Shown piece by piece: positions 1 to 64,000 of a stretch of 64,000 nucleotides of DNA. This stretch comes from Butyrivibrio sp. MC2013 (GTDB taxonomy: Bacteria; Bacillota; Clostridia; Lachnospirales; Lachnospiraceae), in NCBI RefSeq assembly GCF_000424585.1, contig NZ_AUKE01000007.1:62001-126000 (forward strand), given 5' to 3'. Under the pieces are notes generated by a model, which saw only the letters and a program-made list of their open reading frames with translations, did no database searches and was not told the DNA's origin. Positions within the stretch are counted from its first letter, which is position 1, and every line of letters starts with the position of its first letter. The position numbers and the translations under genes were made by a program.

Positions 1-1520
1 TCCTCTGCTTCATAGCGGACAGTCTTTGTTACTGTCATAGAGTCAAGAGCCAGTGTGCTGCTACCGTTTACAGATACTCTTACGGTGTTGCTGCCCTTCT
101 TCAGCTCTACTCCGTATGCCTTCTCAACATCAAAGTCCACTTCATAATTGCCATTAGGTGCAAATACTACGTCTCCTGAGCTCTCGCCGTTAACTGTAAG
201 CGCTGCTTCTACCGTATCGCCGATGTTGTTGTATCTAAAGCCCAGAGCATATACTCCGTCTTCGTCCGCATCTACATCAAATTCGATATAGCCTTCGCCG
301 TCCTGATCAAACTTCATATCGCCTGAACCGGAAGCCTTGGCTGTGTTATTGTACATCTTCTTGGATACTCCGCCGTAGTTTGCATCTTCAGCTTCGTATA
401 CATCAGTCTTGATCTCGCCTGAAGGCAGATCCAGTACTGTATCTGGATTGGAAGGAATACCAAGATTGATCTGTCCGTTATCTGTCCAGTTTACGATCTG
501 AGCACTTACTCGTCTGTCAGAGCCTGTCTGTCCGCCGATAGGACCACGGTGATAGATGAGCCAGTCCTCTGTTCCGTCGGGAGACTTTACAAAGAGTGGT
601 GATCCGGGACCAAATACAGAGTTCTCATCAGATCTTGACATGATAGGGGTTGTGGACTTCTTCCAGTTGTCCTCATTCATCACGTCTGTATCCAGATCAC
701 ATACTGACAGTCCTACGCCGTAATTATCATTTGTAAAGGAGCTTACGGAATATGCAAAATAAGCCTTACCGTCATGCTCTAGAAGTGCGCAGCCCTCATC
801 AATGTTGCCGCCGTGCTTTTCCCAGTCGTATGTAGGTCTTGCGACTGTACACTCAGGACCTGTCAATGTCCAGGGATTCTCCATCTTAACAATGGTAGGA
901 CACTCATTGAACTTGGTATTGCCGGGCTCACTTACTGAGTACTCATACTTGGTGTATGTAAAGTATCTCTCGCCTCCGATGCTGATAACACCGCATGCAA
1001 GTCCGTAGCTCTCTGTGTTCATCAGACCTGCCTTCTCAGATGCATTGCCTTCGAAGTCATCAACATTTGTATTGCTGCCTTTTTCGATCCATTCGCCGGT
1101 GAAAGGATCTGCGGACGTGTTCTCAAGAACGTAGCTGGAAGGGTGTCCATAACCAAAGTCGTTCTCGGTACTTGATGAATAATAGATGTACCAGGCACCG
1201 TCTAATCTGTATATATAGGGTCCCCATACGAAATAATTCTTATTGCCGTCCTTATTGCCTGTCCTGGGATTCTTCCATACAAGATGGCTTTCAGCTGTTG
1301 AAAGCCCCAGAAGTGTCTCGCTTCTCTTGATGTAGATATTGTTGTCCACACCAAATCCGGAGTAAAAGTATCCATCCTCGCCCCTCACGATGGTAGGATC
1401 CGCTCCGTTCATAAGCGGGTTAGTGTACTGACCGGTTACCGCAGCCTGTGCAGGTGCAGCAGGTATGCCGGTAAGCGCCAGCGTCAGTGCCAGTGCAAGA
1501 CTGATGATCCTGCTTTTCAT
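1..1520 (-). CDS. GH43 family glycosidase, secreted, 3' end outside window
   Basis: This is a secreted glycoside hydrolase of family 43, probably an alpha-L-arabinofuranosidase or related hemicellulose side-chain enzyme. The ATG at 1520 follows a GGGAGGG ribosome site and a signal peptide ending near AQA (residue 26). The blade motif NGADPT carries the expected catalytic base Asp41, and the IDEGCALL segment carries the likely acid Glu. The position that is normally Glu or Asp in the W-(A/G)-P-(E/D) motif is Tyr102 here (WGPY), which is unusual. After the five-blade domain comes a carbohydrate-binding-like beta domain (YEAEDANYGG, then KKGSNTVRVSVNG) resembling CBM6/35, followed by the start of a second YEAE module at the window edge. 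About 506 codons are visible. Family assignment is firm; substrate is inferred. Confidence 0.88.
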   Translation of the reverse strand, partial: MKSRIISLALALTLALTGIPAAPAQAAVTGQYTNPLMNGADPTIVRGEDGYFYSGFGVDNNIYIKRSETLLGLSTAESHLVWKNPRTGNKDGNKNYFVWGPYIYRLDGAWYIYYSSSTENDFGYGHPSSYVLENTSADPFTGEWIEKGSNTNVDDFEGNASEKAGLMNTESYGLACGVISIGGERYFTYTKYEYSVSEPGNTKFNECPTIVKMENPWTLTGPECTVARPTYDWEKHGGNIDEGCALLEHDGKAYFAYSVSSFTNDNYGVGLSVCDLDTDVMNEDNWKKSTTPIMSRSDENSVFGPGSPLFVKSPDGTEDWLIYHRGPIGGQTGSDRRVSAQIVNWTDNGQINLGIPSNPDTVLDLPSGEIKTDVYEAEDANYGGVSKKMYNNTAKASGSGDMKFDQDGEGYIEFDVDADEDGVYALGFRYNNIGDTVEAALTVNGESSGDVVFAPNGNYEVDFDVEKAYGVELKKGSNTVRVSVNGSSTLALDSMTVTKTVRYEAE

Positions 1521-1778
1521 TTTGCTATCCCTCCCCTACAGAGTTTGAAAATAATATTAGCTACTGTTTAGGTATACCGCACTGGAGCAAAATGATTAAT
1601 AAAGGCTTTTGACTTTTGCTTGGAATAAATTTACTTGTCTTGATAAAAATTTTCATCAAGAAAAACAACGACATTTAGTTATAAATATCAACTTTTTGAT
1701 GTATATTTCCGAAAATGCCAATGGAAACCGCATGTTTACAAAATGTTTACCCATACAATCAAAACGGAGGTCTGATCT

Positions 1779-3239
1779 ATGGAATCAAAACTCACTGACA
1801 GCCAAAGAAAACGAGTAGATAAACTTCTAAAGATCATTATATTTGTTGTGAGTTTTTTTGGCTTTGTAGGCCTTATGGCCCAGCTGACACAATCTGATCT
1901 TGCTCCTTTTCGGAGTATAATTCCTCTAGCTTTCACTATTCTCAATATTTTATTCCTGCTGATCCTGATCTTTACCCGCAACGACAAGATATATTTCCAT
2001 GAAAGCCTGGCTTATTGCTTTGTATATTCTCTTATGTTGCTTCTTGGCCAGAGTAATACAGCTTTCCCTTATCTGATCCCTCTTATGATCGTACTTGTAT
2101 TCTATATGGATCATACGCTGATAAACATCATATGTGCTGCGTTCCTGATCATCAATATAATAAGAGCTGTCCTGAACGCTGTACAGCTTGGTATCGAAAA
2201 TGCCATTGAAGGCATCATGATAGAGATCATAATATCCATTTTGATAAGCCTGGTGATCATCCTGGGAAGCAGGATGCTGGAGGATTTCATTGCAGAAAAC
2301 ATAGATGCTATCAAAGAAGCTTCGGAAAAGCAAAAAAATCAGTCTGACCATATTCTTGCCATGTCATCCCAGCTTAGTGATAAGATCATCCTCCTCAAAG
2401 ACGAGCTGGACAATATTGGAGAAGATTCCGTCAGACTCAGCCAGTCCATAGATCAGATAGCCCGGGGTAATGAAGAAAACCTCTCTGCCATATCAAGGCA
2501 GACCCAGATGAGCAATAAGATCAAGGATGCACTAAGCTCTACCCAGTCCATTGCAGAAGAAGCTGCCAAAGACTCTTCGCATATGGAAGAACTGCTTGAG
2601 CAGTCCATGTCAGTAATAGAAAAGCTGGTAATCCAGACCACAGAGACCACCAAGGTGGGCGATGCCATGAAAGATGCAGCTCAGAAGCAGCAGAGCTTCT
2701 CTGACGATGCAAAGAAGATCACAGATATGATCCTGAGCATATCCTCCCAGACCAATCTCCTTGCGCTGAACGCTTCCATTGAGGCAGCAAGGGCAGGTGA
2801 AGCCGGCAGAGGCTTTGCAGTTGTAGCAGGTGAGATTGGCGGTCTTGCAGAACAGACCAAGAATTCCACCCAGCAGATCACCACTCTTTTGGATGAACTG
2901 GCTGTAAATGCCAATGAAGTATATGAAAAAGCTGGAAAGACTGTCGATATGGCGCTTGAGCAATCTGAACTGTCAAATGATACCAAAGAAAAGCTCACCA
3001 TCGCCAGAGAAAAAGCGACCAGCCTTCAGAGCACCCTTGCCACTATTCAGAAAGATATGTCTAACATCCAGTCTTCCAATGATGAACTGGTAGATAGCGC
3101 CGATGCTCTTTTGGCCACCAGTGAGGAATTTGTAGCTACTACATCCGAAGTAAGGGAAATAGGCAAGAGAAATGTGAAGAACGTGGACAATTCCAGAGAA
3201 ATAGCAGGAAAAATGGCAGAAATTACAGGAAAGCTCTGA
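1779..3239 (+). CDS. Methyl-accepting chemotaxis protein without HAMP domain
   Basis: This membrane chemoreceptor would signal to CheA/CheW. Residues about 20-166 hold six hydrophobic segments with very short loops, so no sizeable extracellular ligand domain is present. A long coiled-coil cytoplasmic domain follows from about 175 to 486. Its hairpin tip contains the conserved [18 protein letters not shown] stretch and GRGFAVVA. The usual EVRKLAE is EIGGLAE here, so the normally conserved Arg is missing. I see no HAMP signature between the last membrane helix and the signalling domain. The ATG is preceded by GGAGG at good spacing. The gene stands alone, divergent from the GH43 gene and convergent with GH3. 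The ligand is unknown; a membrane or redox stimulus is possible given the all-membrane N-terminus. Confidence 0.9.
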
Positions 3240-3301
3240 TACTAATAAAAAGATCATATGTGCTTAAAAGTAATACAAGAATACATATCTATAAAAGCAA
3301 A

Positions 3302-3332
3302 GATCGCCGGAAAAATAGTCTTTCCGGCGATC
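3302..3332. terminator. Hairpin terminator between convergent genes
   Basis: A perfect 12-bp stem (3302-3313 with 3321-3332, core GATCGCCGGAAA) with a 7-nt loop lies between the convergent MCP and GH3 genes. T-rich tracts follow imperfectly on both strands, so it can serve both. Confidence 0.7.
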
Positions 3333-3414
3333 CTATTCATAACAATATAGTTTTTTATAACTCTGATCAAATACACATTTACAGAATATATCTAAATCAA
3401 TTATTTATAAGCTA

Positions 3415-5970
3415 TCAGCCTGCATTTTCAAATCGGATGCAGTCAAGGCGCACATCCGGTCCGCCCTCCTTTGTATTCATCAGCTTGAACTCGTAATTAC
3501 CCTTTTCCAGCATCAGTGTTACAGGAATATCCTGATAATCTGTCATTGACTGGGTAGCTGTGATAGGTACCAGTTTCTTTTTGGCAGCTCCATCATCTGT
3601 GATAGAAGGTGAGTCATAGTAGATCTCCATGCTGCCGCTTGCGCCGTCACTTGCCACTATGAAGTGAACAGTATAATTGCCGCTCTCAGGCAGGTATATA
3701 TCCCACTTGGCATTTGCCCATTCACCGTCAAAGCTGTCAGCATAAGAGATATTGTTGGCGCTTCCTGTTGTTACCAGATAAGAATCAGGCAGGAAGTTCT
3801 CACCTTCTACAGTATAATCACAGGTAGACAGGTCTATATATCCCACTTCAGGGCCTGCATTTTCTTCAGGCTTTGCGGGTTTTTCGCCTATCACTGCAGT
3901 TCCCTCTTCTTTAATAGAACTGCCGTCTTTCCTAAGGCCTGTTCCATAGTTAAAGAGTACTACAGAAGGATCCTCGTGCTTCTGCTCAATACCTGCAGGA
4001 TACCAGGGCCATGTATAGGTCAGTGTACCTGTGAAATCCTCTTCTCCAAAGAGAACCTGTCCTACACCTTCTCCCTCGGTTCCGGGGAACCATGCTTCCA
4101 CAATGGCATCTGCCTTGTCAACATATTCGTCTATTGCTACCGGACGACCTGTCAGCAGGATGATGATAACAGGGATGTCCATATTCTGGCTTTCAAGCTG
4201 CTCAAACATATTATCAAGCGCTACCCTATCTACTCCGTCTATAGCAAGAGTTGATGCACTTCTGTCACCTGCTGTCTCAGCATAGGGGCTCTCACCCACT
4301 ACAGCGATCACAGCCTGAGATGCAGGATCTATCTGTGATCCGTTAGCTGAATAATAGAACTTGCTGCCCTTTGCCTTTGTAGCTTCAACAAAGCCTGCTA
4401 TAAGCGTGGTTCCCTGTGTGCAGTTACCCTGCTGGCCCTGCCAGGAGATTGTCCAGCCTCCGCACTGTGAACCCATATCATTGGCCTTTGCACCTACCAC
4501 TGCAATATCAGTCATATCGCCAAGGCTCTCGATCACAGTCTTGTCACTTATCTTATCATTCTTGAGTAGTACCAGTGACTCTCTGACAGCTCTTGCAGCC
4601 ACTTCCCTGTGCTCAGCTGAGCCTACGCTCTCTTTAAGAGAATCCTCCAGGTCCATATGATCCTTTTCTTCAAATAGGCCTGCTTCAAACTTTACTCTGA
4701 GAATACGTGTTACAGCATCATCCAGTCTTTCCTGACTAATGCTGCCATCATTGATATCATCTATAAGATATCCCAGTACCTGTTTCCAGTCATTGGGCTC
4801 CATGAGCATATCAACGCCGGCATTTACCGCATTTGCGATCTTTTCCGCATAATTTTTGCCGCTTACCTGAGCTACGCCGTTATAGTCACCAATCACATAT
4901 CCGGTAAAGCCAAGCTGTCCCTTAAGTACATCTGTGAGAATATGTCCGTTTTCATGGCACTTGAGACCATTTACACTGTTATAGGAGGCCATGACAGTCC
5001 TTGCGCCTGCATCTACAGCTGCCTTGTAGGGAATGATCAGGGTGTTTTGGAGGAGATCCTCAAATTCGTCTTCATCCATGACCACATCTCCCTGGTTACG
5101 TCCGCCTTCTGTATATCCCTCACCTATAAAGTGCTTGGCAGTAGCAATGACACCGTTCTGATCCATATATTCACCGGGAGTCATACCGGCCTGAGCTCCC
5201 TTTACAAAGGCTGCAGCCAAAGGAGCGATATCTTCTGCTCTCTCACTAAAGCCTTCATAGCTTCTGCCCCAGAGCTCATTTTGGGGATTACCCAGTGTAG
5301 GGGCAAATATCCATCTGATACCATCGCATCTGGTCTCTGCTGCTACTATCTTGCCGTATTCTTCCATCAACTCTGCATCCCCTGCAGCGCCCATGCCTAT
5401 ATTGTGAGGAAAAATAGTAGTTCCATAGATATTGGAATTGCCATGTACGCAGTCTGAGCCATAAATAAGCGGTATAGCAAGTCTGGTCTCAAGAGCTTCA
5501 TCCTTGAGCTCATTTACTCTTGCTGCCCAGTCCTCTGTCATATTGCCTGTCCTGGGAGCAGATCCGCCTCCGCTAAGTACTGAACCCAGTGCGTATGTAG
5601 CCACATCACCTGCGGACAGAGCTGCCTGCTCGGCCTGGATCATCTGTCCGGCCTTTTCTTCTACTGTCATCTGTGACAGCAGTGCCGCTACCCTTGTCTC
5701 TATATCCTGGGAAGCATCCATATATACGGATGTATCCGCCTCGGAAACAGTAGTCTCCTCTGCTTCCGTTCCGGAGCTTTCTTCTGCTGTTTCTTCCGGA
5801 GTCTCTTCTGCAGTTTCTACTGCTTCCTCTTCGCTATCTGGCGCTTCCTTGGCGGGCGCACTGCAGCCCGTCTGGCCTGCAGCTATCATCAGAGCTGCCC
5901 CAAAAGCTGCAGCTCTGAAAGCCAAAGACTTTTGTCCCTTTGACTTTGTTATCAGTTCTTTTAGTTTCAT
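3415..5970 (-). CDS. GH3 beta-glucosidase-type lipoprotein
   Basis: An exported family 3 glycoside hydrolase, probably a beta-glucosidase or exo-glucanase acting on cello-oligosaccharides. The N-terminus has a hydrophobic stretch ending at Cys36 (QTGC), a non-canonical lipobox. A Glu/Thr-rich linker runs to about residue 80. The catalytic domain has the KHF motif (His280) and the nucleophile region VIGDYNG with Asp362 in place of the usual SDW context. The second alpha/beta domain follows (LVLLKN near 470). The last 130 residues (from YTVEGENFLPD) form a CBM6-like beta-sandwich. The start is supported by GGGAGG upstream. It sits close to the GH43 and GH5 genes, which fits extracellular breakdown of plant glucans. 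At 851 residues it is long because of the linker and the C-terminal module. Confidence 0.93.
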   Translation of the reverse strand: MKLKELITKSKGQKSLAFRAAAFGAALMIAAGQTGCSAPAKEAPDSEEEAVETAEETPEETAEESSGTEAEETTVSEADTSVYMDASQDIETRVAALLSQMTVEEKAGQMIQAEQAALSAGDVATYALGSVLSGGGSAPRTGNMTEDWAARVNELKDEALETRLAIPLIYGSDCVHGNSNIYGTTIFPHNIGMGAAGDAELMEEYGKIVAAETRCDGIRWIFAPTLGNPQNELWGRSYEGFSERAEDIAPLAAAFVKGAQAGMTPGEYMDQNGVIATAKHFIGEGYTEGGRNQGDVVMDEDEFEDLLQNTLIIPYKAAVDAGARTVMASYNSVNGLKCHENGHILTDVLKGQLGFTGYVIGDYNGVAQVSGKNYAEKIANAVNAGVDMLMEPNDWKQVLGYLIDDINDGSISQERLDDAVTRILRVKFEAGLFEEKDHMDLEDSLKESVGSAEHREVAARAVRESLVLLKNDKISDKTVIESLGDMTDIAVVGAKANDMGSQCGGWTISWQGQQGNCTQGTTLIAGFVEATKAKGSKFYYSANGSQIDPASQAVIAVVGESPYAETAGDRSASTLAIDGVDRVALDNMFEQLESQNMDIPVIIILLTGRPVAIDEYVDKADAIVEAWFPGTEGEGVGQVLFGEEDFTGTLTYTWPWYPAGIEQKHEDPSVVLFNYGTGLRKDGSSIKEEGTAVIGEKPAKPEENAGPEVGYIDLSTCDYTVEGENFLPDSYLVTTGSANNISYADSFDGEWANAKWDIYLPESGNYTVHFIVASDGASGSMEIYYDSPSITDDGAAKKKLVPITATQSMTDYQDIPVTLMLEKGNYEFKLMNTKEGGPDVRLDCIRFENAG

Positions 5971-6047
5971 TAAGTATTAACCTCCCTTTTTGCCTTTCTT
6001 ATATATGCAACGATCATCCAAAAAATCAGATGATCATCCATAGGCGC

Positions 6048-6329
6048 TTAGTTTTCTGCTGCCTTTTCTTTTCTCATCTTAACCAGCAGCTTGTCTATTG
6101 CTATAGATAGCTGATCAGGGCAGGATGTAGGCTTAAAACCGCACTTGATACCCCTTATCTGGTCTGCTACTTCTGTGGCAGGTCTTCCAATGGCCAGTCT
6201 GCTCACACCCTGAGTATTGCCTGAGCAGCCATTTGTGAAGCGAACATCTCTTATGATCCCTTCATCATCTATTTCCACATGTACCTGACTGGCACAGGTT
6301 CCCATTGTTTTGTAATCGATAGTATTCAT
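6048..6329 (-). CDS. TSCPD domain protein (TIGR03905-like)
   Basis: A 93-residue cytoplasmic protein with the full TSCPD motif (PTSCPDQL) and a conserved N-terminal Cys (GTCASQVHVEID) followed by GCSGNTQG. The family is related to the C-terminal region of vitamin B12-dependent ribonucleotide reductases and is common as a stand-alone protein in Clostridia. Three conserved Cys residues suggest metal or redox chemistry, but the function is not established. The length matches the stand-alone family. It lies between the radical SAM gene and GH3 and is read in the same direction as both, 62 bp after the radical SAM gene, so it may be co-transcribed with it. Confidence 0.85.
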   Translation of the reverse strand: MNTIDYKTMGTCASQVHVEIDDEGIIRDVRFTNGCSGNTQGVSRLAIGRPATEVADQIRGIKCGFKPTSCPDQLSIAIDKLLVKMRKEKAAEN

Positions 6330-6391
6330 TATCTTTCCTTTCTGATATATCTGTTTTTAGTTTTTACTACTGCTTATTGTTTTATCTGTTT

Positions 6392-7264
6392 CTAGGTCTC
6401 GCGAAGTTTTCTGTTTATGGTATTGAGGACCCTCTTCTTGTCCAGTGTCCATAGCGGCGCTATTAGTATCTTCCTGGGGCCGTCCCCTGTCATCCTGTGG
6501 ATAACTGTATCCTTTGGCAATATGGATATGCATTCCCTTATAAGGTCAGCATATTCCTCCAGACTCATCATAGGCCAGGGGGCACTATCATACTCCTTGG
6601 CCATAGCCGTTCCCTCCAGGATCTGGAGATTCTGGAGCTTGATACCATCAAGGGGAGGATCAAGCCCGGCCAGATATCTGACAGTATCCAGCATATCCTC
6701 CCTGGATTCTCCGGGAAGTCCCAGGATCACATGGACTATGACAGTGATGCCACAAGCCTTTAGCCTTCTATACGCATCTTCAAATACAGGAAGCTTATAG
6801 CCTCTGCAAATCCTTTCAGCGCTGCGCTCATGTATGGTCTGAAGACCCAGCTCCACCCATACGGACTTTATATCCCTGAGCTTTATGAGCATCTCCATGA
6901 TCTCAGGTCCCAGGCAATCAGGCCTGGTGCCTATGGACAAGGCAGCCACCTCAGGCCTTGTGATCGCTCTCTTATAGAGGTCATAGAGCCTAATGGGATC
7001 TCCGTAGGTATTGGTATATGACTGAAAATAGGCTATAAACCTGGACGCATCCGTCTTGGCTCTTATCCTGCTGATGGCTTCCTCAAACTGCGAATCAAGG
7101 TCGCCTCTTGCAGCAAAATCTCCCGATCCCAGATCAGAACAAAAAGTACAGCCGCCATATCCCACAGTCCCGTCTCTGTTAGGGCAGCCGCAGCCTGATG
7201 TAAGAGACAGCTTGTATACCTTTTCGCCAAATTCTTCCTTCAGGTAATCTGATAATCTCTTCAA
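6392..7264 (-). CDS. Radical SAM protein, TIGR01212 (YhcC-like)
   Basis: A radical S-adenosylmethionine protein of the YhcC/TIGR01212 family. The cluster-binding region near residue 25 reads CGCPNRDG then GGCTFC, the family's variant spacing of the three Cys ligands. Further family motifs are IAYFQSYTNTYG, LSIGTRPDC, WVELGLQT and VHVILGLPGE. The physiological reaction is not settled. At 290 residues it is close to family length. The reading frame starts with TTG at 7264, preceded by GAGGTG with 5-nt spacing, and no in-frame ATG precedes the conserved N-terminus. It is the first gene of a possible two-gene unit with the TSCPD protein. Confidence 0.9.
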   Translation of the reverse strand: MKRLSDYLKEEFGEKVYKLSLTSGCGCPNRDGTVGYGGCTFCSDLGSGDFAARGDLDSQFEEAISRIRAKTDASRFIAYFQSYTNTYGDPIRLYDLYKRAITRPEVAALSIGTRPDCLGPEIMEMLIKLRDIKSVWVELGLQTIHERSAERICRGYKLPVFEDAYRRLKACGITVIVHVILGLPGESREDMLDTVRYLAGLDPPLDGIKLQNLQILEGTAMAKEYDSAPWPMMSLEEYADLIRECISILPKDTVIHRMTGDGPRKILIAPLWTLDKKRVLNTINRKLRET

Positions 7265-7403
7265 CTGTCACCTCGCTCCAAGAATGTATATGTCATGATA
7301 CACATTACAGACTGCCATCTGCAAGTAGCTTTTGAGTCGATAATCAGCCACAATTGATTATGCATTAAAATTCTTAAATTATCATCTGAAATAATCCCAA
7401 TTA

Positions 7404-7503
7404 ATCGAAACGTTTTTTGTAGAGCTTTCACAAAATTACACAAGTAATCTTGTTTGTTTGAGTAATATATGATAGAGTACAATTTAATAAAAACGTTTTT
7501 ATT
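7404..7503 (+). promoter_or_regulatory. GH5 promoter with two LacI-type palindromes
   Basis: The 310-bp gap before the GH5 gene holds a likely sigma-A promoter: TTGTTT at 7454-7459, an 18-bp spacer and TACAAT at 7478-7483. An 18-bp perfect palindrome (AATAAAAACG and its complement) covers 7486-7503, just after the -10 box where it would overlap the start of transcription. A shorter AAACGTTT site is centred at 7411/7412. The two centres are 83 bp apart, about eight helical turns, as in operator pairs bound by looped LacI-family repressors. The central CG fits that family. No regulator gene is adjacent. Confidence 0.55.
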
Positions 7504-7574
7504 TTACTTTTCTGCAGGGGAATGATTGGTGAAGGTCAATATTTTACTAGTCAAAAGAAAGGAATGAGAACAAA

Positions 7575-9830
7575 ATGGGGAAATTTAAACATCTAAAAAG
7601 CGTTACCGCTGCTGTAACAGGGGTTATTATGGCAGCAAGTCTTTTCCTTAGTCCTATACCAGGAGGGACAATGAAAGCAAATGCAGCAATCACTTCTTCT
7701 TCATTCTTGAAGGCAAATGGCAAGAATCTGAGAAACAACTACGGAAACGGAGATATTGTGAATCTCCGAGGAACCAATGCGGGCGGTTATCTGGTCCAGG
7801 AATTCTGGATGACCCCCACAAACTCCTCTTCAGGAGTCAGCTGTGAGATGGATATCTACAACAAGCTCACATCGCGCTTTGGCGAAAGTCGTATGAGAGA
7901 GCTCATAAAGACCTACCAGGACAATTACTGGACCACAAAGGATTTTGACAATTGCAAGAATCTGGGTATCAATTGCATACGTCTCCCTTTTTGGTATATG
8001 AACTTTGTTGATTTCAACGGCAATTACATAAATGGATGCTTTGACAGACTGGACTGGTTCATCGATCAGGCAGGCCAGAGAGGCATCTATGTCATACTGG
8101 ATTTCCACGGTGCACCCGGCTCACAGAACGGAAGCGATCACTCAGGTGTAGACGGCGGAGATAATAAGCAGGGAGCTTCACAGTTCTTCTTTGGCAATAA
8201 CGCTTATAACAATCAGCAGCTCTATTATGATATCTGGTACAAGATCGCTCAGCGCTATAAGGGCAATCCCACAGTAGCAGGCTACGACCTCTTAAATGAG
8301 CCCTTCTGTACCTACAGATATAATTCAAGCTACAGTGCAGACCAGCTCCACTCCATGCTCTGGGATATCTACAACAACGCTTACAATGTGATCAGAAGCG
8401 CAGATCCCGACCATGTGATCATCATGGAATCTGTATGGGATGCCATAGATCTGCCCAATCCTTCCAAATATGGCTGGACCAATGTCATGTATGAATATCA
8501 TAACTATCTCTATGATGATTATGACAATGCAGCAGGAAAGCAGATCACCAACATGCAGAACAAGATAAACGGCATCAATAATGCCAATTATAATGTTCCC
8601 AGCTATATGGGCGAGTTCTGCTACTTCAACAACTTAAATGCATGGAGTCAGGGCCTGGCTCTCCTGAATAACTCGGGTCTGAGCTGGACCAACTGGACCT
8701 ACAAGGTAACAGGCTCCAATAACAACTGGGGTCTCTACAATCAGAACGTGACAAAGGTCAATGTCTCCACCGACTCCTTTGATACCATTAAGAGCAGATG
8801 GTCCAATGTGGGCACCTCATCTATCAATAGCGGCCTTGCAAATACCATGAAGCCTTACCTTGCAGGCACTGTATCGGGTTCTTCAGGATCAGGCTCTTCA
8901 AGCGGCTCTACAGGCGGTTCCTCATCATCACTCCCCGCTGCCGGCATTGCGGACGGTGAGTATTATATCCAGGCTACTGCCAGCGGCAATATTGTATGCG
9001 CAGATAACACAGGTGCTTCTCCCCTTGCTGCCATCCGTTCAGGCTACGGCGGTGCATGGGAGAGTATATTTATAGTAAATAATTCTGACGGAACAGTATC
9101 CTTCAAGTCCGGAGCTAATAATAAGTACGTATGCGCAGTCATTGACGAGCAAAACCAGCTCCTGGCCAGAAGCGCTTCCATAGGCACCTGGGAGAGATAC
9201 AAGCTGGAAAAGATAAATGACAACGAATTTGCCATCAAGGCTGTAGCCAATGACAAATACGTATGTGCAGATCAGGATAACGGCAACACCTTGTATGCAA
9301 ACAGAGATTCCGTAAGCGGCTGGGAGAGCTTCAAGATCTATGCTGTAGGCTCATCTGCAGCTGTAAACACAGGCTCTTCCTCAGGAAGCTCTTCTTCAGG
9401 AAACGCTTCCAACTCCTCAACTATCCTTAGTGATGGTGAGTATTATTTCAAGGATAGTCAGGGACTTGTAGTATGTGCTGAAAATACAGGCGCTGATCCC
9501 CTTGTCGCAAACAAAAACAGCTGCGGCGGTGCATGGGAGACTCTTGTTATAGTAAATAATGCTGACGGGACCATCTCTCTTAAGTCCAGAGCCAATGACA
9601 AGTACGTATGTGCTGTAATTGATGAGCAGAACCAGCTCCTGGCCAGAAGTGATTCCATAGGTACATGGGAGAAATACAATCTGGAAAAGATATCAGACGG
9701 CAGCTATGCTTTAAAGGCTGTCGCTAACGGCAAATATGTATGCGCCGATCAGAACAAGTCCTCAGTGCTCTATGCAGACAGGGATTCTGCAGGCGGCTGG
9801 GAGACCTTCAGTATATACAAGATTAATTAA
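7575..9830 (+). CDS. Secreted GH5 endoglucanase with two fascin-like modules
   Basis: An exported family 5 endo-beta-glucanase. A signal peptide ends near ANA (residue 38). The catalytic domain spans about 45-430, with acid/base Glu242 in LLNEPF and nucleophile Glu347 in YMGEFC, plus the LDFHGAPGSQNG loop. A Gly/Ser-rich linker (433-455) leads to a repeated beta-trefoil-like module of about 130 residues (460-590), a second Ser-rich linker and a second copy (about 625-751). Both copies share DGEYY, GGAWE, KYVCAVIDEQNQLLARS and KYVCAD, typical of fascin/actin-crosslinking-like trefoils found on bacterial glycanases, presumably for binding carbohydrate. The gene is monocistronic, with its own promoter, palindromic operators and a strong terminator. 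Confidence 0.93.
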   Translation: MGKFKHLKSVTAAVTGVIMAASLFLSPIPGGTMKANAAITSSSFLKANGKNLRNNYGNGDIVNLRGTNAGGYLVQEFWMTPTNSSSGVSCEMDIYNKLTSRFGESRMRELIKTYQDNYWTTKDFDNCKNLGINCIRLPFWYMNFVDFNGNYINGCFDRLDWFIDQAGQRGIYVILDFHGAPGSQNGSDHSGVDGGDNKQGASQFFFGNNAYNNQQLYYDIWYKIAQRYKGNPTVAGYDLLNEPFCTYRYNSSYSADQLHSMLWDIYNNAYNVIRSADPDHVIIMESVWDAIDLPNPSKYGWTNVMYEYHNYLYDDYDNAAGKQITNMQNKINGINNANYNVPSYMGEFCYFNNLNAWSQGLALLNNSGLSWTNWTYKVTGSNNNWGLYNQNVTKVNVSTDSFDTIKSRWSNVGTSSINSGLANTMKPYLAGTVSGSSGSGSSSGSTGGSSSSLPAAGIADGEYYIQATASGNIVCADNTGASPLAAIRSGYGGAWESIFIVNNSDGTVSFKSGANNKYVCAVIDEQNQLLARSASIGTWERYKLEKINDNEFAIKAVANDKYVCADQDNGNTLYANRDSVSGWESFKIYAVGSSAAVNTGSSSGSSSSGNASNSSTILSDGEYYFKDSQGLVVCAENTGADPLVANKNSCGGAWETLVIVNNADGTISLKSRANDKYVCAVIDEQNQLLARSDSIGTWEKYNLEKISDGSYALKAVANGKYVCADQNKSSVLYADRDSAGGWETFSIYKIN

Positions 9831-9981
9831 GGAATCCGCTCATTTGCTTCGCAAATGGCTACTTCCGATGGTTGAATGATCTACACTAAGAGATAATACG
9901 AATTGCTTCGCTGCTAAAGCAGCTCTCGCAATTCTACAAACATTCGGAATCCGCTCATTTGCTTCGCAAATGGCTACTTCC
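9831..9981. repeat. Pair of 36-nt direct repeats with hairpin cores
   Basis: The same 36-nt sequence (GGAATCCGCTCATTTGC onward) occurs at 9831-9866, directly after the GH5 stop, and at 9946-9981. Each copy holds a 7-bp hairpin (CATTTGC/GCAAATG, loop TTC). Between them lies another hairpin (GAATTGC with GCAATTC, 9900-9934) containing an inner AAAGCAGC/GCTGC fold. The segment would be transcribed as the GH5 3' UTR, so it may protect or process the mRNA. Confidence 0.8.
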
Positions 9982-10001
9982 TCATGTTTGTTGGGTCATA
10001 A

Positions 10002-10045
10002 AAGAGGCCTATGATGCAAGCGAGCTTGCTCATAGGCCTCTTTTT
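10002..10045 (+). terminator. GH5 intrinsic terminator
   Basis: A strong stem (AGAGGCCTATG with CATAGGCCTCT) closed by a CAAG/CTTG inner stem is followed by a T run at 10041-10045. Flanking GGGTCA and TGACCC extend the hairpin to 9993-10050. Confidence 0.85.
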
Positions 10046-10083
10046 GACCCTTATCTTATCAAAATCCACCAAATGGTGGACGA

Positions 10084-10111
10084 TTTACTTTTTCCTTTTT
10101 GCTAGTATGAT
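10084..10111 (+). promoter_or_regulatory. Promoter of the CW_7 repeat gene
   Basis: TTTACT at 10084-10089, a 16-bp spacer and TATGAT at 10106-10111 form a sigma-A-like promoter. A small hairpin (TCCACC/GGTGGA, 10065-10080) precedes it. The predicted start of transcription is near 10118, which argues against the upstream ATG at 10114 as translation start. Confidence 0.5.
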
Positions 10112-10179
10112 AAATGTCTTATCTGAATAAGCTCCAAGAGCCCCGTCAGATAAGCAATACGTTAGAAGGAGGTGAAGTG

Positions 10180-10464
10180 ATGGCGACCATTGAACAGATT
10201 GCAAAAGAAGTAATTCAGGGTAAATGGGGCAACGGAGCCGAGAGAAAAGCCAAGCTCACGGCTGCGGGTTATGATTACGACAAGGTTCAAGCTCTCGTCA
10301 ACTCACTCTTAAAGAGTGATGCACCGGTCAAGTCTATTGACGACATCGCACGAGAAGTCATCAAAGGCAACTGGGGTAACGGTGAAGAGAGAAAGAAAAA
10401 ACTTACAGAAGCAGGCTATGATTATTCTGCTATACAGGCAAAGGTTAATCAGCTTCTGAAGTAA
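10180..10464 (+). CDS. Small protein of two CW_7 (Cpl-7) repeats
   Basis: A 94-residue protein made almost entirely of two tandem CW_7 repeats (about residues 1-42 and 50-92), each with the IA.EVI.G.WGNG.ER motif and AGYDY near its end. CW_7 repeats bind peptidoglycan in the Cpl-7 phage lysozyme family, where they are attached to a catalytic domain. No catalytic domain is present here. I chose the ATG at 10180 because AGAAGGAGGTG precedes it at ideal spacing; an in-frame ATG at 10114 lies at the predicted transcription start. No signal peptide is visible, so how it would reach the wall is unclear. The gene stands alone with its own promoter. It might be a decayed lysin tail or a small muropeptide-binding protein. 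Confidence 0.85.
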   Translation: MATIEQIAKEVIQGKWGNGAERKAKLTAAGYDYDKVQALVNSLLKSDAPVKSIDDIAREVIKGNWGNGEERKKKLTEAGYDYSAIQAKVNQLLK

Positions 10465-10754
10465 ATAGCTTAAGGCATTCCACCAGGTCACGGACAATTA
10501 TATAACTATCAACAACCAAACCTTATTGAACTTATATATTCTAATAACAACTCCGTACCGGAAGGGATCAAAGCTTAAGCTTTTATTATAAATGTAACTA
10601 TCAACCAAACCCAAAAACCTAGATCAAAAGCAATACACCTGATCATTTTCAGGTGATCACCATCTTGGGTTCCACCCAAAACCCAGGATAAACAGGTCTT
10701 TATGGTTCACCCAAACCATTCGTAAAGACCACTACAAACAACCAAACCCATAAG
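10465..10754 (+). other. A/C-rich structured non-coding stretch
   Basis: No credible gene lies here. CAACCAAACC occurs three times (10513-10522, 10602-10611, 10739-10748), twice after TAACTATCAA or a close variant. Several hairpins can be drawn: AAGCTTAAGCTT near 10571, CACCTGATCA with its near-complement around 10640, CTTGGGT/ACCCAGG around 10663-10687, and GGTCTTTA/TAAAGACC with inner TGGTT/AACCA around 10695-10729. It may be a long 3' UTR or a small RNA. Confidence 0.35.
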
Positions 10755-10795
10755 AAAGAACTGACTTTGATACCCTCATAAGTCAGTTCTTTTTC
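10755..10795. terminator. Bidirectional terminator
   Basis: A 13-bp perfect stem (10755-10767 with 10780-10792, core AAGAACTGACTT) is followed by T-rich sequence on both strands. It separates the CW_7 region from the convergent histidine kinase gene. Confidence 0.8.
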
Positions 10796-10823
10796 ATTTC
10801 CCTCTTAATGGATTATCAAAATC

Positions 10824-11840
10824 CTACCAGTCTATATCCACAGCGTTTTTCATGGGAAGACTTATTATGATCACAAATTCTTCGCCTGTCTCAATAGTCA
10901 TAAAACCGCCTATATCTTCAACCTTACGTCTCAGCGATGATAAGCCTCCACCTTCCTTTACAGGTTCATCCGGCTTATTGCCGTTATTACGAAATTCTAT
11001 AACGTGATAGCCGTTCTCATCCCGGATATCTATCATGATCTTTTTGCCGCCTGCGTGACGCACTGTATTGGTAATACACTCTCTGATCGCAGCTGATAGC
11101 ACCTCTCTGTCATCCTCATCCTGTAGCCTGGGTCCTGTGATCTCTATCTCCAATCCCAGTTCGCCTCCCAGCCTGATGATATCTGCAACAGCATCGATCT
11201 CGTCATCCTCTGTTGCTTCGCCCATCATATCTGAGAGGGTATCCTCCCAGAATTCCAGCATCTCAGCCTTCTCGTTATCCTCAAACTCTTTCTTCATATA
11301 TTTGGAAGACAGGAGTATGCAGGTACCCATCCTGTTATGGACCTTCATCTTGGCATTTAGTATCTCCTGCTCCCTTGTTATGGATGCCACGTTTGAGGTG
11401 ATACGCCTTAGCTCCTCTTCCATCTCCTCAAGCTCCCTGTTCTGATCCCGGAGCTTTAGGGCATTCTTATAGAGCCCTGTAATATCCACCGCAGTCAGCT
11501 GTATATATCTGCGTTCACCATTAGTCTTTATCTCTCCGGTCTTAAAGCTCCACACTCTCCCGCTTTGGTCCCTGTATAGCAGATCATCCCTGTCAGAGAT
11601 GAGATCCGCAACAGCTATATTCCCTTTTAGCTTCCTGAGAGAGCTGATAAACTCATCCAGAGTCATAAAGCCGTGGTCGCAGACTTCATATAACAGATCG
11701 TAAGCTGTCCTGTTACTGAGCATGAGCCTGCCCTTCATGTCAAAAAAGCTCACACCCAAAGGAAGGTTGTCACCTACCTCTCTTATTGTATTTATTTGAG
11801 AAAGCTTATCCCTTAAAAAGCTGAATAATCTAATGATCAT
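10824..11840 (-). CDS. Soluble sensor histidine kinase, PAS-like plus NarL-type ATPase
   Basis: A 338-residue cytoplasmic kinase with no membrane helix. Residues 20-125 resemble a PAS domain (LGVSFFDMKGRLMLSN, then AVDITGLYKNA). A coiled coil follows, then a HisKA_3-like phosphoacceptor around His168 (KMKVHNRMG). The HATPase_c domain (245-330) has the N-box Asn258 (CITNTVRHAGG) and the G-box GGGLSSLRRKV. It is last in the operon and overlaps the stop codon of the preceding membrane pseudokinase (TAATG), which implies translational coupling and joint assembly. The likely target is the LuxR-type response regulator two genes upstream. The signal is unknown; sensing is presumably delegated to the membrane partners. 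Confidence 0.85.
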   Translation of the reverse strand: MIIRLFSFLRDKLSQINTIREVGDNLPLGVSFFDMKGRLMLSNRTAYDLLYEVCDHGFMTLDEFISSLRKLKGNIAVADLISDRDDLLYRDQSGRVWSFKTGEIKTNGERRYIQLTAVDITGLYKNALKLRDQNRELEEMEEELRRITSNVASITREQEILNAKMKVHNRMGTCILLSSKYMKKEFEDNEKAEMLEFWEDTLSDMMGEATEDDEIDAVADIIRLGGELGLEIEITGPRLQDEDDREVLSAAIRECITNTVRHAGGKKIMIDIRDENGYHVIEFRNNGNKPDEPVKEGGGLSSLRRKVEDIGGFMTIETGEEFVIIISLPMKNAVDIDW

Positions 11841-13573
11841 TATAGGCCTGCTCCCCCAATCTCCTTACTGTATAGGTATATACCTTCGCCCTCATCCTCC
11901 ATTGATGCATAGTCATCTTCTGTAGGGCCCATACCCTCCTTGAAGCACAATTCCACAAGGAGCCTGTGATGATCAGCCTCCTTACCAAGACTTAGATATA
12001 CCGATCTGATATTTCTATAATATCTGAGTATGATCACAAAGAAGCTGTCAAAAGACTCACACGCATGATTAAAGAGCATATTTTCAGGCACCACATAATT
12101 TATTGCTCCCTTTACTCCAAGAGCAGAAAGGGATGACAGCATTTCCAAAAAAGACAGCTTAAGTTCTCCCGGAGGTATCCTTCCTCCGGATTCATATACG
12201 AATAGAAGATTATTTCTTCTTTTAACATACGTGCCAATAACGGTCATCCTCTCCAGCAGCGTCTTTTCTTCTTCTCTGTCATCAGTATCAGCCAGCATCC
12301 TGGTAAGGTTCTGCAGTTCCCTGATATATTCCAGGCAGTCCTTTTGCATCAGCGAATAGAGACGGTTTTTCTCCTCAAGAGTCTTTTTTCTGTAACGGGA
12401 TCTGTACTCCTCTCTCATGGTCACATTTCTGTCCTTGAGAGTATCTGCGGTATTGCTCAGCTCGTCTATGAGTCTGACGGCCCCTGTGATATCCTCTGAC
12501 CAGTATACTCTTCCCCCGCGGACAGTTCTGCACATCATGCGTCTCCCTCCGGGCAGGATACAGATATCACCTTCTGCATAATCCGATATATAGGATTCCA
12601 GCCCGGCAAAAGTGTCTGATCTTATAAGGCAATTACCTTCCATATCATGTATAGACATAGGGGTCAGAGAATGCCTTATAAATGGCTCATAACCTTTGAC
12701 AGATGCTATGAGCCTGTTGGCAATGCAACTCTCCACCACCATCATGGTCAGATATGCTATTACCACAGAGAAATCATGTATCCTGAAGCTGTCCCTTATC
12801 ACGCCAAAGGCATAGAAAAATAGATAAATAAGACTAATGAGCATAAGTGCCCCGGGGAACCAGAGCCTGTTCCAGTCTCCTTTTCTAAGGCAGTATACAG
12901 CCAATATCCCTGCTGCTCCCACCAGGCAGGCACAGCACCACTGAGCCGCCAGATAGTAGCCCCAACCCGCTTTGTAGCCATAGAGTTCCAGATCACTGTA
13001 GAGAGCCATTCTGTCTGCACCTATGGTACCCACTGCCTTGGACAGGACTCTATGATGTATCTCATTGGTCATGATCAGGGCTACTATAGCCATCGTAGTC
13101 AGGCTGATCATATTCTCCACAGCTCCGGCTTTGCGAGTAGAGGGAGCAGGAGACAATACTGCAAGCTCCAGACTTAAGGCAGCTATCCCTATTACTATTA
13201 TCAATTCTCCATATAACAGGAAACGTATTATATTTCTTCCGTAGGCATAATCTATGCTTCCTGATAGAGCCTCATTCACAATATGGTCTCTGATCCAGCC
13301 CAGGAATATCAATATGATCAGAAACAGCGCTATCCATACGCTGCAGTCTCCGGCCTTCCTTTGGGATATGCGTATCCTGCACATCCAGCCCCATATGATC
13401 ACTATGATCATAGGGATCATATACCCAAAAGCTGAATAGATATTGTCGGTTCCTCCTGCTTGTACGCCCAGGCGGTAGCATATACAGGATAGGATCATCA
13501 GTATATGTACGGGAATATAAAAGACCCTGCTTAATTTATTTTCAGTCTTTGGCAGCTGCACTTTGACTTTCAC
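11840..13573 (-). CDS. Membrane pseudokinase, paralogous layout to the adjacent kinase
   Basis: A 577-residue protein with about eight hydrophobic segments in residues 18-290, then a cytoplasmic part laid out like the neighbouring kinase. It has a PAS-like strand (MSIHDMEGNCLIRSD), EDITGAVRLID, a charged coiled coil (375-430) and an ATPase-like fold (470-545). The catalytic features are gone: the position matching His168 of the partner is near Asp412 (LMQKDCLEY), and the N-box region reads FFVIILRYYRN with no Asn. No G-box is visible. The start is GTG at 13573 with GGGGG upstream. I infer a regulatory pseudokinase that brings membrane sensing to the soluble kinase. An alternative is a plain sensor that merely resembles kinases. 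Confidence 0.65.
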   Translation of the reverse strand: MKVKVQLPKTENKLSRVFYIPVHILMILSCICYRLGVQAGGTDNIYSAFGYMIPMIIVIIWGWMCRIRISQRKAGDCSVWIALFLIILIFLGWIRDHIVNEALSGSIDYAYGRNIIRFLLYGELIIVIGIAALSLELAVLSPAPSTRKAGAVENMISLTTMAIVALIMTNEIHHRVLSKAVGTIGADRMALYSDLELYGYKAGWGYYLAAQWCCACLVGAAGILAVYCLRKGDWNRLWFPGALMLISLIYLFFYAFGVIRDSFRIHDFSVVIAYLTMMVVESCIANRLIASVKGYEPFIRHSLTPMSIHDMEGNCLIRSDTFAGLESYISDYAEGDICILPGGRRMMCRTVRGGRVYWSEDITGAVRLIDELSNTADTLKDRNVTMREEYRSRYRKKTLEEKNRLYSLMQKDCLEYIRELQNLTRMLADTDDREEEKTLLERMTVIGTYVKRRNNLLFVYESGGRIPPGELKLSFLEMLSSLSALGVKGAINYVVPENMLFNHACESFDSFFVIILRYYRNIRSVYLSLGKEADHHRLLVELCFKEGMGPTEDDYASMEDEGEGIYLYSKEIGGAGL

Positions 13574-13582
13574 CCCCGGTCA

Positions 13583-14236
13583 TCAGCCCTGATCTTCTAC
13601 ATCCATCAGATGAAGGTCAGGTATGGCAAGTCTGGCATTTGCGGCCAGTATAGCCAGTTCAGCCTTATTATCACAGCCTGTTTTTCTGCACAGGTGCAGC
13701 AGATGGGTCTTGACTGTGGATTCCTCCACACACATCTTCTCAGCCATCTTTTTAACGGATACGTATTCTATAAGCTTATAGAGGCAGTCTATCTCAGCTG
13801 CAGTCAGATCTGAAAGTCTGGCCTGTCCCAGCATGACATCCAGATTCCTGTCCGGATATACGGATTCTCCCTTCATGGTCCTGTCCATGATATCCACCAG
13901 ATTCTCAGGGCTTAGTTCCTTGAGCCAGAAGCTGTCAGCACCACACTCTCTTGCCTTATCAAAGGCCCTGAGGTCGGTATATGAAGTAGTGATGATGATC
14001 TTGATCCCGGGATGCTTTTCCTTGATCAGTCTGCAGGCTTCCAGACCGTTATATTCCCCGGGCGTATTGATATCCATCAGGATCAGGTCCACGCCGGCCG
14101 AATCTGCAAATACCACTGCATCATCACATCTTGACGCAGTCCCTGCCAGGCTGTATCTGTCTGCTGCATCCTGGATATCAGACCTGTATGCCTTTTGTAT
14201 ATTCCTTTCATCATCCGCTATAAGTACTCGTACCAT
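13583..14236 (-). CDS. LuxR/NarL-type response regulator
   Basis: A 217-residue two-domain response regulator. The receiver domain (1-120) has the acidic pair IADDE, the phosphoacceptor Asp55 (LILMDINTP), TTSYTD and the switch Lys in FWLKELS. The C-terminal helix-turn-helix (about 140-200) is of the LuxR/NarL type (LTAAEIDCLY, VKKMAEKMCVEESTVKTHLLHLCRKTG). It lies between the double 7TM protein and the pseudokinase gene, 9-12 bp from each, so one transcript is likely. It should activate or repress transcription after phosphorylation by the kinase encoded at 10824-11840. Target genes cannot be read from the window. Confidence 0.92.
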   Translation of the reverse strand: MVRVLIADDERNIQKAYRSDIQDAADRYSLAGTASRCDDAVVFADSAGVDLILMDINTPGEYNGLEACRLIKEKHPGIKIIITTSYTDLRAFDKARECGADSFWLKELSPENLVDIMDRTMKGESVYPDRNLDVMLGQARLSDLTAAEIDCLYKLIEYVSVKKMAEKMCVEESTVKTHLLHLCRKTGCDNKAELAILAANARLAIPDLHLMDVEDQG

Positions 14237-14248
14237 ATCATTCTCCGT

Positions 14249-16609
14249 TTAGTTCATCAAAGTGATCTCTTTGATATTTGTTATTTCTTTTTCTAATGTT
14301 TTACATGCTATTTCTATTTCTCCCAGATCCATCAATACATCCTGCTGGGTTGCTTCCTTTGCGATCCTTTTGCAGATAGTGCCAATATCTCCTAATGGAT
14401 TGCTGACACGATGAGAGAGATCATAACCAAATACTGCCGTTTCATTGGCTCTTCCCACCGTCAGTCTGTCATCCATATCTTCATTCATCCTGTCAGCGAA
14501 GAGCTTTTGCAGCATACATACTGCAAAGAAGAGCTCCGCCACTCCCATACAGATATCCGGGACCGGTGTAAACAGCTGCATTAGAAGTCCTACAGGAAGT
14601 GATATAAAGCCTATCATTGGGATTATATGCTTTTCCGTTTTTTCATCTTTTTTTCTAAAATCCCTTAGAAAAGCGCCATATAGGATCACTGCGGCAGACA
14701 CTGCCACAAGCTGAGACTGCAGATAGATATTATCCCTGACAGACTCAGATCTCACAAGGCCTATCCTGATCTCCGGCCTGCACAAAAAGTGTACGCCTCC
14801 CATAAAAAGGAAGATAAAGAGATAGTAGAGCCTTCCAAGCCTGTGCCTGTGAGTGGACATTATATATGTGGCCAGTGAATAGAAGCTAAAGAGGATCATG
14901 GCTGTACCTGTTACCAAAAAGAGGCTCCTCTCTGACAGACCGGTCTCTCCCATCCTGCCCCAGCTGAAGTTGTCATGGCTCAGAGCCTCGGCCACTATAA
15001 ACATCAGTATCATAGCGCCGCTTAGGTAGAGATAGAAATGCCATAGCCTGGTCAAGCGACTTGGTCTTTCCACCTCGCTCCCCGTCCAAGGGTCCCTTAT
15101 CAGCTTTGTTATGGCCTTTGCTCTGTTTGCTGAGCTTTCATTTTTATCATCTTTGATAATATTTCTGATCTCGCTTTTGATATAGTTTTTGTAAATCCCC
15201 TTCCTATATCTGCCATCCCTATCAGGTCCCTTATCATCTTTGCCTGTAAGAGACAGTATCTGCTCTCTGATAGCTATGGCCTTGCTGCGGACCTGCGCCG
15301 CATCCGTCCTAACTACTGTATCGATGGCCCTTCTACGGATATTTCCCGATTTATCTATTATCTGATCAATAGGTTCTATGAGATCTCTCGATGCATTATC
15401 TATAAAAGCCTTGCCAAGCCTTGCCTGCTGCCGCCTCTTCTCCATGTTTTCAACATCTATCATCAGCCTCTTTCTGGACCATATGATAGTGCAGACGGCA
15501 AATACTATCATGCCTGCTGCCATGCACTGTCCCATCTGAAGCTGGGGAGCAGATAGGAGAAGTATTATCTCTACCAGTCCGCCTGTCAAAAAGAATATAT
15601 ACCCCCTGAGCATCCACTTGAGCTCTGCTCTGAGCTCCTTGTCCCTAAAGACTATCCAGAGGGTAGTGGCTATTATATATATAGCCAGACTGCCTATCAT
15701 GACATAAGTGACCGGCAGCAGCTCCATCCAGTCTATTCCAAAGCCATATACTATAAAGAACGATACTATATAATAGATAATATATGCGCAGAGCAGTAAT
15801 TCTGAAATCTTGTGAAACTTGTGCCGCTCTGATTCATCTACTAATAGCAGTGCCGGAGCACATATCATCATAAGGGATATAAATTCCAGAGCATGGCTGG
15901 ATGAGAGGTTACCCCAAAATGACGGGACAGATCCCGACTGCACTATGAGCCACATCCCGCTGACAAAAAAGAGCGCTCCCATATAGGAATATATCCTTTT
16001 GGAAAAAAGCCTGTTGCCGGCAAACAGTCTCATAAAAACAGTGCCTATGCCTGTAATCAGCATAAAAAGTCCCGTTGTCACAGAAATATAATAGTTGTTG
16101 ATAATATGATCTATGATAGCCTGCCTGCTTCCTATATAGCAGGCGCCCAGTATTCCTTTGTAGACGGGAAGCCTGGTAGTAAGGCATAGACTTGCCCTTC
16201 TCCCCTCTATACCTTCAGGGAGCTTTACTATCCTTCTGCCGCCAAAGGAAACAGGAGTCTGTAATAGTCCTTTGGCTTCATGGAACTCATCAACTACCTG
16301 CCCCTCTATCTCAAATACTGCTTCCTGAAATGAACACTTGTAGCAAAAGTAGCAGTTCTCAGGAATATCTCCCGTAAAAGAAAAGTGCCATATGACAGAA
16401 GATGCTCCTTTACAGCTGATATTGGCAGGAGAAGAGAGATCTTCTATATATTCTCTCTCCCCGTTCGGATATAGGATCTCTGCTGTAAATCCCGTATCCA
16501 AAGCCTGAAAATAGCCCTGGGAATCTTTTATTCCTCTTCCAAAATCATCTGTTAAGAGATAGATCATTATAAGCAATACTACTATGCCATAGAAGATCTT
16601 AAGCTTCAC
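14249..16609 (-). CDS. Double 7TM protein with two DHp-like segments and no ATPase
   Basis: A 786-residue membrane protein with two sensor-like halves. The first half has a signal-anchor helix, an extracellular beta-rich domain (25-165, like 7TMR-DISM extracellular domains), about seven membrane helices (175-375) and helices containing NASRDLIEP at 405-413. That resembles a histidine-kinase H-box with Arg408 in place of His. The second half has about six or seven helices (523-705) and a C-terminal segment, DLSHRVSNPLGDI, with a well-formed H-box (His733). No HATPase domain follows; the protein ends 53 residues later. The start is GTG at 16609, overlapping pgeF by 11 bp. I infer a sensor whose C-terminal His may be phosphorylated in trans. 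Confidence 0.7.
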   Translation of the reverse strand: MKLKIFYGIVVLLIMIYLLTDDFGRGIKDSQGYFQALDTGFTAEILYPNGEREYIEDLSSPANISCKGASSVIWHFSFTGDIPENCYFCYKCSFQEAVFEIEGQVVDEFHEAKGLLQTPVSFGGRRIVKLPEGIEGRRASLCLTTRLPVYKGILGACYIGSRQAIIDHIINNYYISVTTGLFMLITGIGTVFMRLFAGNRLFSKRIYSYMGALFFVSGMWLIVQSGSVPSFWGNLSSSHALEFISLMMICAPALLLVDESERHKFHKISELLLCAYIIYYIVSFFIVYGFGIDWMELLPVTYVMIGSLAIYIIATTLWIVFRDKELRAELKWMLRGYIFFLTGGLVEIILLLSAPQLQMGQCMAAGMIVFAVCTIIWSRKRLMIDVENMEKRRQQARLGKAFIDNASRDLIEPIDQIIDKSGNIRRRAIDTVVRTDAAQVRSKAIAIREQILSLTGKDDKGPDRDGRYRKGIYKNYIKSEIRNIIKDDKNESSANRAKAITKLIRDPWTGSEVERPSRLTRLWHFYLYLSGAMILMFIVAEALSHDNFSWGRMGETGLSERSLFLVTGTAMILFSFYSLATYIMSTHRHRLGRLYYLFIFLFMGGVHFLCRPEIRIGLVRSESVRDNIYLQSQLVAVSAAVILYGAFLRDFRKKDEKTEKHIIPMIGFISLPVGLLMQLFTPVPDICMGVAELFFAVCMLQKLFADRMNEDMDDRLTVGRANETAVFGYDLSHRVSNPLGDIGTICKRIAKEATQQDVLMDLGEIEIACKTLEKEITNIKEITLMN

Positions 16610-17471
16610 TGATATTATCCCCCGGATCGATCATGATAAATGCTGCATTATTTCCCCTCTTATCCCCGGCATATCTGTGTGAAAAAAGGTAGCCCGGATT
16701 GCACCTTGTGCATATGTCAGTCACCTCTATAGCTCCGGCTCTTACTCCTTCTTCTAACAGAGTCTCTTTGATTGCAGCCCACAGACTTAGAAGATATTTA
16801 CCATCTGATTTGAGACGGATAATATTCTCTGTCCCTTTAAATCCTGATATAAATACGTCAGCCACATCACTGCTTACTTCATAGCAGTCCGGACATATAG
16901 AAGGCCCGATGGCAGCTATTATGTCTGCCGGATCAGTCCCATATGTCTCATGCATCTTTCGCACGGCCTTTGCAGCTATCCTGCCTGCTGTACCCTTCCA
17001 ACCGGAATGAACAAGGCCCACAGCACGATGGACATGATCTGCCAGATATACCACAGGGCAGTCTGCGTGATAGCTTGTAAGGATAAGGCCGGGAACATCT
17101 GTGATAAGTCCATCCGTGTCTGTATAAGCATTCTCGCCCCTTATACCTCTTCCAGCATCCTCCGGCCCTGCAACAGCGATATTAGTGGTATGAGTCTGAG
17201 CTGTGAGCACAAAGCGGTCAAGATCCCGTCCTACCCCCAATATCTCTCCCATTCGCATGAGATTCTCATCAACACAAGCAGGATCATCTCCCCTGCTATA
17301 GCTGTAATTGGCTTCTCCATAGATCCCTTTTGATATGCCTCCCACTCTTGTGGTAAAAGCATGACGGATCCAGCCTGAATCCTCCAGAATGGGAAAGGTC
17401 AGGTATTCCATATTATTATATATTTTTTGCCTGATAACAGGCCCGTTATCTTTTCTTGTAATATTTCTCAT
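16599..17471 (-). CDS. pgeF: Laccase-domain purine nucleoside phosphorylase/peptidoglycan editing factor
   Basis: A 290-residue member of the YfiH/PgeF family. The metal and active-site motifs are present: TAQTHTTNI, the HADCPVVYL segment, VHSGWKGTAGRI and GPSICPDCYEV, with the conserved His-Cys-His ligands. Members have been described as purine nucleoside phosphorylases with adenosine deaminase activity and as factors that keep peptidoglycan precursors correct. It is cytoplasmic. GGAGGATC supports the ATG at 17471. It is the first gene of the signalling operon and overlaps the 7TM gene by 11 bp. In other Firmicutes it usually sits near cell-division genes, so this context is unusual and a functional link to the kinase system is uncertain. 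Confidence 0.9.
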   Translation of the reverse strand: MRNITRKDNGPVIRQKIYNNMEYLTFPILEDSGWIRHAFTTRVGGISKGIYGEANYSYSRGDDPACVDENLMRMGEILGVGRDLDRFVLTAQTHTTNIAVAGPEDAGRGIRGENAYTDTDGLITDVPGLILTSYHADCPVVYLADHVHRAVGLVHSGWKGTAGRIAAKAVRKMHETYGTDPADIIAAIGPSICPDCYEVSSDVADVFISGFKGTENIIRLKSDGKYLLSLWAAIKETLLEEGVRAGAIEVTDICTRCNPGYLFSHRYAGDKRGNNAAFIMIDPGDNISEA

Positions 17472-17572
17472 GATCCTCCTTTGTTACTGCTCAAGATATG
17501 CTTATGAGCAGCAACAATCTTCGCCCTTATAACTCTACCATGCACAGGAGCTTAATGCCATATCCCCTTTCA

Positions 17573-17601
17573 TTGCACACGGTATTATCTGGTAGTATAC
17601 T
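17573..17601 (+). promoter_or_regulatory. Promoter of the DUF4886 gene
   Basis: TTGCAC at 17573-17578, a 17-bp spacer and TATACT at 17596-17601 form a good sigma-A promoter 35 bp before the chosen start codon. Confidence 0.6.
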
Positions 17602-17635
17602 GTAACAATATCAGGGATATATGGAGGAAAAAGAG

Positions 17636-18403
17636 ATGAAATATATATTAGCAATAGGAAACAGCTTTTCCAGAGATGCCACAGCCTATCTCTATGATAT
17701 CTGCAAAAGCCTGGGAGAAGAAGTAAACGTAGTAAATCTCTATATAGGCGGCTGCAGTCTGGAGAGACACTGGGACAATATAGAACATGACAAAGCCGAG
17801 TATCAGTATCAGGAAAATGGAATAGAAACAGACAGATATGTATCTGTCAAAGAAGTCCTTCACAGACAGAAGTGGGATTATATCGTGACTCAGCAGTCCA
17901 GCCATGACAGCGGTTGGCTTGATACCTACGAGCCCTTTACAGGTCTTATCCTGGATTATTTAAAGAAAGAAGTGCCTGCTGCCAAGATCCTCTTCCAGCA
18001 GACCTGGGCATATGAAAAGGACAGCGATCACGGTTGCTTTATCAGATATAACAGAGATCAGGAAGAAATGTACAGACGCTCCTGGCAGTGCTATCACACC
18101 ATCACTGACAAGTACTCTCTTCCTCTCATCCCCTGCGGAGATGTGATCCAGAGCCTCAGAGCCCAGAGCCCCTTTGATTATGATCATGGCGGAAGGAGCC
18201 TTTGCAGAGACGGTTTCCATATGCATTATATCTATGGAAGATACGCCCTGGCTCTTACCTGGGCAGGCTTCATCCTGGGCATTGATGTTTTAGGCTGCAG
18301 CTATGTTCCAACCCCCTATGAAACTGATGAGAAGGCAGACGAGAGCCTCCTTAAGATAGTCAGAGAGCAGGTAGCAAGCACACTCACAACATCCGGTGTA
18401 TGA
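17636..18403 (+). CDS. DUF4886 (SGNH hydrolase-like) protein
   Basis: A 255-residue protein of the DUF4886 family, related to SGNH hydrolases. The N-terminal block has IGNSFSRDA with the presumed nucleophile Ser, then IGGCSLERHW and a VTQQSSHDSG block typical of the family. A C-terminal DGFHMHYIYGRY motif supplies the likely catalytic Asp and His. No signal peptide is visible. I place the start at ATG 17636, because GGAGG at 17624-17628 has good spacing to it; an in-frame ATG at 17621 overlaps that site. Such proteins are common in gut bacteria near carbohydrate genes and may be esterases, but the substrate is unknown. It is monocistronic. Confidence 0.85.
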   Translation: MKYILAIGNSFSRDATAYLYDICKSLGEEVNVVNLYIGGCSLERHWDNIEHDKAEYQYQENGIETDRYVSVKEVLHRQKWDYIVTQQSSHDSGWLDTYEPFTGLILDYLKKEVPAAKILFQQTWAYEKDSDHGCFIRYNRDQEEMYRRSWQCYHTITDKYSLPLIPCGDVIQSLRAQSPFDYDHGGRSLCRDGFHMHYIYGRYALALTWAGFILGIDVLGCSYVPTPYETDEKADESLLKIVREQVASTLTTSGV

Positions 18404-18473
18404 TCTGTTACTAGAATTATCAAGATGTCAGGGGCAAAAGCAAATTGCTGCTTTCTAATGTTTTGCTGGTCAA

Positions 18474-18521
18474 AAAAGGTCATAATGCGATTTATTAAAG
18501 CTAATCGCATTATGACCTTTT
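18474..18521. terminator. Bidirectional terminator, 19-bp stem
   Basis: A perfect 19-bp stem (18474-18492 with 18503-18521) with A and T tracts at its ends lies between the convergent DUF4886 and aldo/keto reductase genes. Confidence 0.9.
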
Positions 18522-18536
18522 AACCCTTACGTCACA

Positions 18537-19715
18537 TCAATAATTTAGTATCTTCTTGGCAATCGGCACTGCAATCTTGTATATAGGATTTTCCATCCTC
18601 TTCTTGACATTCTCCAGCTCTTTTCTAATCTCCAAATGCTGAGGACAATGCTGCTCGCACTTGCCGCACTTTACACACAGGGAAGCGTTGGTCTGCACCT
18701 TCCTGAGGCTGGTGCACATGATATATTCCCTCATAGCATTGATAAAGCCGTCTGTATAGCTCTGGTTATATATTGCAAAATTAGTCGGTATATCCACTCC
18801 CTTGGGACAGGGCTGGCAATAGCCGCAGCCTGTACAGCCCACCTTGATGCTCTTTTCAAGGACTGCCAGAACCTTCTTGTATGCATCAAGCTCTGTCTCT
18901 GAAAGGCTCCCCGGCATAGCTTCAGAAGCAGTCCTGACATTCTCGGATACCTGCCTTATATCATTCATACCCGAGAGCACCACAGTCACTTCAGGATGAT
19001 TCCATATCCATCTAAGCCCCCAATCCACATTGGTCCTGTCAGGATCCACCTTCTCAAATTCTCTCCTTGCTCCTTCCGGAAGATTAGCCAGTCGCCCTCC
19101 TCTTAAGGGCTCCATGATCACCACAGGGATATCCCTTGCAGCTGCGTATCTAAGGCCCTCGATTCCCGCTTGGGAATGCTCATCCATATAGTTAAACTGT
19201 ATCTGGCAAAAGTCCCAGTCATAGGCATCAATAAGGGCTTTAAAGGGAACAGTCCCTCCGTGGAAGGAAAAACCCACGTTTCTGATCCGGCCTGATGCCT
19301 TTTTCTGTTCCAGCCAGTCCTTTACCCCCATCTCACACAAACGCTGCCAGGTATTGGCATCATTGAGCATATGCATAAGGTAATAATCTATATAATCTGT
19401 CTGGAGCCTTTGAAGCTCTTCGTCAAAGAATTTATCAATATCACCCGGCTTTTTGATCAGATAATGAGGGAGCTTGGTCGCAATATTGACCTTATCTCTG
19501 ATACCATATTTTGCCAGAAACCTGCCAAGGCACACCTCGCTTCCGGGATAGATATAGGCGGTGTCATAATAATTGACGCCGTTTTGATAAGCCTCATACA
19601 TTTCCTTTTCCGACTTCTCCTGATCTATAGCAGTACCCTTCTTGCTAAAACGCATACAGCCGTATCCAAGAGCAGACAGCTTGTCACCATTTTTTTTATT
19701 TTCTCTGTACTGCAT
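18537..19715 (-). CDS. Aldo/keto reductase with C-terminal 2x[4Fe-4S] domain
   Basis: A 392-residue oxidoreductase. The N-terminal TIM barrel has the AKR motif YYDTAYIYPGSE with the catalytic Asp and Tyr. The C-terminal part carries two ferredoxin-like clusters, GCTGCGYCQPCPKG and CVKCGKCEQHCPQ. This fused family is frequent in Clostridia. The iron-sulfur part suggests electron supply from ferredoxin rather than NADPH alone; the substrate is unknown. The start at 19715 is chosen for the GGAGGGG ribosome site; an upstream ATG at 19727 lies inside that site. The gene is monocistronic, and its upstream region carries one copy of the 62-nt hairpin repeat. Confidence 0.9.
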   Translation of the reverse strand: MQYRENKKNGDKLSALGYGCMRFSKKGTAIDQEKSEKEMYEAYQNGVNYYDTAYIYPGSEVCLGRFLAKYGIRDKVNIATKLPHYLIKKPGDIDKFFDEELQRLQTDYIDYYLMHMLNDANTWQRLCEMGVKDWLEQKKASGRIRNVGFSFHGGTVPFKALIDAYDWDFCQIQFNYMDEHSQAGIEGLRYAAARDIPVVIMEPLRGGRLANLPEGARREFEKVDPDRTNVDWGLRWIWNHPEVTVVLSGMNDIRQVSENVRTASEAMPGSLSETELDAYKKVLAVLEKSIKVGCTGCGYCQPCPKGVDIPTNFAIYNQSYTDGFINAMREYIMCTSLRKVQTNASLCVKCGKCEQHCPQHLEIRKELENVKKRMENPIYKIAVPIAKKILNY

Positions 19716-19752
19716 GATCCCCTCCATTCTCCGTCTGAGAAAGCTTATTAAA

Positions 19753-19814
19753 TGCCAGATTCATGTTCTCACGAAACACGCAGTAAATGCGTGTTTCTGA
19801 AGGTACGTCTAATA
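19753..19814. repeat. 62-nt intergenic hairpin repeat, copy 1
   Basis: This copy is identical over 62 nt to 46734-46795. It holds a perfect 10-bp stem (GAAACACGCA/TGCGTGTTTC, loop GTAAA) with conserved flanks TTCATGTTCTCAC and TGAAGGTACGTCTAATA. A diverged inverted copy lies at 63006-63062. This copy lies upstream of the aldo/keto reductase gene. Confidence 0.85.
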
Positions 19815-19946
19815 TATATACATTATATAATTTCCTAATGAAAACAAATAGCATTTATTTGACAAAGTAAAAAGCAATAGAAAAATCCAAAAGGATCTTA
19901 CTATTGCCATTTGAGAAAAACACTAAATATTTAGGAGTAAGCTAAT

Positions 19947-22763
19947 TTAATTACTGGGTGCAACTGCCTTAACAGTGCACTTTGCTTTTTTGCCGCTGCC
20001 ATCCAGAGCATATACGGTTATGGTACAGCTTTTCTTTTTGGAGGCGGCATCTGCTGCAATATAGATATTACCGCACTGATCTACTACTGCAACGCTCTCA
20101 TTGCTGCTGACAAATTTGAGACTCTTATTAGTAGCATTCTCAGGAAGGATGGTTGTTACATCTATATGTCCATATGAGCCATATGCCAGCTTCATGCTTC
20201 TGGCGCCAAGCTTAATGGTCTTAACAGGGATATTGACATGTACATATATGCCTGTCATTTTGCCGCTGTCTACAGTCTTTGCGCTAATATATGCAGTTCC
20301 CTGGCTCTTGCCTGTTACTACGCCGTTCTTGACAGTAGCTACTTCAGGATTGCTGGACTCCCAGATGACTGATTTATTGATCGCATTTGTGGGAGTGATC
20401 AGTGCCTTGATGGTATATTTCTTCTTTACAGGCAGCTCAATAGTACCTGTGATATATTTCTTCTTGCTGTTAGCAAGCTGTATGCCTTCTACAGCTTTGC
20501 CGACCTTGATCTTGCAGCTGGCCTTCTTGCCTGTGCCATCACTGGTCCTTGCTGTGATGACTACGCTTCCTTCGCTAAGGCCTCTTACATTACCATTGTA
20601 ATCAACAGTTGCTATCTCAGGATTACTGCTGAACCATTCAACCTTGCTCTTATCTGCCAGAACAGGCTTTACGGACATTGCCAGAGTCTTTACATTGCCT
20701 ACGCCCAGCTTGTAGCTGCCGGGGCTTACCTTTACCTTCTCAGTCCTGCAGATCACATTTATCTCTTTGTACTTAACTATCTTACCGTTATCTGCTTTTG
20801 CATAGATAGTGGCCTTGCCCAGCTTACCTGTGGATACTACCTTACCCTTGGAATTAACAGTCAGGATATCAGGATTACTACTCTCCCATGTCACAGTCTT
20901 ATTGCTGGCATTAGAGGGCTTTACAGTAGCCTTTAATCTTGTAGACGGTTTTGCAGTCTTACTGGTGATATTCAGAGTGCTCTTACCTGTGAGGGTCAGA
21001 GAATCTACGCTTCTTGTGATTCTGATCTTGCAGCTGGCCTTCATGGTCTTATCAGGAGATGTTGCAGTGATTGTTGCCGTACCGGGGCCCTTGGCTGTTA
21101 CCTTTCCTTCGCCATCTACCACTGCCACCTTCTTGTTGGAGCTGGACCATGTGATTTCACTAGCGGAGCTTACAGGATCTATCTTGCTGCTAAGAGTGAT
21201 AGCCGGAGCTGTATTGGCACTGGTGATTTCCATTGTCACCTCGCTCTTGTCAAGGCTCAGTGACTGTGTCTGCTTCACTGCTTTGCTATTAACCTTTACA
21301 GCCTTGGTCTTGGTAGCGCTTATTCCACTGATGGCCGCCTTAACTGTTGCGCTTCCCGATTTAAGAGCATTTGCTCTTCCACTTACTGAATCAATGCTCA
21401 ATATGCTGCTGTCAGAGCTTGACCACTTCATCAATCCGGAAGCAAGAGTAGCATTAGTATATTTTGAAGTACCATAGCTTGACTTACTCTGTGCCGTAAC
21501 TGCTACAGAATAAGTCGCAGTATTGCCAGGCTCTAGTTTGTCAGATCCCTGGATACTGCCAATTGTGATATATGAGCTGGACATCTCAATAGCCGGAGAT
21601 GATTTGCCCTGGAATGAATCCTTATCCTGTCTTAGTCCGCTCTTATATGTCAGCTCTGCTGCTACAGCTGTCCAGTTGTATACTTCACCTTCAGCTGCAA
21701 ATGCTGCAACACCGATAGCTGTATATCTGGTGCTGATCAGACTTTCATAGTGGCCTGTCTGACCGGTATTTTGGCCCTTCTGTGTCTTATTGATATAATC
21801 GTTCTTCTCATCATAGAACTGCTTGATACCGGCCATAAGAGCTCTTGAGCCCTCTGAGTTCCATGCAAGGTCCTCTCCCCATGCCTGCTCGCCCCAGGGA
21901 GACTTTACACTAAAGCAGCTCTCGCCATTGGGCCTTGTATGGCTGATATTCACATTGGCTTCTGCTGCCCTGGTCCTTGCTATAGCCTCCATGTCCTTGG
22001 ACCATACAAGAGGCTTGTAATCAGCGGCAGTAAGCTTCTTACCTGTATTAGGATCTTTAAGACCCAGGTTGCAGGCTTCCTTCCTGATCCTGTTGATCTC
22101 AGCCAGGATCGTGGAAGCTGATTCTGTATAATAATGTCCGGGAATATTTACTTTGACATTGCTGCCCTGAGCTGCAAAGAGATCTGCACCTGCAGCATCT
22201 TCATCTGCTATAGCAGCACCATCGTCGACAATAGAACCTGACAGATCATAGGACTGTCCTGCAAAGGGCTCCTCTGTTTCTGCCTCTTCAGAGCAAAAAG
22301 AACTCTCTTTTTTATCTTCTGCGATCGCACAGGGATCAGCTGATTCATCATCAGAGGGCTCATCTGCAGCGCCTCCTTCATTTTCCTCGTCTTCTAAGGC
22401 CTGATCTTCATCGCAGACAGATTCGTCTTCAGCTTCGGTCACTTCTTCATCTGCAGCATCAGAGGAAGGGATCTGGTCAGCTCCTTCATCATCAGCATTT
22501 CCCTCGTCGTATGCAGGAGCAGATTCTACACTTTCATCATCTATAGGCTGAGAAGTTTCCTGATCGGAAGCCTCGCCTGCCTCATCATCTGCATTTACAT
22601 CAATATCTTCATCAAATATTTCAGTTTCATCATCTGCAGTCATATTTGTTACAGCTTCTGTAACAATGGTACTGTCAGCTTCTGCTGCCATCACCACACT
22701 GCCACCTACAGGTTGTATAGTTATCATTGCTGTCATCAGCAGTGCTAAAACGCTCTTCTTCAT
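19947..22763 (-). CDS. CAP-domain surface protein with bacterial Ig-like (Big_2) repeats
   Basis: A 938-residue secreted protein. A signal peptide ends near VMAAEA (about residue 26). Residues about 30-195 are extremely acidic (Asp/Glu-rich, low complexity). A CAP/SCP domain follows (about 215-375) with ILAEINRIR, NISHTRPNGES, GEDLAWN and TGHYESLI. The rest is a chain of about six Big_2 Ig-like domains with repeated TWSSSN/VAVVD/GTATITA-type motifs. No sortase motif or membrane anchor is seen at the C-terminus. ATG 22763 is preferred, with GGAG spaced before it, over an ATG at 22790. The role is probably cell-surface or matrix adhesion; the CAP activity is unknown. Confidence 0.88.
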   Translation of the reverse strand: MKKSVLALLMTAMITIQPVGGSVVMAAEADSTIVTEAVTNMTADDETEIFDEDIDVNADDEAGEASDQETSQPIDDESVESAPAYDEGNADDEGADQIPSSDAADEEVTEAEDESVCDEDQALEDEENEGGAADEPSDDESADPCAIAEDKKESSFCSEEAETEEPFAGQSYDLSGSIVDDGAAIADEDAAGADLFAAQGSNVKVNIPGHYYTESASTILAEINRIRKEACNLGLKDPNTGKKLTAADYKPLVWSKDMEAIARTRAAEANVNISHTRPNGESCFSVKSPWGEQAWGEDLAWNSEGSRALMAGIKQFYDEKNDYINKTQKGQNTGQTGHYESLISTRYTAIGVAAFAAEGEVYNWTAVAAELTYKSGLRQDKDSFQGKSSPAIEMSSSYITIGSIQGSDKLEPGNTATYSVAVTAQSKSSYGTSKYTNATLASGLMKWSSSDSSILSIDSVSGRANALKSGSATVKAAISGISATKTKAVKVNSKAVKQTQSLSLDKSEVTMEITSANTAPAITLSSKIDPVSSASEITWSSSNKKVAVVDGEGKVTAKGPGTATITATSPDKTMKASCKIRITRSVDSLTLTGKSTLNITSKTAKPSTRLKATVKPSNASNKTVTWESSNPDILTVNSKGKVVSTGKLGKATIYAKADNGKIVKYKEINVICRTEKVKVSPGSYKLGVGNVKTLAMSVKPVLADKSKVEWFSSNPEIATVDYNGNVRGLSEGSVVITARTSDGTGKKASCKIKVGKAVEGIQLANSKKKYITGTIELPVKKKYTIKALITPTNAINKSVIWESSNPEVATVKNGVVTGKSQGTAYISAKTVDSGKMTGIYVHVNIPVKTIKLGARSMKLAYGSYGHIDVTTILPENATNKSLKFVSSNESVAVVDQCGNIYIAADAASKKKSCTITVYALDGSGKKAKCTVKAVAPSN

Positions 22764-22805
22764 GTCATAACTCCTTTGATGCAAAAACATAGCGCAACCT
22801 TATTA

Positions 22806-22834
22806 ACTATACTTTATAGATGATTTTATTTCAA
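22806..22834 (-). promoter_or_regulatory. Promoter of the CAP/Ig-like gene
   Basis: On the minus strand, TTGAAA (22834-22829), a 17-bp spacer and TATAGT (22811-22806) form a sigma-A promoter about 45 bp before the start codon. Confidence 0.55.
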
Positions 22835-23060
22835 TTATGTATAATGCACTTTTTTCAATTTTGTTTACAAATTACAAAAACAGACGTATTCGTGTAAGAT
22901 TTTATGTCATTTATTTATAGCAAGAGCCCTTTCTACTATATTAAAGGTATATTTTTCCAAAAAGAATACATATTTGTATATTACAAATATACTTATTATA
23001 GTATGTACCCTCCTATTATATTAAGAATATGTTTCCGGGCTGCATAGTCCTTACTCCAGT
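22835..23060. other. AT-rich intergenic stretch
   Basis: The rest of this 390-bp gap is very AT-rich. The only feature I can support is a 21-nt inverted repeat at 22970-22990 (ATATTTGTA/TACAAATAT), possibly an operator. No gene is visible. Confidence 0.3.
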
Positions 23061-23100
23061 AAAAAAGCTTGCAGAGGGGATGCTGCCCCGATCTGCAAGC
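23061..23100 (-). terminator. Terminator after the WYL regulator
   Basis: On the minus strand a hairpin (GGCTTGCAGA/TCTGCAAGC with inner GGGG/CCCC) is followed by a T run (23066-23061). Confidence 0.8.
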
Positions 23101-23153
23101 CAATATATTACAAGTATTAAAGACTATAAATAGGTAGAATTACCTGCTCTCTC

Positions 23154-24158
23154 CTATTTATTACCGGCTCGACTGACAGCCGCCAGAAAGTCTCTGGTAT
23201 ATTTCTCCAGTTCGGTCACAACCTCCTCAGGTCCCATTATGCTCACTCCGCTCCCAAGGCCAAAGAGCCAGCCAAAGAACTGTGGAGACACATTAACATT
23301 TACACTCACATAGCTCTCGCTGTCAGTCAGCGGCCTGAAGCTTATATCTTTACCGAATCTGTCAATGAATATACCGCAGAGGCTGTTATCCAGCCTGATC
23401 CTGACCTTCTTTTTCTCGCCTCTGTACATGCCAAAGGTAGCCTTGGAATAATCCCTCATATCCAGGCTGTCAAATTCTTCCTTGCCCTCTCTCATCTCAT
23501 CCACAAGGGCGATCTTCATCATCTTGTCCACTCGGTAGTGCTTGATCAAATGAGCAGGGCTGTCATAAGCCACCAGATAGTAATTCTCATCATCCCATAT
23601 AAGAGCCCAGGGACTGACAGTGATATTGTTGCCATCATGGGTGGGGATGAGTCTGCCGTTTATATCCCATCTGTAATATTTGAAGCTGATCTTCTTATTG
23701 GAGCCTATAGCCGTATAGATATCATCCACATTGTAATAGACACTCTCATTCATGGTCTTGACCCTGTCGCCCACATACACCTGGCGCTGAAGGGACCTGG
23801 CCTGATAGTCACTGACCAGGGTCTTGACCTTGGCAATAAGCGCAGATGACTTATTCCTGGTAATAAACTTGGATGACAATATGGCATCTATGAGGAGCTT
23901 GACCTCTGCCAGCTCAAACTGCCTGCTGCCCACATGATAAAAGGTCTCCTTGCCTATCTGCTCCTTGATGACCTCCACTCCCAGCTGCTCCATATCCTGC
24001 AGGTCACCATATATACTCTTTCGCTCTGCACTGATACCATAGCCTTCCAGCTCTCTCAGGATTTGAGGCATGGTCAGACTATGCTCATCATCTGTCTTCT
24101 CCAGCATGATCTTCATCAGATATGTGAACTTCAGCTTCATATTAGCGCCTCTGGGCAT
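23154..24158 (-). CDS. WYL-domain transcriptional regulator
   Basis: A 334-residue regulator. The N-terminus (1-70) is a winged helix (SLTMPQILRELEGYGISAERKSIY fold, with LQDMEQLGV). The WYL domain lies at about 140-250 (KISFKYYRWD, then VSPWALIWDDENYYLVAYD), with the canonical Trp/Tyr/Leu replaced by a WALIWDD block. A C-terminal WCX-like extension follows. WYL proteins often bind nucleic acid or nucleotide ligands and control stress, transport or defence genes. The ATG is supported by AGGAGGTC. It is 62 bp after the MATE gene and may control it. No defence genes are nearby. Confidence 0.87.
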   Translation of the reverse strand: MPRGANMKLKFTYLMKIMLEKTDDEHSLTMPQILRELEGYGISAERKSIYGDLQDMEQLGVEVIKEQIGKETFYHVGSRQFELAEVKLLIDAILSSKFITRNKSSALIAKVKTLVSDYQARSLQRQVYVGDRVKTMNESVYYNVDDIYTAIGSNKKISFKYYRWDINGRLIPTHDGNNITVSPWALIWDDENYYLVAYDSPAHLIKHYRVDKMMKIALVDEMREGKEEFDSLDMRDYSKATFGMYRGEKKKVRIRLDNSLCGIFIDRFGKDISFRPLTDSESYVSVNVNVSPQFFGWLFGLGSGVSIMGPEEVVTELEKYTRDFLAAVSRAGNK

Positions 24159-24220
24159 AATGACCTCCTGCAGTCAGAATCCATTTATATGTAGGGATAT
24201 ATGTCATAAGCATTAGCTTC

Positions 24221-25582
24221 TCATCCCGCCTTGTCCTCAGATGGCAGTTTTTTAAAATACAAAGCCATAAAAACAAGGGTCACAGGAAAAGAAAGAACTA
24301 CTGATAAGGGCTGAGCTTCCTGTATACCCGATAGTCCCCTGAGCCTTGATAATATAAGAAGCAATGGAATCAAAAGGAGGCCACTTCTAAGGGCCGATAG
24401 AAGAGATGCACCAAGCCTTTTACCGGAGCTCTGATAAGTCATTTCTATGATCATAGTAACCGGAAATAAAAGGTTGGCCATAGACTGCAGCCTCAAAGCT
24501 CTGGCTCCCACTGCTATGACCTCAGGATCGTCCCTGAACACACCTACGAGGTACTCAGCATTGATAATAAGAAATATACAGCCCATTATGATAATGCTCT
24601 CTGTGAGTAGCGCTGTAAATCTAAAGCCCTTTCTGATCCTGGAATACTTGCCCGCGCCGTAGTTAAAGGCACATACCGGCTGAAAGCCCTGGCCGATGCC
24701 AAGAGCAAAGGCAAATATAAAGAACACGATCCTGGACACAATACTCATACCTGCTACTGCCGGATCGCCGTAGGGCCTGCAGCAGAGATTGAGTATCACT
24801 GTAGTCAGACTGTTAAGTCCCTGTCTGAGGAGACTGGGAAAACCTGTTGTCATGATCCCTATATAGCCTTCAGCCCCTATTTTCAGAGCCCTCTTAAGAC
24901 TCAGCTTCAGCTCAGTCCTGCCTGACAGGAACATAAAGAGCAGTATGCACCAGCTGACAAACTGGCTGACAGCGGTAGAGAGCCCTGCTCCGTGGATGCC
25001 CATATTCAGTTTGAACATCAATATATAATCTCCGCCCATGTTAAGGACTGCGCCTGTCATCAGTCCCACCATACCAAGGGAGGCCTTGCCCTCATATCTA
25101 AGTACATTATTCATGGTAAGAGAGCTGCTCATAAAGGGCGCTGCCACTAATATATAGCTGATATATATTTTGGCATAGGGCGCGATAGTAGGAGTGCTGC
25201 CCAGAAATAGGACAATATCATCTATGAAGAAAAATCCAAAGAAGCTGATCAGTGCTCCGCAAAAAATAGATCCAAAAAAGCCACCGGATGCATAAAGAGA
25301 TGCTTTATCAAGGTCTCTTGTCCCCAGCGCACGAGACAATATACTGCCCGATCCCTGACCAAACATAAAGCCAAAAGCCTGTATGATAGCCATAAAACCA
25401 AAGACTATTCCCACCGCTCCGCTGGCGCTGGTGCCAAGCCTCCCCACAAAGGCTGTATCAACCAGGTTGTAGATATTATTTACAAGCATAGAAATAACGC
25501 TGGGCACAGACAATGCCAATATCAATCTGTGCACCGGCGTTGTAGTCATTTTAATATACTGTTTTGATGCGTTTGCTGCCAT
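24221..25582 (-). CDS. MATE family efflux transporter
   Basis: A 453-residue integral membrane protein with about twelve helices in two homologous halves, each about 200 residues. Characteristic motifs are PSVISMLVNNIYNLVDTAFVG near the N-terminus, GQGSGSILSRALG, and GQGFQPVCAFNYGA in the second half. It would export cationic drugs or metabolites using a sodium or proton gradient. GGAGG precedes the ATG at 25582. The WYL regulator gene follows in the same direction, so the pair is probably one transcript. The substrate cannot be predicted. Confidence 0.93.
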   Translation of the reverse strand: MAANASKQYIKMTTTPVHRLILALSVPSVISMLVNNIYNLVDTAFVGRLGTSASGAVGIVFGFMAIIQAFGFMFGQGSGSILSRALGTRDLDKASLYASGGFFGSIFCGALISFFGFFFIDDIVLFLGSTPTIAPYAKIYISYILVAAPFMSSSLTMNNVLRYEGKASLGMVGLMTGAVLNMGGDYILMFKLNMGIHGAGLSTAVSQFVSWCILLFMFLSGRTELKLSLKRALKIGAEGYIGIMTTGFPSLLRQGLNSLTTVILNLCCRPYGDPAVAGMSIVSRIVFFIFAFALGIGQGFQPVCAFNYGAGKYSRIRKGFRFTALLTESIIIMGCIFLIINAEYLVGVFRDDPEVIAVGARALRLQSMANLLFPVTMIIEMTYQSSGKRLGASLLSALRSGLLLIPLLLILSRLRGLSGIQEAQPLSVVLSFPVTLVFMALYFKKLPSEDKAG

Positions 25583-25670
25583 ATCTCCTCCGGCCAGTTT
25601 TCATATTCTTTTACATTTATTATTTATCCTGTAAGCAAATTCCGCAACCACTTGCCGACTTGCTGCCACA

Positions 25671-25713
25671 AAAAAGGTCCGGTTTCTGAAGGACATTCAA
25701 AAACCGAACCTTT
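25671..25713 (-). terminator. Terminator after small membrane protein gene
   Basis: On the minus strand AAAGGTTCGGTTT pairs with AAACCGGACCTTT through one G-T wobble. A T run follows. The wobble pairs only in the minus-strand RNA, which supports that direction. Confidence 0.75.
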
Positions 25714-25772
25714 CTTATGCTTTTGACAGTAAAAGCTTTACCTTATAAAACAAGGACGCATCCATCACATGA

Positions 25773-26186
25773 TCACATGTGAGCGTTGATAAGATTATCA
25801 ACTACAGGGATGTTGATAGTCTGAAGCTTAAGAGCCTTTACGATCAGGATAGCAAATACGATATCCTTAAGGATGCTGACCAGAGTGGTGAATACAGCAA
25901 AGAGATTGCTTACTACCGGTACATATGCTCCTGCTCCGAATACATTAACTACGGACAGGATCCAGTTAAATGCATCAGGGAACAGACCGATCAGAAGTGT
26001 CAGCATACTAAAGCAGGCAAGTGTAGCTGTAGCCTTTACTGCTGTTCTTCTAAGCCACTGATTGTTCTCAAAAAGCAGGATATATCCCAGCACAATAGCA
26101 GATGCAAGATATCCTCCAAAGAGCGCTGCTGCATAAGCGAATGCTCCTACCATTCCGATTGATACTCCAAGTCTTGTTCTTTCCAT
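25773..26186 (-). CDS. Small integral membrane protein, function unknown
   Basis: A 137-residue hydrophobic protein that I do not recognise. Four hydrophobic segments can be seen: about 9-36, 50-68, 75-92 and 92-120, with few charges between. The N-terminus MERTRLGVSIGMVGAFAYAAA suggests a short cytoplasmic start. ATG 26186 has AGGAGG-like sequence upstream; an ATG at 26216 lies further out without better support. The gene is alone, with its own terminator, between the MATE and MarR genes. A small accessory or stress-related membrane protein is possible, but nothing in the sequence specifies a role. Confidence 0.7.
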   Translation of the reverse strand: MERTRLGVSIGMVGAFAYAAALFGGYLASAIVLGYILLFENNQWLRRTAVKATATLACFSMLTLLIGLFPDAFNWILSVVNVFGAGAYVPVVSNLFAVFTTLVSILKDIVFAILIVKALKLQTINIPVVDNLINAHM

Positions 26187-26319
26187 TTGTATAACTTCCT
26201 CCGTTCTTTGCTTCAACTATCTGAAGCCTTTTAATAACAAACATTAGACATCTTACAATGTTTTGTCTTTCATTACAAGCACTTTGTATAATATGTATTT
26301 TTGACTGAATTTTTTGCAT

Positions 26320-26354
26320 AAAAAAGCTGCAAAGAGACATCTCTCAATGCAGCT
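26320..26354 (-). terminator. Terminator at the end of the fab operon
   Basis: On the minus strand, AGCTGCA/TGCAGCT with inner AGAG/CTCT forms a hairpin followed by TTTTTT. It lies just after the MarR gene, the last gene in this direction. Confidence 0.8.
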
Positions 26355-26403
26355 AGATATACCACAGCTTTAACTTTGTAAATGGCCCGAATTTACCAGC
26401 GGC

Positions 26404-26874
26404 TCATTTATCCAACCTATCAAAGTATGTATAGTCCTTGATATCGATCTCAGGCATCAGTTCTTCATTTAATATACTGAGCATCTCCTGGAACTTCTTG
26501 TAATCTTCCTTGGAGAAACGCTTCTGGCATCTCTTCATGATCAGTTCCAGATAGTCCTGGTTGATCTGCTTGTAATCCAGATATTTCTGGGTAGGCCTTA
26601 GATGATATTCTCTCATATCATCATTTGATCTGATCTTCTCCACATATCCCTTCTGAAGCAGGCACTTGACTCTGTGAGCCGCATTGGGGGATGAGATATC
26701 CACTGCCCTGGCAAACTGCGCAACAGTGGGTTCGCCCAGCCCCATGATCACTTCCATGCTAAAGGATTCTACTGTTGATAATGTAGCTTCCCTGTTCTCA
26801 AATCTGGAGAATACCTTCATATAGAAGTGCAGGCGAAGCTTGTCGTAAATCTGACTTATTGCATTGTTTTCCAT
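26404..26874 (-). CDS. MarR-family regulator, possibly FabT-like
   Basis: A 156-residue MarR-type winged-helix protein. The recognition helix region is TVAQFARAVDISSPNAAHRVKCLLQKGYV, followed by the wing IRSNDDMREYHL and long dimerisation helices. In many Firmicutes a MarR protein, FabT, controls fatty-acid synthesis genes and is encoded with them. This gene lies 54 bp after fabZ in the same direction, which supports that role, although it is at the end of the cluster rather than the start. A TATGACT/AGTCATA inverted repeat lies just upstream (about 26897-26921). FabT identity is inferred from context only. Confidence 0.82.
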   Translation of the reverse strand: MENNAISQIYDKLRLHFYMKVFSRFENREATLSTVESFSMEVIMGLGEPTVAQFARAVDISSPNAAHRVKCLLQKGYVEKIRSNDDMREYHLRPTQKYLDYKQINQDYLELIMKRCQKRFSKEDYKKFQEMLSILNEELMPEIDIKDYTYFDRLDK

Positions 26875-26928
26875 TACTCGTTCCTTCTGTTAGTTTATGA
26901 CTATTGACCCTTAAGTCATATCATAACA

Positions 26929-27390
26929 CTAAATCAGAGAAAAAGTAATCTCCGCTTTTACTGCGCACTTGCCATCAAGCAGTGCTTCAGCCTCTGCAAC
27001 GCCTACAGGGCCTTTACTGCGCAGCATCCTGCACCTGAGTTCCAGCACGTCTCCGGGTACTACCATGCGCTTAAATCTTGCATTCTTTATGCCGCCAAAG
27101 ACTGCGATCCTGCCCTTATTTTCAGGCAGGCTAAGGGCAGCTACCGCCCCTGTCTGAGCCAGAGCCTCTATGATGAGGACCCCGGGCATAATGGGGCGCC
27201 CCGGGAAATGTCCCTGGAAAAAGGGCTCATCCATAGATACGCACTTTCTGCCCACGGCCCACTGGCCGGGCTCATGGTCTAATATCCTGTCCACAAGGGC
27301 AAAAGGATATCTGTGCGGCAATATAGCAGCTATCTCTTCTGCGCTTAGCTCTTTTTTATCGGTTCTGCTTATCAGCTCTTCTTCTAGCAA
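26929..27390 (-). CDS. fabZ: 3-hydroxyacyl-ACP dehydratase FabZ
   Basis: A hot-dog-fold dehydratase of 153 residues that removes water from 3-hydroxyacyl-ACP. The active-site motif HFPGRPIMPGVL with catalytic His, and the Glu in IIEALAQ, are intact, as is ILPHRYPFALVDRI. The start is a TTG at 27390 with AAGGAG nine bases before it; no earlier in-frame ATG fits the family N-terminus. It is the last biosynthetic gene of the operon. The 100-bp gap between fabF and fabZ, where many Firmicutes have accB, holds no gene, only a 40-nt repeat. Confidence 0.95.
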   Translation of the reverse strand: MLEEELISRTDKKELSAEEIAAILPHRYPFALVDRILDHEPGQWAVGRKCVSMDEPFFQGHFPGRPIMPGVLIIEALAQTGAVAALSLPENKGRIAVFGGIKNARFKRMVVPGDVLELRCRMLRSKGPVGVAEAEALLDGKCAVKAEITFSLI

Positions 27391-27449
27391 CCCTCTTTAC
27401 TCCTTATCTTTTTATAGCTAATCCTTTGACCCATTCGCATTCTTTGGAA

Positions 27450-27489
27450 GGTTAAACTCGCAAACGCTTCGCTTTTTGCTCGTTATAAA
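27450..27489. repeat. 40-nt dispersed repeat, copy A
   Basis: This 40-nt sequence is the exact reverse complement of 62508-62547, 35 kb away. It contains GCAAACGC and GCTTTTTGC, able to fold weakly. It begins one base beyond the fabF stop codon, in the fabF-fabZ gap. Confidence 0.85.
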
Positions 27490-27490
27490 T

Positions 27491-28765
27491 TTACTCATCA
27501 GCCTTTTTGAAAATCAGGCATGCATTATGTCCGCCAAAGCCCAGGGAATTGCTTAGCGCATATTTCACATCAGCTTCAATGCCCGATCCCGGCAGGTAGT
27601 TCAGATCCATACCCTCCTCAGTCTCTTTAAGTCCTGCTGTGGGAGGAAGGAAACCTTCCTCCAGCGCCTTAACGGCAAATACCGCTTCCACGCCGCCTGC
27701 GCCTCCAAGGAGGTGTCCTGTCACAGACTTGGTACTTGATACATAGAGGTTATCTCTTGCATCTCCAAATACCGCTTTGATAGCAGCAGTCTCATATCTG
27801 TCATTGAGACTGGTGGATGTTCCGTGAGCGTTGATATATCCTATATCATCAGGGCTGATACCTGCATCCTTTATAGCAAGCTCCATGCATGCAGCTCCGC
27901 CCTCGCCGCCGGGAGCAGGGGAAGTGATATGATATGCATCACAGTTACTGCCATAGCCTACGATCTCTCCGTAGATATGGGCACCGCGCGCCTTGGCATG
28001 TTCGTATTCTTCCAGAAGCAGGATGCCGCTTCCCTCACCCATTACAAAGCCGTTTCTGTCCTTGTCAAAAGGAATGGAAGCTCTCTTTGGATCATCAGAT
28101 TCAGACAGGGCTTTCATATTCTGAAAGCCTGCTATGGCAAGGGGTGTGATGCTGGCTTCAGTACCGCCGCATACAAAGGCATCTTCATAGCCGTCCCTGA
28201 TCCTGATAAAGGCATCACCTATAGCATTACTGCCGCCTGCGCAGGCTGTAACAGGACAGGAGCACATGCCCTTCAGGCCATGAGATATAGCGATCCTGGC
28301 TGCAGCCATATTACTAATGGACATAGGTACAAAGAAGGGACTGATCTTGCTGTTACCCATGCTCTCCAGTCTGCCATGCTGCTCTTCAATATGATCTATT
28401 CCGCCTATTCCGCAGGATACGATCACACCTATCCTTGAAGGATCAATGGCTGTCACCTTTGACTTGTAGTCATAATCTCCGTCTCCGCACAGCCCGGAGT
28501 CTTTAATAGCTTCCTCGGCTGCATACAGCGCCATCTGTGTAAAGCGGGCCATATGCCTGAGTTCCTTTTTCTCAAGTCTTGATGCGGGATCAAAATCCTT
28601 GACCTCTCCTGCCACCTTAACCTTAAAATCCGTAGTATCAAAGCGGCTGATATAATCAATGGCGCATCTGCCGTTTTTTACATTATCCCAGCTTTCATTT
28701 ACATCCTTACCTGTGGGATTGATAGTCCCAAGACCTGTTACTACTACTCTTCTCTTCATTGTCAT
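27491..28765 (-). CDS. fabF: 3-oxoacyl-ACP synthase II FabF
   Basis: A 424-residue condensing enzyme that elongates acyl-ACP with malonyl-ACP. The Cys-His-His triad is visible: Cys in VTACAGGSNA, His in NAHGTSTSLND and His in SVTGHLLGGAGG, plus the C-terminal GGHNACLIF. Length and motifs match KAS II. Translation starts at ATG 28765 or at the second ATG six bases later; both follow an AAAGAG-type site. fabG lies 17 bp upstream in the same operon. The neighbours are all in pathway order. Confidence 0.96.
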   Translation of the reverse strand: MTMKRRVVVTGLGTINPTGKDVNESWDNVKNGRCAIDYISRFDTTDFKVKVAGEVKDFDPASRLEKKELRHMARFTQMALYAAEEAIKDSGLCGDGDYDYKSKVTAIDPSRIGVIVSCGIGGIDHIEEQHGRLESMGNSKISPFFVPMSISNMAAARIAISHGLKGMCSCPVTACAGGSNAIGDAFIRIRDGYEDAFVCGGTEASITPLAIAGFQNMKALSESDDPKRASIPFDKDRNGFVMGEGSGILLLEEYEHAKARGAHIYGEIVGYGSNCDAYHITSPAPGGEGGAACMELAIKDAGISPDDIGYINAHGTSTSLNDRYETAAIKAVFGDARDNLYVSSTKSVTGHLLGGAGGVEAVFAVKALEEGFLPPTAGLKETEEGMDLNYLPGSGIEADVKYALSNSLGFGGHNACLIFKKADE

Positions 28766-28782
28766 AATCTCTTTATCCTCTA

Positions 28783-29526
28783 TCAGAACTGCATTCCTCC
28801 GTCTATGCCTATCACTTGTCCTGTTATGTACGAGCTGTCAGGTCCTGCAAGGAAAGTTACCAGACCTGCCACATCCTCGGGAGTACCCATTCTCTTCATA
28901 GGTATAGAAGAGAGGATCCTGTTTCTGGCCTCCTCAGGCAGCACAGCTGTCATATCTGTTTCTATCATTCCTGGAGCTACTGCATTGACTGTGATATTCC
29001 TGGATGCCAGCTCCTTGGCAGCGCTCTTTGTCAATCCTATGATACCGGCCTTGGATGCAGCATAATTGGCCTGCCCGGCATTACCACATATGCCCACTAT
29101 GGAGGACATATTGATGATCCTTCCCGATTTTTGTTTCATCATGGGCCTGGTCACCTTCTGCATCATCATAAATGCGCCTTTTAGATTGGTATTATATACA
29201 GCATCAAAGTCATCAGCGCTCATAGCAGCCAGGAGCTTGTCTCTGGTGATCCCTGCATTATTTACAAGGACGTCCACTCTCCCGTTAATGGATAGAGCCG
29301 CATTTAGAAGATCATCTGCAGTTTTTTCAAGGCCTATGTCACCCTTTACCAGCATGACTTCTATATCGCCGCCTGCTTTCTGGCATTCTTCCATAGTCTC
29401 TTTTGCTGCAGCATCATTGCCTGCATAGCCCAGGACCAGGTTGTATCCTTTCTTTGCAAGGGCTACTGCTATAGCTCTTCCTATTCCTCTACCTGCACCT
29501 GTTACAATAGCGCTAGCTTTATCCAT
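28783..29526 (-). CDS. fabG: 3-oxoacyl-ACP reductase FabG
   Basis: A 247-residue short-chain dehydrogenase that reduces 3-oxoacyl-ACP with NADPH. It has the Rossmann motif GAGRGIGRAIA, NNAGIT, the catalytic Ser in NMSSIVG and YAASKAG (Tyr-x-x-x-Lys). The C-terminus GQVIGIDGGMQF is typical of FabG. The start codon overlaps the last codons of fabD by 8 bp, so translation is coupled. Length is exactly that of the family. Confidence 0.96.
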   Translation of the reverse strand: MDKASAIVTGAGRGIGRAIAVALAKKGYNLVLGYAGNDAAAKETMEECQKAGGDIEVMLVKGDIGLEKTADDLLNAALSINGRVDVLVNNAGITRDKLLAAMSADDFDAVYNTNLKGAFMMMQKVTRPMMKQKSGRIINMSSIVGICGNAGQANYAASKAGIIGLTKSAAKELASRNITVNAVAPGMIETDMTAVLPEEARNRILSSIPMKRMGTPEDVAGLVTFLAGPDSSYITGQVIGIDGGMQF

Positions 29527-30472
29527 CTAGTTCCTCCTCGCTTACCATGATAAAGGCCTTCAGATCATCTGAGCTCTCAAGCGTGATGCACTCTATATCA
29601 TCAATGCCCTTTTCCTTGGCACAGCGCTTTACAAATCCTGTCAGAGCCTTACCCGGACCTATTTCTACAAAGCGCCTCACACCATTGTCCAGCATGTAAT
29701 TCAGAGTCTGGGTCATCTTTACTCCGTTTTGTACCTGAGCTGTCAGGAGATCTTCTACCAAGTCAGACTCATTTCTCTCACATCCTGTGAGATTAAATAC
29801 AACAGGGATCTGTTCATTAGAAAATTCTATTTTAGAAAAATAGTCCTTTAATTCTTCTCCCGCTTTTTGCATAAAGCTTGTATGAAAAGGGCCGCTTACC
29901 TTAAGGGGCACGCACCTTTTAGCACCATTTTCCTTTGCAAGCTGCGCAGCTTTTTCTACTGCAGCCTTTTCGCCGCCTATTACTATCTGTCCGGGGCAGT
30001 TATCGTTGCATATGCTGGCTACGCCCTGATCCAAAGCCTGGTCCACGCAGGCCTGAAGCTCGTCTCTTGTAAGCCCCATGACAGCAGTCATTGCAGCTTC
30101 TACCCCCTGGGCAGACCTTGTCATGGCCTTACCTCTAAAGGCTGCAAGCTTTATAGCTTCCTCGTAAGACCACACACCTGCTGCCTCCAGAGCAGAATAC
30201 TCTCCAAGAGACAGGCCTGCCAGGATATCAGCCTTTATACCTCTTGCCTTTAATATCTCATTGATACCGCAGGCAAAAGCCAGCATACAGGGCTGGGTAT
30301 ATTCTGTAAGATTCAGCTGCTCATCCGGGTCTTCAAAGCAGATCTTCTTCAGGTCAAAATCCACTTCCGCGCTGTCAAATACTTTTCTAAATTCCGGGTA
30401 ATCTCTGTACAGGTCTTCACCCATACCCTTGTGCTGGCTACCCTGGCCGGCATATAGAAATGCTGTTTTCAT
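29519..30472 (-). CDS. fabD: Malonyl-CoA:ACP transacylase FabD
   Basis: A 317-residue acyltransferase that loads malonate onto ACP. It shows LYAGQGSQHKGMG, the nucleophile Ser in GLSLGEYSA, the Arg in AFRGKAMTR, and the catalytic His in GPFHTSFM. I place the start at ATG 30472, because GGAAGG lies eleven bases before it; a TTG at 30481 is too close to that site. fabK ends two bases before this ATG. The gene sits between fabK and fabG as in many Firmicute clusters. Confidence 0.95.
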   Translation of the reverse strand: MKTAFLYAGQGSQHKGMGEDLYRDYPEFRKVFDSAEVDFDLKKICFEDPDEQLNLTEYTQPCMLAFACGINEILKARGIKADILAGLSLGEYSALEAAGVWSYEEAIKLAAFRGKAMTRSAQGVEAAMTAVMGLTRDELQACVDQALDQGVASICNDNCPGQIVIGGEKAAVEKAAQLAKENGAKRCVPLKVSGPFHTSFMQKAGEELKDYFSKIEFSNEQIPVVFNLTGCERNESDLVEDLLTAQVQNGVKMTQTLNYMLDNGVRRFVEIGPGKALTGFVKRCAKEKGIDDIECITLESSDDLKAFIMVSEEELDG

Positions 30473-30473
30473 A

Positions 30474-31379
30474 TCAGGCAATTCCTTCCATCAATTCTTC
30501 AAATATTGCTTTTACAGGCCTGATCTCCTTGATCTGGCCGCATGTCTGACCTGCCATGAGACTTCCTGTATCCACATCCCCGTCAAAGACTGCGCGCCTC
30601 AGGCTTCCAAGCGTATACTTCTCAAGTTCCATCATATCCGCCCCTTCCTTTTCCCTTCTGAGGTACTCACGGGACATCTTGTTCTTAAGTATACGTACAG
30701 GAGCACCGCCTATCCTGCCTGTTACTATAGAGTCACTTCCTTTGGCCTTTATCACTGCCTTCTTGTAATTCTCATGTATAGGACATTCTTCAGATGCCAG
30801 TAGGCAGGTTCCCACCTGTATGCCGCAGGCTCCAAGTGCTATCGCAGCCTTTACCTGCCTTCTGTCTGCAATACCTCCTGCAGCAACTACCGGTATGGAT
30901 ACTTCGTCCACGGACTGGGGCAGAAGGGTCATAGTAGTCATTTCTCCTATATGGCCTCCACTCTCACAGCCTTCAGCTATCACTGCATCTGCGCCGTTTC
31001 TCTCCATATATCTGGCCATGGACGGCGCTGCCACAACAGGTATCACCTTGATCCCTGCGCTTTTCCATTTGTCCATGTATTTGGCAGGATTGCCTGCTCC
31101 CGTTGTGACCACCTTTACTCCCTCTCTGATCACGATATCTGCAAAATCATCTGCAGCCGGATTCATGAGCATGATATTTACACCAAAGGGCTTGTCAGTC
31201 AGACTCCTGCACTTTGCTATCTCTTCTTCCAGCATAGCCGGAGTCATACCGCCTACGCCTATGAGTCCCAGCGCTCCAGCCTCTGAGCATGCTGCCGCAA
31301 AAGGACCTGTTGCTATATTTGCCATGCCTCCCTGTATAATGGGATATCTAGTCCCCAGGAGCTCATTTAACATTTTCAT
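30474..31379 (-). CDS. fabK: Enoyl-ACP reductase II FabK
   Basis: A 301-residue FMN-dependent enoyl-ACP reductase (nitronate monooxygenase-like TIM barrel), carrying out the last step of each elongation round. Motifs are YPIIQGGMANIA, ESGGHIGEMTTM and PVVAAGGIADR. FabK replaces FabI in many Clostridia and is insensitive to triclosan. The start at ATG 31379 follows GGAGGAAGC and overlaps the fabH stop (ATGA); a further upstream ATG at 31406 lies inside fabH and lacks support. No FabI or FabV is seen in the window. Confidence 0.95.
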   Translation of the reverse strand: MKMLNELLGTRYPIIQGGMANIATGPFAAACSEAGALGLIGVGGMTPAMLEEEIAKCRSLTDKPFGVNIMLMNPAADDFADIVIREGVKVVTTGAGNPAKYMDKWKSAGIKVIPVVAAPSMARYMERNGADAVIAEGCESGGHIGEMTTMTLLPQSVDEVSIPVVAAGGIADRRQVKAAIALGACGIQVGTCLLASEECPIHENYKKAVIKAKGSDSIVTGRIGGAPVRILKNKMSREYLRREKEGADMMELEKYTLGSLRRAVFDGDVDTGSLMAGQTCGQIKEIRPVKAIFEELMEGIA

Positions 31380-32356
31380 ACGCTTCCTCCACGCTGATCT
31401 GCGCATTTATATCTGTCTGATATTTTTATCAGCACTCCTGCCCAGGTCAGACCTCCTCCAAAGCCCACCAGCATAAGCGTGCTGCCTGCTCCGGCGCCTC
31501 TTGTCTCAAGGAGTTCATCCAGAGCCATGGGCACTGATGCAGCGCTGGTATTACCGTACCTGTCCATATTTTTATAGAAAAGAGACGGGTCAAGCTTCAT
31601 TTTTCTAATGCAATGATCCAGTATCCTGGCATTGGCCTGATGGCATACAAAAGCATCAACATCAGCAAGTTCTATCCCCGACTTTACCTTTAAAGCATCA
31701 ATACATTTGGGTATTGCATCTACGGCAAATTTGAATACCTCCTTGCCGTCCATGCCGATCCTGCTCACTTCAGGGCCCGGGCCTGTGACTGTGATCTCAT
31801 ATCCTCCCCTGGCCCCAAGTACGCTTTCATACAGTCCTTCATCTGCAGCCTCTGCCACAACAGCTCCTGCGCCGTCCCCAAAGAGGACGCAGGTATTCCT
31901 GTCTGTCATGTCAATGAGCCTGGACAGCTCTTCGCAGCCTATGACCAGAGCATAGCGCCCCCCTGTAGATGATAGGAGTCCTCTGGCTACTTCAAGGCCA
32001 TATATAAATCCGCTGCAGGCCGCATTCACATCCAGTACAGGTATATCCTCCCTAAGGCCCAGCCTCTTTTGGATCACACAGGCCATGCTGGGAGTGACAT
32101 AATAACCGGATATGGTACCGCATACCACGCAGTCTATCTCAGAGCTGTCTATCGCAGCAGATGTTATAGCCTTTCTGGATGCCTCTTCTGCCAGACTGTA
32201 GGCGTCTTCGCCCTCATCGCAAAAGCGCCTCTCTTTGATGCCCGTCCTGGTGCTTATCCATTCATCACTGGTATCTACCAGGCGGGCCAGATCATCATTG
32301 GTCACTCTCTTACCTGCCAGAGCCCTGCCTGTTCCCAGTATTTCTAGTTTCTTCAT
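31376..32356 (-). CDS. fabH: 3-oxoacyl-ACP synthase III FabH
   Basis: A 326-residue KAS III that starts fatty-acid synthesis by condensing a short acyl-CoA with malonyl-ACP. The triad is Cys in NAACSGFIYG, His in CHQANARILD and Asn in YGNTSAAS. The N-terminal WISTRTGIKERRF Arg/Trp region matches FabH. It follows accA by two bases and overlaps fabK by four. The substrate preference (acetyl versus branched or butyryl) cannot be decided from the sequence. Confidence 0.95.
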   Translation of the reverse strand: MKKLEILGTGRALAGKRVTNDDLARLVDTSDEWISTRTGIKERRFCDEGEDAYSLAEEASRKAITSAAIDSSEIDCVVCGTISGYYVTPSMACVIQKRLGLREDIPVLDVNAACSGFIYGLEVARGLLSSTGGRYALVIGCEELSRLIDMTDRNTCVLFGDGAGAVVAEAADEGLYESVLGARGGYEITVTGPGPEVSRIGMDGKEVFKFAVDAIPKCIDALKVKSGIELADVDAFVCHQANARILDHCIRKMKLDPSLFYKNMDRYGNTSAASVPMALDELLETRGAGAGSTLMLVGFGGGLTWAGVLIKISDRYKCADQRGGSV

Positions 32357-32358
32357 AT

Positions 32359-33363
32359 TTACCCGATCTTTCTGTATTTCATCTGTCTGTCAGCCTTGAC
32401 CTGATTAGGAGTCATAGCCATCAGTTCCTTAAGATGGCGCTCAAGGGCGCTGTCCAGCTTCTTCATCACATATTTATAATCCCTCTGGGCTCCTCCCAGG
32501 GGCTCTTTTATCACTTCATCAGCCACGCCGCATTCCTCAAGATCTGCAGCTGTGAGCTTCATCAGCCTGCATGCCTCCTTGCTCCTTGATGAGTCCTTCC
32601 AGAGTATGCTAGCAAAGCCTTCGGGGCTAAGTATGGAATATACTGCATTTTCCAGCATCAGCACCCTGTTGGCCACACCTATAGCCAGAGCTCCGCCGGA
32701 ATTGCCCTCACCTGTGACCACAGAGATCACAGGCACATGGAACTGGCTCATCTTGGCCAGGTTTACAGCTATAGCTTCACCCTGTCCATGCTCCTCTGCT
32801 TCTATCCCGGGATAAGCTCCCGGAGTATCTATAAATGTGATGATGGGCCTGTGAAACTTCTCTGCCTGGTTCATCAGTCTCAGAGCCTTACGATATCCTT
32901 CCGGGCAGGGCATGCCAAAATTATATTCCATATTTTCTTCTATACTGCGTCCCTTACGGTGGCCCAGCACAGTAACAGGTATCCCGTGAAATCTGGCTAT
33001 CCCGCCAAAGATACTCTTATCTTCATCAAAGAGATGATCGCCCTTTTGCTCAAAGAAATCCGTAAAGAGTCCGTCTATAAAGTCCTCCACATGAGGCCTG
33101 GTATTTAATCTGGCCAGATATACCCTCTCATCGGGAGTGAGATTCCTACTACCTCCAAGAAGGTCCTTTCTCAACTCTTTAAGCCTTTTAAGCTCTCTAT
33201 TGTGAGCATCCAGTATGGAATATCCGTCCATGCTCTCTTCCATGACACAATCCGAGCTGCATACAGCATCCACCAGTTCGCCCGTCTCCAGAGTCATTTC
33301 CTCTTCCAGATCCGATATCTCTTTATCAAGCTTACTAACCTTGTCTAATATGATCTTGATCAT
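32359..33363 (-). CDS. accA: Acetyl-CoA carboxylase carboxyltransferase alpha, AccA
   Basis: A 334-residue crotonase-fold subunit that, with AccD, transfers carboxyl from carboxybiotin to acetyl-CoA to make malonyl-CoA. Family motifs are LARLNTRPHVEDFI, FIDTPGAYPGIEAEEHGQGEAIA and VTGEGNSGGALAIG. The N-terminal coiled-coil segment (residues 5-60) is normal for AccA. accD lies 42 bp upstream. The biotin carrier (accB) and carboxylase (accC) needed for the complex are not in this window. Confidence 0.95.
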   Translation of the reverse strand: MIKIILDKVSKLDKEISDLEEEMTLETGELVDAVCSSDCVMEESMDGYSILDAHNRELKRLKELRKDLLGGSRNLTPDERVYLARLNTRPHVEDFIDGLFTDFFEQKGDHLFDEDKSIFGGIARFHGIPVTVLGHRKGRSIEENMEYNFGMPCPEGYRKALRLMNQAEKFHRPIITFIDTPGAYPGIEAEEHGQGEAIAVNLAKMSQFHVPVISVVTGEGNSGGALAIGVANRVLMLENAVYSILSPEGFASILWKDSSRSKEACRLMKLTAADLEECGVADEVIKEPLGGAQRDYKYVMKKLDSALERHLKELMAMTPNQVKADRQMKYRKIG

Positions 33364-33405
33364 TTATGGCCTCCCGGATGATGATCGATCAATAGAGATC
33401 ATCAA

Positions 33406-34257
33406 TCATTTCTTATGAAGTTCAATGAGCCTTAGCAGCGTATCCCTCATCTCGCTCCTTGCCACTATCTTGTCTACAAAGCCATGGGATTCCAGATATT
33501 CACTTCTCTGAAAGCCCTTGGGGAGCTTCTTGTGTATGGTCTGCTCTATGACCCTGGGCCCTGCAAAACCTATGAGAGCCCCCGGCTCGGCAAGGGTAAT
33601 ATCTCCCAGCGACGCAAAGGATGCTGTCACACCGCCCGTAGTGGGATGTGTCAGATAGCTGATATAGAGCCCGCCTGAAGCATTAAATTCTTCTATGGCA
33701 GCTGCAGTCTTAGCCATCTGCATCAGAGAATATATGCCCTCCTGCATCCTGGCTCCTCCACTGGCCGAGAAGATAATAAGGGGCGTATGCTTCTTCGTAG
33801 CATACTCCACAGCTCTGGTCACCTTCTCGCCCACAGTACTGCTCATGCTGCCCATAAAGAAACGGCTGTCCAGCACTATCACCGTTACCTTATGACCACC
33901 TATCCTGCCCCTTGCTGTGACCACGGCCTCTTCAAGGCCCGTCTCCTTCCTCTGGGCGCTGATCTTTTCCCTGTACTCAGGAAAATCCATGGGATCGGTA
34001 GCCTTCATATCTGCATTTAACTCCCTAAAGCTCCCCGGATCCAGTATGAGAGAGAGCCTGTAGTGAGCACCTATACTCCTGTATTTACCGCAAACAGGAC
34101 ATACATAATAGTTTTTCTTCCAGTCCTTCTTAAGAGAGCGTCTGCTGCAGGCTTTGCACTGAATAAAATCGGGATAGGCCTCCCTTTTGAAGATATGTTC
34201 ACCCAGTTCCTCCCTGGCTTTGCCAGGTAAAGACTTGCTAGTTAGAAATGAAACCAT
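33406..34257 (-). CDS. accD: Acetyl-CoA carboxylase carboxyltransferase beta, AccD
   Basis: A 283-residue partner of AccA. The N-terminal zinc ribbon is complete (CKAC at 37-40 and CPVC about 20 residues later). The crotonase core has FSASGGARMQEG, SLMQMAKTAAA and PTTGGVTASFASLGD. The zinc finger is thought to bind mRNA or the complex. It is the second gene of the operon, after acpP. Length is typical. Confidence 0.95.
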   Translation of the reverse strand: MVSFLTSKSLPGKAREELGEHIFKREAYPDFIQCKACSRRSLKKDWKKNYYVCPVCGKYRSIGAHYRLSLILDPGSFRELNADMKATDPMDFPEYREKISAQRKETGLEEAVVTARGRIGGHKVTVIVLDSRFFMGSMSSTVGEKVTRAVEYATKKHTPLIIFSASGGARMQEGIYSLMQMAKTAAAIEEFNASGGLYISYLTHPTTGGVTASFASLGDITLAEPGALIGFAGPRVIEQTIHKKLPKGFQRSEYLESHGFVDKIVARSEMRDTLLRLIELHKK

Positions 34258-34316
34258 TGTAATCTCCGTTATCCCAGTCGCAACTACCGGCGTCTGTTAT
34301 CAACAATACCCGGTCA

Positions 34317-34547
34317 TTACTGCTTAACTGTAGCTATAGCGTCCAGAATGTCCTGAACAGTATGAAGCTTTGCTACTTCTTCATCAGGGATCTTCACTCC
34401 CAGCTTCTCCTCAATCTCCATGTGAAGCTCTACGATAGAGAGGGAATCTGCCTCCAGATCCTCAACAAGATTAGCCTCGGCTGTGATCTTATCCTCATCT
34501 GCTCCAAGAATGTCTGCTATGATTGGTCTGAGTTCATCTAAATTCAT
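34317..34547 (-). CDS. acpP: Acyl carrier protein
   Basis: A 76-residue acidic four-helix carrier protein. The phosphopantetheine attachment Ser lies in EADSLSIVELHM. Its N-terminus (DELRPIIADILG) and C-terminus are standard. It is the first gene of the fatty-acid operon, 59 bp before accD and directly after the operon promoter, so it should be the most highly expressed member. Confidence 0.95.
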   Translation of the reverse strand: MNLDELRPIIADILGADEDKITAEANLVEDLEADSLSIVELHMEIEEKLGVKIPDEEVAKLHTVQDILDAIATVKQ

Positions 34548-34597
34548 TTTAGTTGTCTCCTTTTTATTTAAATATTGTTTAGGTAAATCTGTTTGAA

Positions 34598-34626
34598 ATA
34601 GTATAACAGCTTTTTCATATTGTCAA
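34598..34626 (-). promoter_or_regulatory. Promoter of the fatty-acid operon
   Basis: On the minus strand, TTGACA (34626-34621), a 17-bp spacer and TACTAT (34603-34598; TATACT overlaps it) form a strong sigma-A promoter about 45 bp before the acpP start. The sequence just after the -10 box (TTTCAAACAG) contains a TCAAA half-site like those of FabT operators, which is only suggestive. Confidence 0.7.
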
Positions 34627-34669
34627 GAGGTGACTCACGGGGACGTTTCATTTTGACTCACCAGCAAAC

Positions 34670-34709
34670 AAAAAAGAGCCGCGTAGCGGTCATTACCGCT
34701 TCGCAGCTC
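34670..34709 (-). terminator. Terminator of the small-gene pair
   Basis: On the minus strand a 15-bp stem (GAGCTGCGAAGCGGT with its near-complement ACCGCTACGCGGCTC) is followed by TTTTTTG. It isolates the unknown genes at 34735-35669 from the fatty-acid promoter. Confidence 0.85.
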
Positions 34710-34734
34710 CTTGACAGGAATTATATGCTTTATC

Positions 34735-35112
34735 TTACGCAGTCTTCGCAGCTTTAGCTACAGCACTTCTCTCTTTGATTGTCTTCACAAAATACCTGTT
34801 ATACGCAAAGGCCTTAAAATGAAAGGATCCTCCCTGCCATTTGAATCTGAGATTAGCCAGGACAGGTATATCATTACCCTTAATCTCTTCCATCTCAGAC
34901 ATAGGAATATCATACAGCAACTCTTTGATCTTGCCACTTATGCCTGCATAATCAGCATTCCATATAAGAAATCTATCCTTATTGATTCCAAAACATACAA
35001 GGCCATATGACCCATCCGGCAGTCTCACAGCATTTGCATAACTGAACTTCCTGTCATCGTCCAGCATCCCCTTACTATAAAGCTCTTCTACCTGTTCCTT
35101 AACACTACTCAT
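34735..35112 (-). CDS. Hypothetical protein, 125 residues
   Basis: I do not recognise this protein. It is soluble, mixed alpha/beta, with MSSVKEQVEELYSKGML at the N-terminus and a strand-rich middle (GSYGLVCFGINKDRFLIWNADYAG). The C-terminus is basic and Ala-rich. The start at ATG 35112 follows GGAGG. It lies 68 bp after the 35181-35669 gene and shares its terminator, so the two are probably co-transcribed. The pattern looks like a small PH-like or beta-sheet fold, but that is only an impression. Confidence 0.6.
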   Translation of the reverse strand: MSSVKEQVEELYSKGMLDDDRKFSYANAVRLPDGSYGLVCFGINKDRFLIWNADYAGISGKIKELLYDIPMSEMEEIKGNDIPVLANLRFKWQGGSFHFKAFAYNRYFVKTIKERSAVAKAAKTA

Positions 35113-35180
35113 TGTTTTCCTCCAGTTTCCATAAATAATATATATCCTCATGATAAAAAGAAACTTTTATCATAAAAGAA

Positions 35181-35669
35181 TCACTCTGTAACTCCCTCAC
35201 AGTAAGTAAACGACTCCACAACTTTCCCAATTTCATAGACTTTGATATCAACAGTTTTCTCGCCGTTACTACTGTATCTTTTTTGGATATCATCCAAATA
35301 TTTCGATAGTGTAAAGAAGAATACAGACTCTGCACCAGTCGCAGTTTTTGCTGCTTCTTTTTCATGAACAACAAGCTCATAAACAAGGTTACCTTCCCTG
35401 CCTCCATATGTCGAAATCGGAATCATATCTATTCCCAATGACAAAGAAGGTAGTGCAGATAAAAGCTCAGCTTTCTTGTCTTCAGCAGCCTGTTTTGATG
35501 CAAACAATCCTATTGTTTCCGTATGATCCCCAAGGTTGTTATACAGCCTCGAAAGCTTGAATTCATTTCCTTTAGAAAAATGTTTATTAACCATTCTGAA
35601 CACGACAATTACCACAAGTGCACTTATAAGCCATGTATTATTGGTGATTAACTCTGCAACAGTATTCAT
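35181..35669 (-). CDS. Hypothetical membrane-anchored protein
   Basis: A 162-residue protein with one N-terminal membrane helix (about 12-27, WLISALVVIVVFRMV) and a soluble domain of about 120 residues. I do not recognise the family. The soluble part has an alpha/beta pattern (FASKQAAEDKKAELLSAL, then GIDMIPISTYGG and VYELVVHEKEA). With the helix at the N-terminus and basic residues after it, the domain is probably cytoplasmic. It is the first gene of a pair with the 125-residue protein. Confidence 0.6.
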   Translation of the reverse strand: MNTVAELITNNTWLISALVVIVVFRMVNKHFSKGNEFKLSRLYNNLGDHTETIGLFASKQAAEDKKAELLSALPSLSLGIDMIPISTYGGREGNLVYELVVHEKEAAKTATGAESVFFFTLSKYLDDIQKRYSSNGEKTVDIKVYEIGKVVESFTYCEGVTE

Positions 35670-35746
35670 TTGATTCCTCTCTATTCTATGCTTTTATTTT
35701 GTTATTATTTACAAGTATCCATCTAATCCGATTTGATCTCTCTTTC

Positions 35747-35791
35747 GATAATTGTCTCAGTCACTTATAGTTATGGACTGAGACAATTATC
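35747..35791. terminator. Perfect 16-bp hairpin
   Basis: GATAATTGTCTCAGTC at 35747-35762 pairs perfectly with 35776-35791. It lies between two minus-strand genes. T-tracts are poor on both strands, so it may be a terminator or an RNA stabiliser for the 35858-36223 gene. Confidence 0.5.
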
Positions 35792-35857
35792 ATTCATTTT
35801 TATAAAGAAAGCCTCTTATTTTGCCTCTCATATTATTGTCAAATCATCACAACAATG

Positions 35858-36223
35858 TTATCTCATATACAATATTTCAATATTACCATCTACAAAGCCT
35901 GTTCCAACGGCCGTTAATCCCTTTAAAGAACTGGCATATTTTCCTTTCTCGAGATATTCCTTAATGATTTCTATCACGTTTTCAAGAACAACTTCCCATT
36001 CTTCATCTGACTCCATTGTAAACAGGTTCTCTCGAGAGCCAAAGTTGGTAATTTCATCACATGCCCAATCCTCATCTTCTTCGTCAAAAGATCCTGTGCC
36101 CACTATTTCGATCGACCAGTTATTTCCAGTTTCTTCGTAGATATTAAAGTTAACAGCAACAACCTCTTGCGGAATCCCTTTCTTTAAATAGCCATTTAGC
36201 CACTCTTCAAATAGCAAATACAT
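35858..36223 (-). CDS. Hypothetical acidic protein, possible immunity protein
   Basis: A 121-residue, strongly acidic, soluble protein. I cannot name the family with confidence. The motif GTGSFDEEDEDWACDEI followed by REN and a C-terminal AVGTGFVDGNIEILY recalls small proteins annotated near polymorphic toxin systems, where acidic proteins serve as immunity factors. No toxin gene is adjacent here, so it would be an orphan. GGAGG-like sequence precedes the ATG. It stands alone between hairpins. Confidence 0.55.
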   Translation of the reverse strand: MYLLFEEWLNGYLKKGIPQEVVAVNFNIYEETGNNWSIEIVGTGSFDEEDEDWACDEITNFGSRENLFTMESDEEWEVVLENVIEIIKEYLEKGKYASSLKGLTAVGTGFVDGNIEILYMR

Positions 36224-36337
36224 TCAGAAAACCTCCTTTTGTTTCTTTGTGTTTTCAACCAATTACATCGATTTTTGCAAACGAAAAGCCTGTCAATTTT
36301 TCTTAACTCAGACACAGGATGTGTCTCTTTCATGTTC

Positions 36338-36359
36338 AGAAGTGCATGGATGCACTTCT
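36338..36359. repeat. Hairpin AGAAGTGCA/TGCACTTCT after fumC
   Basis: A perfect 9-bp stem with loop TGGA, 7 bp after the fumC stop codon. A related hairpin at 46846-46867 differs by a G-C to A-T change on both arms, a compensatory pair. Confidence 0.7.
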
Positions 36360-36366
36360 ATGAAAT

Positions 36367-37755
36367 TCATTCTCCGGCCATTTCTTCAGGGTGGAATACT
36401 TCGTCAAAGGCTTCGGGCGTCATATAGCCCAGCTCCACGCAGGCTTCCTTCAGGGAGATGTTCTCTTCCAGGGCCTTATGGGCGCATCTTGCTACGTTTT
36501 CATATCCGATATAGGGATTCAGCGCAGTTCCCAGCATCAGGGATCTGTGCAGGTTCTCGTGCATCTTTTCCTTATTTGGTGTGATGCCTACTACGCAGTT
36601 ATTGGTAAAGGACAGGATAGAATCTGCCATCAGTCTTGCTGACTGGATGAAGTTATATGCGATCACAGGCAGGAATACATTGAGTTCAAAGTTGCCCTGG
36701 GATGCAGCAAAGCCTATAGCAGCATCATTGCCCATGACCTGCACTGCCACCATGGTCACCTGCTCGCACTGGGTAGGGTTGACCTTGCCGGGCATGATGG
36801 AGCTGCCGGGCTCGTTTTCAGGGATGTGGATCTCGCCCAGTCCGCAGCGGGGGCCGGATGAGAGCCAGCGCACGTCATTGGCGATCTTCATCATATCTGC
36901 AGCCAGAGCCTTGACAGCGCCGTGAGCAAATACGATCTCATCCCTGGAAGTCAGTGCATGGAATTTGTTTTCAGCACTGGTAAAATCAGTTCCCGCAAGA
37001 AGCGCAGCCTTAGCTGCTACCAGCTTATCAAAGCCCTTTGGTGCATTAAGTCCTGTACCCACTGCTGTACCACCAAGAGCCAGCTCTTTTAAGGGCGCAA
37101 GGGAGAGCTTTATCATCTGTATATCTCTCTCAAGAGAACTCCTCCAGCCGCTTATCTCCTGGGCAAAAGAGATCGGCACTGCATCCTGCAGATGTGTACG
37201 ACCGCTCTTTACTATGCCTTTGTTTTCTTCTTCCAGCTTCTTAAAAGCTGTTACCAGGGTCTCCACTGCAGGTATCAGCCTGTTTTCCAAAAGCAGTACT
37301 GCCGATATATGAAGAGCAGTAGGATATGTATCATTGGAAGACTGGCTCATATTCACATCGTCATTGGGATGAAGGAGCTTCTCGCCTGCTATCTCATTGC
37401 CGCGTCCTGCTATGACCTCGTTTACATTCATATTGGACTGAGTGCCTGAGCCTGTCTGCCATACAACCAGAGGGAAATTATCGGAGAGCCCGCCTTCTCT
37501 TATCTCGTCGCAGACCTTTGATATCACATCCAGCTTGGCCTCTGTCATTTTCTCAGGCTTAAGCTCATGATTTGCCATGGCCGCAGCCTTTTTTAATATG
37601 GCAAAAGCCTCTATGATCTCACAGGGCATCTGCTCCAGGCCCACACCAATAGGGAAATTCTCATGACTTCTCTGGGTCTGAGCTCCCCAGTATTTGTCTG
37701 CGGGCACCTTCATTTCGCCCATAGAATCGTGCTCGATACGATAATTACTGTTCAT
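36367..37755 (-). CDS. fumC: Class II fumarate hydratase
   Basis: A 462-residue fumarase that interconverts fumarate and malate. The signature [11 protein letters not shown] is intact, with [14 protein letters not shown] and [13 protein letters not shown]. Class II enzymes lack an iron-sulfur cluster. The gene is divergent from feoAB, with 147 bp between the two starts. No other citric-acid-cycle gene is in the window. Confidence 0.96.
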
Positions 37756-37824
37756 TTGATGATCTACCCTCTTTTCTATTTATTCATGCTATCTATAGTA
37801 ATAACAGAAAATAGTATAGCACAC

Positions 37825-37852
37825 TTGAAAAAATTTATTATTTCTTTATAAT
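37825..37852 (+). promoter_or_regulatory. Promoter of feoAB
   Basis: TTGAAA at 37825-37830, a 16-bp spacer and TATAAT at 37847-37852. It overlaps sequence likely used by the divergent fumC promoter (TATACT on the minus strand near 37812-37817). Confidence 0.6.
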
Positions 37853-37902
37853 TTGATATGCCTAACACTTGTTCGGATAAGAATATTTTACGGAGGATCA
37901 CC

Positions 37903-40284
37903 ATGACGTTAAGAGATCTAAAGATAGGTGAATACGGAGAAGTAACCACAGTAGGAGGCACAGGCGCTCTCAGGCAGCATTTCCTTGACATGGGAGTCAT
38001 CCCCGGTGCAGAGCTCAAAGTAGTCAAATACGCTCCTATGGGTGATCCTATAGAAATATTGATACATGGATATAAGCTTACACTCAGGCTGACAGAGTGC
38101 GAAAAAATAGATATTAAACCCATCAAATCTTTTTCCAACATAGAGGAAGAGGACGATCCTGTCAAAAAGACATCTGAATCTCTTACAGATGCAGGTCAGA
38201 AAGCCTCTCCCCATCCGGGCCTTGGAGAAGGCGGCAAATACCATCCCAAGGGAAGCGGCAGCCCTCTTCCCGAGGGCGAGATCATCACCTTTGCCCTGGT
38301 AGGCAATCAGAACTCCGGCAAGACCACACTCTTTAACCAGCTCACCGGCTCCAATCAGCATGTGGGCAACTTCCCCGGAGTCACAGTAGACCGTAAGGAC
38401 GGTCCCATCAAGGGTCATCCCGGCACCATGGTCACTGACCTGCCCGGCATATATTCCATGTCTCCCTATACCAATGAAGAGATAGTATCCAGAAACTTTG
38501 TGATAAAGGAGAGGCCAAGGGGCATCATCAACATCGTAGATGCCACCAATATTGAGCGTAATCTCTACCTGACCATGCAGCTCCTTGAAATGGATATCCC
38601 CATGGTAGTAGCGCTGAACATGATGGACGAAGTTACTGCCAATAGCGGCAGCATAGATATCAATGCAATGGAGGAGATGCTGGGAGTACCTGTGGTACCC
38701 ATCTCCGCTGCCAAAAATGAAGGCGTGGACGAGCTCATAGATCACGCCATACACGTAGCTTACTATCAGGAAAAGCCACTTAAACAGGATTTCTGCGATG
38801 AAAACGATCACGGCGGACAGGTACACAGATGCATCCACGGCATCAGCCACCTCATCGAGGATCACGCTGCCCACGCCGGGCTTCCTCTTCGTTTTGCCAC
38901 CAGCAAGGTGATCGAGGATGACAATCTGATCATCGACCAGCTGGCCCTGGACAGCAATGAAAAGGAGACCATAAGGCATATCATCATCCAGATGGAAAAG
39001 GAGCGAGGCCTGGACAGAAGTGCATCCATAGCAGATATGCGCTTTGCCTACATCAGCAAGGTCTGCAAAAAGACTGTGAGAAAGCCCCATGAGAGCAAAG
39101 AGAGCCTACGCAGCGAAAGGATAGACAGGATACTCACAGGCAAATATACGGCAATCCCGGTTTTCTTTATCATCATGGCGCTTATATTCTATCTCACATT
39201 TAATGTGATAGGAGGCGGGCTCCAGGGACTATTAGAAACCGCCATTGACAGCCTTAGCGGCATTGTAGACGCGCTCCTTACAAGAGCAGGAGTAAATGAA
39301 GCCATACATGGCCTTATCATAGATGGTATATTTGCAGGCGTGGGCGGAGTACTGAGCTTCCTACCCATCATCGTGACCCTTTTCTTCTTCCTCAGCATGC
39401 TGGAAGACAGCGGTTATATAGCAAGAGTAGCCTTTGTCATGGACAAGCTCCTGAGGAAAATAGGACTGTCAGGAAGGAGCATAGTCCCCCTTCTTATTGG
39501 CTTTGGCTGTACTGTTCCCGCAGTCATGTCCAGCCGTACCCTGCCCAGCGAGAGAGACAGGAAGATGACCATCATCCTTACTCCCTTTATGAGCTGCACT
39601 GCCAAGCTGCCAATATACGCATTTTTTGTAGATGCCTTTTTCCCCAGATACAAAGCACTGATCATGGTAGGACTCTACATGCTGGGCATCGTGCTTGGTA
39701 TAGCCGCAGCCCTTTTTGCCAAGATATTCACCTTTAAGGGCGAAGCTTCTCCCTTTGTAATGGAGCTGCCCAATTATCGTATACCCGGACTGCAAAATGT
39801 GATCAGACTCCTTTGGGACAAGGCCAAAGACTTTATCACCAGGGCCTTCACCATAATCTTTATGGCTACCATCATCATCTGGGTATTGCAGACATTTGAC
39901 ATAGGACTGAATATAGTAACAGATTCCAGAAACAGTATATTGGCAATGATATCAGGTTTTCTGGTACCCATTCTTCGTCCCGTAGGGCTTGGGGACTGGA
40001 AGATCGCAACCTCACTTATCAGCGGATTTATAGCCAAGGAAAGCGTAGTATCCACCATGGAGGTCCTCTTTGAGGGCAATGTGACTGCAGCACTCTCACC
40101 TGTGAGCGCAGTATGCCTTTTGGTATTCTCGCTCCTCTATACCCCCTGCGTTGCCGCCATCGCTTCTATCAAAAGGGAGCTTGGCAGCAAATGGGCACTG
40201 GCTGTTATACTGGCACAGTGCTCCATTGCATGGCTGGCATCTCTTGTGATATATGTGACAGCGATCATTATCGGTATCGCATGA
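37903..40284 (+). CDS. feoB: FeoA-FeoB fusion ferrous iron transporter
   Basis: A 793-residue fusion for Fe(II) uptake. Residues 1-72 are a FeoA SH3-like domain (LRDLKIGEYGEV, then LTLRLTECEKIDI). A Gly/Pro/His-containing linker (about 80-126) leads to the FeoB G-protein domain: G1 GNQNSGKT, G3 DLPGIYS, G4 NMMD, G5 SAAKN. The membrane domain (from about 435) has two Gate motifs, including GFGCTVPAVMSSRT and the later TPCVAAIASIKRE. The start at ATG 37903 follows ACGGAGGATC; an in-frame ATG at 37858 is weaker. Fusion of FeoA to FeoB occurs in some Clostridia and Bacteroidetes. No FeoC is seen. It ends 2 bp from the convergent aldo/keto reductase. Confidence 0.96.
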   Translation: MTLRDLKIGEYGEVTTVGGTGALRQHFLDMGVIPGAELKVVKYAPMGDPIEILIHGYKLTLRLTECEKIDIKPIKSFSNIEEEDDPVKKTSESLTDAGQKASPHPGLGEGGKYHPKGSGSPLPEGEIITFALVGNQNSGKTTLFNQLTGSNQHVGNFPGVTVDRKDGPIKGHPGTMVTDLPGIYSMSPYTNEEIVSRNFVIKERPRGIINIVDATNIERNLYLTMQLLEMDIPMVVALNMMDEVTANSGSIDINAMEEMLGVPVVPISAAKNEGVDELIDHAIHVAYYQEKPLKQDFCDENDHGGQVHRCIHGISHLIEDHAAHAGLPLRFATSKVIEDDNLIIDQLALDSNEKETIRHIIIQMEKERGLDRSASIADMRFAYISKVCKKTVRKPHESKESLRSERIDRILTGKYTAIPVFFIIMALIFYLTFNVIGGGLQGLLETAIDSLSGIVDALLTRAGVNEAIHGLIIDGIFAGVGGVLSFLPIIVTLFFFLSMLEDSGYIARVAFVMDKLLRKIGLSGRSIVPLLIGFGCTVPAVMSSRTLPSERDRKMTIILTPFMSCTAKLPIYAFFVDAFFPRYKALIMVGLYMLGIVLGIAAALFAKIFTFKGEASPFVMELPNYRIPGLQNVIRLLWDKAKDFITRAFTIIFMATIIIWVLQTFDIGLNIVTDSRNSILAMISGFLVPILRPVGLGDWKIATSLISGFIAKESVVSTMEVLFEGNVTAALSPVSAVCLLVFSLLYTPCVAAIASIKRELGSKWALAVILAQCSIAWLASLVIYVTAIIIGIA

Positions 40285-40286
40285 CA

Positions 40287-41213
40287 TCAGGGCAGGAACT
40301 TGCCTGAAGCCAGGTATAGCTCATACCATTCGTTGTGAGTCAGGTCTACCTTAGATGCATCGCAGAACTCTCTAAGGTGATCCGGATTCATAGTGCCTGC
40401 TATTGCCTGCATCCTGGCAGGGTGTTTGAGAATCCAGGCAATAGCTATGGCTGTCTTTGACACGCCGTATTTATCAGCAAGCTTTTGCAGAGCTGCATTA
40501 AGCTCAGGGAAATCCGGATGATCTATGAAGCATCCACCGAACATGCCAAACTGAAGGGGTGACCACGCCTGGATAGTGATATCATGTAATCTGCAATAAT
40601 CCAGCACACCATAATCCCTGTTGATAGACATGTCTGTAGTCATATTATTGAGATAGAGCCCGCCGTCTATGAGCTGGCTCTGCTCAATGGACAACTGCAG
40701 CTGATTGAAGAGTATTGGCTGCTTTACATATTTTCTAAGAAGCTCAAGCTGTCCGGGAGTAGTATTGCTGACTCCAAAATATCTAACCTTGCCGGATGTA
40801 TGGAGCTTATCAAAAGCCTCTGCCACTTCCTCAGGATCAAAGAGGAGATCCGGACGGTGCAAAAGCAGTGCATCCAGATAGTCCATCTGAAGTCTCTCAA
40901 GTATCTCATCCACGCACATTAATATGTCATCCCTGCTCCAGTCAAATTCCTGACGGTCAAAGTGAAGACCGCACTTACTCTGGATGAAGATATCCTCTCT
41001 CCTGATACCGGTAAGAGGAAGAGCATCTCCAAATCTCTTCTCAGCTTCACCATCGCCATAGCAGGTAGCATGGTCAAAGAAATTGATACCAAGCTCATGA
41101 GCAGTCTTAATCATGCCTGCTGCCTCATCTACTGACAGAGCAGGCATACGCATACATCCCATAATGATCCTGGATACATTATCAGGACCGTTTACAATAT
41201 TCGTCATTTTCAT
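40287..41213 (-). CDS. Aldo/keto reductase, YdhF-like
   Basis: A 308-residue TIM-barrel NAD(P)H-dependent reductase. It has NFFDHATCYGDGEAEK with the catalytic Asp and Tyr, and the C-terminal AIAWILKHPARMQAIAGT with a cofactor-binding pattern of the YdhF group. The start at ATG 41213 follows GGGGGAAAG. It lies 17 bp after the Nudix gene, so the two are co-transcribed. The substrate is unknown. Confidence 0.9.
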   Translation of the reverse strand: MKMTNIVNGPDNVSRIIMGCMRMPALSVDEAAGMIKTAHELGINFFDHATCYGDGEAEKRFGDALPLTGIRREDIFIQSKCGLHFDRQEFDWSRDDILMCVDEILERLQMDYLDALLLHRPDLLFDPEEVAEAFDKLHTSGKVRYFGVSNTTPGQLELLRKYVKQPILFNQLQLSIEQSQLIDGGLYLNNMTTDMSINRDYGVLDYCRLHDITIQAWSPLQFGMFGGCFIDHPDFPELNAALQKLADKYGVSKTAIAIAWILKHPARMQAIAGTMNPDHLREFCDASKVDLTHNEWYELYLASGKFLP

Positions 41214-41230
41214 AGCTTTCCCCCTTTTAT

Positions 41231-41635
41231 TCACTTCATCAGTTCCTTGATCCTGGGAAGCAGTACCCTGTCCGCAGGAAGCCATCCCAGGCTCTCCAGG
41301 TCATCCACTCCTACCCAGACGGCAGCCTCATGCTCAAGGAGCTTTGGCTCACCACAAGCTATCCTGCATATATAACATTCCATAGACAGGTGGAAGTCGG
41401 GATAATCATATTCCACAGTATCCAGATAATCGCCTACTTCTATCTCGATATCCAGCTCTTCTCTGATCTCCCTTATAAGTGCCTGACGGGGAGTCTCCCC
41501 TTCCTCAAGCTTGCCTCCGGGAAATTCCCAATAGCCTTCCCAGCCTCCGTAGCCTCTGCAGGTCGCATAGATAACAGGGCGTCCGGATTCATCTTCAGAT
41601 CTTATTACTGCCGCTGCTACTTCTACTGTTTTCAT
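41231..41635 (-). CDS. Nudix hydrolase, MutT-like
   Basis: A 134-residue Nudix protein with a complete box, GGKLEEGETPRQALIREIREEL. The WEFPGGKLE context and length match MutT-type 8-oxo-dGTP pyrophosphatases, which cleanse oxidised nucleotides, but other nucleotide substrates are possible. It is the first gene of a two-gene unit with the aldo/keto reductase. Confidence 0.92.
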   Translation of the reverse strand: MKTVEVAAAVIRSEDESGRPVIYATCRGYGGWEGYWEFPGGKLEEGETPRQALIREIREELDIEIEVGDYLDTVEYDYPDFHLSMECYICRIACGEPKLLEHEAAVWVGVDDLESLGWLPADRVLLPRIKELMK

Positions 41636-41687
41636 AGATTATCCCTCCACTTCCATACTACCATTTGAGCGGCTTCCTGCACAGACC

Positions 41688-41722
41688 AAAAAGCTGCTGT
41701 AGAAAGTTATTTCTACAGCAGC
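41688..41722 (-). terminator. Terminator of the GH87-like gene
   Basis: On the minus strand GCTGCTGTAGAAA pairs with TTTCTACAGCAGC (13 bp), followed by TTTTT. Confidence 0.9.
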
Positions 41723-41776
41723 AAGTTATGAAGGTATTATATCTGAACTTACAAGAATAATGCATTAGAAAAAACA

Positions 41777-44700
41777 TCAAGCAGATCTTCTTCTCAATTT
41801 GAACAAGTATCCAGCTACTCCTGCTGCAATTGAAAGAATTATTGCACTTACAGCAGCAATGATCCCTACAGTATTAGAGTCCGAGATGATCAAATCGCTC
41901 TGTGGTGTCTCCTCATCGCTTATATCTACTATTTCTTCATCATACTCCTTTGCTGCTTCAAGATCGTCATCCCCGGTCATCTCCAGGTCATCCACGGTTT
42001 CTGCAGATTCTTCACTATCGGTAATATCATCAGGCCCATCTTCAACATCAGGATCTACACTAGCCAGCAGATCATCGACGTTTTCATCCTCTTCGTCTGT
42101 TTTCACTCTCACTGCCTTTTTAGAAGATGATCCGGATGTAGCTGTTTTATCAGTAGCTACTGTATCTGTGTCATTTACAGATACAGCCGGTACATCAGAT
42201 TTTTGAGATGTGCTTACATCTGTATTTTCATTTACATTTCCGCCGGTAGTATTACTATTAACTGAAGAGTTTGAGCTTTCCTGATTACCTACGTTAGAAG
42301 ATCCCTCATTAGAACTACTATTACCGGAAGAACCACCAGCTGTTCCATTGCCATTACCGGAATCTTTTTTCGGCTTATCTTTAGAAGGATTATTTTTATG
42401 ATCCTCATCGGAGTCATTACCGGGTTCTATCTGACCATTATCGTCGCCCTCAGCAGGATCTGCATCATCCCAACTAAGAGTAAAGAGGGGTGCATCATCC
42501 TTCCAAAGCTCGCCTGTCACGTTGCTTACTTTAAGACCTTTCATTGTTCCAAAGCCCGTGCCGGCTCCGCCCGGATAATACTCATGAACAGCTGTTACTG
42601 CTCCGTCTACTGTGTTATTGTCGAAGCTTACATTAGTAAGATCATTTCCACATTCTATTGTTATAGCTGTTCCTACGGAGTCAAGTATAAGATTGTCATT
42701 TACAAAAACAGCTTCATTCATGTTACTGCCTGACATTCTGGTAGAGGACCAGATCCATATGGCTCCTACAGGGTAGCCTTCATCTATCTGCATAGAGCCG
42801 CATCTGTCCAGCTTGTTATTTCTGACAGTGACAGGAGCTGTAAAACCCTTTGCGGTCTGGAATTCAGAGCCTACCGCTATACCTGCACCGTTAGCAATAG
42901 TATCTGCAAGATAATTATCCTCAATGACGAAATCACCACCTCCATATATGGCAATAGCATTTGCCAGAGTGGGTACCGCTACGGTGTTATGTACGATCCT
43001 GTTATCATAGCAGTTTGCCAGCCAGGGCCAGCTTGCAATAGCATCATCTCCGGTATTTCTAAGATGATTATTTCTAACGACTGCGCCGCTTGTTCCGGAG
43101 CAGAGGTTGATACCATCCGCATAGGTATTTCTGATCCTGCAATTCTGGATGAGCAGGTTTTCGGTATTACAGCTCCATACACCTACCTTGGTATGTTCTA
43201 CCCAGATACCATCTATAGTAACATTTCTGGCAGCTGATCCGTTTCCTTCTATAGCAGCCAGGTCTCCTGCATCATCACGTATTCTCGAATCTCCCAGGAT
43301 CGCAAAATTTCTAAACTTTACCGTTCCGCTATACTTAAAGCCAGCACCCTGTCCTTTAAGATTACTATACCAGTAACCTGCACCTCTTATAGTTATCCCC
43401 GCTATATTAAGGGGCTTTTTTTCTTTCAGATCAAAGTCACCTGCAGGTATCCACACTTCCTTTTTAGAAAGCATAGCTTCTTCTATTGCAGCTTCAAAAG
43501 CGGCTCTGTCATCAATTCCGTCCCCGGGTATAGCGCCATGATCTGTTACTGATATGCTGCCTTCAGGCTGAATGCCAGGTGCAGCCACCTTCTCTGTCTC
43601 CATCAGATCTATGATATAGTATTCCGCATTATCCCCGGCATCCTTTTGCAGCCTTACCTTGCTTCCTGCAGGATATGTATCATCCAGAAGGAAATGTATC
43701 TCATCATAGAACCTGTGAGGTCTGCCATCTGCTGGTCTGTTGAAATAGGGATATGATCCATAGACCCATGAATAAGCTGAAGTCAGCTCCATATCCTTTA
43801 TCTCAGAACCATTGATATACAGGCTAAGAGTATCTTGCAGGCCCGCACCATCCATGCTGTCCGGTATGGAATAGCGAAGAACTATAGCATTTGCTTCCTC
43901 TTTAAGAGTGAATTCCACATATTCTCCGCTATCATCGAGCCTTACAGCACTCCTGCCGCTGGCTTCTGACTGAATATCTGATGAATAAGCACTGCTCTTT
44001 GGCAATATTACTCCACTTGTCTCTGCTTCTTCAGCTTCATAGCTTATATAGGGAGCTCTTGCCCCGTAACCGTCATATACTATTACCGTATCATCCAGAT
44101 CGCTATTGGGTCCTTCCTCGCAGCCATCATCATAGTCGTCCAGAGCTGCAGCTGCCATAGCTGCCTCCGGGCTGTCAAAGACTTCCTCTGTAGGGATAGT
44201 ATACACAAACGCAGGATCTGATATCACCGCTCCATTTGGCATCTGATTTACACCATCGTTGAAGATTATCCCAAACTTGTTATCAGCTGAAATATCAGAT
44301 GATCTTACAGGCACTGTGACCTTCCACCAGTTTTCGCCTATTTCCGCCGCTCTACTTGCGGGAGTGCCCGGCCAGGAAGCTCCAAGAGTAGCCTTATCAT
44401 CCCCTGTGATCTTATAGGTGTATGCATTGATATCGCCCCAGCCTCTGCTGTTATAGAAATAGACCACTGCAAGCTCACTTTCATCCACCATTCCGCAGGC
44501 TGCCTCTGCTTCAAAGGCTGATCCATATACTGCTCCGGAACCTGTCACGTAGAGGCTCTGCTCAGAGGACAGCAGGAGCTCTGTCCTCTCATCCTGCGCA
44601 TCCAGGTTAAAGAATATGATGTTAAAGGGAACAGTAGCAGGCACTGTGATCTTATACCATCTATCGCCCAGCTCAGGAGCAGCAACAGGTGACTTACCAG

Positions 44701-45556
44701 GCCAGCCTCCCAGGGCTTCACCGGGATTGCCGTATACATAGACACCCATATTCTCCCAGTCGTTGTTATTAAAGAGATATACAGTGGTCTCAATATTGAT
44801 GCCTGAGGATATCTCCGCAGCATCGCGGCTTGTATATACAAGCCCATCTCCGGAAAGGGTAGCATAGTTATTATCGTTATTGGTCACCACTACAGGATCC
44901 AGCTGCCTTTGTCCATTGTCGCTGAATATCACATTTATTGGATCTGTAAGTGCATTGGCAGGTATATATGTCTCCCACCAGTTGTCTCCAATATCAGATT
45001 TTGTAAGCTTCAGCCCCGGCCAGCCCACGCCTGCCACTGAGCTATCATTTATATATGCATAGGCATATACTTCTTCAAAAGGTTCTGCAGCTTCAGAATA
45101 GTTAAAGAAATATACTTTTGTTTTCACACCTTCCATATGCTCCAAGAGCGCTTCTTTGGATGTAAAAGATGCAGCATCAGGACTGACATAAATATGGTCA
45201 GCAGAAGGAAGATACAGCTCTGCCCTCTCGCTGTCATTGTCCTTGTTATAGAAGATGATACTAAAGGGCGGAAGCTCTCCTACTTCCACCTTAAGCCATT
45301 TATCTCCCAGTTCACTTGCAGCTGCAGCGGTGGTATTACCCCAGCCGCCCAGTAGCTCACCCTTATCACCGTATATGTAAGCTCCTACGCTTCCCCAATT
45401 ACCGGCGTTGTAGAAATAGATACTAGAAGCCGGGGCCTTAGTGTCACCCAGACTTTCAGCATTTACATCTGATGTTGCGGGCAACGCAAATGCCAGCAAC
45501 ACAGTAAGCAGAAGAACGAATGCCATAACCCTTTTTTGCAATCTTCCCCTTCTCAT
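41777..45556 (-). CDS. Giant cell-surface beta-helix protein with starch-binding-like modules (GH87-like)
   Basis: A 1259-residue exported protein, probably an alpha-glucan-active enzyme. After a signal peptide (to about 33) come four related modules (about 45-455), each starting with a YFYN/YLFN strand, then AYIYG...LGGW and a WWKVTVP-type strand, resembling CBM25/26 starch-binding domains. A CBM35-like domain (about 495-650) and a right-handed beta-helix (about 655-1000) follow. The helix opens with VTDHGAIPGDGIDDRAAFEAAI, as in pectate-lyase-3 and GH87 alpha-1,3-glucanases. A Ser/Asn/Asp-rich linker of about 200 residues leads to a C-terminal membrane helix and RRRSA tail. No LPXTG is present. 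ATG 45556 follows GGAGG. A LacI-type palindrome lies upstream. GH87 assignment needs a profile search. Confidence 0.75.
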   Translation of the reverse strand: MRRGRLQKRVMAFVLLLTVLLAFALPATSDVNAESLGDTKAPASSIYFYNAGNWGSVGAYIYGDKGELLGGWGNTTAAAASELGDKWLKVEVGELPPFSIIFYNKDNDSERAELYLPSADHIYVSPDAASFTSKEALLEHMEGVKTKVYFFNYSEAAEPFEEVYAYAYINDSSVAGVGWPGLKLTKSDIGDNWWETYIPANALTDPINVIFSDNGQRQLDPVVVTNNDNNYATLSGDGLVYTSRDAAEISSGINIETTVYLFNNNDWENMGVYVYGNPGEALGGWPGKSPVAAPELGDRWYKITVPATVPFNIIFFNLDAQDERTELLLSSEQSLYVTGSGAVYGSAFEAEAACGMVDESELAVVYFYNSRGWGDINAYTYKITGDDKATLGASWPGTPASRAAEIGENWWKVTVPVRSSDISADNKFGIIFNDGVNQMPNGAVISDPAFVYTIPTEEVFDSPEAAMAAAALDDYDDGCEEGPNSDLDDTVIVYDGYGARAPYISYEAEEAETSGVILPKSSAYSSDIQSEASGRSAVRLDDSGEYVEFTLKEEANAIVLRYSIPDSMDGAGLQDTLSLYINGSEIKDMELTSAYSWVYGSYPYFNRPADGRPHRFYDEIHFLLDDTYPAGSKVRLQKDAGDNAEYYIIDLMETEKVAAPGIQPEGSISVTDHGAIPGDGIDDRAAFEAAIEEAMLSKKEVWIPAGDFDLKEKKPLNIAGITIRGAGYWYSNLKGQGAGFKYSGTVKFRNFAILGDSRIRDDAGDLAAIEGNGSAARNVTIDGIWVEHTKVGVWSCNTENLLIQNCRIRNTYADGINLCSGTSGAVVRNNHLRNTGDDAIASWPWLANCYDNRIVHNTVAVPTLANAIAIYGGGDFVIEDNYLADTIANGAGIAVGSEFQTAKGFTAPVTVRNNKLDRCGSMQIDEGYPVGAIWIWSSTRMSGSNMNEAVFVNDNLILDSVGTAITIECGNDLTNVSFDNNTVDGAVTAVHEYYPGGAGTGFGTMKGLKVSNVTGELWKDDAPLFTLSWDDADPAEGDDNGQIEPGNDSDEDHKNNPSKDKPKKDSGNGNGTAGGSSGNSSSNEGSSNVGNQESSNSSVNSNTTGGNVNENTDVSTSQKSDVPAVSVNDTDTVATDKTATSGSSSKKAVRVKTDEEDENVDDLLASVDPDVEDGPDDITDSEESAETVDDLEMTGDDDLEAAKEYDEEIVDISDEETPQSDLIISDSNTVGIIAAVSAIILSIAAGVAGYLFKLRRRSA

Positions 45557-45594
45557 TTGATCCTCCTTTTTCTGATATGCCAATCATTATTTTT

Positions 45595-45735
45595 AGGTTA
45601 ACGCGTTAACCTATGAGAGGTTTTTTGATTAACCTGTTTATTTTGCCGATTAAACTCCGCCTCTAATTTATTGGCTTTTAACAGCTTTTTTATCCCTATA
45701 TCTATGGTTAATCGCTAAACTTGTTTAATCGTAGC
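45595..45735 (-). promoter_or_regulatory. LacI-type operator region before the GH87-like gene
   Basis: An 18-bp perfect palindrome (AGGTTAACG and its complement) lies at 45595-45612, 39 bp before the start codon. Related half-sites follow upstream: GATTAACCTG near 45627, GATTAAAC near 45649, GGTTAATCGC near 45706 and GTTTAATCG near 45723. The pattern fits a LacI-family sugar repressor. Confidence 0.55.
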
Positions 45736-45770
45736 TCAGCTGTTATTTATTGTCAATTTGCATTAATGCA

Positions 45771-45804
45771 CAAAAAACTTCTGCCCAATTTGAGCAGAAG
45801 TTTT
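45771..45804. terminator. Terminator of the RmlD-like gene
   Basis: AAAACTTCTGC/GCAGAAGTTTT, an 11-bp perfect stem with a 9-nt loop. On the minus strand it is followed by TTTTTTG. Confidence 0.85.
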
Positions 45805-45852
45805 AATAAGCTTTTAGTAAAAACTACGCAATTATTCTTTTTTACTGCAGTT

Positions 45853-46641
45853 TCAGATCACACCATAATCCCTTGCACATTTCATAAGACCATTCTCCAC
45901 ACCACTAAAGAAGATGTCATATGAAGCAGCCTTACTGCAGTCCATCCAGAGATTATGAGAAGGCTCCGAGTCGATAAGCTCAGTATCCTTACCAAGCTTT
46001 AGAAGATAATCCTTTGTAATATCATAGAAAGATCTGTCAGTCTCACTGCCATAATTATAAGCGCCGCCGGGAAGAAGGGTAGTCTTTAAGATATTGGACG
46101 CCACTTCCTTTAGATAAGTCACACCTCTGTAGTCCTTGGAGCTAAAGTAAAGAGGTCCTTTAGAATTTAAGAGGAGCATAAAGTAGTTGCTCCTAGCCTC
46201 ATAATAATCATACATCCACTCTGCTCTTAGCATTACAGCATCAGGAGATATATCAAGGACCCGCTCTTCCATTTCTATTTTTTCTCTGGCATAAAGATTG
46301 GCAGCCTTTACCTCATCTTCTTTATAAGGCCCGGGCTCGTCCATACCGCTATATACCTGGTCAGAGCTAAAGCACACCAGCTTCCTCTTGCCCGCCGCCT
46401 TTGCCAGATACACAGGTATCTGCACATTTGCATAATAGGACTCATCAGGGTGAGCCTCGCAGGTCCCTATATCAGACATAGCTGCTGTATGGATGATGAC
46501 ATCAGCGCCGCTCTCTTCTACTATGCGCCTGATATCCTCTTCGCTCTTTCCCCTTAGGGACGGGCATGCTATGACCCCTGGAAGTTCAGCAATCTTATGC
46601 CCTACAAAGCCACTTGCACCAGTTAGTAAAATCATCTCCAT
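45853..46641 (-). CDS. RmlD-like SDR sugar-nucleotide reductase
   Basis: A 262-residue extended short-chain dehydrogenase similar to dTDP-4-dehydrorhamnose reductase. The NAD(P)-binding motif is TGASGFVGHKIA, followed by DVIIHTAAMSDIGTCE. The usual YxxxK is YAREKIE, and the upstream catalytic Ser region is FSSDQVYSG. The rest of a rhamnose pathway (RmlA, B, C) is not nearby, so it may act on another substrate. Two start codons (46641 and 46635) are possible. Its upstream region is packed with hairpin repeats. Confidence 0.82.
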   Translation of the reverse strand: MEMILLTGASGFVGHKIAELPGVIACPSLRGKSEEDIRRIVEESGADVIIHTAAMSDIGTCEAHPDESYYANVQIPVYLAKAAGKRKLVCFSSDQVYSGMDEPGPYKEDEVKAANLYAREKIEMEERVLDISPDAVMLRAEWMYDYYEARSNYFMLLLNSKGPLYFSSKDYRGVTYLKEVASNILKTTLLPGGAYNYGSETDRSFYDITKDYLLKLGKDTELIDSEPSHNLWMDCSKAASYDIFFSGVENGLMKCARDYGVI

Positions 46642-46658
46642 GCCCCCCTATTAATCTA

Positions 46659-46689
46659 TACATTCTTGGATAAATAATCCAAGAATGTA
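46659..46689. repeat. 31-nt palindrome, copy 1
   Basis: TACATTCTTGGA and its reverse complement, with a 7-nt loop. A related 31-nt element (28 of 31 identical) lies at 62971-63001. Both copies lie next to a copy of the 62-nt repeat. Confidence 0.75.
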
Positions 46690-46690
46690 T

Positions 46691-46737
46691 GCAAATAGGC
46701 CATTTATAAGCAGCTAAAGCTGCTGGGCCTATTTGCC
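46691..46737. repeat. Hairpin GCAAATAGGCC/GGCCTATTTGC
   Basis: An 11-bp stem enclosing a smaller CAGC/GCTG hairpin, set between the 31-nt palindrome and the second 62-nt repeat. Confidence 0.7.
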
Positions 46738-46795
46738 AGATTCATGTTCTCACGAAACACGCAGTAAATGCGTGTTTCTGAAGGTACGTCTAATA
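46734..46795. repeat. 62-nt intergenic hairpin repeat, copy 2
   Basis: Identical over 62 nt to 19753-19814, in the same orientation. The two flanks diverge immediately outside this length, which defines the element's ends. Confidence 0.85.
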
Positions 46796-46800
46796 ACATA

Positions 46801-46878
46801 TGCACTTCTATGCCGTCTGTTATAAGGATATAACTCGGCATGCCCAGAAATGCATGGATGCATTTCTATGCCGTCTGT
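46801..46878. repeat. Duplicated DUF3737 gene tail and hairpin
   Basis: TGCACTTCTATGCCGTCTGT at 46801-46820 recurs with one change at 46859-46878, where it encodes the last codons of the DUF3737 gene. A hairpin AGAAATGCA/TGCATTTCT (46846-46867, loop TGGA) overlaps that gene's stop codon and covaries with the one at 36338-36359. Confidence 0.7.
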
Positions 46879-47702
46879 ACCATTCCCTTAGCCTCAGGAT
46901 CATCCATTATCAGCTCGCCCACAGAAGGAACTGTGATTTTGCCGCTTCTGGGATTCTTTATACTGATCATAGGGCTGTTGATCTCGGCATATACATCAGA
47001 TTTTTCAAAAGCAAGATCAGCTTCTAACATCTCGCAATTTATAAGCTTTAGATTCTTGCAATAGCACAGAGGCTGAGTGCCTATGATCTTGCAGTTCTCG
47101 AAAGTTACATTCTCGCAGTACCATGCCAGATATTCACCCTTGATCACAGAGTTTTTGACCAGGACATTTTTGGCATGCCAGAAGGAATCCTTGGTATCAA
47201 AATTACAATTGTCAAATACGGAATCCTCTATATACTGAAAAGAATATTTACCCTTGAGCTTTACATTATCAAATTTGAGATCAGTAGATCTCATCATAAA
47301 ATACTCGCTGACTGCAGATGAATCCTTCATACTGATATCATCCACAGACCATCCAAACTCAGGAGAGATGATATCACAATCCTCGATCCTGATATCAGAG
47401 CACTCTCTAAGAGCCTTGATACCATGGAGCTTGCTGCCTGTGATCACAGCATCTTCTGTGTACCAGAGGGCTGCTCTGCAGTTCTCAGTCATCTCGCAGG
47501 ATTCGATGCTCAGTCCCTTATCATGCCAGAAAGGGTATCTAAGGTTAAAAAAGGAGTCAGCAACCTCTATATTCCTGCCTTCCTTAAAGGCGCTTTCGCC
47601 ATCTGCAGGGCCGTCAAAGCGGCAGTTTTCTACGCGAACATCCTCGCATCCGTAGAGTGCGCGCTCCTCATCAAAGCTTTTATTTTGAATTATATCTTTC
47701 AT
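46866..47702 (-). CDS. DUF3737 beta-helix protein
   Basis: A 278-residue protein of the DUF3737 family. The sequence is a regular series of short strands (FENCKI, DSFFNLRYPFWHDKG, ALWYTEDAVI, YSFQYIEDSVFDNCNF) typical of a right-handed parallel beta-helix. Related proteins are annotated as hydrolase-like or pectate-lyase-like, but no activity is established. There is no signal peptide, so it is probably cytoplasmic. It is monocistronic. Confidence 0.88.
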   Translation of the reverse strand: MKDIIQNKSFDEERALYGCEDVRVENCRFDGPADGESAFKEGRNIEVADSFFNLRYPFWHDKGLSIESCEMTENCRAALWYTEDAVITGSKLHGIKALRECSDIRIEDCDIISPEFGWSVDDISMKDSSAVSEYFMMRSTDLKFDNVKLKGKYSFQYIEDSVFDNCNFDTKDSFWHAKNVLVKNSVIKGEYLAWYCENVTFENCKIIGTQPLCYCKNLKLINCEMLEADLAFEKSDVYAEINSPMISIKNPRSGKITVPSVGELIMDDPEAKGMVQTA

Positions 47703-47860
47703 ATCTTACCTCCAATTCTCTCTCATTCTACCACCTTTTACGCAAAAAATGCCTCTTGGAGATATTAAAAGATTGTAAAATTATATATCGCGTTATTTAT
47801 TTGCACGCAATACAAAGATGATTCCTTGCTATATCCGGAAGTTTTCCTAAAGAGCTCTTA

Positions 47861-48859
47861 TCACTCATTAATCTCAAGACTGTCAATGACGTAGCGTATA
47901 TCATCGGTGATGACCTTATCATTGACATACATATGGAGCATCACACAGATGCCTTCATCTGCAGGAGCAAAAGCAAATTCCGCTCTGTAATTATTATACT
48001 TTGCCACATAATGATCCAGCTTCAGTCCTGACCTGTTTACACTTTTTTCCGTAGGATATCCCCACTTGGTGGGATTCAGTATAGCAAAGTCCTCTTCGGG
48101 ACAGATATTTGTGATAATAGCCTTCTCAATATCCTTCCTGTCTGTCTTATCATTATTCACTTCCAAAAATACATTGTTATCAAAATAGAAAATGATTAAG
48201 AGATCTGCTGCATCCGAAGAAACCCTGTCTCTGATACTATAAATCTTACCGCAGTCTGCTGCCTCTATCATTTGATTAAAGTATCCCTTTTCCACGTCTG
48301 ATACCAGCTCCAGATCCTTCCAGGAAGCAGGGATTATATAGCTTACTATGCCATCAGCCAGGGTGACCTTCAGGCCATCATTGTCATCATAGGATCTTCC
48401 GTTATATATATATCGGTCCTTTGTAAGACTATTATCTCCCTTCGAAATATGATCCACTTCCAATAGGAGCTTATCAGGCTTTTTCTTATCTATCTGCAGT
48501 CTTCCGTAGGCTGTCACATTTACAGGCGCTGTCAGCTTTTCTATTTCACTTTTATCGCTTATCTTTAGCTCTATGCTGGCAGAAGAAGAGACCAAGGTTG
48601 CAGTCTTATTATTCTTGCCAATCTCAGTGATCTGCCCGCTTAGCACTATGGCATCATCATCATATTCATCATAAGCCCTGCTGATATCTGCAGACATGTC
48701 AGCGGCTATATCTTCTATGTCAGCAGCATAATACACAGGATATTCCTCCAGATCCAGCTTTGGCGGATTCTTATGAAAGCCTGCTGCCGTAGTCATAAAA
48801 AGGGCCATCATAAGAAGAGCTATTAGTTTTATTTCTTTCATTTTTCTATTTTTAGTCAT
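47861..48859 (-). CDS. Exported protein with OB-fold-like segment, end of the ExbB/D operon
   Basis: A 332-residue protein I do not recognise as a whole. A signal peptide or N-terminal anchor (about residues 8-28) leads into an extracellular region. Residues about 65-130 (AIVLSGQITEIGKNNKTATL, then VNVTAYGRL) resemble tRNA_anti-like OB-fold domains of exported proteins. The second half (170-332) is alpha/beta and carries WGYPTEKSVN and a C-terminal IRYVIDSLEI. The ATG at 48859 follows GAAGGTG. It is the last gene of the six-gene operon and lies outside the membrane, where it could be driven by or coupled to the ExbB/D motor. Confidence 0.65.
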   Translation of the reverse strand: MTKNRKMKEIKLIALLMMALFMTTAAGFHKNPPKLDLEEYPVYYAADIEDIAADMSADISRAYDEYDDDAIVLSGQITEIGKNNKTATLVSSSASIELKISDKSEIEKLTAPVNVTAYGRLQIDKKKPDKLLLEVDHISKGDNSLTKDRYIYNGRSYDDNDGLKVTLADGIVSYIIPASWKDLELVSDVEKGYFNQMIEAADCGKIYSIRDRVSSDAADLLIIFYFDNNVFLEVNNDKTDRKDIEKAIITNICPEEDFAILNPTKWGYPTEKSVNRSGLKLDHYVAKYNNYRAEFAFAPADEGICVMLHMYVNDKVITDDIRYVIDSLEINE

Positions 48860-48905
48860 CCATGCAGCACCTTCAATGATCAACATAAGTTTATAGTTTG
48901 TCTGT

Positions 48906-49409
48906 TTAATTACGAATATCAGAGTCAGCTGATCTCTTCTCTCTTATCCTGATCTTCTTGTCATTTAGAGATCTCATGATCATGCTGTATATCTGATAAT
49001 CCGCATAATCGTCTTCTAATATTACGCTCTGGCTTCCATCATATATAGCGCCAAAACGGGGTTCAAAATCTCCCTCAGAAACCACTCTGCCGTTTATCCT
49101 GATCTCCTTTGCCCTTATGCTGATAGTCAGTTCCTTATCATGGGGATCAGGCTTTATCTGAAGATTATTGTCAGTCACGTCCTGACTACTGTCATCTTCA
49201 CTTCCCTCATCAGTATCATCAATTGGTGCAGGGATCCTGTCAGCATCGAATTTCTCAGCGCCGCCCAGTATACTGCCCAGATTTACAAGGCGGTTATCCT
49301 TTTCATCCACGCTCCTTAGCTTTATTTCAAACCAGTCTGCAGCTACCAGGAGAGACCAGCAGGCGATCATGGATATTAATAATATTATTATTTTTCTTAT
49401 CTTTATCAT
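48906..49409 (-). CDS. ExbD-like accessory protein, single helix
   Basis: A 167-residue protein with one N-terminal membrane helix (about 6-24) and an extracellular domain. Residues about 90-150 follow the ExbD/TolR periplasmic pattern: LTISIRAKEIRINGRVV, then a short helix, SVILEDDYADYQIYSMIMRSLND. The N-terminal helix lacks the LTPLLDV motif, so the essential proton-carrying Asp is missing; only the Asp in AADWFEIK lies at the helix end. A highly acidic linker (50-80) precedes the domain. The start is ATG 49409 (AGGTG upstream) rather than GTG 49418. It is the third ExbD-like gene of the operon. Confidence 0.6.
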   Translation of the reverse strand: MIKIRKIIILLISMIACWSLLVAADWFEIKLRSVDEKDNRLVNLGSILGGAEKFDADRIPAPIDDTDEGSEDDSSQDVTDNNLQIKPDPHDKELTISIRAKEIRINGRVVSEGDFEPRFGAIYDGSQSVILEDDYADYQIYSMIMRSLNDKKIRIREKRSADSDIRN

Positions 49410-49495
49410 GAATAACACCTATCAGACATAATAGTCATTGCCAGATATCTGAGAGATCTTAGGCCACCTTTACTCTTTTGCTATGTCACATATAC

Positions 49496-50008
49496 TTATG
49501 GCTGCCTGATCTCTTCTATTTCACTCCTGTCAGCACCTGCTTCTTCCAGCATTTCCATAAGAGCTGAGTAGGTCTCTTCCAGGGCATAATCATCGATCAC
49601 TCTTATCTTATTCCCGCGGGACAGGGCTTTAAATATCATATCCTTTATATCACTGATATCGCTATAGCTGCTCCCATTTATTTCTATCCTGTCCAGATCA
49701 ACAGTTATTTGTAATATATCACTCTTCTCCCCGCCACCCTCATCTTCAGACATATCTTTCTGCACAATATGCTCTATGCTATCTTTTATTTTGCCATAGT
49801 CTGTATCCAGGTCTCCAAGGCCATTTATATAGATATTTTTCACAAGGCATCTGACAACAAATAGAATCAAAGCTGCTATGATAAATAGCATTATAAATGC
49901 ACTTCTTGCAGTTATGTTTTTATGCAACCGGTTATTTTTTGGTATGAAGATCATAAAAAACAAAATCAAGATGATCAGTATTATGATAGCTAAAAGATTG
50001 TAATTCAT
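49496..50008 (-). CDS. ExbD-like accessory protein, two helices
   Basis: A 170-residue protein with two membrane helices (about 4-22 and 35-55) and a C-terminal domain matching ExbD/TolR (LQITVDLDRIEINGSSYSD, then GNKIRVIDDYALEETYSALMEMLEEAG). Neither helix contains the conserved ExbD Asp. The linker is acidic and Gly-rich (SEDEGGGEK). It lies 38 bp after the canonical exbD-like gene. I infer a pseudo-ExbD subunit that may cap or regulate the motor. Confidence 0.65.
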   Translation of the reverse strand: MNYNLLAIIILIILILFFMIFIPKNNRLHKNITARSAFIMLFIIAALILFVVRCLVKNIYINGLGDLDTDYGKIKDSIEHIVQKDMSEDEGGGEKSDILQITVDLDRIEINGSSYSDISDIKDMIFKALSRGNKIRVIDDYALEETYSALMEMLEEAGADRSEIEEIRQP

Positions 50009-50046
50009 TTTCCAATTCCCTGCCGAAGCATTTTAGAAGATCATTA

Positions 50047-50562
50047 TCACTTATCTGTTCTAAAAATATTGTTATACTTTTCATGAAGTTTTGACAGATA
50101 TTCATCCAATTTCTGATAATCCCTGTATAGTATCTGATCCTTATCAAGGACTATCAGCACCGGTTTATCCTTCCATTCAGCAACAAATGTGTCGAGCTCT
50201 TCTTCTACACGCTTAAATGCTTCATCCTCTTTTTCAGGAATGATCACAATATCTTCTATTTCGGTCTCATTATTTCTGATCAGCTTAAAGTGTCTGATCC
50301 TTGGATTATCCGAATCATAAGACGCAGATAATGTTACATAGGATATGATGTCTTCCTCATTTTCCATAGCAGAGAGCTGATCTTTCACGGCAATGTTTTC
50401 AGCCACGCAAGCATCCAGCTCTTTTCGCATATCGGCTGTCTCAGCCTTGCTCTCTTTTGTCAGAAGGGTCTGATTGCACATGACCACCATCAGGATTATA
50501 AATATCACGTCCAAAAGGGGAGTCAGATCCAGATCTCCACCTCGTCTACCTATTTTTCTCAT
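50047..50562 (-). CDS. exbD: ExbD/TolR-family proton-channel subunit
   Basis: A 171-residue protein with the hallmark LDLTPLLDVIFIILMVVM at its N-terminus; the Asp in LLDV is the conserved proton-relay residue of ExbD/TolR. After the helix comes a coiled-coil-like segment (38-65) and an extended extracellular domain ending with PVLIVLDKDQILYRDYQKLDEYLSKL, again the ExbD fold. The start is ATG 50562 with AAGG properly spaced; an ATG at 50568 overlaps that site. With the ExbB protein upstream it should form a proton-driven motor. No TonB gene is present. Confidence 0.85.
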   Translation of the reverse strand: MRKIGRRGGDLDLTPLLDVIFIILMVVMCNQTLLTKESKAETADMRKELDACVAENIAVKDQLSAMENEEDIISYVTLSASYDSDNPRIRHFKLIRNNETEIEDIVIIPEKEDEAFKRVEEELDTFVAEWKDKPVLIVLDKDQILYRDYQKLDEYLSKLHEKYNNIFRTDK

Positions 50563-50578
50563 AATCATCCTTTATCTA

Positions 50579-51148
50579 TTAATCTTTGATCAGATTATTC
50601 AGATCGATGGCATTGTTAAAGAGTCTGTCTATTTCTTCAAAGTGAATTTCTATTTCATTTACTGATCTTTCAGGAGAAGAATATACATAGATCTTAAGAA
50701 TAAGTGATGCTACAAGGCCTACAAGCGTGGAGCTCAGAGCCATAGAAAGAGATGCATATAAATGAGTAAAACTTTCTTCTGCGCCGCTGACCGCAAGGCC
50801 TGATATAAGTCCCCATACTGTTCCCAAAAGCCCCGCCATTGGAAGAACTGAAATGAGATTAGACCATCTTATAAATTCCACGAGCTGCTCATTAAATCTC
50901 CTTCTGATTGGCTCAAACTTGTCTCTGCTGATCCTGGTCTCAGACTGCCTGCTAAGATCTCCTTTTGCATCCAGCCTAATCTCGCTACTGGTACTATTGT
51001 ACGCTTTCTCGCTGTCCTTACTAATAGATTTCAATTCCTTGTTAACCTTTTTCAGCTTGTTAAAGATCACGATTGCTCCCATGATCATCAGCGCGTCGAT
51101 TATTATTTCAATAAGACTCAGCTGTTTTATGAATGTTATAATAATCAT
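50579..51148 (-). CDS. exbB: ExbB/TolQ/MotA-family proton-channel subunit
   Basis: A 189-residue protein with three membrane helices: about 10-30, 97-120 and 131-157. The conserved channel motifs are present: LPMAGLLGTVWGLISG with Thr110 and ALSSTLVGLVASLI with Thr141. The loop between helices 1 and 2 is cytoplasmic and charged. AGGAGATAG supports the ATG. ExbB normally acts with ExbD to energise outer-membrane transport, but this host appears to lack an outer membrane, so the motor must drive something else. It follows the AIM24 gene by 15 bp. Confidence 0.87.
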   Translation of the reverse strand: MIIITFIKQLSLIEIIIDALMIMGAIVIFNKLKKVNKELKSISKDSEKAYNSTSSEIRLDAKGDLSRQSETRISRDKFEPIRRRFNEQLVEFIRWSNLISVLPMAGLLGTVWGLISGLAVSGAEESFTHLYASLSMALSSTLVGLVASLILKIYVYSSPERSVNEIEIHFEEIDRLFNNAIDLNNLIKD

Positions 51149-51163
51149 CTCTCTATCTCCTCA

Positions 51164-51961
51164 TCATTTATTATTATTGGGACTGGGAATTGCTTTATTA
51201 GATAATACAGGTGCCACCAGGACAGTGCCGCTTCCCCTGTATACATTGACAAGGCCCTCTCCTGCTGCCACAGAACCCACAAAGGTAGCCGTGGTCCTCT
51301 CAACGGTAAATTTCAGATCTCCGCTCCAGGCTATGGCCATATTTCCATCTATCTTCACAGTGTCATCATCCAGCCTGATCTCTATAAGCTCACTCCTTGG
51401 AACAGGGCATTCAAGAGCCACCAGTCCCTCTCCAGTAAGCTTTGTGTTGATCAGACCTTCTCCTCCCAGGACTGCCGATGACACATTGCTCCTGGCACTG
51501 AGTCTGATATCCACACTGTCCTCACAGGCCAGGAACATACCGTCCTCTATTACCATTTCGCCGCCCCAGTCAGCCAGATCTTCTATGAGAATATATCTGA
51601 AGCTAGGCTCTAGTACCAGTATGCCTTTACCTGTATACCTGGGTTTGATCGTAGATTCTCCCGTAACCCTGGCGCTGACAAATTTTCTGACCAGGTCCCC
51701 CGCTCCCGCTATATCAGTCTCAGCCTTCAGATCTCCTATCATCAGCTGCATGCGCCCCTTTTGAGCTATCACACCTTTATCATAATCAATATTCGCTGTC
51801 AGCTGCCTTTTTCTCACATCCATCAGAGATTCAAAATAGGCTTTCTGAGCTCTGTCTGATTCCACGGACAGATCTTTCTCATATTCAACTACAGAGAATA
51901 TACCCTTTTGGACAGTGACTTTTTTGGCCTCTGTCGTTTCAAAAAGATTGGTTGTGATCAT
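51164..51961 (-). CDS. AIM24 family protein
   Basis: A 265-residue protein of the AIM24/TsuA-type beta-sandwich family. The C-terminal half has the family's strongest motif run: GEGLINTKLTGEGLVALE, IDGNMAIAWSGDL and GEGLVNVYRGSGTVLVAP. AIM24 domains are widespread in bacteria with unclear function; the mitochondrial member helps organise membrane complexes. The start at ATG 51961 follows GGGGG. It is the first gene of the operon with ExbB and three ExbD-like proteins, which suggests a scaffolding role for the motor. Confidence 0.85.
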   Translation of the reverse strand: MITTNLFETTEAKKVTVQKGIFSVVEYEKDLSVESDRAQKAYFESLMDVRKRQLTANIDYDKGVIAQKGRMQLMIGDLKAETDIAGAGDLVRKFVSARVTGESTIKPRYTGKGILVLEPSFRYILIEDLADWGGEMVIEDGMFLACEDSVDIRLSARSNVSSAVLGGEGLINTKLTGEGLVALECPVPRSELIEIRLDDDTVKIDGNMAIAWSGDLKFTVERTTATFVGSVAAGEGLVNVYRGSGTVLVAPVLSNKAIPSPNNNK

Positions 51962-52022
51962 ATATCCCCCATCAATCACAGATTTTATATATTCTTGGAT
52001 AAAATATCCTTCTTCCTGCGAC

Positions 52023-52496
52023 TTATACGATATCAGCCACCACGGCTCCCGATACCTTCATGAGCTCATCCGGTGCCAGCTCGATCTGACATCCTACTTT
52101 TCCCGCGCTTACAAATACCTTCTCATAGGAAGGAGCCGTTTCATGTATAAATGTCTTAAACTGCTTCTTCATACCTATGGGTGAACAGCCGCCGTGTACA
52201 TATCCGGTCAGTGGCAGCAACTCCTTTTGCTTTATCATACTCACCGATTTTTCGCCTGCTGCCTTTGCCGCCTTCTTCAGATCCAGCTCTGCTTCCACCG
52301 GTACCACAAATACATAATAGCTTCCGCTCTTACCCTGAGTCACCAGGGTCTTAAAGACCTTCTCTGTATCTTCGCCAAGGATCCCGGCTATTTCCGCTCC
52401 GGAAAGAGTAGGATCCGCTTCATAGGAATGACTCTCATATGCTATCTTCTTGCCATCCAGCACACGCATTACATTGGTTTTATCTTCTTTTTTCAT
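52023..52496 (-). CDS. ybaK: Cys-tRNA(Pro)/aminoacyl-tRNA deacylase YbaK
   Basis: A 157-residue YbaK/EbsC protein that hydrolyses mischarged Cys-tRNA(Pro). Motifs are VFKTLVTQG, VPVEAELDLKKAAKA, the catalytic Lys region and YVHGGCSPIGMKKQF. Length matches the family. Its start codon overlaps the recD2 stop (TTATGA), so the two genes are translationally coupled. Confidence 0.94.
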   Translation of the reverse strand: MKKEDKTNVMRVLDGKKIAYESHSYEADPTLSGAEIAGILGEDTEKVFKTLVTQGKSGSYYVFVVPVEAELDLKKAAKAAGEKSVSMIKQKELLPLTGYVHGGCSPIGMKKQFKTFIHETAPSYEKVFVSAGKVGCQIELAPDELMKVSGAVVADIV

Positions 52497-54754
52497 AAGT
52501 TTTTTATATCAGTTTCCAGTCTTTCTTTCAAGAGAGTATTTCTCTTTGTCACAGTCACATTCCTTACTGCATAGGAAAGGGCTTTTCGGCTTCCTATGAC
52601 CAGCATTATCTTTTTGGCCCTGGTGATACCCGTATAGATGAGATTTCTCTGGAGCATAACATAGTGGTTCATGAGAACCGGCATCACCACTATAGGATAT
52701 TCACTGCCCTGGGCCTTATGGATAGTGGTGGCATAGGCATGGACCAGCTCGTCAAGCTCAGTCACATCATACTCCACCTGCCTGTCATCAAAAGATACTG
52801 ATAACGTCCTGTCATTTTCATTAACCGACGAAATGATTCCTATATCACCATTAAAGACTTCTTTGTCATAATTATTCTTTATCTGCATCACCTTATCATC
52901 AGCGCGAAATGCAAATCCGCTTCTTCTAACACACGGCTTTGGCATCATGCACTTGCCCTTGCCACGCAAATAGACTTCTTCTTCAGGAGGGTTGATCCTT
53001 TCCTGAAGAGCCAGATTCAGATTGGTAGCCCCCACCACACCTCTTTGCATGGGAGTCAGGACCTGGATATCCGTGGGCTTTACATGATAATATGCGGGAA
53101 GCTTATGGCTTACCAGCTCCACAATCCTGGACACCGTATCCTCCGGATCTTCATCTTCTATGTAAAAGAAATCCGTCCCCTTAGAATTAGAAATATCAGG
53201 CATATGCCCTTCATTGATCCTATGGGCATTCATAACTATCCTGCTCTCCATAGCTTGCCTGAATATCCTTGTAAGTCTCACCACAGGAAAAGCAGCAGAT
53301 TCAATGATATCTCTAAGTACATTCCCTGCACCTACAGAAGGAAGCTGATCTATATCGCCCACCAGTATGAGACGCATAGACTCAGGGATCGCTTTAAGAA
53401 GGGCATTCATAAGTATGATATCTATCATGGAGCATTCATCTACTATGAGCACATCTCCTTCCAGAGGATTGTTCTCATCTTTTTGATATCCTTCGGGGGG
53501 CTTGCATTCCAAAAGGCGGTGGATGGTCCTTGCCTCCATCCCTGTTGCTTCTGTCATCCTCTTGGCAGCTCGTCCCGTTGGCGCAGCAAGGAGGATCCTC
53601 AGGCCATATGTCTTATATGCTGATATGATGCCGTGAGTAGTAGTAGTCTTGCCGGTACCCGGACCGCCTGTCAGTACCATCACCTTGGCAGTAGCCGCTG
53701 TCCTTATGGCTGCTGCCTGGACATCATCATATTCCATTCCTGTCTTTGCGCTGATGGCATCCACATCTACAGACAGATCATAGTTACCAGTCTCTGCCCT
53801 GGCATTCATCAGCTTTGTATAGAGCTTATCTCCAGCAGGAGAAGCCGCAAGCTTTTTTAATTTGCTGGCCGTCCCAAGCTCTGCATAGTAAAAGGGTGGA
53901 AGATAGATCGCCGGGCAAATATTACCTTCCTTATCAGTATTTATTATCTTATTTTCCAGTATCAGATCCTGCCTCAGGATCATGTCATCCAGAGTCATGG
54001 TGATAGTTTCCGTAGAGGCTTCCAGTAGCTCTGATGCTGTATTTATCAGCTGCTCTTTTTCAGCATAGACATGTCCGTCGCTGGCCAACTCAGACAAGGT
54101 GTACATAATACCACTTCTAAGTCTCACATAGGACTCAGAGTCAAAGCCCAGCTTTCCGGCAATCTGATCCGCAGTCTTAAAGCCTATCCCCCAGATATCA
54201 TCTGCCAGCCTGTAGGGATTCTCCTTCATAACAGCTATACTATCATTTCCATACTGCTTGAAAATCTTGGCAGCATAGGAACTGGAGACCTGGTGTTCCT
54301 GGAGAAAAAGCATGATATTCTTGATCTCCTTTTGCCGCTCCCAGGACTCTGCTATCATTTGGACTCTCTTATTTCCAATCCCCTCTATTTCTATCAGTAG
54401 TCCTATATTATTTTCTATTATGTCAAAAGTATCAGTCCCAAATCTCTGTACTATCTTTTTTGCAAACTTCGGCCCGACTCCCTTTATGAGTCCCGATCCC
54501 AGATATTTCTCCATCCCGTATATGGAAGCCGGCAGGGTTTCTTCCCAGTTCTCAGCAAGAAACTGCCTGCCATATTTGGAATCCACCTTCCAACTGCCCT
54601 CCACAATGAGCACTGATCCAACATTAGCATCCAAAAGATTACCTACTACAGGAACCAGGTCAGCATAGTCTTTGATCCTGCATTTAAGTACAGAATATCC
54701 ATTTTCAGGATTCTGATATGTAATCCTCTCCACCACGCATCTTATCTTCACCAT
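52493..54754 (-). CDS. recD2: RecD2-type ATP-dependent DNA helicase
   Basis: A 753-residue superfamily 1B helicase (5'-3'). The N-terminal region (1-350) has an OB-like beta domain and helix-hairpin-helix repeats (LIKGVGPKFAKKI, IEGIGNKRVQ, WGIGFKTADQIA). The motor has Walker A GGPGTGKT at 363-370, the DECSMID box, LVGDIDQLPSVG, and the C-terminal VHAYATTIHKAQGSEYP UvrD_C_2 motif. RecD2 acts in DNA repair without RecBC. It is the first gene of a two-gene unit with ybaK. Confidence 0.95.
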   Translation of the reverse strand: MVKIRCVVERITYQNPENGYSVLKCRIKDYADLVPVVGNLLDANVGSVLIVEGSWKVDSKYGRQFLAENWEETLPASIYGMEKYLGSGLIKGVGPKFAKKIVQRFGTDTFDIIENNIGLLIEIEGIGNKRVQMIAESWERQKEIKNIMLFLQEHQVSSSYAAKIFKQYGNDSIAVMKENPYRLADDIWGIGFKTADQIAGKLGFDSESYVRLRSGIMYTLSELASDGHVYAEKEQLINTASELLEASTETITMTLDDMILRQDLILENKIINTDKEGNICPAIYLPPFYYAELGTASKLKKLAASPAGDKLYTKLMNARAETGNYDLSVDVDAISAKTGMEYDDVQAAAIRTAATAKVMVLTGGPGTGKTTTTHGIISAYKTYGLRILLAAPTGRAAKRMTEATGMEARTIHRLLECKPPEGYQKDENNPLEGDVLIVDECSMIDIILMNALLKAIPESMRLILVGDIDQLPSVGAGNVLRDIIESAAFPVVRLTRIFRQAMESRIVMNAHRINEGHMPDISNSKGTDFFYIEDEDPEDTVSRIVELVSHKLPAYYHVKPTDIQVLTPMQRGVVGATNLNLALQERINPPEEEVYLRGKGKCMMPKPCVRRSGFAFRADDKVMQIKNNYDKEVFNGDIGIISSVNENDRTLSVSFDDRQVEYDVTELDELVHAYATTIHKAQGSEYPIVVMPVLMNHYVMLQRNLIYTGITRAKKIMLVIGSRKALSYAVRNVTVTKRNTLLKERLETDIKNL

Positions 54755-54804
54755 ATATCAGCCGTTCCCGATTCATTTAAGAGCCTGCTTCTGCGCTTTA
54801 TGCC

Positions 54805-56274
54805 TTATTCTCTTCGCTTTTCATATAGCCCAGCACTTACGGCCTCGCCTTTAACATGTATGGACTTCGTCAAAAGGTCTTCATCCGCTTCAAGGCAGAA
54901 ATATTTAAGGCCATCATCATAATAATACTCTATTATACCGCTATCTAATACTATGGTAACAGGGCCAAAGGATTTATTTATATCTATTTCACTCTTTCCT
55001 ATACTGATGGTAACAGGAGTATCACTTGTAGCCTCTGCAACAATTATAGCAGCCCTGCCTTCTAACTGATAGCAGAGCTCACCTTCTTTATCTGCTGCCA
55101 TCTCAGCCTTATCAAAATGCTCCCACAGTTCCCTGACAGGACTGATCTTGAGCCTGGGGCCTTTTGTTGTAGCTGTAAGAGACAGCTCCATGGGAATAGA
55201 CATCATCCCCCTGTAGATGCCATTATCTGCCGTAGTTCGCAGCCATGCGATACTGATCACTCTATCAGCTAGTCCTGAATAGGTCTGAGCCGCATAGGGG
55301 AGCCCATTACCATAGGCATGTAATACCTCTGTTTCAGGAATGAAACTATAGCCATCAAAAGAGCCTAGCATATAATAGCCATCAGCTGACCAGAATACCC
55401 ATTTGCTATTATCTCTGTCACCATCTATTGGCAGGCAGAAAAGATCAGGACATTCCCACATCCCCTCTGCAGATAGTCTCTGACTCTCGGTCCAATGTAA
55501 AAGATCAGGAGACCTGAATATAGCAAATTCATTTTCATCCAGGTAGAGAACCATAATATAGGAGCTGCTATCACCATGATAAAAGACCTTTGGATCTCTG
55601 TTCCCTCCCTTAATATGATCTATGAGCAGTCCCTTTTTCTCTAAATGCTCGCCTCCGTCAAAAGATACAGCCAGCCTCTGAGTATGCCCGGCGCCTCTGT
55701 CAACTGACCATTTATTAGTACCACCTGCTGCGGTATAGAAATACAGCAGTGCATCCCGCCCAAAGGCTGCAGCATTATTTATATCTTTATAAGCAGATCC
55801 CGAGAACACAGTACCATATTCGTCAGGCTCCATTACCATAGAATGCTGCTCCCAGTTTATAAGATCACGACTGACGGCATGCCCCCAGTGCATATTTCCC
55901 CAGGATGAGCCATAGGGATTCCACTGGTAATAGAGATGATAGATACCATCTGAATATACAAGACCGTTGGGATCGTTGATCCAGCCCTCATCAGCAGTAT
56001 AGTGGAGCTGGGGACGATAGGGATAATCTGCAGATTCCCTTTCGCTTCTGCACTCTATAAGAGAGAGTGTCTCATTAGGTGCTTTTGACTGTATCTCCAC
56101 CTTCCTGCCAATATAATTCTCCACATCCATGGTAAAGATATGATCCGCTTTATCAGCCAGTTTCAGATCCGACTCTCCTATCTTTACTCCTTCAATATAC
56201 AATTCAATCTTTTGCTCTGCAGCATCCCTTGCAACAGGGAATGCCAAATACTTATCTGAAATCTCCAATATCAT
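54805..56274 (-). CDS. GH32 beta-fructosidase
   Basis: A 489-residue family 32 enzyme cleaving fructose from sucrose, inulin or levan-type fructans. The nucleophile Asp101 is in WINDPNG, the transition-state stabiliser in NRDPKV and the acid Glu in WECPDLF. The first 85 residues are an extra beta domain (DUF4980-like), and a C-terminal beta-sandwich follows the propeller. No signal peptide is visible, so it is probably cytoplasmic. The ATG is immediately preceded by a T run and the GAGGAGGG ribosome site, both part of a strong hairpin (see 56275-56316). Confidence 0.93.
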   Translation of the reverse strand: MILEISDKYLAFPVARDAAEQKIELYIEGVKIGESDLKLADKADHIFTMDVENYIGRKVEIQSKAPNETLSLIECRSERESADYPYRPQLHYTADEGWINDPNGLVYSDGIYHLYYQWNPYGSSWGNMHWGHAVSRDLINWEQHSMVMEPDEYGTVFSGSAYKDINNAAAFGRDALLYFYTAAGGTNKWSVDRGAGHTQRLAVSFDGGEHLEKKGLLIDHIKGGNRDPKVFYHGDSSSYIMVLYLDENEFAIFRSPDLLHWTESQRLSAEGMWECPDLFCLPIDGDRDNSKWVFWSADGYYMLGSFDGYSFIPETEVLHAYGNGLPYAAQTYSGLADRVISIAWLRTTADNGIYRGMMSIPMELSLTATTKGPRLKISPVRELWEHFDKAEMAADKEGELCYQLEGRAAIIVAEATSDTPVTISIGKSEIDINKSFGPVTIVLDSGIIEYYYDDGLKYFCLEADEDLLTKSIHVKGEAVSAGLYEKRRE

Positions 56275-56316
56275 AAAAACGCCCTCCTCTATATCATTAT
56301 AGAGGATGGCGCTTTT
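56275..56316 (-). promoter_or_regulatory. Hairpin enclosing the GH32 ribosome site
   Basis: On the minus strand AGCGCCATCCTCTATA pairs with TATAGAGGAGGGCG (19 pairing positions, two mismatches, loop ATGA). The right arm contains the GAGGAGGG ribosome site and a T run follows directly, ending at the ATG. It can act as the terminator of the ABC operon upstream and, in a GH32 leader RNA, can hide the ribosome site. A TTGACT at 56369-56364 could be the -35 box of a GH32 promoter, but the -10 box is weak. Confidence 0.7.
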
Positions 56317-56381
56317 ATTAACATTCCTTTATATGATTATTTTATTGTTATTTGTACATAAGAAGTCAAAAACAGAAAGTA

Positions 56382-57047
56382 CTATATCATAATCCTTCCG
56401 TCTCTCATGTTGATATTCCTTGTTCCAGCCATTGCAACATCTTTATCATGGGTAACGAGAACAATAGTCCTTCCTGAGCTATTAAGTCTTTTCATAACAG
56501 TTACAATATTCCTGGTGTTTTTTTCATCCAATGAACCTGTAGGTTCATCCGCCAAAATCACATCAGCATCCTGCGCGAGAACTCGTGCAATTGCGCATCT
56601 TTGTTTTTCTCCACCAGATAATTGATGCGGAAACTTATTAACTGCTTGTTCTATCCCAATAACTTTTAATGCGTCAAATACCCTTTCTCTTCGCTCGGCA
56701 TGCCTAATTCTCCTATATTTTAGCGGAAGCTCTACATTATCATACACTGTCATTTTGTCAATCAAAGCAAAATGCTGAGCTATAAAACCAATTGATTTGT
56801 TTCGAAACCGACACAATTCTTTTTCTTTCAGCGATAGGATATTAGTCCCATTATAAAAGTACTCTCCTGAATCTGGTTTTTTTATTGCACATAGGACCTT
56901 TAATAGGGTCGTTTTTCCACATCCGCTCTTTCCTGTTATGGTTAAAAACTCACCTTTATCTATTTCAAGATTAACACCACAGAGTGCCTCAGATTCACCA
57001 ACTTCCTTATCATACGACACTCTAATATTTTTCAGTTTTATCATCAT
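56382..57047 (-). CDS. ABC transporter ATP-binding protein, MacB/LolD type
   Basis: A 221-residue ATPase. Walker A is TGKSGCGKTTLL, the signature is LSGGEKQR, Walker B is DVILADEPTGSLDEKN and the H-loop is VTHD. It belongs to the MacB/LolD/FtsE class that works with FtsX-type permeases, here the two upstream genes. The class includes lactococcin-972-type ABC exporters. The start overlaps the permease stop by 4 bp. The gene is AT-rich compared with its left neighbours. Confidence 0.93.
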   Translation of the reverse strand: MMIKLKNIRVSYDKEVGESEALCGVNLEIDKGEFLTITGKSGCGKTTLLKVLCAIKKPDSGEYFYNGTNILSLKEKELCRFRNKSIGFIAQHFALIDKMTVYDNVELPLKYRRIRHAERRERVFDALKVIGIEQAVNKFPHQLSGGEKQRCAIARVLAQDADVILADEPTGSLDEKNTRNIVTVMKRLNSSGRTIVLVTHDKDVAMAGTRNINMRDGRIMI

Positions 57048-58330
57048 ATGTCCTCCCCTATATTTAAGAAATCATCTTGCTTTGAAAAGAAAAAACAAGA
57101 CAAAATAGCAATTAAAGCCCCAATTGATAATGTCATTATTTGTAAGGTAACTAACAAACGGTTATTATTCATTGAGTGTAAAATCATGCAATCAACTGCA
57201 TCGGCAATAAATACTATAATAAAAACAAAGAGTCCAATCATCAAAACAACATCTTTTAATGACGCTCCAAATAATATATTAATCACAAAAAAATCCCTAT
57301 TATTTCTTATCAATGTGCAGATCATCATTGCTATGGAAAGACATGAAAGCACAATAATCAAAGCAGAACACATAGTAGTTTGAAATGCAACATCTTTTGT
57401 CATAGACGAACAAGTATTGAATACATTATTCGATCTTTCAAATTGTATATCATTAAAAAAATAGTATGAATTATCAAGTCCTGCTTTTGCCAATAATGAA
57501 TCATATATTATTTTCACTTCGTCCGCGCTTCTATCCGAGCAAATCAAACAATTTAACTTCTGATCCATAAGGGCTCTTGAAAAATCCGTTCTATCATCAA
57601 CATCAAGTGCAGGAGCAATTATATAACGATTACAAGATATCATATTTGAAGTTGAGTTATCATAAAAAAAAGAATCTTCTTTAATGAAACCTATTACATT
57701 GCACGTGTATTTTTCACACATATAATAAACGTCAAAAGAATCACCTATACTTAAACAATCCGAATAATCGCTACCCAACAATACAGGAATAACGTTTTTG
57801 TCATTACTTATATAATCAGAATTATCAAATGATCTTCCTTTTGAAATACAAATATCAAATACTTCAAAAAATTCAGAAGATACTTCTAAAGCTTTTATAC
57901 AATAGCACAAATCCTTTCCAATTTTGTAGATAGAATCGTTGCCGAATCCAGTTTCGTAATTATATAGAAAAACATCATCAATTCCCATTCCTATTATCTC
58001 AAATGGTTGTTCGATAGCCTCAACATAAGAAAAATGACTATCATTTCTCAAAAGCGTCTCGAACGTTTTTAGTTTATCATATAAATTGCGTGAGTCCGTT
58101 TTCCAATATTCATTGAATTCATCGCCCTCAAAGGCATCTCCAGAACAATAAAAGTGAGTTTTTCCATAGTTATTATTGTATTGTATAGCACTTTTATTTG
58201 CCTTTATAGAAATATCTATTAAATTTACAAACAAAAACATATTAGCCGAAATCATCAATACAATCACAGCTACTTTAATAATGTTATTATGTATAACCCT
58301 TAAGAAAAATGCGAAATAATTGCTTATCAA
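57044..58330 (-). CDS. FtsX/MacB-type permease 2
   Basis: A 428-residue permease: an N-terminal membrane helix (about 15-35), a large extracellular domain (about 40-310) and three C-terminal helices (about 312-420). This is the MacB/FtsX topology. It starts with TTG at 58330, overlapping the stop of the other permease (TTGA), so the two are made in equal amounts and may form a heterodimer. I see little similarity to common families beyond topology. Confidence 0.75.
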   Translation of the reverse strand: MISNYFAFFLRVIHNNIIKVAVIVLMISANMFLFVNLIDISIKANKSAIQYNNNYGKTHFYCSGDAFEGDEFNEYWKTDSRNLYDKLKTFETLLRNDSHFSYVEAIEQPFEIIGMGIDDVFLYNYETGFGNDSIYKIGKDLCYCIKALEVSSEFFEVFDICISKGRSFDNSDYISNDKNVIPVLLGSDYSDCLSIGDSFDVYYMCEKYTCNVIGFIKEDSFFYDNSTSNMISCNRYIIAPALDVDDRTDFSRALMDQKLNCLICSDRSADEVKIIYDSLLAKAGLDNSYYFFNDIQFERSNNVFNTCSSMTKDVAFQTTMCSALIIVLSCLSIAMMICTLIRNNRDFFVINILFGASLKDVVLMIGLFVFIIVFIADAVDCMILHSMNNNRLLVTLQIMTLSIGALIAILSCFFFSKQDDFLNIGEDI

Positions 58331-59319
58331 TATGAATAATCCTCCAGATTTAAAAACCTATGAACTATTATTGGCAAAAGAATTACAGATAATAATTCAA
58401 ACGCAAGTCCAATAACAATAGCTTTATAAAGCTGTGATTTGAAGTACATAATGCATATAGGCATTATTAATAGCATTGCAATAATGACTGCATATGTATA
58501 TCGCATTTGCAATAATGATATTATGCGATTAATTGTTATACCTGATAACCGAAATATATACATATCCTCTTTATAAGAATCAGCCCATTCTGCAAAAAAA
58601 GCCAGCAGCACAAAAACACAGCAGATAAGCAATAATATATTCCATTTCGCAGTTATTATTGTAGAGATTAGTGTATTTTCAAAATCCGAATCTGGTATTA
58701 TCAATTTAGAATGTATGCCTTTATTTGATAAGCATCGCACTATATCTTTGGTTATTTCTATGCCTTCATCAGAGTCAATGTAATCCAAAGTGTATATTTG
58801 GTTATCACCCAATTCAACACATTTCAAATTCCGAAAAATGTACCCATCGATTGGTGTAGTTATCTCAATACCTATAATACCAATGACGCGATATTCTAAA
58901 TTTGATATCATAATGTATCTATACCCATCACTCTTTATATATGAATTCTCCTCGAGTGATTTTCCTATAACAACTGCGTCATATTTGTTGTCAAAGTCAG
59001 CCTTAGTAAAAAAACGTCCTTCCTTCATTGGAATATCAACATATCGCCCTGTAAAATAAATCGCTCGTTCGTTGCCATCATCTGCGGTAATTGATAAGCG
59101 TTCATCCATACGATCAATGTAATTCATCAGCTCTTGTAAGCCATCAGATTTTTCTAAATATAATTCGTTGTATGACACTCCAAAACTCGCTCTACATATC
59201 TTACTGAGAAAGTTAACTTCATCCAAATGCTCGCTCATAACGATAGCAGAAAAAATCGAAGCCCATAATACAACTACAAGTATTATTTCAATGCTTTTTA
59301 TCTTTCCAAACAATGTCAT
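58327..59319 (-). CDS. FtsX/MacB-type permease 1
   Basis: A 330-residue permease with the same layout as its neighbour: one N-terminal helix (10-27), an extracellular domain (30-205) and three C-terminal helices (about 212-320). The extracellular part has GRYVDIPMKEGRFFT and YDAVVIGKSLE, as in MacB periplasmic core domains. Together with the ATPase and permease 2 it forms a complete exporter. It is separated from the bacteriocin-like gene by a terminator, so exporter expression is probably lower. Confidence 0.78.
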   Translation of the reverse strand: MTLFGKIKSIEIILVVVLWASIFSAIVMSEHLDEVNFLSKICRASFGVSYNELYLEKSDGLQELMNYIDRMDERLSITADDGNERAIYFTGRYVDIPMKEGRFFTKADFDNKYDAVVIGKSLEENSYIKSDGYRYIMISNLEYRVIGIIGIEITTPIDGYIFRNLKCVELGDNQIYTLDYIDSDEGIEITKDIVRCLSNKGIHSKLIIPDSDFENTLISTIITAKWNILLLICCVFVLLAFFAEWADSYKEDMYIFRLSGITINRIISLLQMRYTYAVIIAMLLIMPICIMYFKSQLYKAIVIGLAFELLSVILLPIIVHRFLNLEDYSY

Positions 59320-59427
59320 ATCTAATTCCTTATGTAATTAATATACTGTTATTTCATATAACAGTTAATGATTCTTGTGGATGCTCATACAATTACACAT
59401 TAGTCTCTGCAAATACTATCTTCCATA

Positions 59428-59458
59428 AAAACCGCATGCCATTAAGCATGCGGTTTTA
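59428..59458 (-). terminator. Terminator between secreted protein and exporter
   Basis: AAAACCGCATGC/GCATGCGGTTTT, a 12-bp perfect stem with loop CATTAA. It lies after the bacteriocin-like gene and before the exporter genes in the same direction, so partial readthrough would give less exporter than product. A further inverted repeat (CTGTTAT/ATAACAG) lies near 59347-59366. Confidence 0.85.
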
Positions 59459-59532
59459 TACAAATATAGATTTCTAATATAACAAAAGCACTGTGCATAA
59501 ATCATTATCTTGCCAACGCTACAAATGTAATT

Positions 59533-59949
59533 TTACCATCCGTAACTGTTATGGCAAGTAGGGAAGTACTTTTGGTACGCTTTATAATCCTTACTTGTAT
59601 GAGCAAGTTCATCCATCAAGAGTAACTCATACGATACTGTTGCGGTAATATCCCCATTACCATATACCTTATTTGACTGAACAAAAATACCCTCATCCTT
59701 TTTTCCCATTTGAGCCTTAACCCAATGCCGCTTTTTTTTATTTTTATATCCTCTTGTTTGAGAATAGGCCGTCTTCTTATAAGTTGTCGCCCTGAGAATA
59801 GCATGATGTTTTGATGTCCATTTAGCTCCATTCTGCCACGATTGTTTTAAGGTAATGGCACTTGCTACATTCGCAACGGGAGCACAAAACAGACTTATTG
59901 TGATAGAGCATAATAACGCCATACATAAACTTTTTAATCTTTTCTTCAT
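59533..59949 (-). CDS. Lactococcin-972-like secreted protein
   Basis: A 138-residue exported protein. A Sec signal peptide ends near ASA (about residue 31). The mature part is basic, with SWQNGAKWTSKHHAILRATT, YSQTRGY, HWVKAQMG and a late TATVSYEL strand. The order W, aromatic/His, TxxY, R-GY, WVKA-G matches my recollection of the lactococcin 972 family, which folds as a beta-sandwich. It is longer than lactococcin 972 because of a C-terminal tail (from MDELAHTSKDY) with one Cys. The adjacent MacB-like ABC exporter and lipoprotein fit that family's gene neighbourhoods. Similarity is weak; it may have another role. Confidence 0.5.
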   Translation of the reverse strand: MKKRLKSLCMALLCSITISLFCAPVANVASAITLKQSWQNGAKWTSKHHAILRATTYKKTAYSQTRGYKNKKKRHWVKAQMGKKDEGIFVQSNKVYGNGDITATVSYELLLMDELAHTSKDYKAYQKYFPTCHNSYGW

Positions 59950-60030
59950 TTTTCTATCCTCCTTTTGATTTTTATTGCATAACTGAAACAGCGCTATTTC
60001 AGCAATTACAATCCTCTTTATAAATCTCTT

Positions 60031-62250
60031 TTATTGTGAACGTTCCTTTAAGTACAACTCGACACGATTCTGTATAATATCACATACATCTGCAGCACTT
60101 TTTTGTCCTGCCCAGTATGACTGAGCCTCTTCGTAGATGATATTATATATATACGGATCAGTAGTTCCAATCTTATCTGCTGATCTGAGAGCAGTAAGGA
60201 GCATTTCTCTTTCAGCTTCTGATAAACCATCTACCTGGATCTCATCACCATCAGGATATGCCTCAAATTTACTATCTTCTTTATACATATACTCATCAAA
60301 ATGTTTTTCTATAGAAGATGAGCGCACCGGAAATCCGCACTTTATCGAGTCCTGATAATCTGATTTTAGAAAAGAGGATACAAATTCCCAGCAGCCTTTT
60401 TTATCTTTGGCTTCAGAATAGATACACAGCTCAGAAACAGGTTCCAGGCAACTAATGCCTCCCTCTTCACCAGGAAAGCCGGCGACATCAACATCTGTAC
60501 CAAAGTCTCCTCGTACCTCATTCAAATAATCCTGAAGGCAAGATAAAGATACAACTTTAGCTAAGGCCCGTCCTGACTGGTACAAGGATATAGATTCATC
60601 AGATTCTATAGATGGATCATCTTCCTTCTTCATCTTATTACTCAATTCCAGAATCCGCCTAAAGTTTTCATGATCGAAGTCGCATTTGCCGCTTTTATCA
60701 TTGCAAAAAGCAGCTCCTTCAAATCCAAATACATCAGCTATAAAATCCGTAGAACTATTATCTCCAAAAAAAGTTTTGACAGGGATACCGCTTTCCTCTG
60801 CAATATCTTCAATTCCATCAAAGCACCACTTTGTCCAATCTCTGATAGAACCAGGCCTTACAACAACAGTATTAAACTTATATGCAGGTACGATGGACCA
60901 TATATCTCCAGTAGGGTAAAAAGCCTTTTGGATATTTGAGGGACAATCATCAACATCAAAATCCGGATCATTCTTTATATAGACATCTAACGCTTCTATC
61001 ATCCCAAGATTTTTAAGCCATTCCACCTTTGAGGAATCCTGTAAAAGCATGATATCCGGAGCATTACCATTTAATATATCTTTGTATAATAGAGCAGCAG
61101 CATCAGTATCAGTTTCTTCCAAATCATAATAATCTCGTACGATTATCCTATAATCGCTGCTTTGTTTGTTAAATTCAGCCACCTCACGCTGTACATCCAG
61201 ATCAGGCTGCCAGCAGCCCAATATCAGCTCTGTTTTTGAATCATTATCTATATCTGTTACTTTTTTTAATTCAGATAAAGTGACAGAATCTCCGGATTCT
61301 ATAAGCAAAAGATAACTATCGTCAGAAATGCGGGCCACATTTACAACATCTTCAGGCACAATCCCATAATCCATATACATGCATACAGTCTTAAGCTCAT
61401 CCGTCTCTGCATTATATTCATAGATTCCTTTATCATTTGTCACAAGAAGAAGACCACTTAAAGCAGGAAAATAATTATATGTGTCATAACCATTTAGAAA
61501 AGAAACTTTATTAGTTCCAATTCTTCCTTCCTCCGAGATAACCTCCACCTTATCAGCATCTTCTGATGATAAATGAACATATATCAGTCCGTTTCCCACA
61601 AGAATGATACTGCAAATGTCACCGCCCTCTGGGCTATATCTGTATATTTCCGAACCGTCATGTGTCGAAAAGAGTGTTAATGACTTTTCAAAACAAACAG
61701 CAATGCAGTCATCAGAAACGATATACGCATCATAAATATAATCTGATTCAAAATCCACTTCCCACTCTTTTTCACCGTACTCATTATATTTGATCAGATG
61801 ATTGTCTGTATCGTCTGGCAATACCCTACCTGCAAGATAAAGATTTGATTCACTGTCTATAAGGCCATGACAATCATTTTCTGTATAACAAGCAGCCACT
61901 CCATCTGACATGCTTAATGTATCTGAAAGGGGGATATAATTTTCCGAAAGAATCTTGCCATCAGCGTCAAAAGACAAAACTTCATAGGCAAATAGAAAAT
62001 CATCTGCACTCGCTGTTTCCGGTATATCTTTTCGAACAATATCTGTCAAGTATATCTTGTCACCTATACCAGTCAATCTAGCTGATGAAGATATTTCTTG
62101 ATCGCCTTCGATTATAAATTCTTTTTGTTCAAATTCGCTGCTTGGAATCTCTGCACTTGATATGAGAGCATCCTTCTTACCAAGCCCGCAAGAGGATGCG
62201 AATATAGAAATAATAATAATACCGATAATAAATATAGATTTAATTCTCAT
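60031..62250 (-). CDS. Lipoprotein with beta-propeller-like and solute-binding domains
   Basis: A 739-residue lipoprotein. The lipobox is FASSC (Cys near 21). Residues about 40-335 consist of repeated short strands with Asp-rich turns (DGKILSENY, YLAGRVLPDD, GNGLIYVHLS, NDKGIYEYNAETDEL), like a beta-propeller. Residues about 340-739 match family 1 extracellular solute-binding proteins (ELILGCWQPDLDVQREVAEFNKQ, then NAPDIMLLQDSS, LNEVRG, ESYWAGQKSAAD). No sugar ABC permeases are nearby. It lies at the head of the bacteriocin-like operon, 81 bp before the secreted protein gene. It could be an immunity or signal-sensing lipoprotein; transport alone looks unlikely. Confidence 0.8.
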   Translation of the reverse strand: MRIKSIFIIGIIIISIFASSCGLGKKDALISSAEIPSSEFEQKEFIIEGDQEISSSARLTGIGDKIYLTDIVRKDIPETASADDFLFAYEVLSFDADGKILSENYIPLSDTLSMSDGVAACYTENDCHGLIDSESNLYLAGRVLPDDTDNHLIKYNEYGEKEWEVDFESDYIYDAYIVSDDCIAVCFEKSLTLFSTHDGSEIYRYSPEGGDICSIILVGNGLIYVHLSSEDADKVEVISEEGRIGTNKVSFLNGYDTYNYFPALSGLLLVTNDKGIYEYNAETDELKTVCMYMDYGIVPEDVVNVARISDDSYLLLIESGDSVTLSELKKVTDIDNDSKTELILGCWQPDLDVQREVAEFNKQSSDYRIIVRDYYDLEETDTDAAALLYKDILNGNAPDIMLLQDSSKVEWLKNLGMIEALDVYIKNDPDFDVDDCPSNIQKAFYPTGDIWSIVPAYKFNTVVVRPGSIRDWTKWCFDGIEDIAEESGIPVKTFFGDNSSTDFIADVFGFEGAAFCNDKSGKCDFDHENFRRILELSNKMKKEDDPSIESDESISLYQSGRALAKVVSLSCLQDYLNEVRGDFGTDVDVAGFPGEEGGISCLEPVSELCIYSEAKDKKGCWEFVSSFLKSDYQDSIKCGFPVRSSSIEKHFDEYMYKEDSKFEAYPDGDEIQVDGLSEAEREMLLTALRSADKIGTTDPYIYNIIYEEAQSYWAGQKSAADVCDIIQNRVELYLKERSQ

Positions 62251-62321
62251 TACTATTTGTGCTTAATAATACTGCAATAATGCCGCTTTAAGTCTTCTCC
62301 CTCAAAATGTCACGTTTACTT

Positions 62322-62349
62322 ATTGTACACTAATATTACCATAAGTCAA
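62322..62349 (-). promoter_or_regulatory. Promoter of the lipoprotein/bacteriocin-like operon
   Basis: On the minus strand, TTGACT (62349-62344), a 16-bp spacer and TACAAT (62327-62322). The predicted leader is about 65 nt and its ribosome site is weak. Confidence 0.6.
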
Positions 62350-62410
62350 CACAGTAAATATATTCAAAACGCCTGTGTTTATTTATCAAGCTTTTAGGCA
62401 ATATATAAAA

Positions 62411-62503
62411 TAATCAAGATAACCCACCACCTTTAGGTGGTGGGAATATCTTGATTACGGGTGCGGGGTTATAAGCCCCGTACCCGTAGAACTGCGTCAG
62501 CAG
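62411..62503. repeat. Stacked hairpins, possible IS200/IS605-type end remnant
   Basis: Three hairpins follow each other. The first has an 11-bp outer stem (TAATCAAGATA/TATCTTGATTA, 62411-62457) and a 9-bp inner stem CCCACCACC/GGTGGTGGG with loop TTTA. The second has a 12-bp stem (ACGGGT-GCGGGG with CCCCGT-ACCCGT, 62457-62487). The third is CTGC/GCAG (62492-62503). The 40-nt repeat follows directly. The first resembles hairpins at ends of IS200/IS605-family elements, and it could also terminate the 62556-62867 gene. No transposase is present. Confidence 0.45.
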
Positions 62504-62507
62504 TGAT

Positions 62508-62547
62508 TTTATAACGAGCAAAAAGCGAAGCGTTTGCGAGTTTAACC
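62508..62547. repeat. 40-nt dispersed repeat, copy B
   Basis: Exact reverse complement of 27450-27489. It lies 8 bp beyond the stop codon of the 62556-62867 gene. Confidence 0.85.
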
Positions 62548-62555
62548 CGGCTCCT

Positions 62556-62867
62556 TTAGTATTCGTCATCTTCAGCTGTGCCCAGACCATAATTTAGTAT
62601 CTCATTGTATCTGGCATTTGCTTCTTCGCTTTCCTTCTTGTCTCTCCATGCCTCAATCTCACTGCAGATTGCCAGCATCTCATCCACAATGAGCTCTGCT
62701 GATGAAGGTCTCACATTATATAGATATCCCATCATCCTGTTCATCGCTTTGGGACTGCCCAGATTCCTGGCTACTTCCATGCCAAGTTCATCCGGGAATC
62801 CCAGTTCCCTTATGGCTTTTACCAGTTCATTTCTTGTCCTTATCCATTCCGCACTGTTTGATGTCAT
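62556..62867 (-). CDS. Hypothetical helical protein, 103 residues
   Basis: A small soluble protein, mostly helical by pattern (AEWIRTRNELVKAIRELG, then PSSAELIVDEMLAICSEIEAWRDKKE). I do not recognise the family. The N-terminal MGYLYNVRP block is preceded by SPKAMNRM. A C-terminal acidic tail ends EDDEY. ATG 62867 follows GGAGGACG; an ATG at 62879 overlaps that site. It stands alone between repeat-rich intergenic regions. Confidence 0.6.
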   Translation of the reverse strand: MTSNSAEWIRTRNELVKAIRELGFPDELGMEVARNLGSPKAMNRMMGYLYNVRPSSAELIVDEMLAICSEIEAWRDKKESEEANARYNEILNYGLGTAEDDEY

Positions 62868-62970
62868 CACGTCCTCCAAAGGTAATGCATTTTCGGGGCC
62901 GGTCTTACTATATTTATGATCACACGAACTACTAGCAATTCAGATGGCGCCCTTTGCTGTATACTCATTA

Positions 62971-63001
62971 TACATTCTTTGACTAATAATCCAAGAATGT
63001 A
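62971..63001. repeat. 31-nt palindrome, copy 2
   Basis: 28 of 31 positions match 46659-46689. The right arm TCCAAGAATGTA is identical; the left arm has one mismatch in the stem. Confidence 0.7.
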
Positions 63002-63005
63002 TGTA

Positions 63006-63062
63006 TTATTAGATGACCATTCAGAAACACGCATTTGCTGCGTGTTTCGTGAGAACATGAAT
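63006..63062. repeat. 62-nt repeat family, copy 3 (inverted, diverged)
   Basis: The reverse complement matches copies 1 and 2 over TTCATGTTCTCAC, the perfect GAAACACGCA/TGCGTGTTTC stem (loop GCAAA instead of GTAAA) and CTAATA, with changes just after the stem. Confidence 0.75.
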
Positions 63063-63078
63063 CAAGCAAATACAACAC

Positions 63079-63140
63079 AAAAACCCCCGGCGCAACCTGA
63101 TATGTCCGGATTCCGGGTACATATTAGCTTATGCCAGGGG
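63079..63140 (-). terminator. Terminator of the phosphohexomutase gene
   Basis: On the minus strand a long imperfect hairpin (CCCC/GGGG outer, ATATGT-CCGG/CCGG-ACATAT inner) is followed by TTTTT at 63083-63079. Confidence 0.7.
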
Positions 63141-63158
63141 AATTATAATAATTAGATC

Positions 63159-64000
63159 TTAATTATTGAATTTAGAGATCAGTCCGTCTATCACATCTGC
63201 CAGCTTATGCTCTTTAGCTTCAGCGTCAGCTTCATCATTTCCTTTAACAGATAAATATATCTTGAGCTTGGGCTCTGTACCGGAGGGCCTTACTACAACT
63301 GACATACCACCTTCCAGGTAGAACTTCAGTACGTCGGACAGAGGTAGGCCGTCCACGCCCTTTAGGTAGTCATTTACTCTGGACACCTTGTAGCCCATGA
63401 AGTCTTCAGATATATTCCTGAACGCAGCCATGATATCCTTCATGACCTTCTCACCTGTCGCGCCCTTGAATTCATAGCTGTAGAGCCTGTCCAGGCAGTA
63501 ACCAAAGCGTCTGTGGATCTCATCAAGCTTTTCTGTCAGAGATATGCCCTGAGCCTTGTAATATGCGAACATATCACAGATCATCAGAGCGCCGTTTACC
63601 GCATCCTTGTCTCTTACATGATCGCCTGTAAGGTATCCGTAGCTCTCTTCAAAGCCAAAGATATAATCAGAGGCTCTTCCGGCTTCTGCCAGCAGCTCTA
63701 TCTGCTCACCAATATATTTAAAGCCTGTCAGGACATTGATAGTCTTTACGCCGTAGCTGTCTGCTATGCTCTCACCCAGTTCGCTGGTCACTATTGTCTT
63801 GACCATTACAGGACTGGCAGGCATGCTGCCTTTCTTTTTTCTAAGCTCGCATACATAGTCCAGTAGCAGGCACCCTGTCTCATTACCGGAGAGCAGTCTG
63901 TAATCGTCTCCATCTCGTACTGCTATGCCTACTCTGTCGCAATCAGGATCTGTGGCCAGAAGGAGCTCTGCGCCTGTCTTTCTCGCTGTCTCCATACCAC
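63159..64000 (-). CDS. Phosphoglucomutase/phosphomannomutase, 5' end outside window
   Basis: The C-terminal part (about 280 residues) of an alpha-D-phosphohexomutase. The metal-binding loop reads ATDPDCDRVG, where many members have DGDGDR. The sugar-binding motif is FGFEESYGYL and the phosphate-binding loop is RPSGTEPKLKIY. The reading frame is open through the right edge, so the phosphoserine loop and start codon lie outside. It would interconvert hexose 1- and 6-phosphates for glycogen or cell-wall sugars. Confidence 0.93.
   Translation of the reverse strand, partial: GMETARKTGAELLLATDPDCDRVGIAVRDGDDYRLLSGNETGCLLLDYVCELRKKKGSMPASPVMVKTIVTSELGESIADSYGVKTINVLTGFKYIGEQIELLAEAGRASDYIFGFEESYGYLTGDHVRDKDAVNGALMICDMFAYYKAQGISLTEKLDEIHRRFGYCLDRLYSYEFKGATGEKVMKDIMAAFRNISEDFMGYKVSRVNDYLKGVDGLPLSDVLKFYLEGGMSVVVRPSGTEPKLKIYLSVKGNDEADAEAKEHKLADVIDGLISKFNN

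Follow-up and report, generated by a model that had tools for sequence, protein, structure and literature searches.

A candidate ion-driven motor cassette with Asp-less ExbD-fold subunits in Lachnospiraceae

An array of six genes in the gut bacterium Butyrivibrio sp. MC2013 encodes what we read, with a probability of about 0.6, as an ion-driven motor of the 5:2 type in a monoderm bacterium, in which ExbD-fold subunits lacking the relay aspartate would replace TonB or TolA. The array lies at positions 47861-51961 of the window, the 64,000-nucleotide stretch of DNA analyzed here, and consists of AIM24, ExbB, ExbD, and three proteins that we call X1, X2, and Y. All six genes lie on the minus strand with small gaps between them, just as a sequence-only reading of this DNA had described them.

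Genes and channel residues of the operon

The first gene of the operon (51164..51961) encodes a 265 aa protein of the AIM24 family (PF01987, 133.7 bits, cut-off 25.7). It is followed by a 189 aa ExbB/TolQ-like channel subunit with three hydrophobic helices (50579..51148; PF01618, 47.9 bits, cut-off 22.9) and by an ExbD/TolR-like axle subunit (50047..50562; PF02472, 20.6 bits, E 5e-4, below the cut-off of 25.4). X1 (49496..50008), X2 (48906..49409), and Y (47861..48859) complete the array. A promoter scan returned 12 sites, against 12.8 in shuffled sequences, while a terminator scan returned 6 terminator-like sites, against 2.4 in shuffles, with none on the minus strand immediately past Y.

To compare the cassette ExbB-ExbD-X1-X2-Y across genomes, we used 38 rows representing 37 distinct loci, as L111 and L072 lie on the same contig. 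L069 was left out because its cassette is identical to that of L068, and L114 because it is cut off after ExbD. Thr110 and Thr141 of ExbB, which had been named as channel motifs from the sequence, align with Thr145 and Thr178 of TolQ, and both are kept in 38/38 rows. Among solved structures, TolQ proteins are likewise closest to ExbB in sequence. The position of TolQ Glu173 is non-acidic in every ExbB row, and identity to the window protein falls to 27% (6 rows).

The relay aspartate of ExbD is Asp18 in LTPLLDV, or Asp20 if numbering begins at the in-frame start codon at 50568. Its earlier assignment agrees with the alignment, where it is kept in all 38 rows. ExbD has one helix in each of these rows and carries an LYRD motif in its extracellular domain, again in 38/38, with identity to the window protein falling to 22% (17 rows). 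The window ExbD scored under the curated cut-off of PF02472, and the search of its own genome yielded nothing for that family at E 1e-3; 15 of 17 ExbD relatives match it at E ≤0.1 (best 2.6e-6). A protein-only scan of genome contigs with ExbB returned no match. The pair thus shows three features of the 5:2 motor superfamily, namely an ExbB/MotA channel subunit, two pore threonines, and a single-helix partner bearing the aspartate.

The Asp-less partners, Y, and AIM24

X1 has two hydrophobic helices followed by an extracellular ExbD/TolR-like domain (residues about 92-170), modeled by AlphaFold2 with a pLDDT of 91-96. When the model was compared with solved structures using VIA-align, the top six rows were all TolR or ExbD (Z 8.2-10.5), against 6.6 for the best unrelated structure. 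The matches to TolR 5by4 (Z 10.5, 77 aligned residues, 2.9 Å) and ExbD 8p9r (Z 9.3, 70 aligned residues, 2.0 Å) are among them. Foldseek gave an E-value of 2.9e-3 for X1 against TolR and no X1 match below 0.001. The C-terminal folds of TonB and TolA are absent from the X1 structure matches listed. The model predicts an ExbD/TolR fold for the extracellular domain of X1.

X2 has a hydrophobic segment at its N terminus, joined by a linker to a C-terminal domain. The segment is single in 35/38 rows and sub-threshold in the other 3. By hhalign, X1 and X2 are related with a probability of 99.3 over 73 columns, which indicates that the C-terminal domain of X2 is homologous to the ExbD-like domain of X1. 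Among 21 X2 relatives, PF02472 was alone among Pfam families in matching at least two (3/21, weak, best E 0.022). Compared directly with 13 gammaproteobacterial ExbDs, the X1 and X2 profiles gave weak matches (69% and 35%), and no ExbD came up when the two proteins were searched by sequence against solved structures. The proposal that both accessory proteins carry ExbD-like domains thus holds for X1 by structure match, while for X2 it would follow from the profile homology to X1.

That both proteins lack a relay aspartate, also proposed from the sequence, is borne out by the rows. The helix cores of X1 are acid-free in 38/38, and the hydrophobic segment of X2 has an acid towards its outer end in 5/38 and otherwise none. 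The inter-helix loop of X1 is positive in 37/38 rows, and the charge pattern places the X1, X2, and ExbD domains outside the membrane. Anchoring of X2 and Y as lipoproteins was considered and rejected, since a lipobox-like motif is found in only 4 (X2) and 3 (Y) of the 38 rows.

Y is exported or membrane-anchored, with an alternative start at the ATG at 48886. In its AlphaFold2 model (pLDDT 84), an OB fold at about 39-142 precedes a PsbP-like domain at about 160-331. Solved OB-fold chains match the first part at Z up to 11.8, and a tRNA_anti-like family is matched by 11 of 20 Y relatives, in keeping with the exported protein with an OB-fold-like part described previously. The second domain, unnamed in that description, matches BT_1490 (Z 11.2) and PsbP chains (Z 10.2-10.7).

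AIM24 is presumed to be cytoplasmic. Its gene accompanies 17 of the 37 distinct cassettes, and in 15 it lies immediately upstream on the same strand. A tree of the quick kind counts L107 and L116 as lacking AIM24, though their contigs begin at ExbB.

Distribution of the cassette and of looser loci

The order ExbB-ExbD-X1-X2-Y recurs in at least 37 distinct loci, all but one labeled or placed as Lachnospiraceae, which excludes chance. A conserved order in other genomes, raised as a check by the sequence-only reading, is thus found across the family, with AIM24 alongside in 17 of the 37 loci. Pairwise distances of the five cassette proteins show correlations of 0.71-0.85, the pattern of genes inherited together, in a comparison that ignores the host tree. 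Within the genus, 6 of 37 genomes (completeness 60-100%) have the cassette. Y was strongly matched (E up to 3.4e-29) in 13 of 397 family genomes, each time inside the cassette. This patchy distribution indicates that the cassette is dispensable.

Scanning with the ExbD alignment gave at least 42 loci from at least 600 stretches, 13 of those being ordinary gammaproteobacterial ExbDs, and an ExbD-profile scan of viral contigs (63 stretches) returned no relative. To characterize the surroundings, 90 of 106 listed neighbor proteins, from 36 cassettes, were aligned and scanned. Clustering showed few recurring families. No pathway link emerged from the 103 Pfam families in the neighbors, the best 25 of which each occur in at most 3 of the 90 proteins. 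Among the neighborhoods listed, a transglutaminase-domain gene lies upstream in L118, L120, and L121 and in no other, and a MoxR-type gene lies farther upstream in L118 and L120 and in no other. No description of the cassette was found among the best-matching titles and abstract openings, in a search that covered few subscription journals and preprints.

Looser ExbB-ExbD loci without Y show a related arrangement. An Asp-less ExbD-fold gene is present in 25 of 26 such loci, of which 16 came from the family search, 2 from a separate search, and 8 from the ExbD alignment scan; 25 entered the comparison preselected for an X match, and L091, which lacks an Asp-less gene, was added as the miss. Within the family-search subset, the proportion is 15 of 16, and the pattern is accordingly wider than the earlier reading saw. 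Some of the X matches in looser loci are weak (E up to 1.7e-4), and most of these loci encode one Asp-less one-helix protein. The ExbB profile was matched by 75 of 397 family genomes, many of the frames being MotA-sized; we examined loci with matches to about E 6e-7, plus G163. Three ExbB-profile loci without ExbD (L095, L102, and L103) stand outside the 26.

Known motors, rival readings, and proposed mechanism

The accepted view of ExbBD and TolQR is of engines that do work at the outer membrane. In the host genome, which is 99.83% complete, neither Omp85 (PF01103; control genomes positive 7/14) nor the TonB C-terminal domain (PF03544; 3/14) was matched. On these sequence markers the host appears to be without an outer membrane, and the cassette is therefore not a Ton system. 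The sequence-only reading had expected a machine different from Ton and had named an outer membrane and TonB as evidence against itself; neither marker was found. It had also taken protons to drive the machine; with the Glu173 position non-acidic in 38/38 rows, we speak here of an ion-driven motor. Its further suggestion, that the two accessory subunits might cap, gate, or link the motor, likewise stands as a hypothesis.

Compared with ExbBD-TonB, the cassette shares an ExbB-type channel with both threonines and an ExbD with the relay aspartate, but it adds two Asp-less proteins of predicted ExbD fold and Y in a genome without these matches, and it differs in the LYRD motif and the non-acidic Glu173 position. 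It resembles TolQR-TolA in that the best solved relatives of its ExbB are TolQ and X1 finds its closest fold in TolR, whereas the host has no Omp85 match. Like ZorAB, it would be a motor pair outside transport and motility, and its ExbB has weak ZorA profile matches. However, this ExbB has 189 aa against 505-683 positions in the matched ZorA models, and the cassette has no effector gene. MotAB belongs to the same channel superfamily, but the cassette ExbB is short and the extracellular domain is ExbD-like, unlike the OmpA-like domain of MotB. A separate PF01618 match in the host genome, in a 282 aa frame, is presumably MotA.

Among other explanations, a mixed axle, in which X2 replaces one ExbD and leaves a single relay aspartate in an asymmetric motor or a gated channel or sensor, draws on the ExbD-like topology (N-in, one helix) and domain order of X2, on the homology of its domain to that of X1, with its ExbD/TolR-like fold, and on the single Asp-less one-helix protein of most looser loci. 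The X2 segment is nevertheless sub-threshold in 3/38 rows and may represent a signal peptide, and the two-helix X1 is unsuited to a pore, so we consider this arrangement unlikely. That the genes serve separate functions and are simply co-transcribed, an ExbB-ExbD channel alongside unrelated envelope proteins, would be compatible with the fact that the five-protein complex is one we infer. It sits poorly with the joint presence of the five genes in 37 distinct loci whose other neighbors change, and with the ExbD fold that X1 and probably X2 share, and we regard it as improbable.

Still a little less credible to us is a vestigial or non-functional set of Ton-type genes, left over or acquired by a monoderm. 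The patchiness of the cassette suits it, as does a 2025 paper (PMC12204202) that judges complete Ton systems of Clostridia likely non-functional. Both channel threonines and the aspartate are, however, kept in all rows, the gene order is maintained in the 37 loci despite low sequence identity, the host genome has no TonB match, and the Asp-less partners form a recognizable family of their own. A Zorya-like phage-defense motor receives the least credence. Its patchy, cassette-like distribution and a weak match of ExbB to ZorA (best E 1.9e-6) would agree with defense, and the 90 neighbor proteins match 29 PADLOC models at 1e-10, some of them strongly, such as PDC-S01 at 4e-180. Yet the cassette proteins themselves match PADLOC at most weakly, Pfam finds no nuclease or helicase in the cassette, and the viral-contig scan gave no relative. 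Neither Pfam nor PADLOC shows an effector of the Zorya kind next to the motor genes in the cassette. In raw counts, no effector recurs near the 36 cassettes among the best 25 of the 29 models, of which mad3 is found in 4 of 90 neighbors and the others in one each.

In the preferred reading, an ion-driven motor with Asp-less ExbD-fold subunits, ExbB would form a pentameric wheel around an ExbD axle, and ions would pass Thr110, Thr141, and the ExbD aspartate. X1 and X2 would conduct no ions. Their ExbD-fold domains would be held outside the membrane, paired with or above the ExbD domain, and would act where other systems use TonB or TolA, so that movement or a conformational change would reach Y and, through it, the cell wall or a ligand at the surface. 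AIM24 may assist from the cytoplasm as a dispensable partner. We infer the existence of the complex and its stoichiometry, the ion, the rotation, the part played by X1, X2, and Y as partners, and the biological task. The motor probably does mechanical work at the cell wall. A broader proposal, which we offer tentatively and at less than even odds, is that monoderm Clostridia possess a class of motors in which catalytically dead ExbD-fold subunits, not TonB or TolA, carry force or signal to the wall. In its Lachnospiraceae form, two such subunits, one two-helix and one single-pass, might be stacked on the domain of ExbD and power a surface protein with OB-fold and PsbP-like parts.

A 2022 review of 5:2 motors (PMC9389320) describes Gram-positive ExbB-like orthologs in the absence of ExbD and leaves open the role of ExbB-like genes in walled single-membrane bacteria. 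The same question of function at a thick wall applies to the cassette, which differs in having ExbD and ExbD-fold partners. Its channel residues are kept in 38/38 rows, in contrast to the likely non-functional view of Clostridia Ton genes in PMC12204202.

With a compact cassette, intact channel residues, and ExbD-fold subunits of its own, the role of ExbB-like genes in monoderms becomes testable. The findings suggest that in gut Lachnospiraceae one branch of the motor family faces the wall. If the proposed class with dead ExbD subunits proves true, it would answer what ExbBD does without an outer membrane.

The operon and its channel residues

Once translated, the minus strand at 47861-51961 shows the closely spaced operon proposed by the sequence-only reading, with intergenic gaps of about 10-90 bases; in other genomes, several of these genes overlap. 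An AIM24 gene (51164-51961; Pfam score 133.7 bits, above the cut-off) lies upstream of a cassette (47861-51148) that comprises ExbB, ExbD, two proteins without the relay Asp, X1 (49496-50008) and X2 (48906-49409), and an exported or membrane-anchored protein, Y (47861-48859). ExbB scored above the cut-off for MotA_ExbB (47.9 bits), while ExbD fell below that for Pfam ExbD (20.6 bits versus 25.4). X1 and X2 matched no Pfam family above cut-off, and Y yielded a weak tRNA_anti-like trace alone. Immediately downstream, a DUF3737 beta-helix protein (46866-47702, minus strand, 378.9 bits) has no relative among the other cassette neighbors listed. The sole Rfam match above the gathering score in the window, a Clostridiales-1 RNA (9891-10056, minus strand, 118 bits), is consistent with a clostridial host.

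Alignment to solved TolQ places ExbB Thr110 at TolQ Thr145 and Thr141 at TolQ Thr178. These two residues and TolR Asp23 are described as essential in an excerpt of PMC12905483. Both threonines and the ExbD Asp are conserved in 38/38 cassette rows (37 distinct loci, L111 and L072 being one contig), confirming the predicted channel motifs and relay Asp. Unlike TolQ, which carries Glu173, cassette ExbB has Thr, Val, Leu, Ile, Met, Pro or Gly at this position (acidic in 0/38 rows), so the ion need not be the proton.

Fold of X1, X2 and Y

X1 shows two hydrophobic helices in all 38 rows, with an acid in the helix core in none. Its inter-helix loop is positive in 37/38, which places the C-terminal domain outside. 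An AlphaFold2 model of X1 from 25 sequences (mean pLDDT 79.4, pTM 0.49, domain pLDDT 91-96) had TolR 5by4 as its top Foldseek match (E 2.9e-3), with no match at E <0.001. With VIA-align, the top six rows were all TolR/ExbD (Z 10.5, 9.3, 9.0, 8.9, 8.4 and 8.2); unrelated rows started at Z 6.6 and descended, and an additional ExbD entry, an NMR model, scored Z 6.4. X2 has a single N-terminal hydrophobic segment in 35/38 rows (below threshold in 3/38), with an acid near its outer end in 5/38, and it shares a D-x-Y-A-like motif with X1.

Direct sequence evidence linking X1/X2 to ExbD is weak. Against 13 gammaproteobacterial ExbDs, hhalign gave 69% for X1 and 35% for X2. Pfam ExbD appeared in 3/21 X2 rows and was absent from the best 25 families listed for 25 X1-type rows, and sequence searches of solved structures with X1 and X2 found no ExbD. 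The ExbD-like domain assigned to both proteins by the sequence-only reading is supported for X1 by its model and is probable for X2 through homology to the X1 C-terminal domain (99.3% probability, hhalign).

The Y model (pLDDT 84) contains the anticipated OB fold at residues ~39-142, followed by a PsbP-like domain at ~160-331. Among 20 Y relatives, 11 matched tRNA_anti-like and one matched PsbP (E 0.051).

Distribution and neighbors

Within the genus, 6/37 genomes carry the full cassette, the window's own included. Strong Y matches occur in 13/397 family genomes, all with Y inside the cassette in the fetched loci, and named genomes contribute at least 20 full cassettes (including L111, the contig already counted as L072), so the expected conservation of gene order is borne out. 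Of the 20 listed from named genomes, 19 are labelled or placed Lachnospiraceae; L108 bears a Ruminococcus label. L072 comes from a genome in the family of the window, and its identity with the L111 contig marks this family, by label, as Lachnospiraceae. The full form was not seen beyond the family in searches of class (391) and phylum (398) genomes: outside the window's own genome, no class genome had full-length Y (28 matched its OB part, at up to 52.5 bits), and no phylum genome had a high-scoring ExbD (8 others at 20-26 bits). Identical cassettes on two contigs of one assembly (L068 and L069, genome G171) reflect either genuine duplication or an artefact of the assembly process.

Of 19 further loci retrieved from a family ExbB search, three (L095, L102 and L103) show no ExbD. 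The other 16 pair ExbB with ExbD, and 15 of them carry an Asp-less ExbD-fold gene but not Y; L091 is the ExbB-ExbD locus without such a gene. Named genomes hold at least 8 short loci, all of those listed having this gene. Among the matches listed, it is present in 25/26 looser ExbB-ExbD loci (including short loci L014 and L015), and short loci extend to Oscillospiraceae labels and Hutsoniella sourekii. The latter is not known to be a clostridium; strain ATCC 700629 has a short ExbB-ExbD-X form (L124, 2144-3579). In short loci L094 and L096, the Asp-less gene precedes ExbB rather than following ExbD, and the ExbD motif is LSVLVDI or LSPLVDV. At L014 12722-15629, downstream of the short cassette, two proteins that match no Pfam family come before a combined solute-binding and VWA protein.

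AIM24 accompanies 17/37 distinct cassettes. Its presence takes 3 changes on the cassette tree versus 12.4 with shuffled labels, indicating that it follows parts of the tree and is not a random neighbor. Distant parts of this tree hold members of one genus, which fits transfer or repeated loss. Flanking genes vary between loci. Three related AIM24-less cassettes have a transglutaminase-domain gene upstream (domain shown for L118; L120 and L121 genes clustered with it), preceded in L118 by MoxR-type AAA and DUF58 genes. In PADLOC searches of 90 neighbors of 36 cassettes, mad3 was matched by 4 proteins and the rest of the best 25 models listed by one each, these being raw counts; a few of the single-protein matches were strong. 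A profile scan of viral contigs found no relative.

A probable motor in a monoderm

The sequence-only reading had set an outer membrane and TonB in the host against its proposal. Searches of the window's genome found no Omp85 and no TonB C-terminal domain, the same searches being positive in 7/14 and 3/14 control genomes, respectively. The genome has one other PF01618 gene, which is MotA-sized. The tests support a probable ion-driven 5:2-type motor in a monoderm, which would resemble the ExbBD/TolQR motor in its working. As no TonB was found here, it does not count as a Ton system. Clostridia Ton genes are regarded as likely non-functional in an excerpt of PMC12204202, and the role of Gram-positive ExbB is left open in one of PMC9389320. 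The literature searched, mostly at the level of titles and abstract beginnings, yielded no account of this cassette. The full reading, to which we assign a probability of roughly 60%, is that this motor probably uses Asp-less ExbD-fold partners in place of TonB/TolA. These partners would contact the motor and transfer force to a target in the wall.
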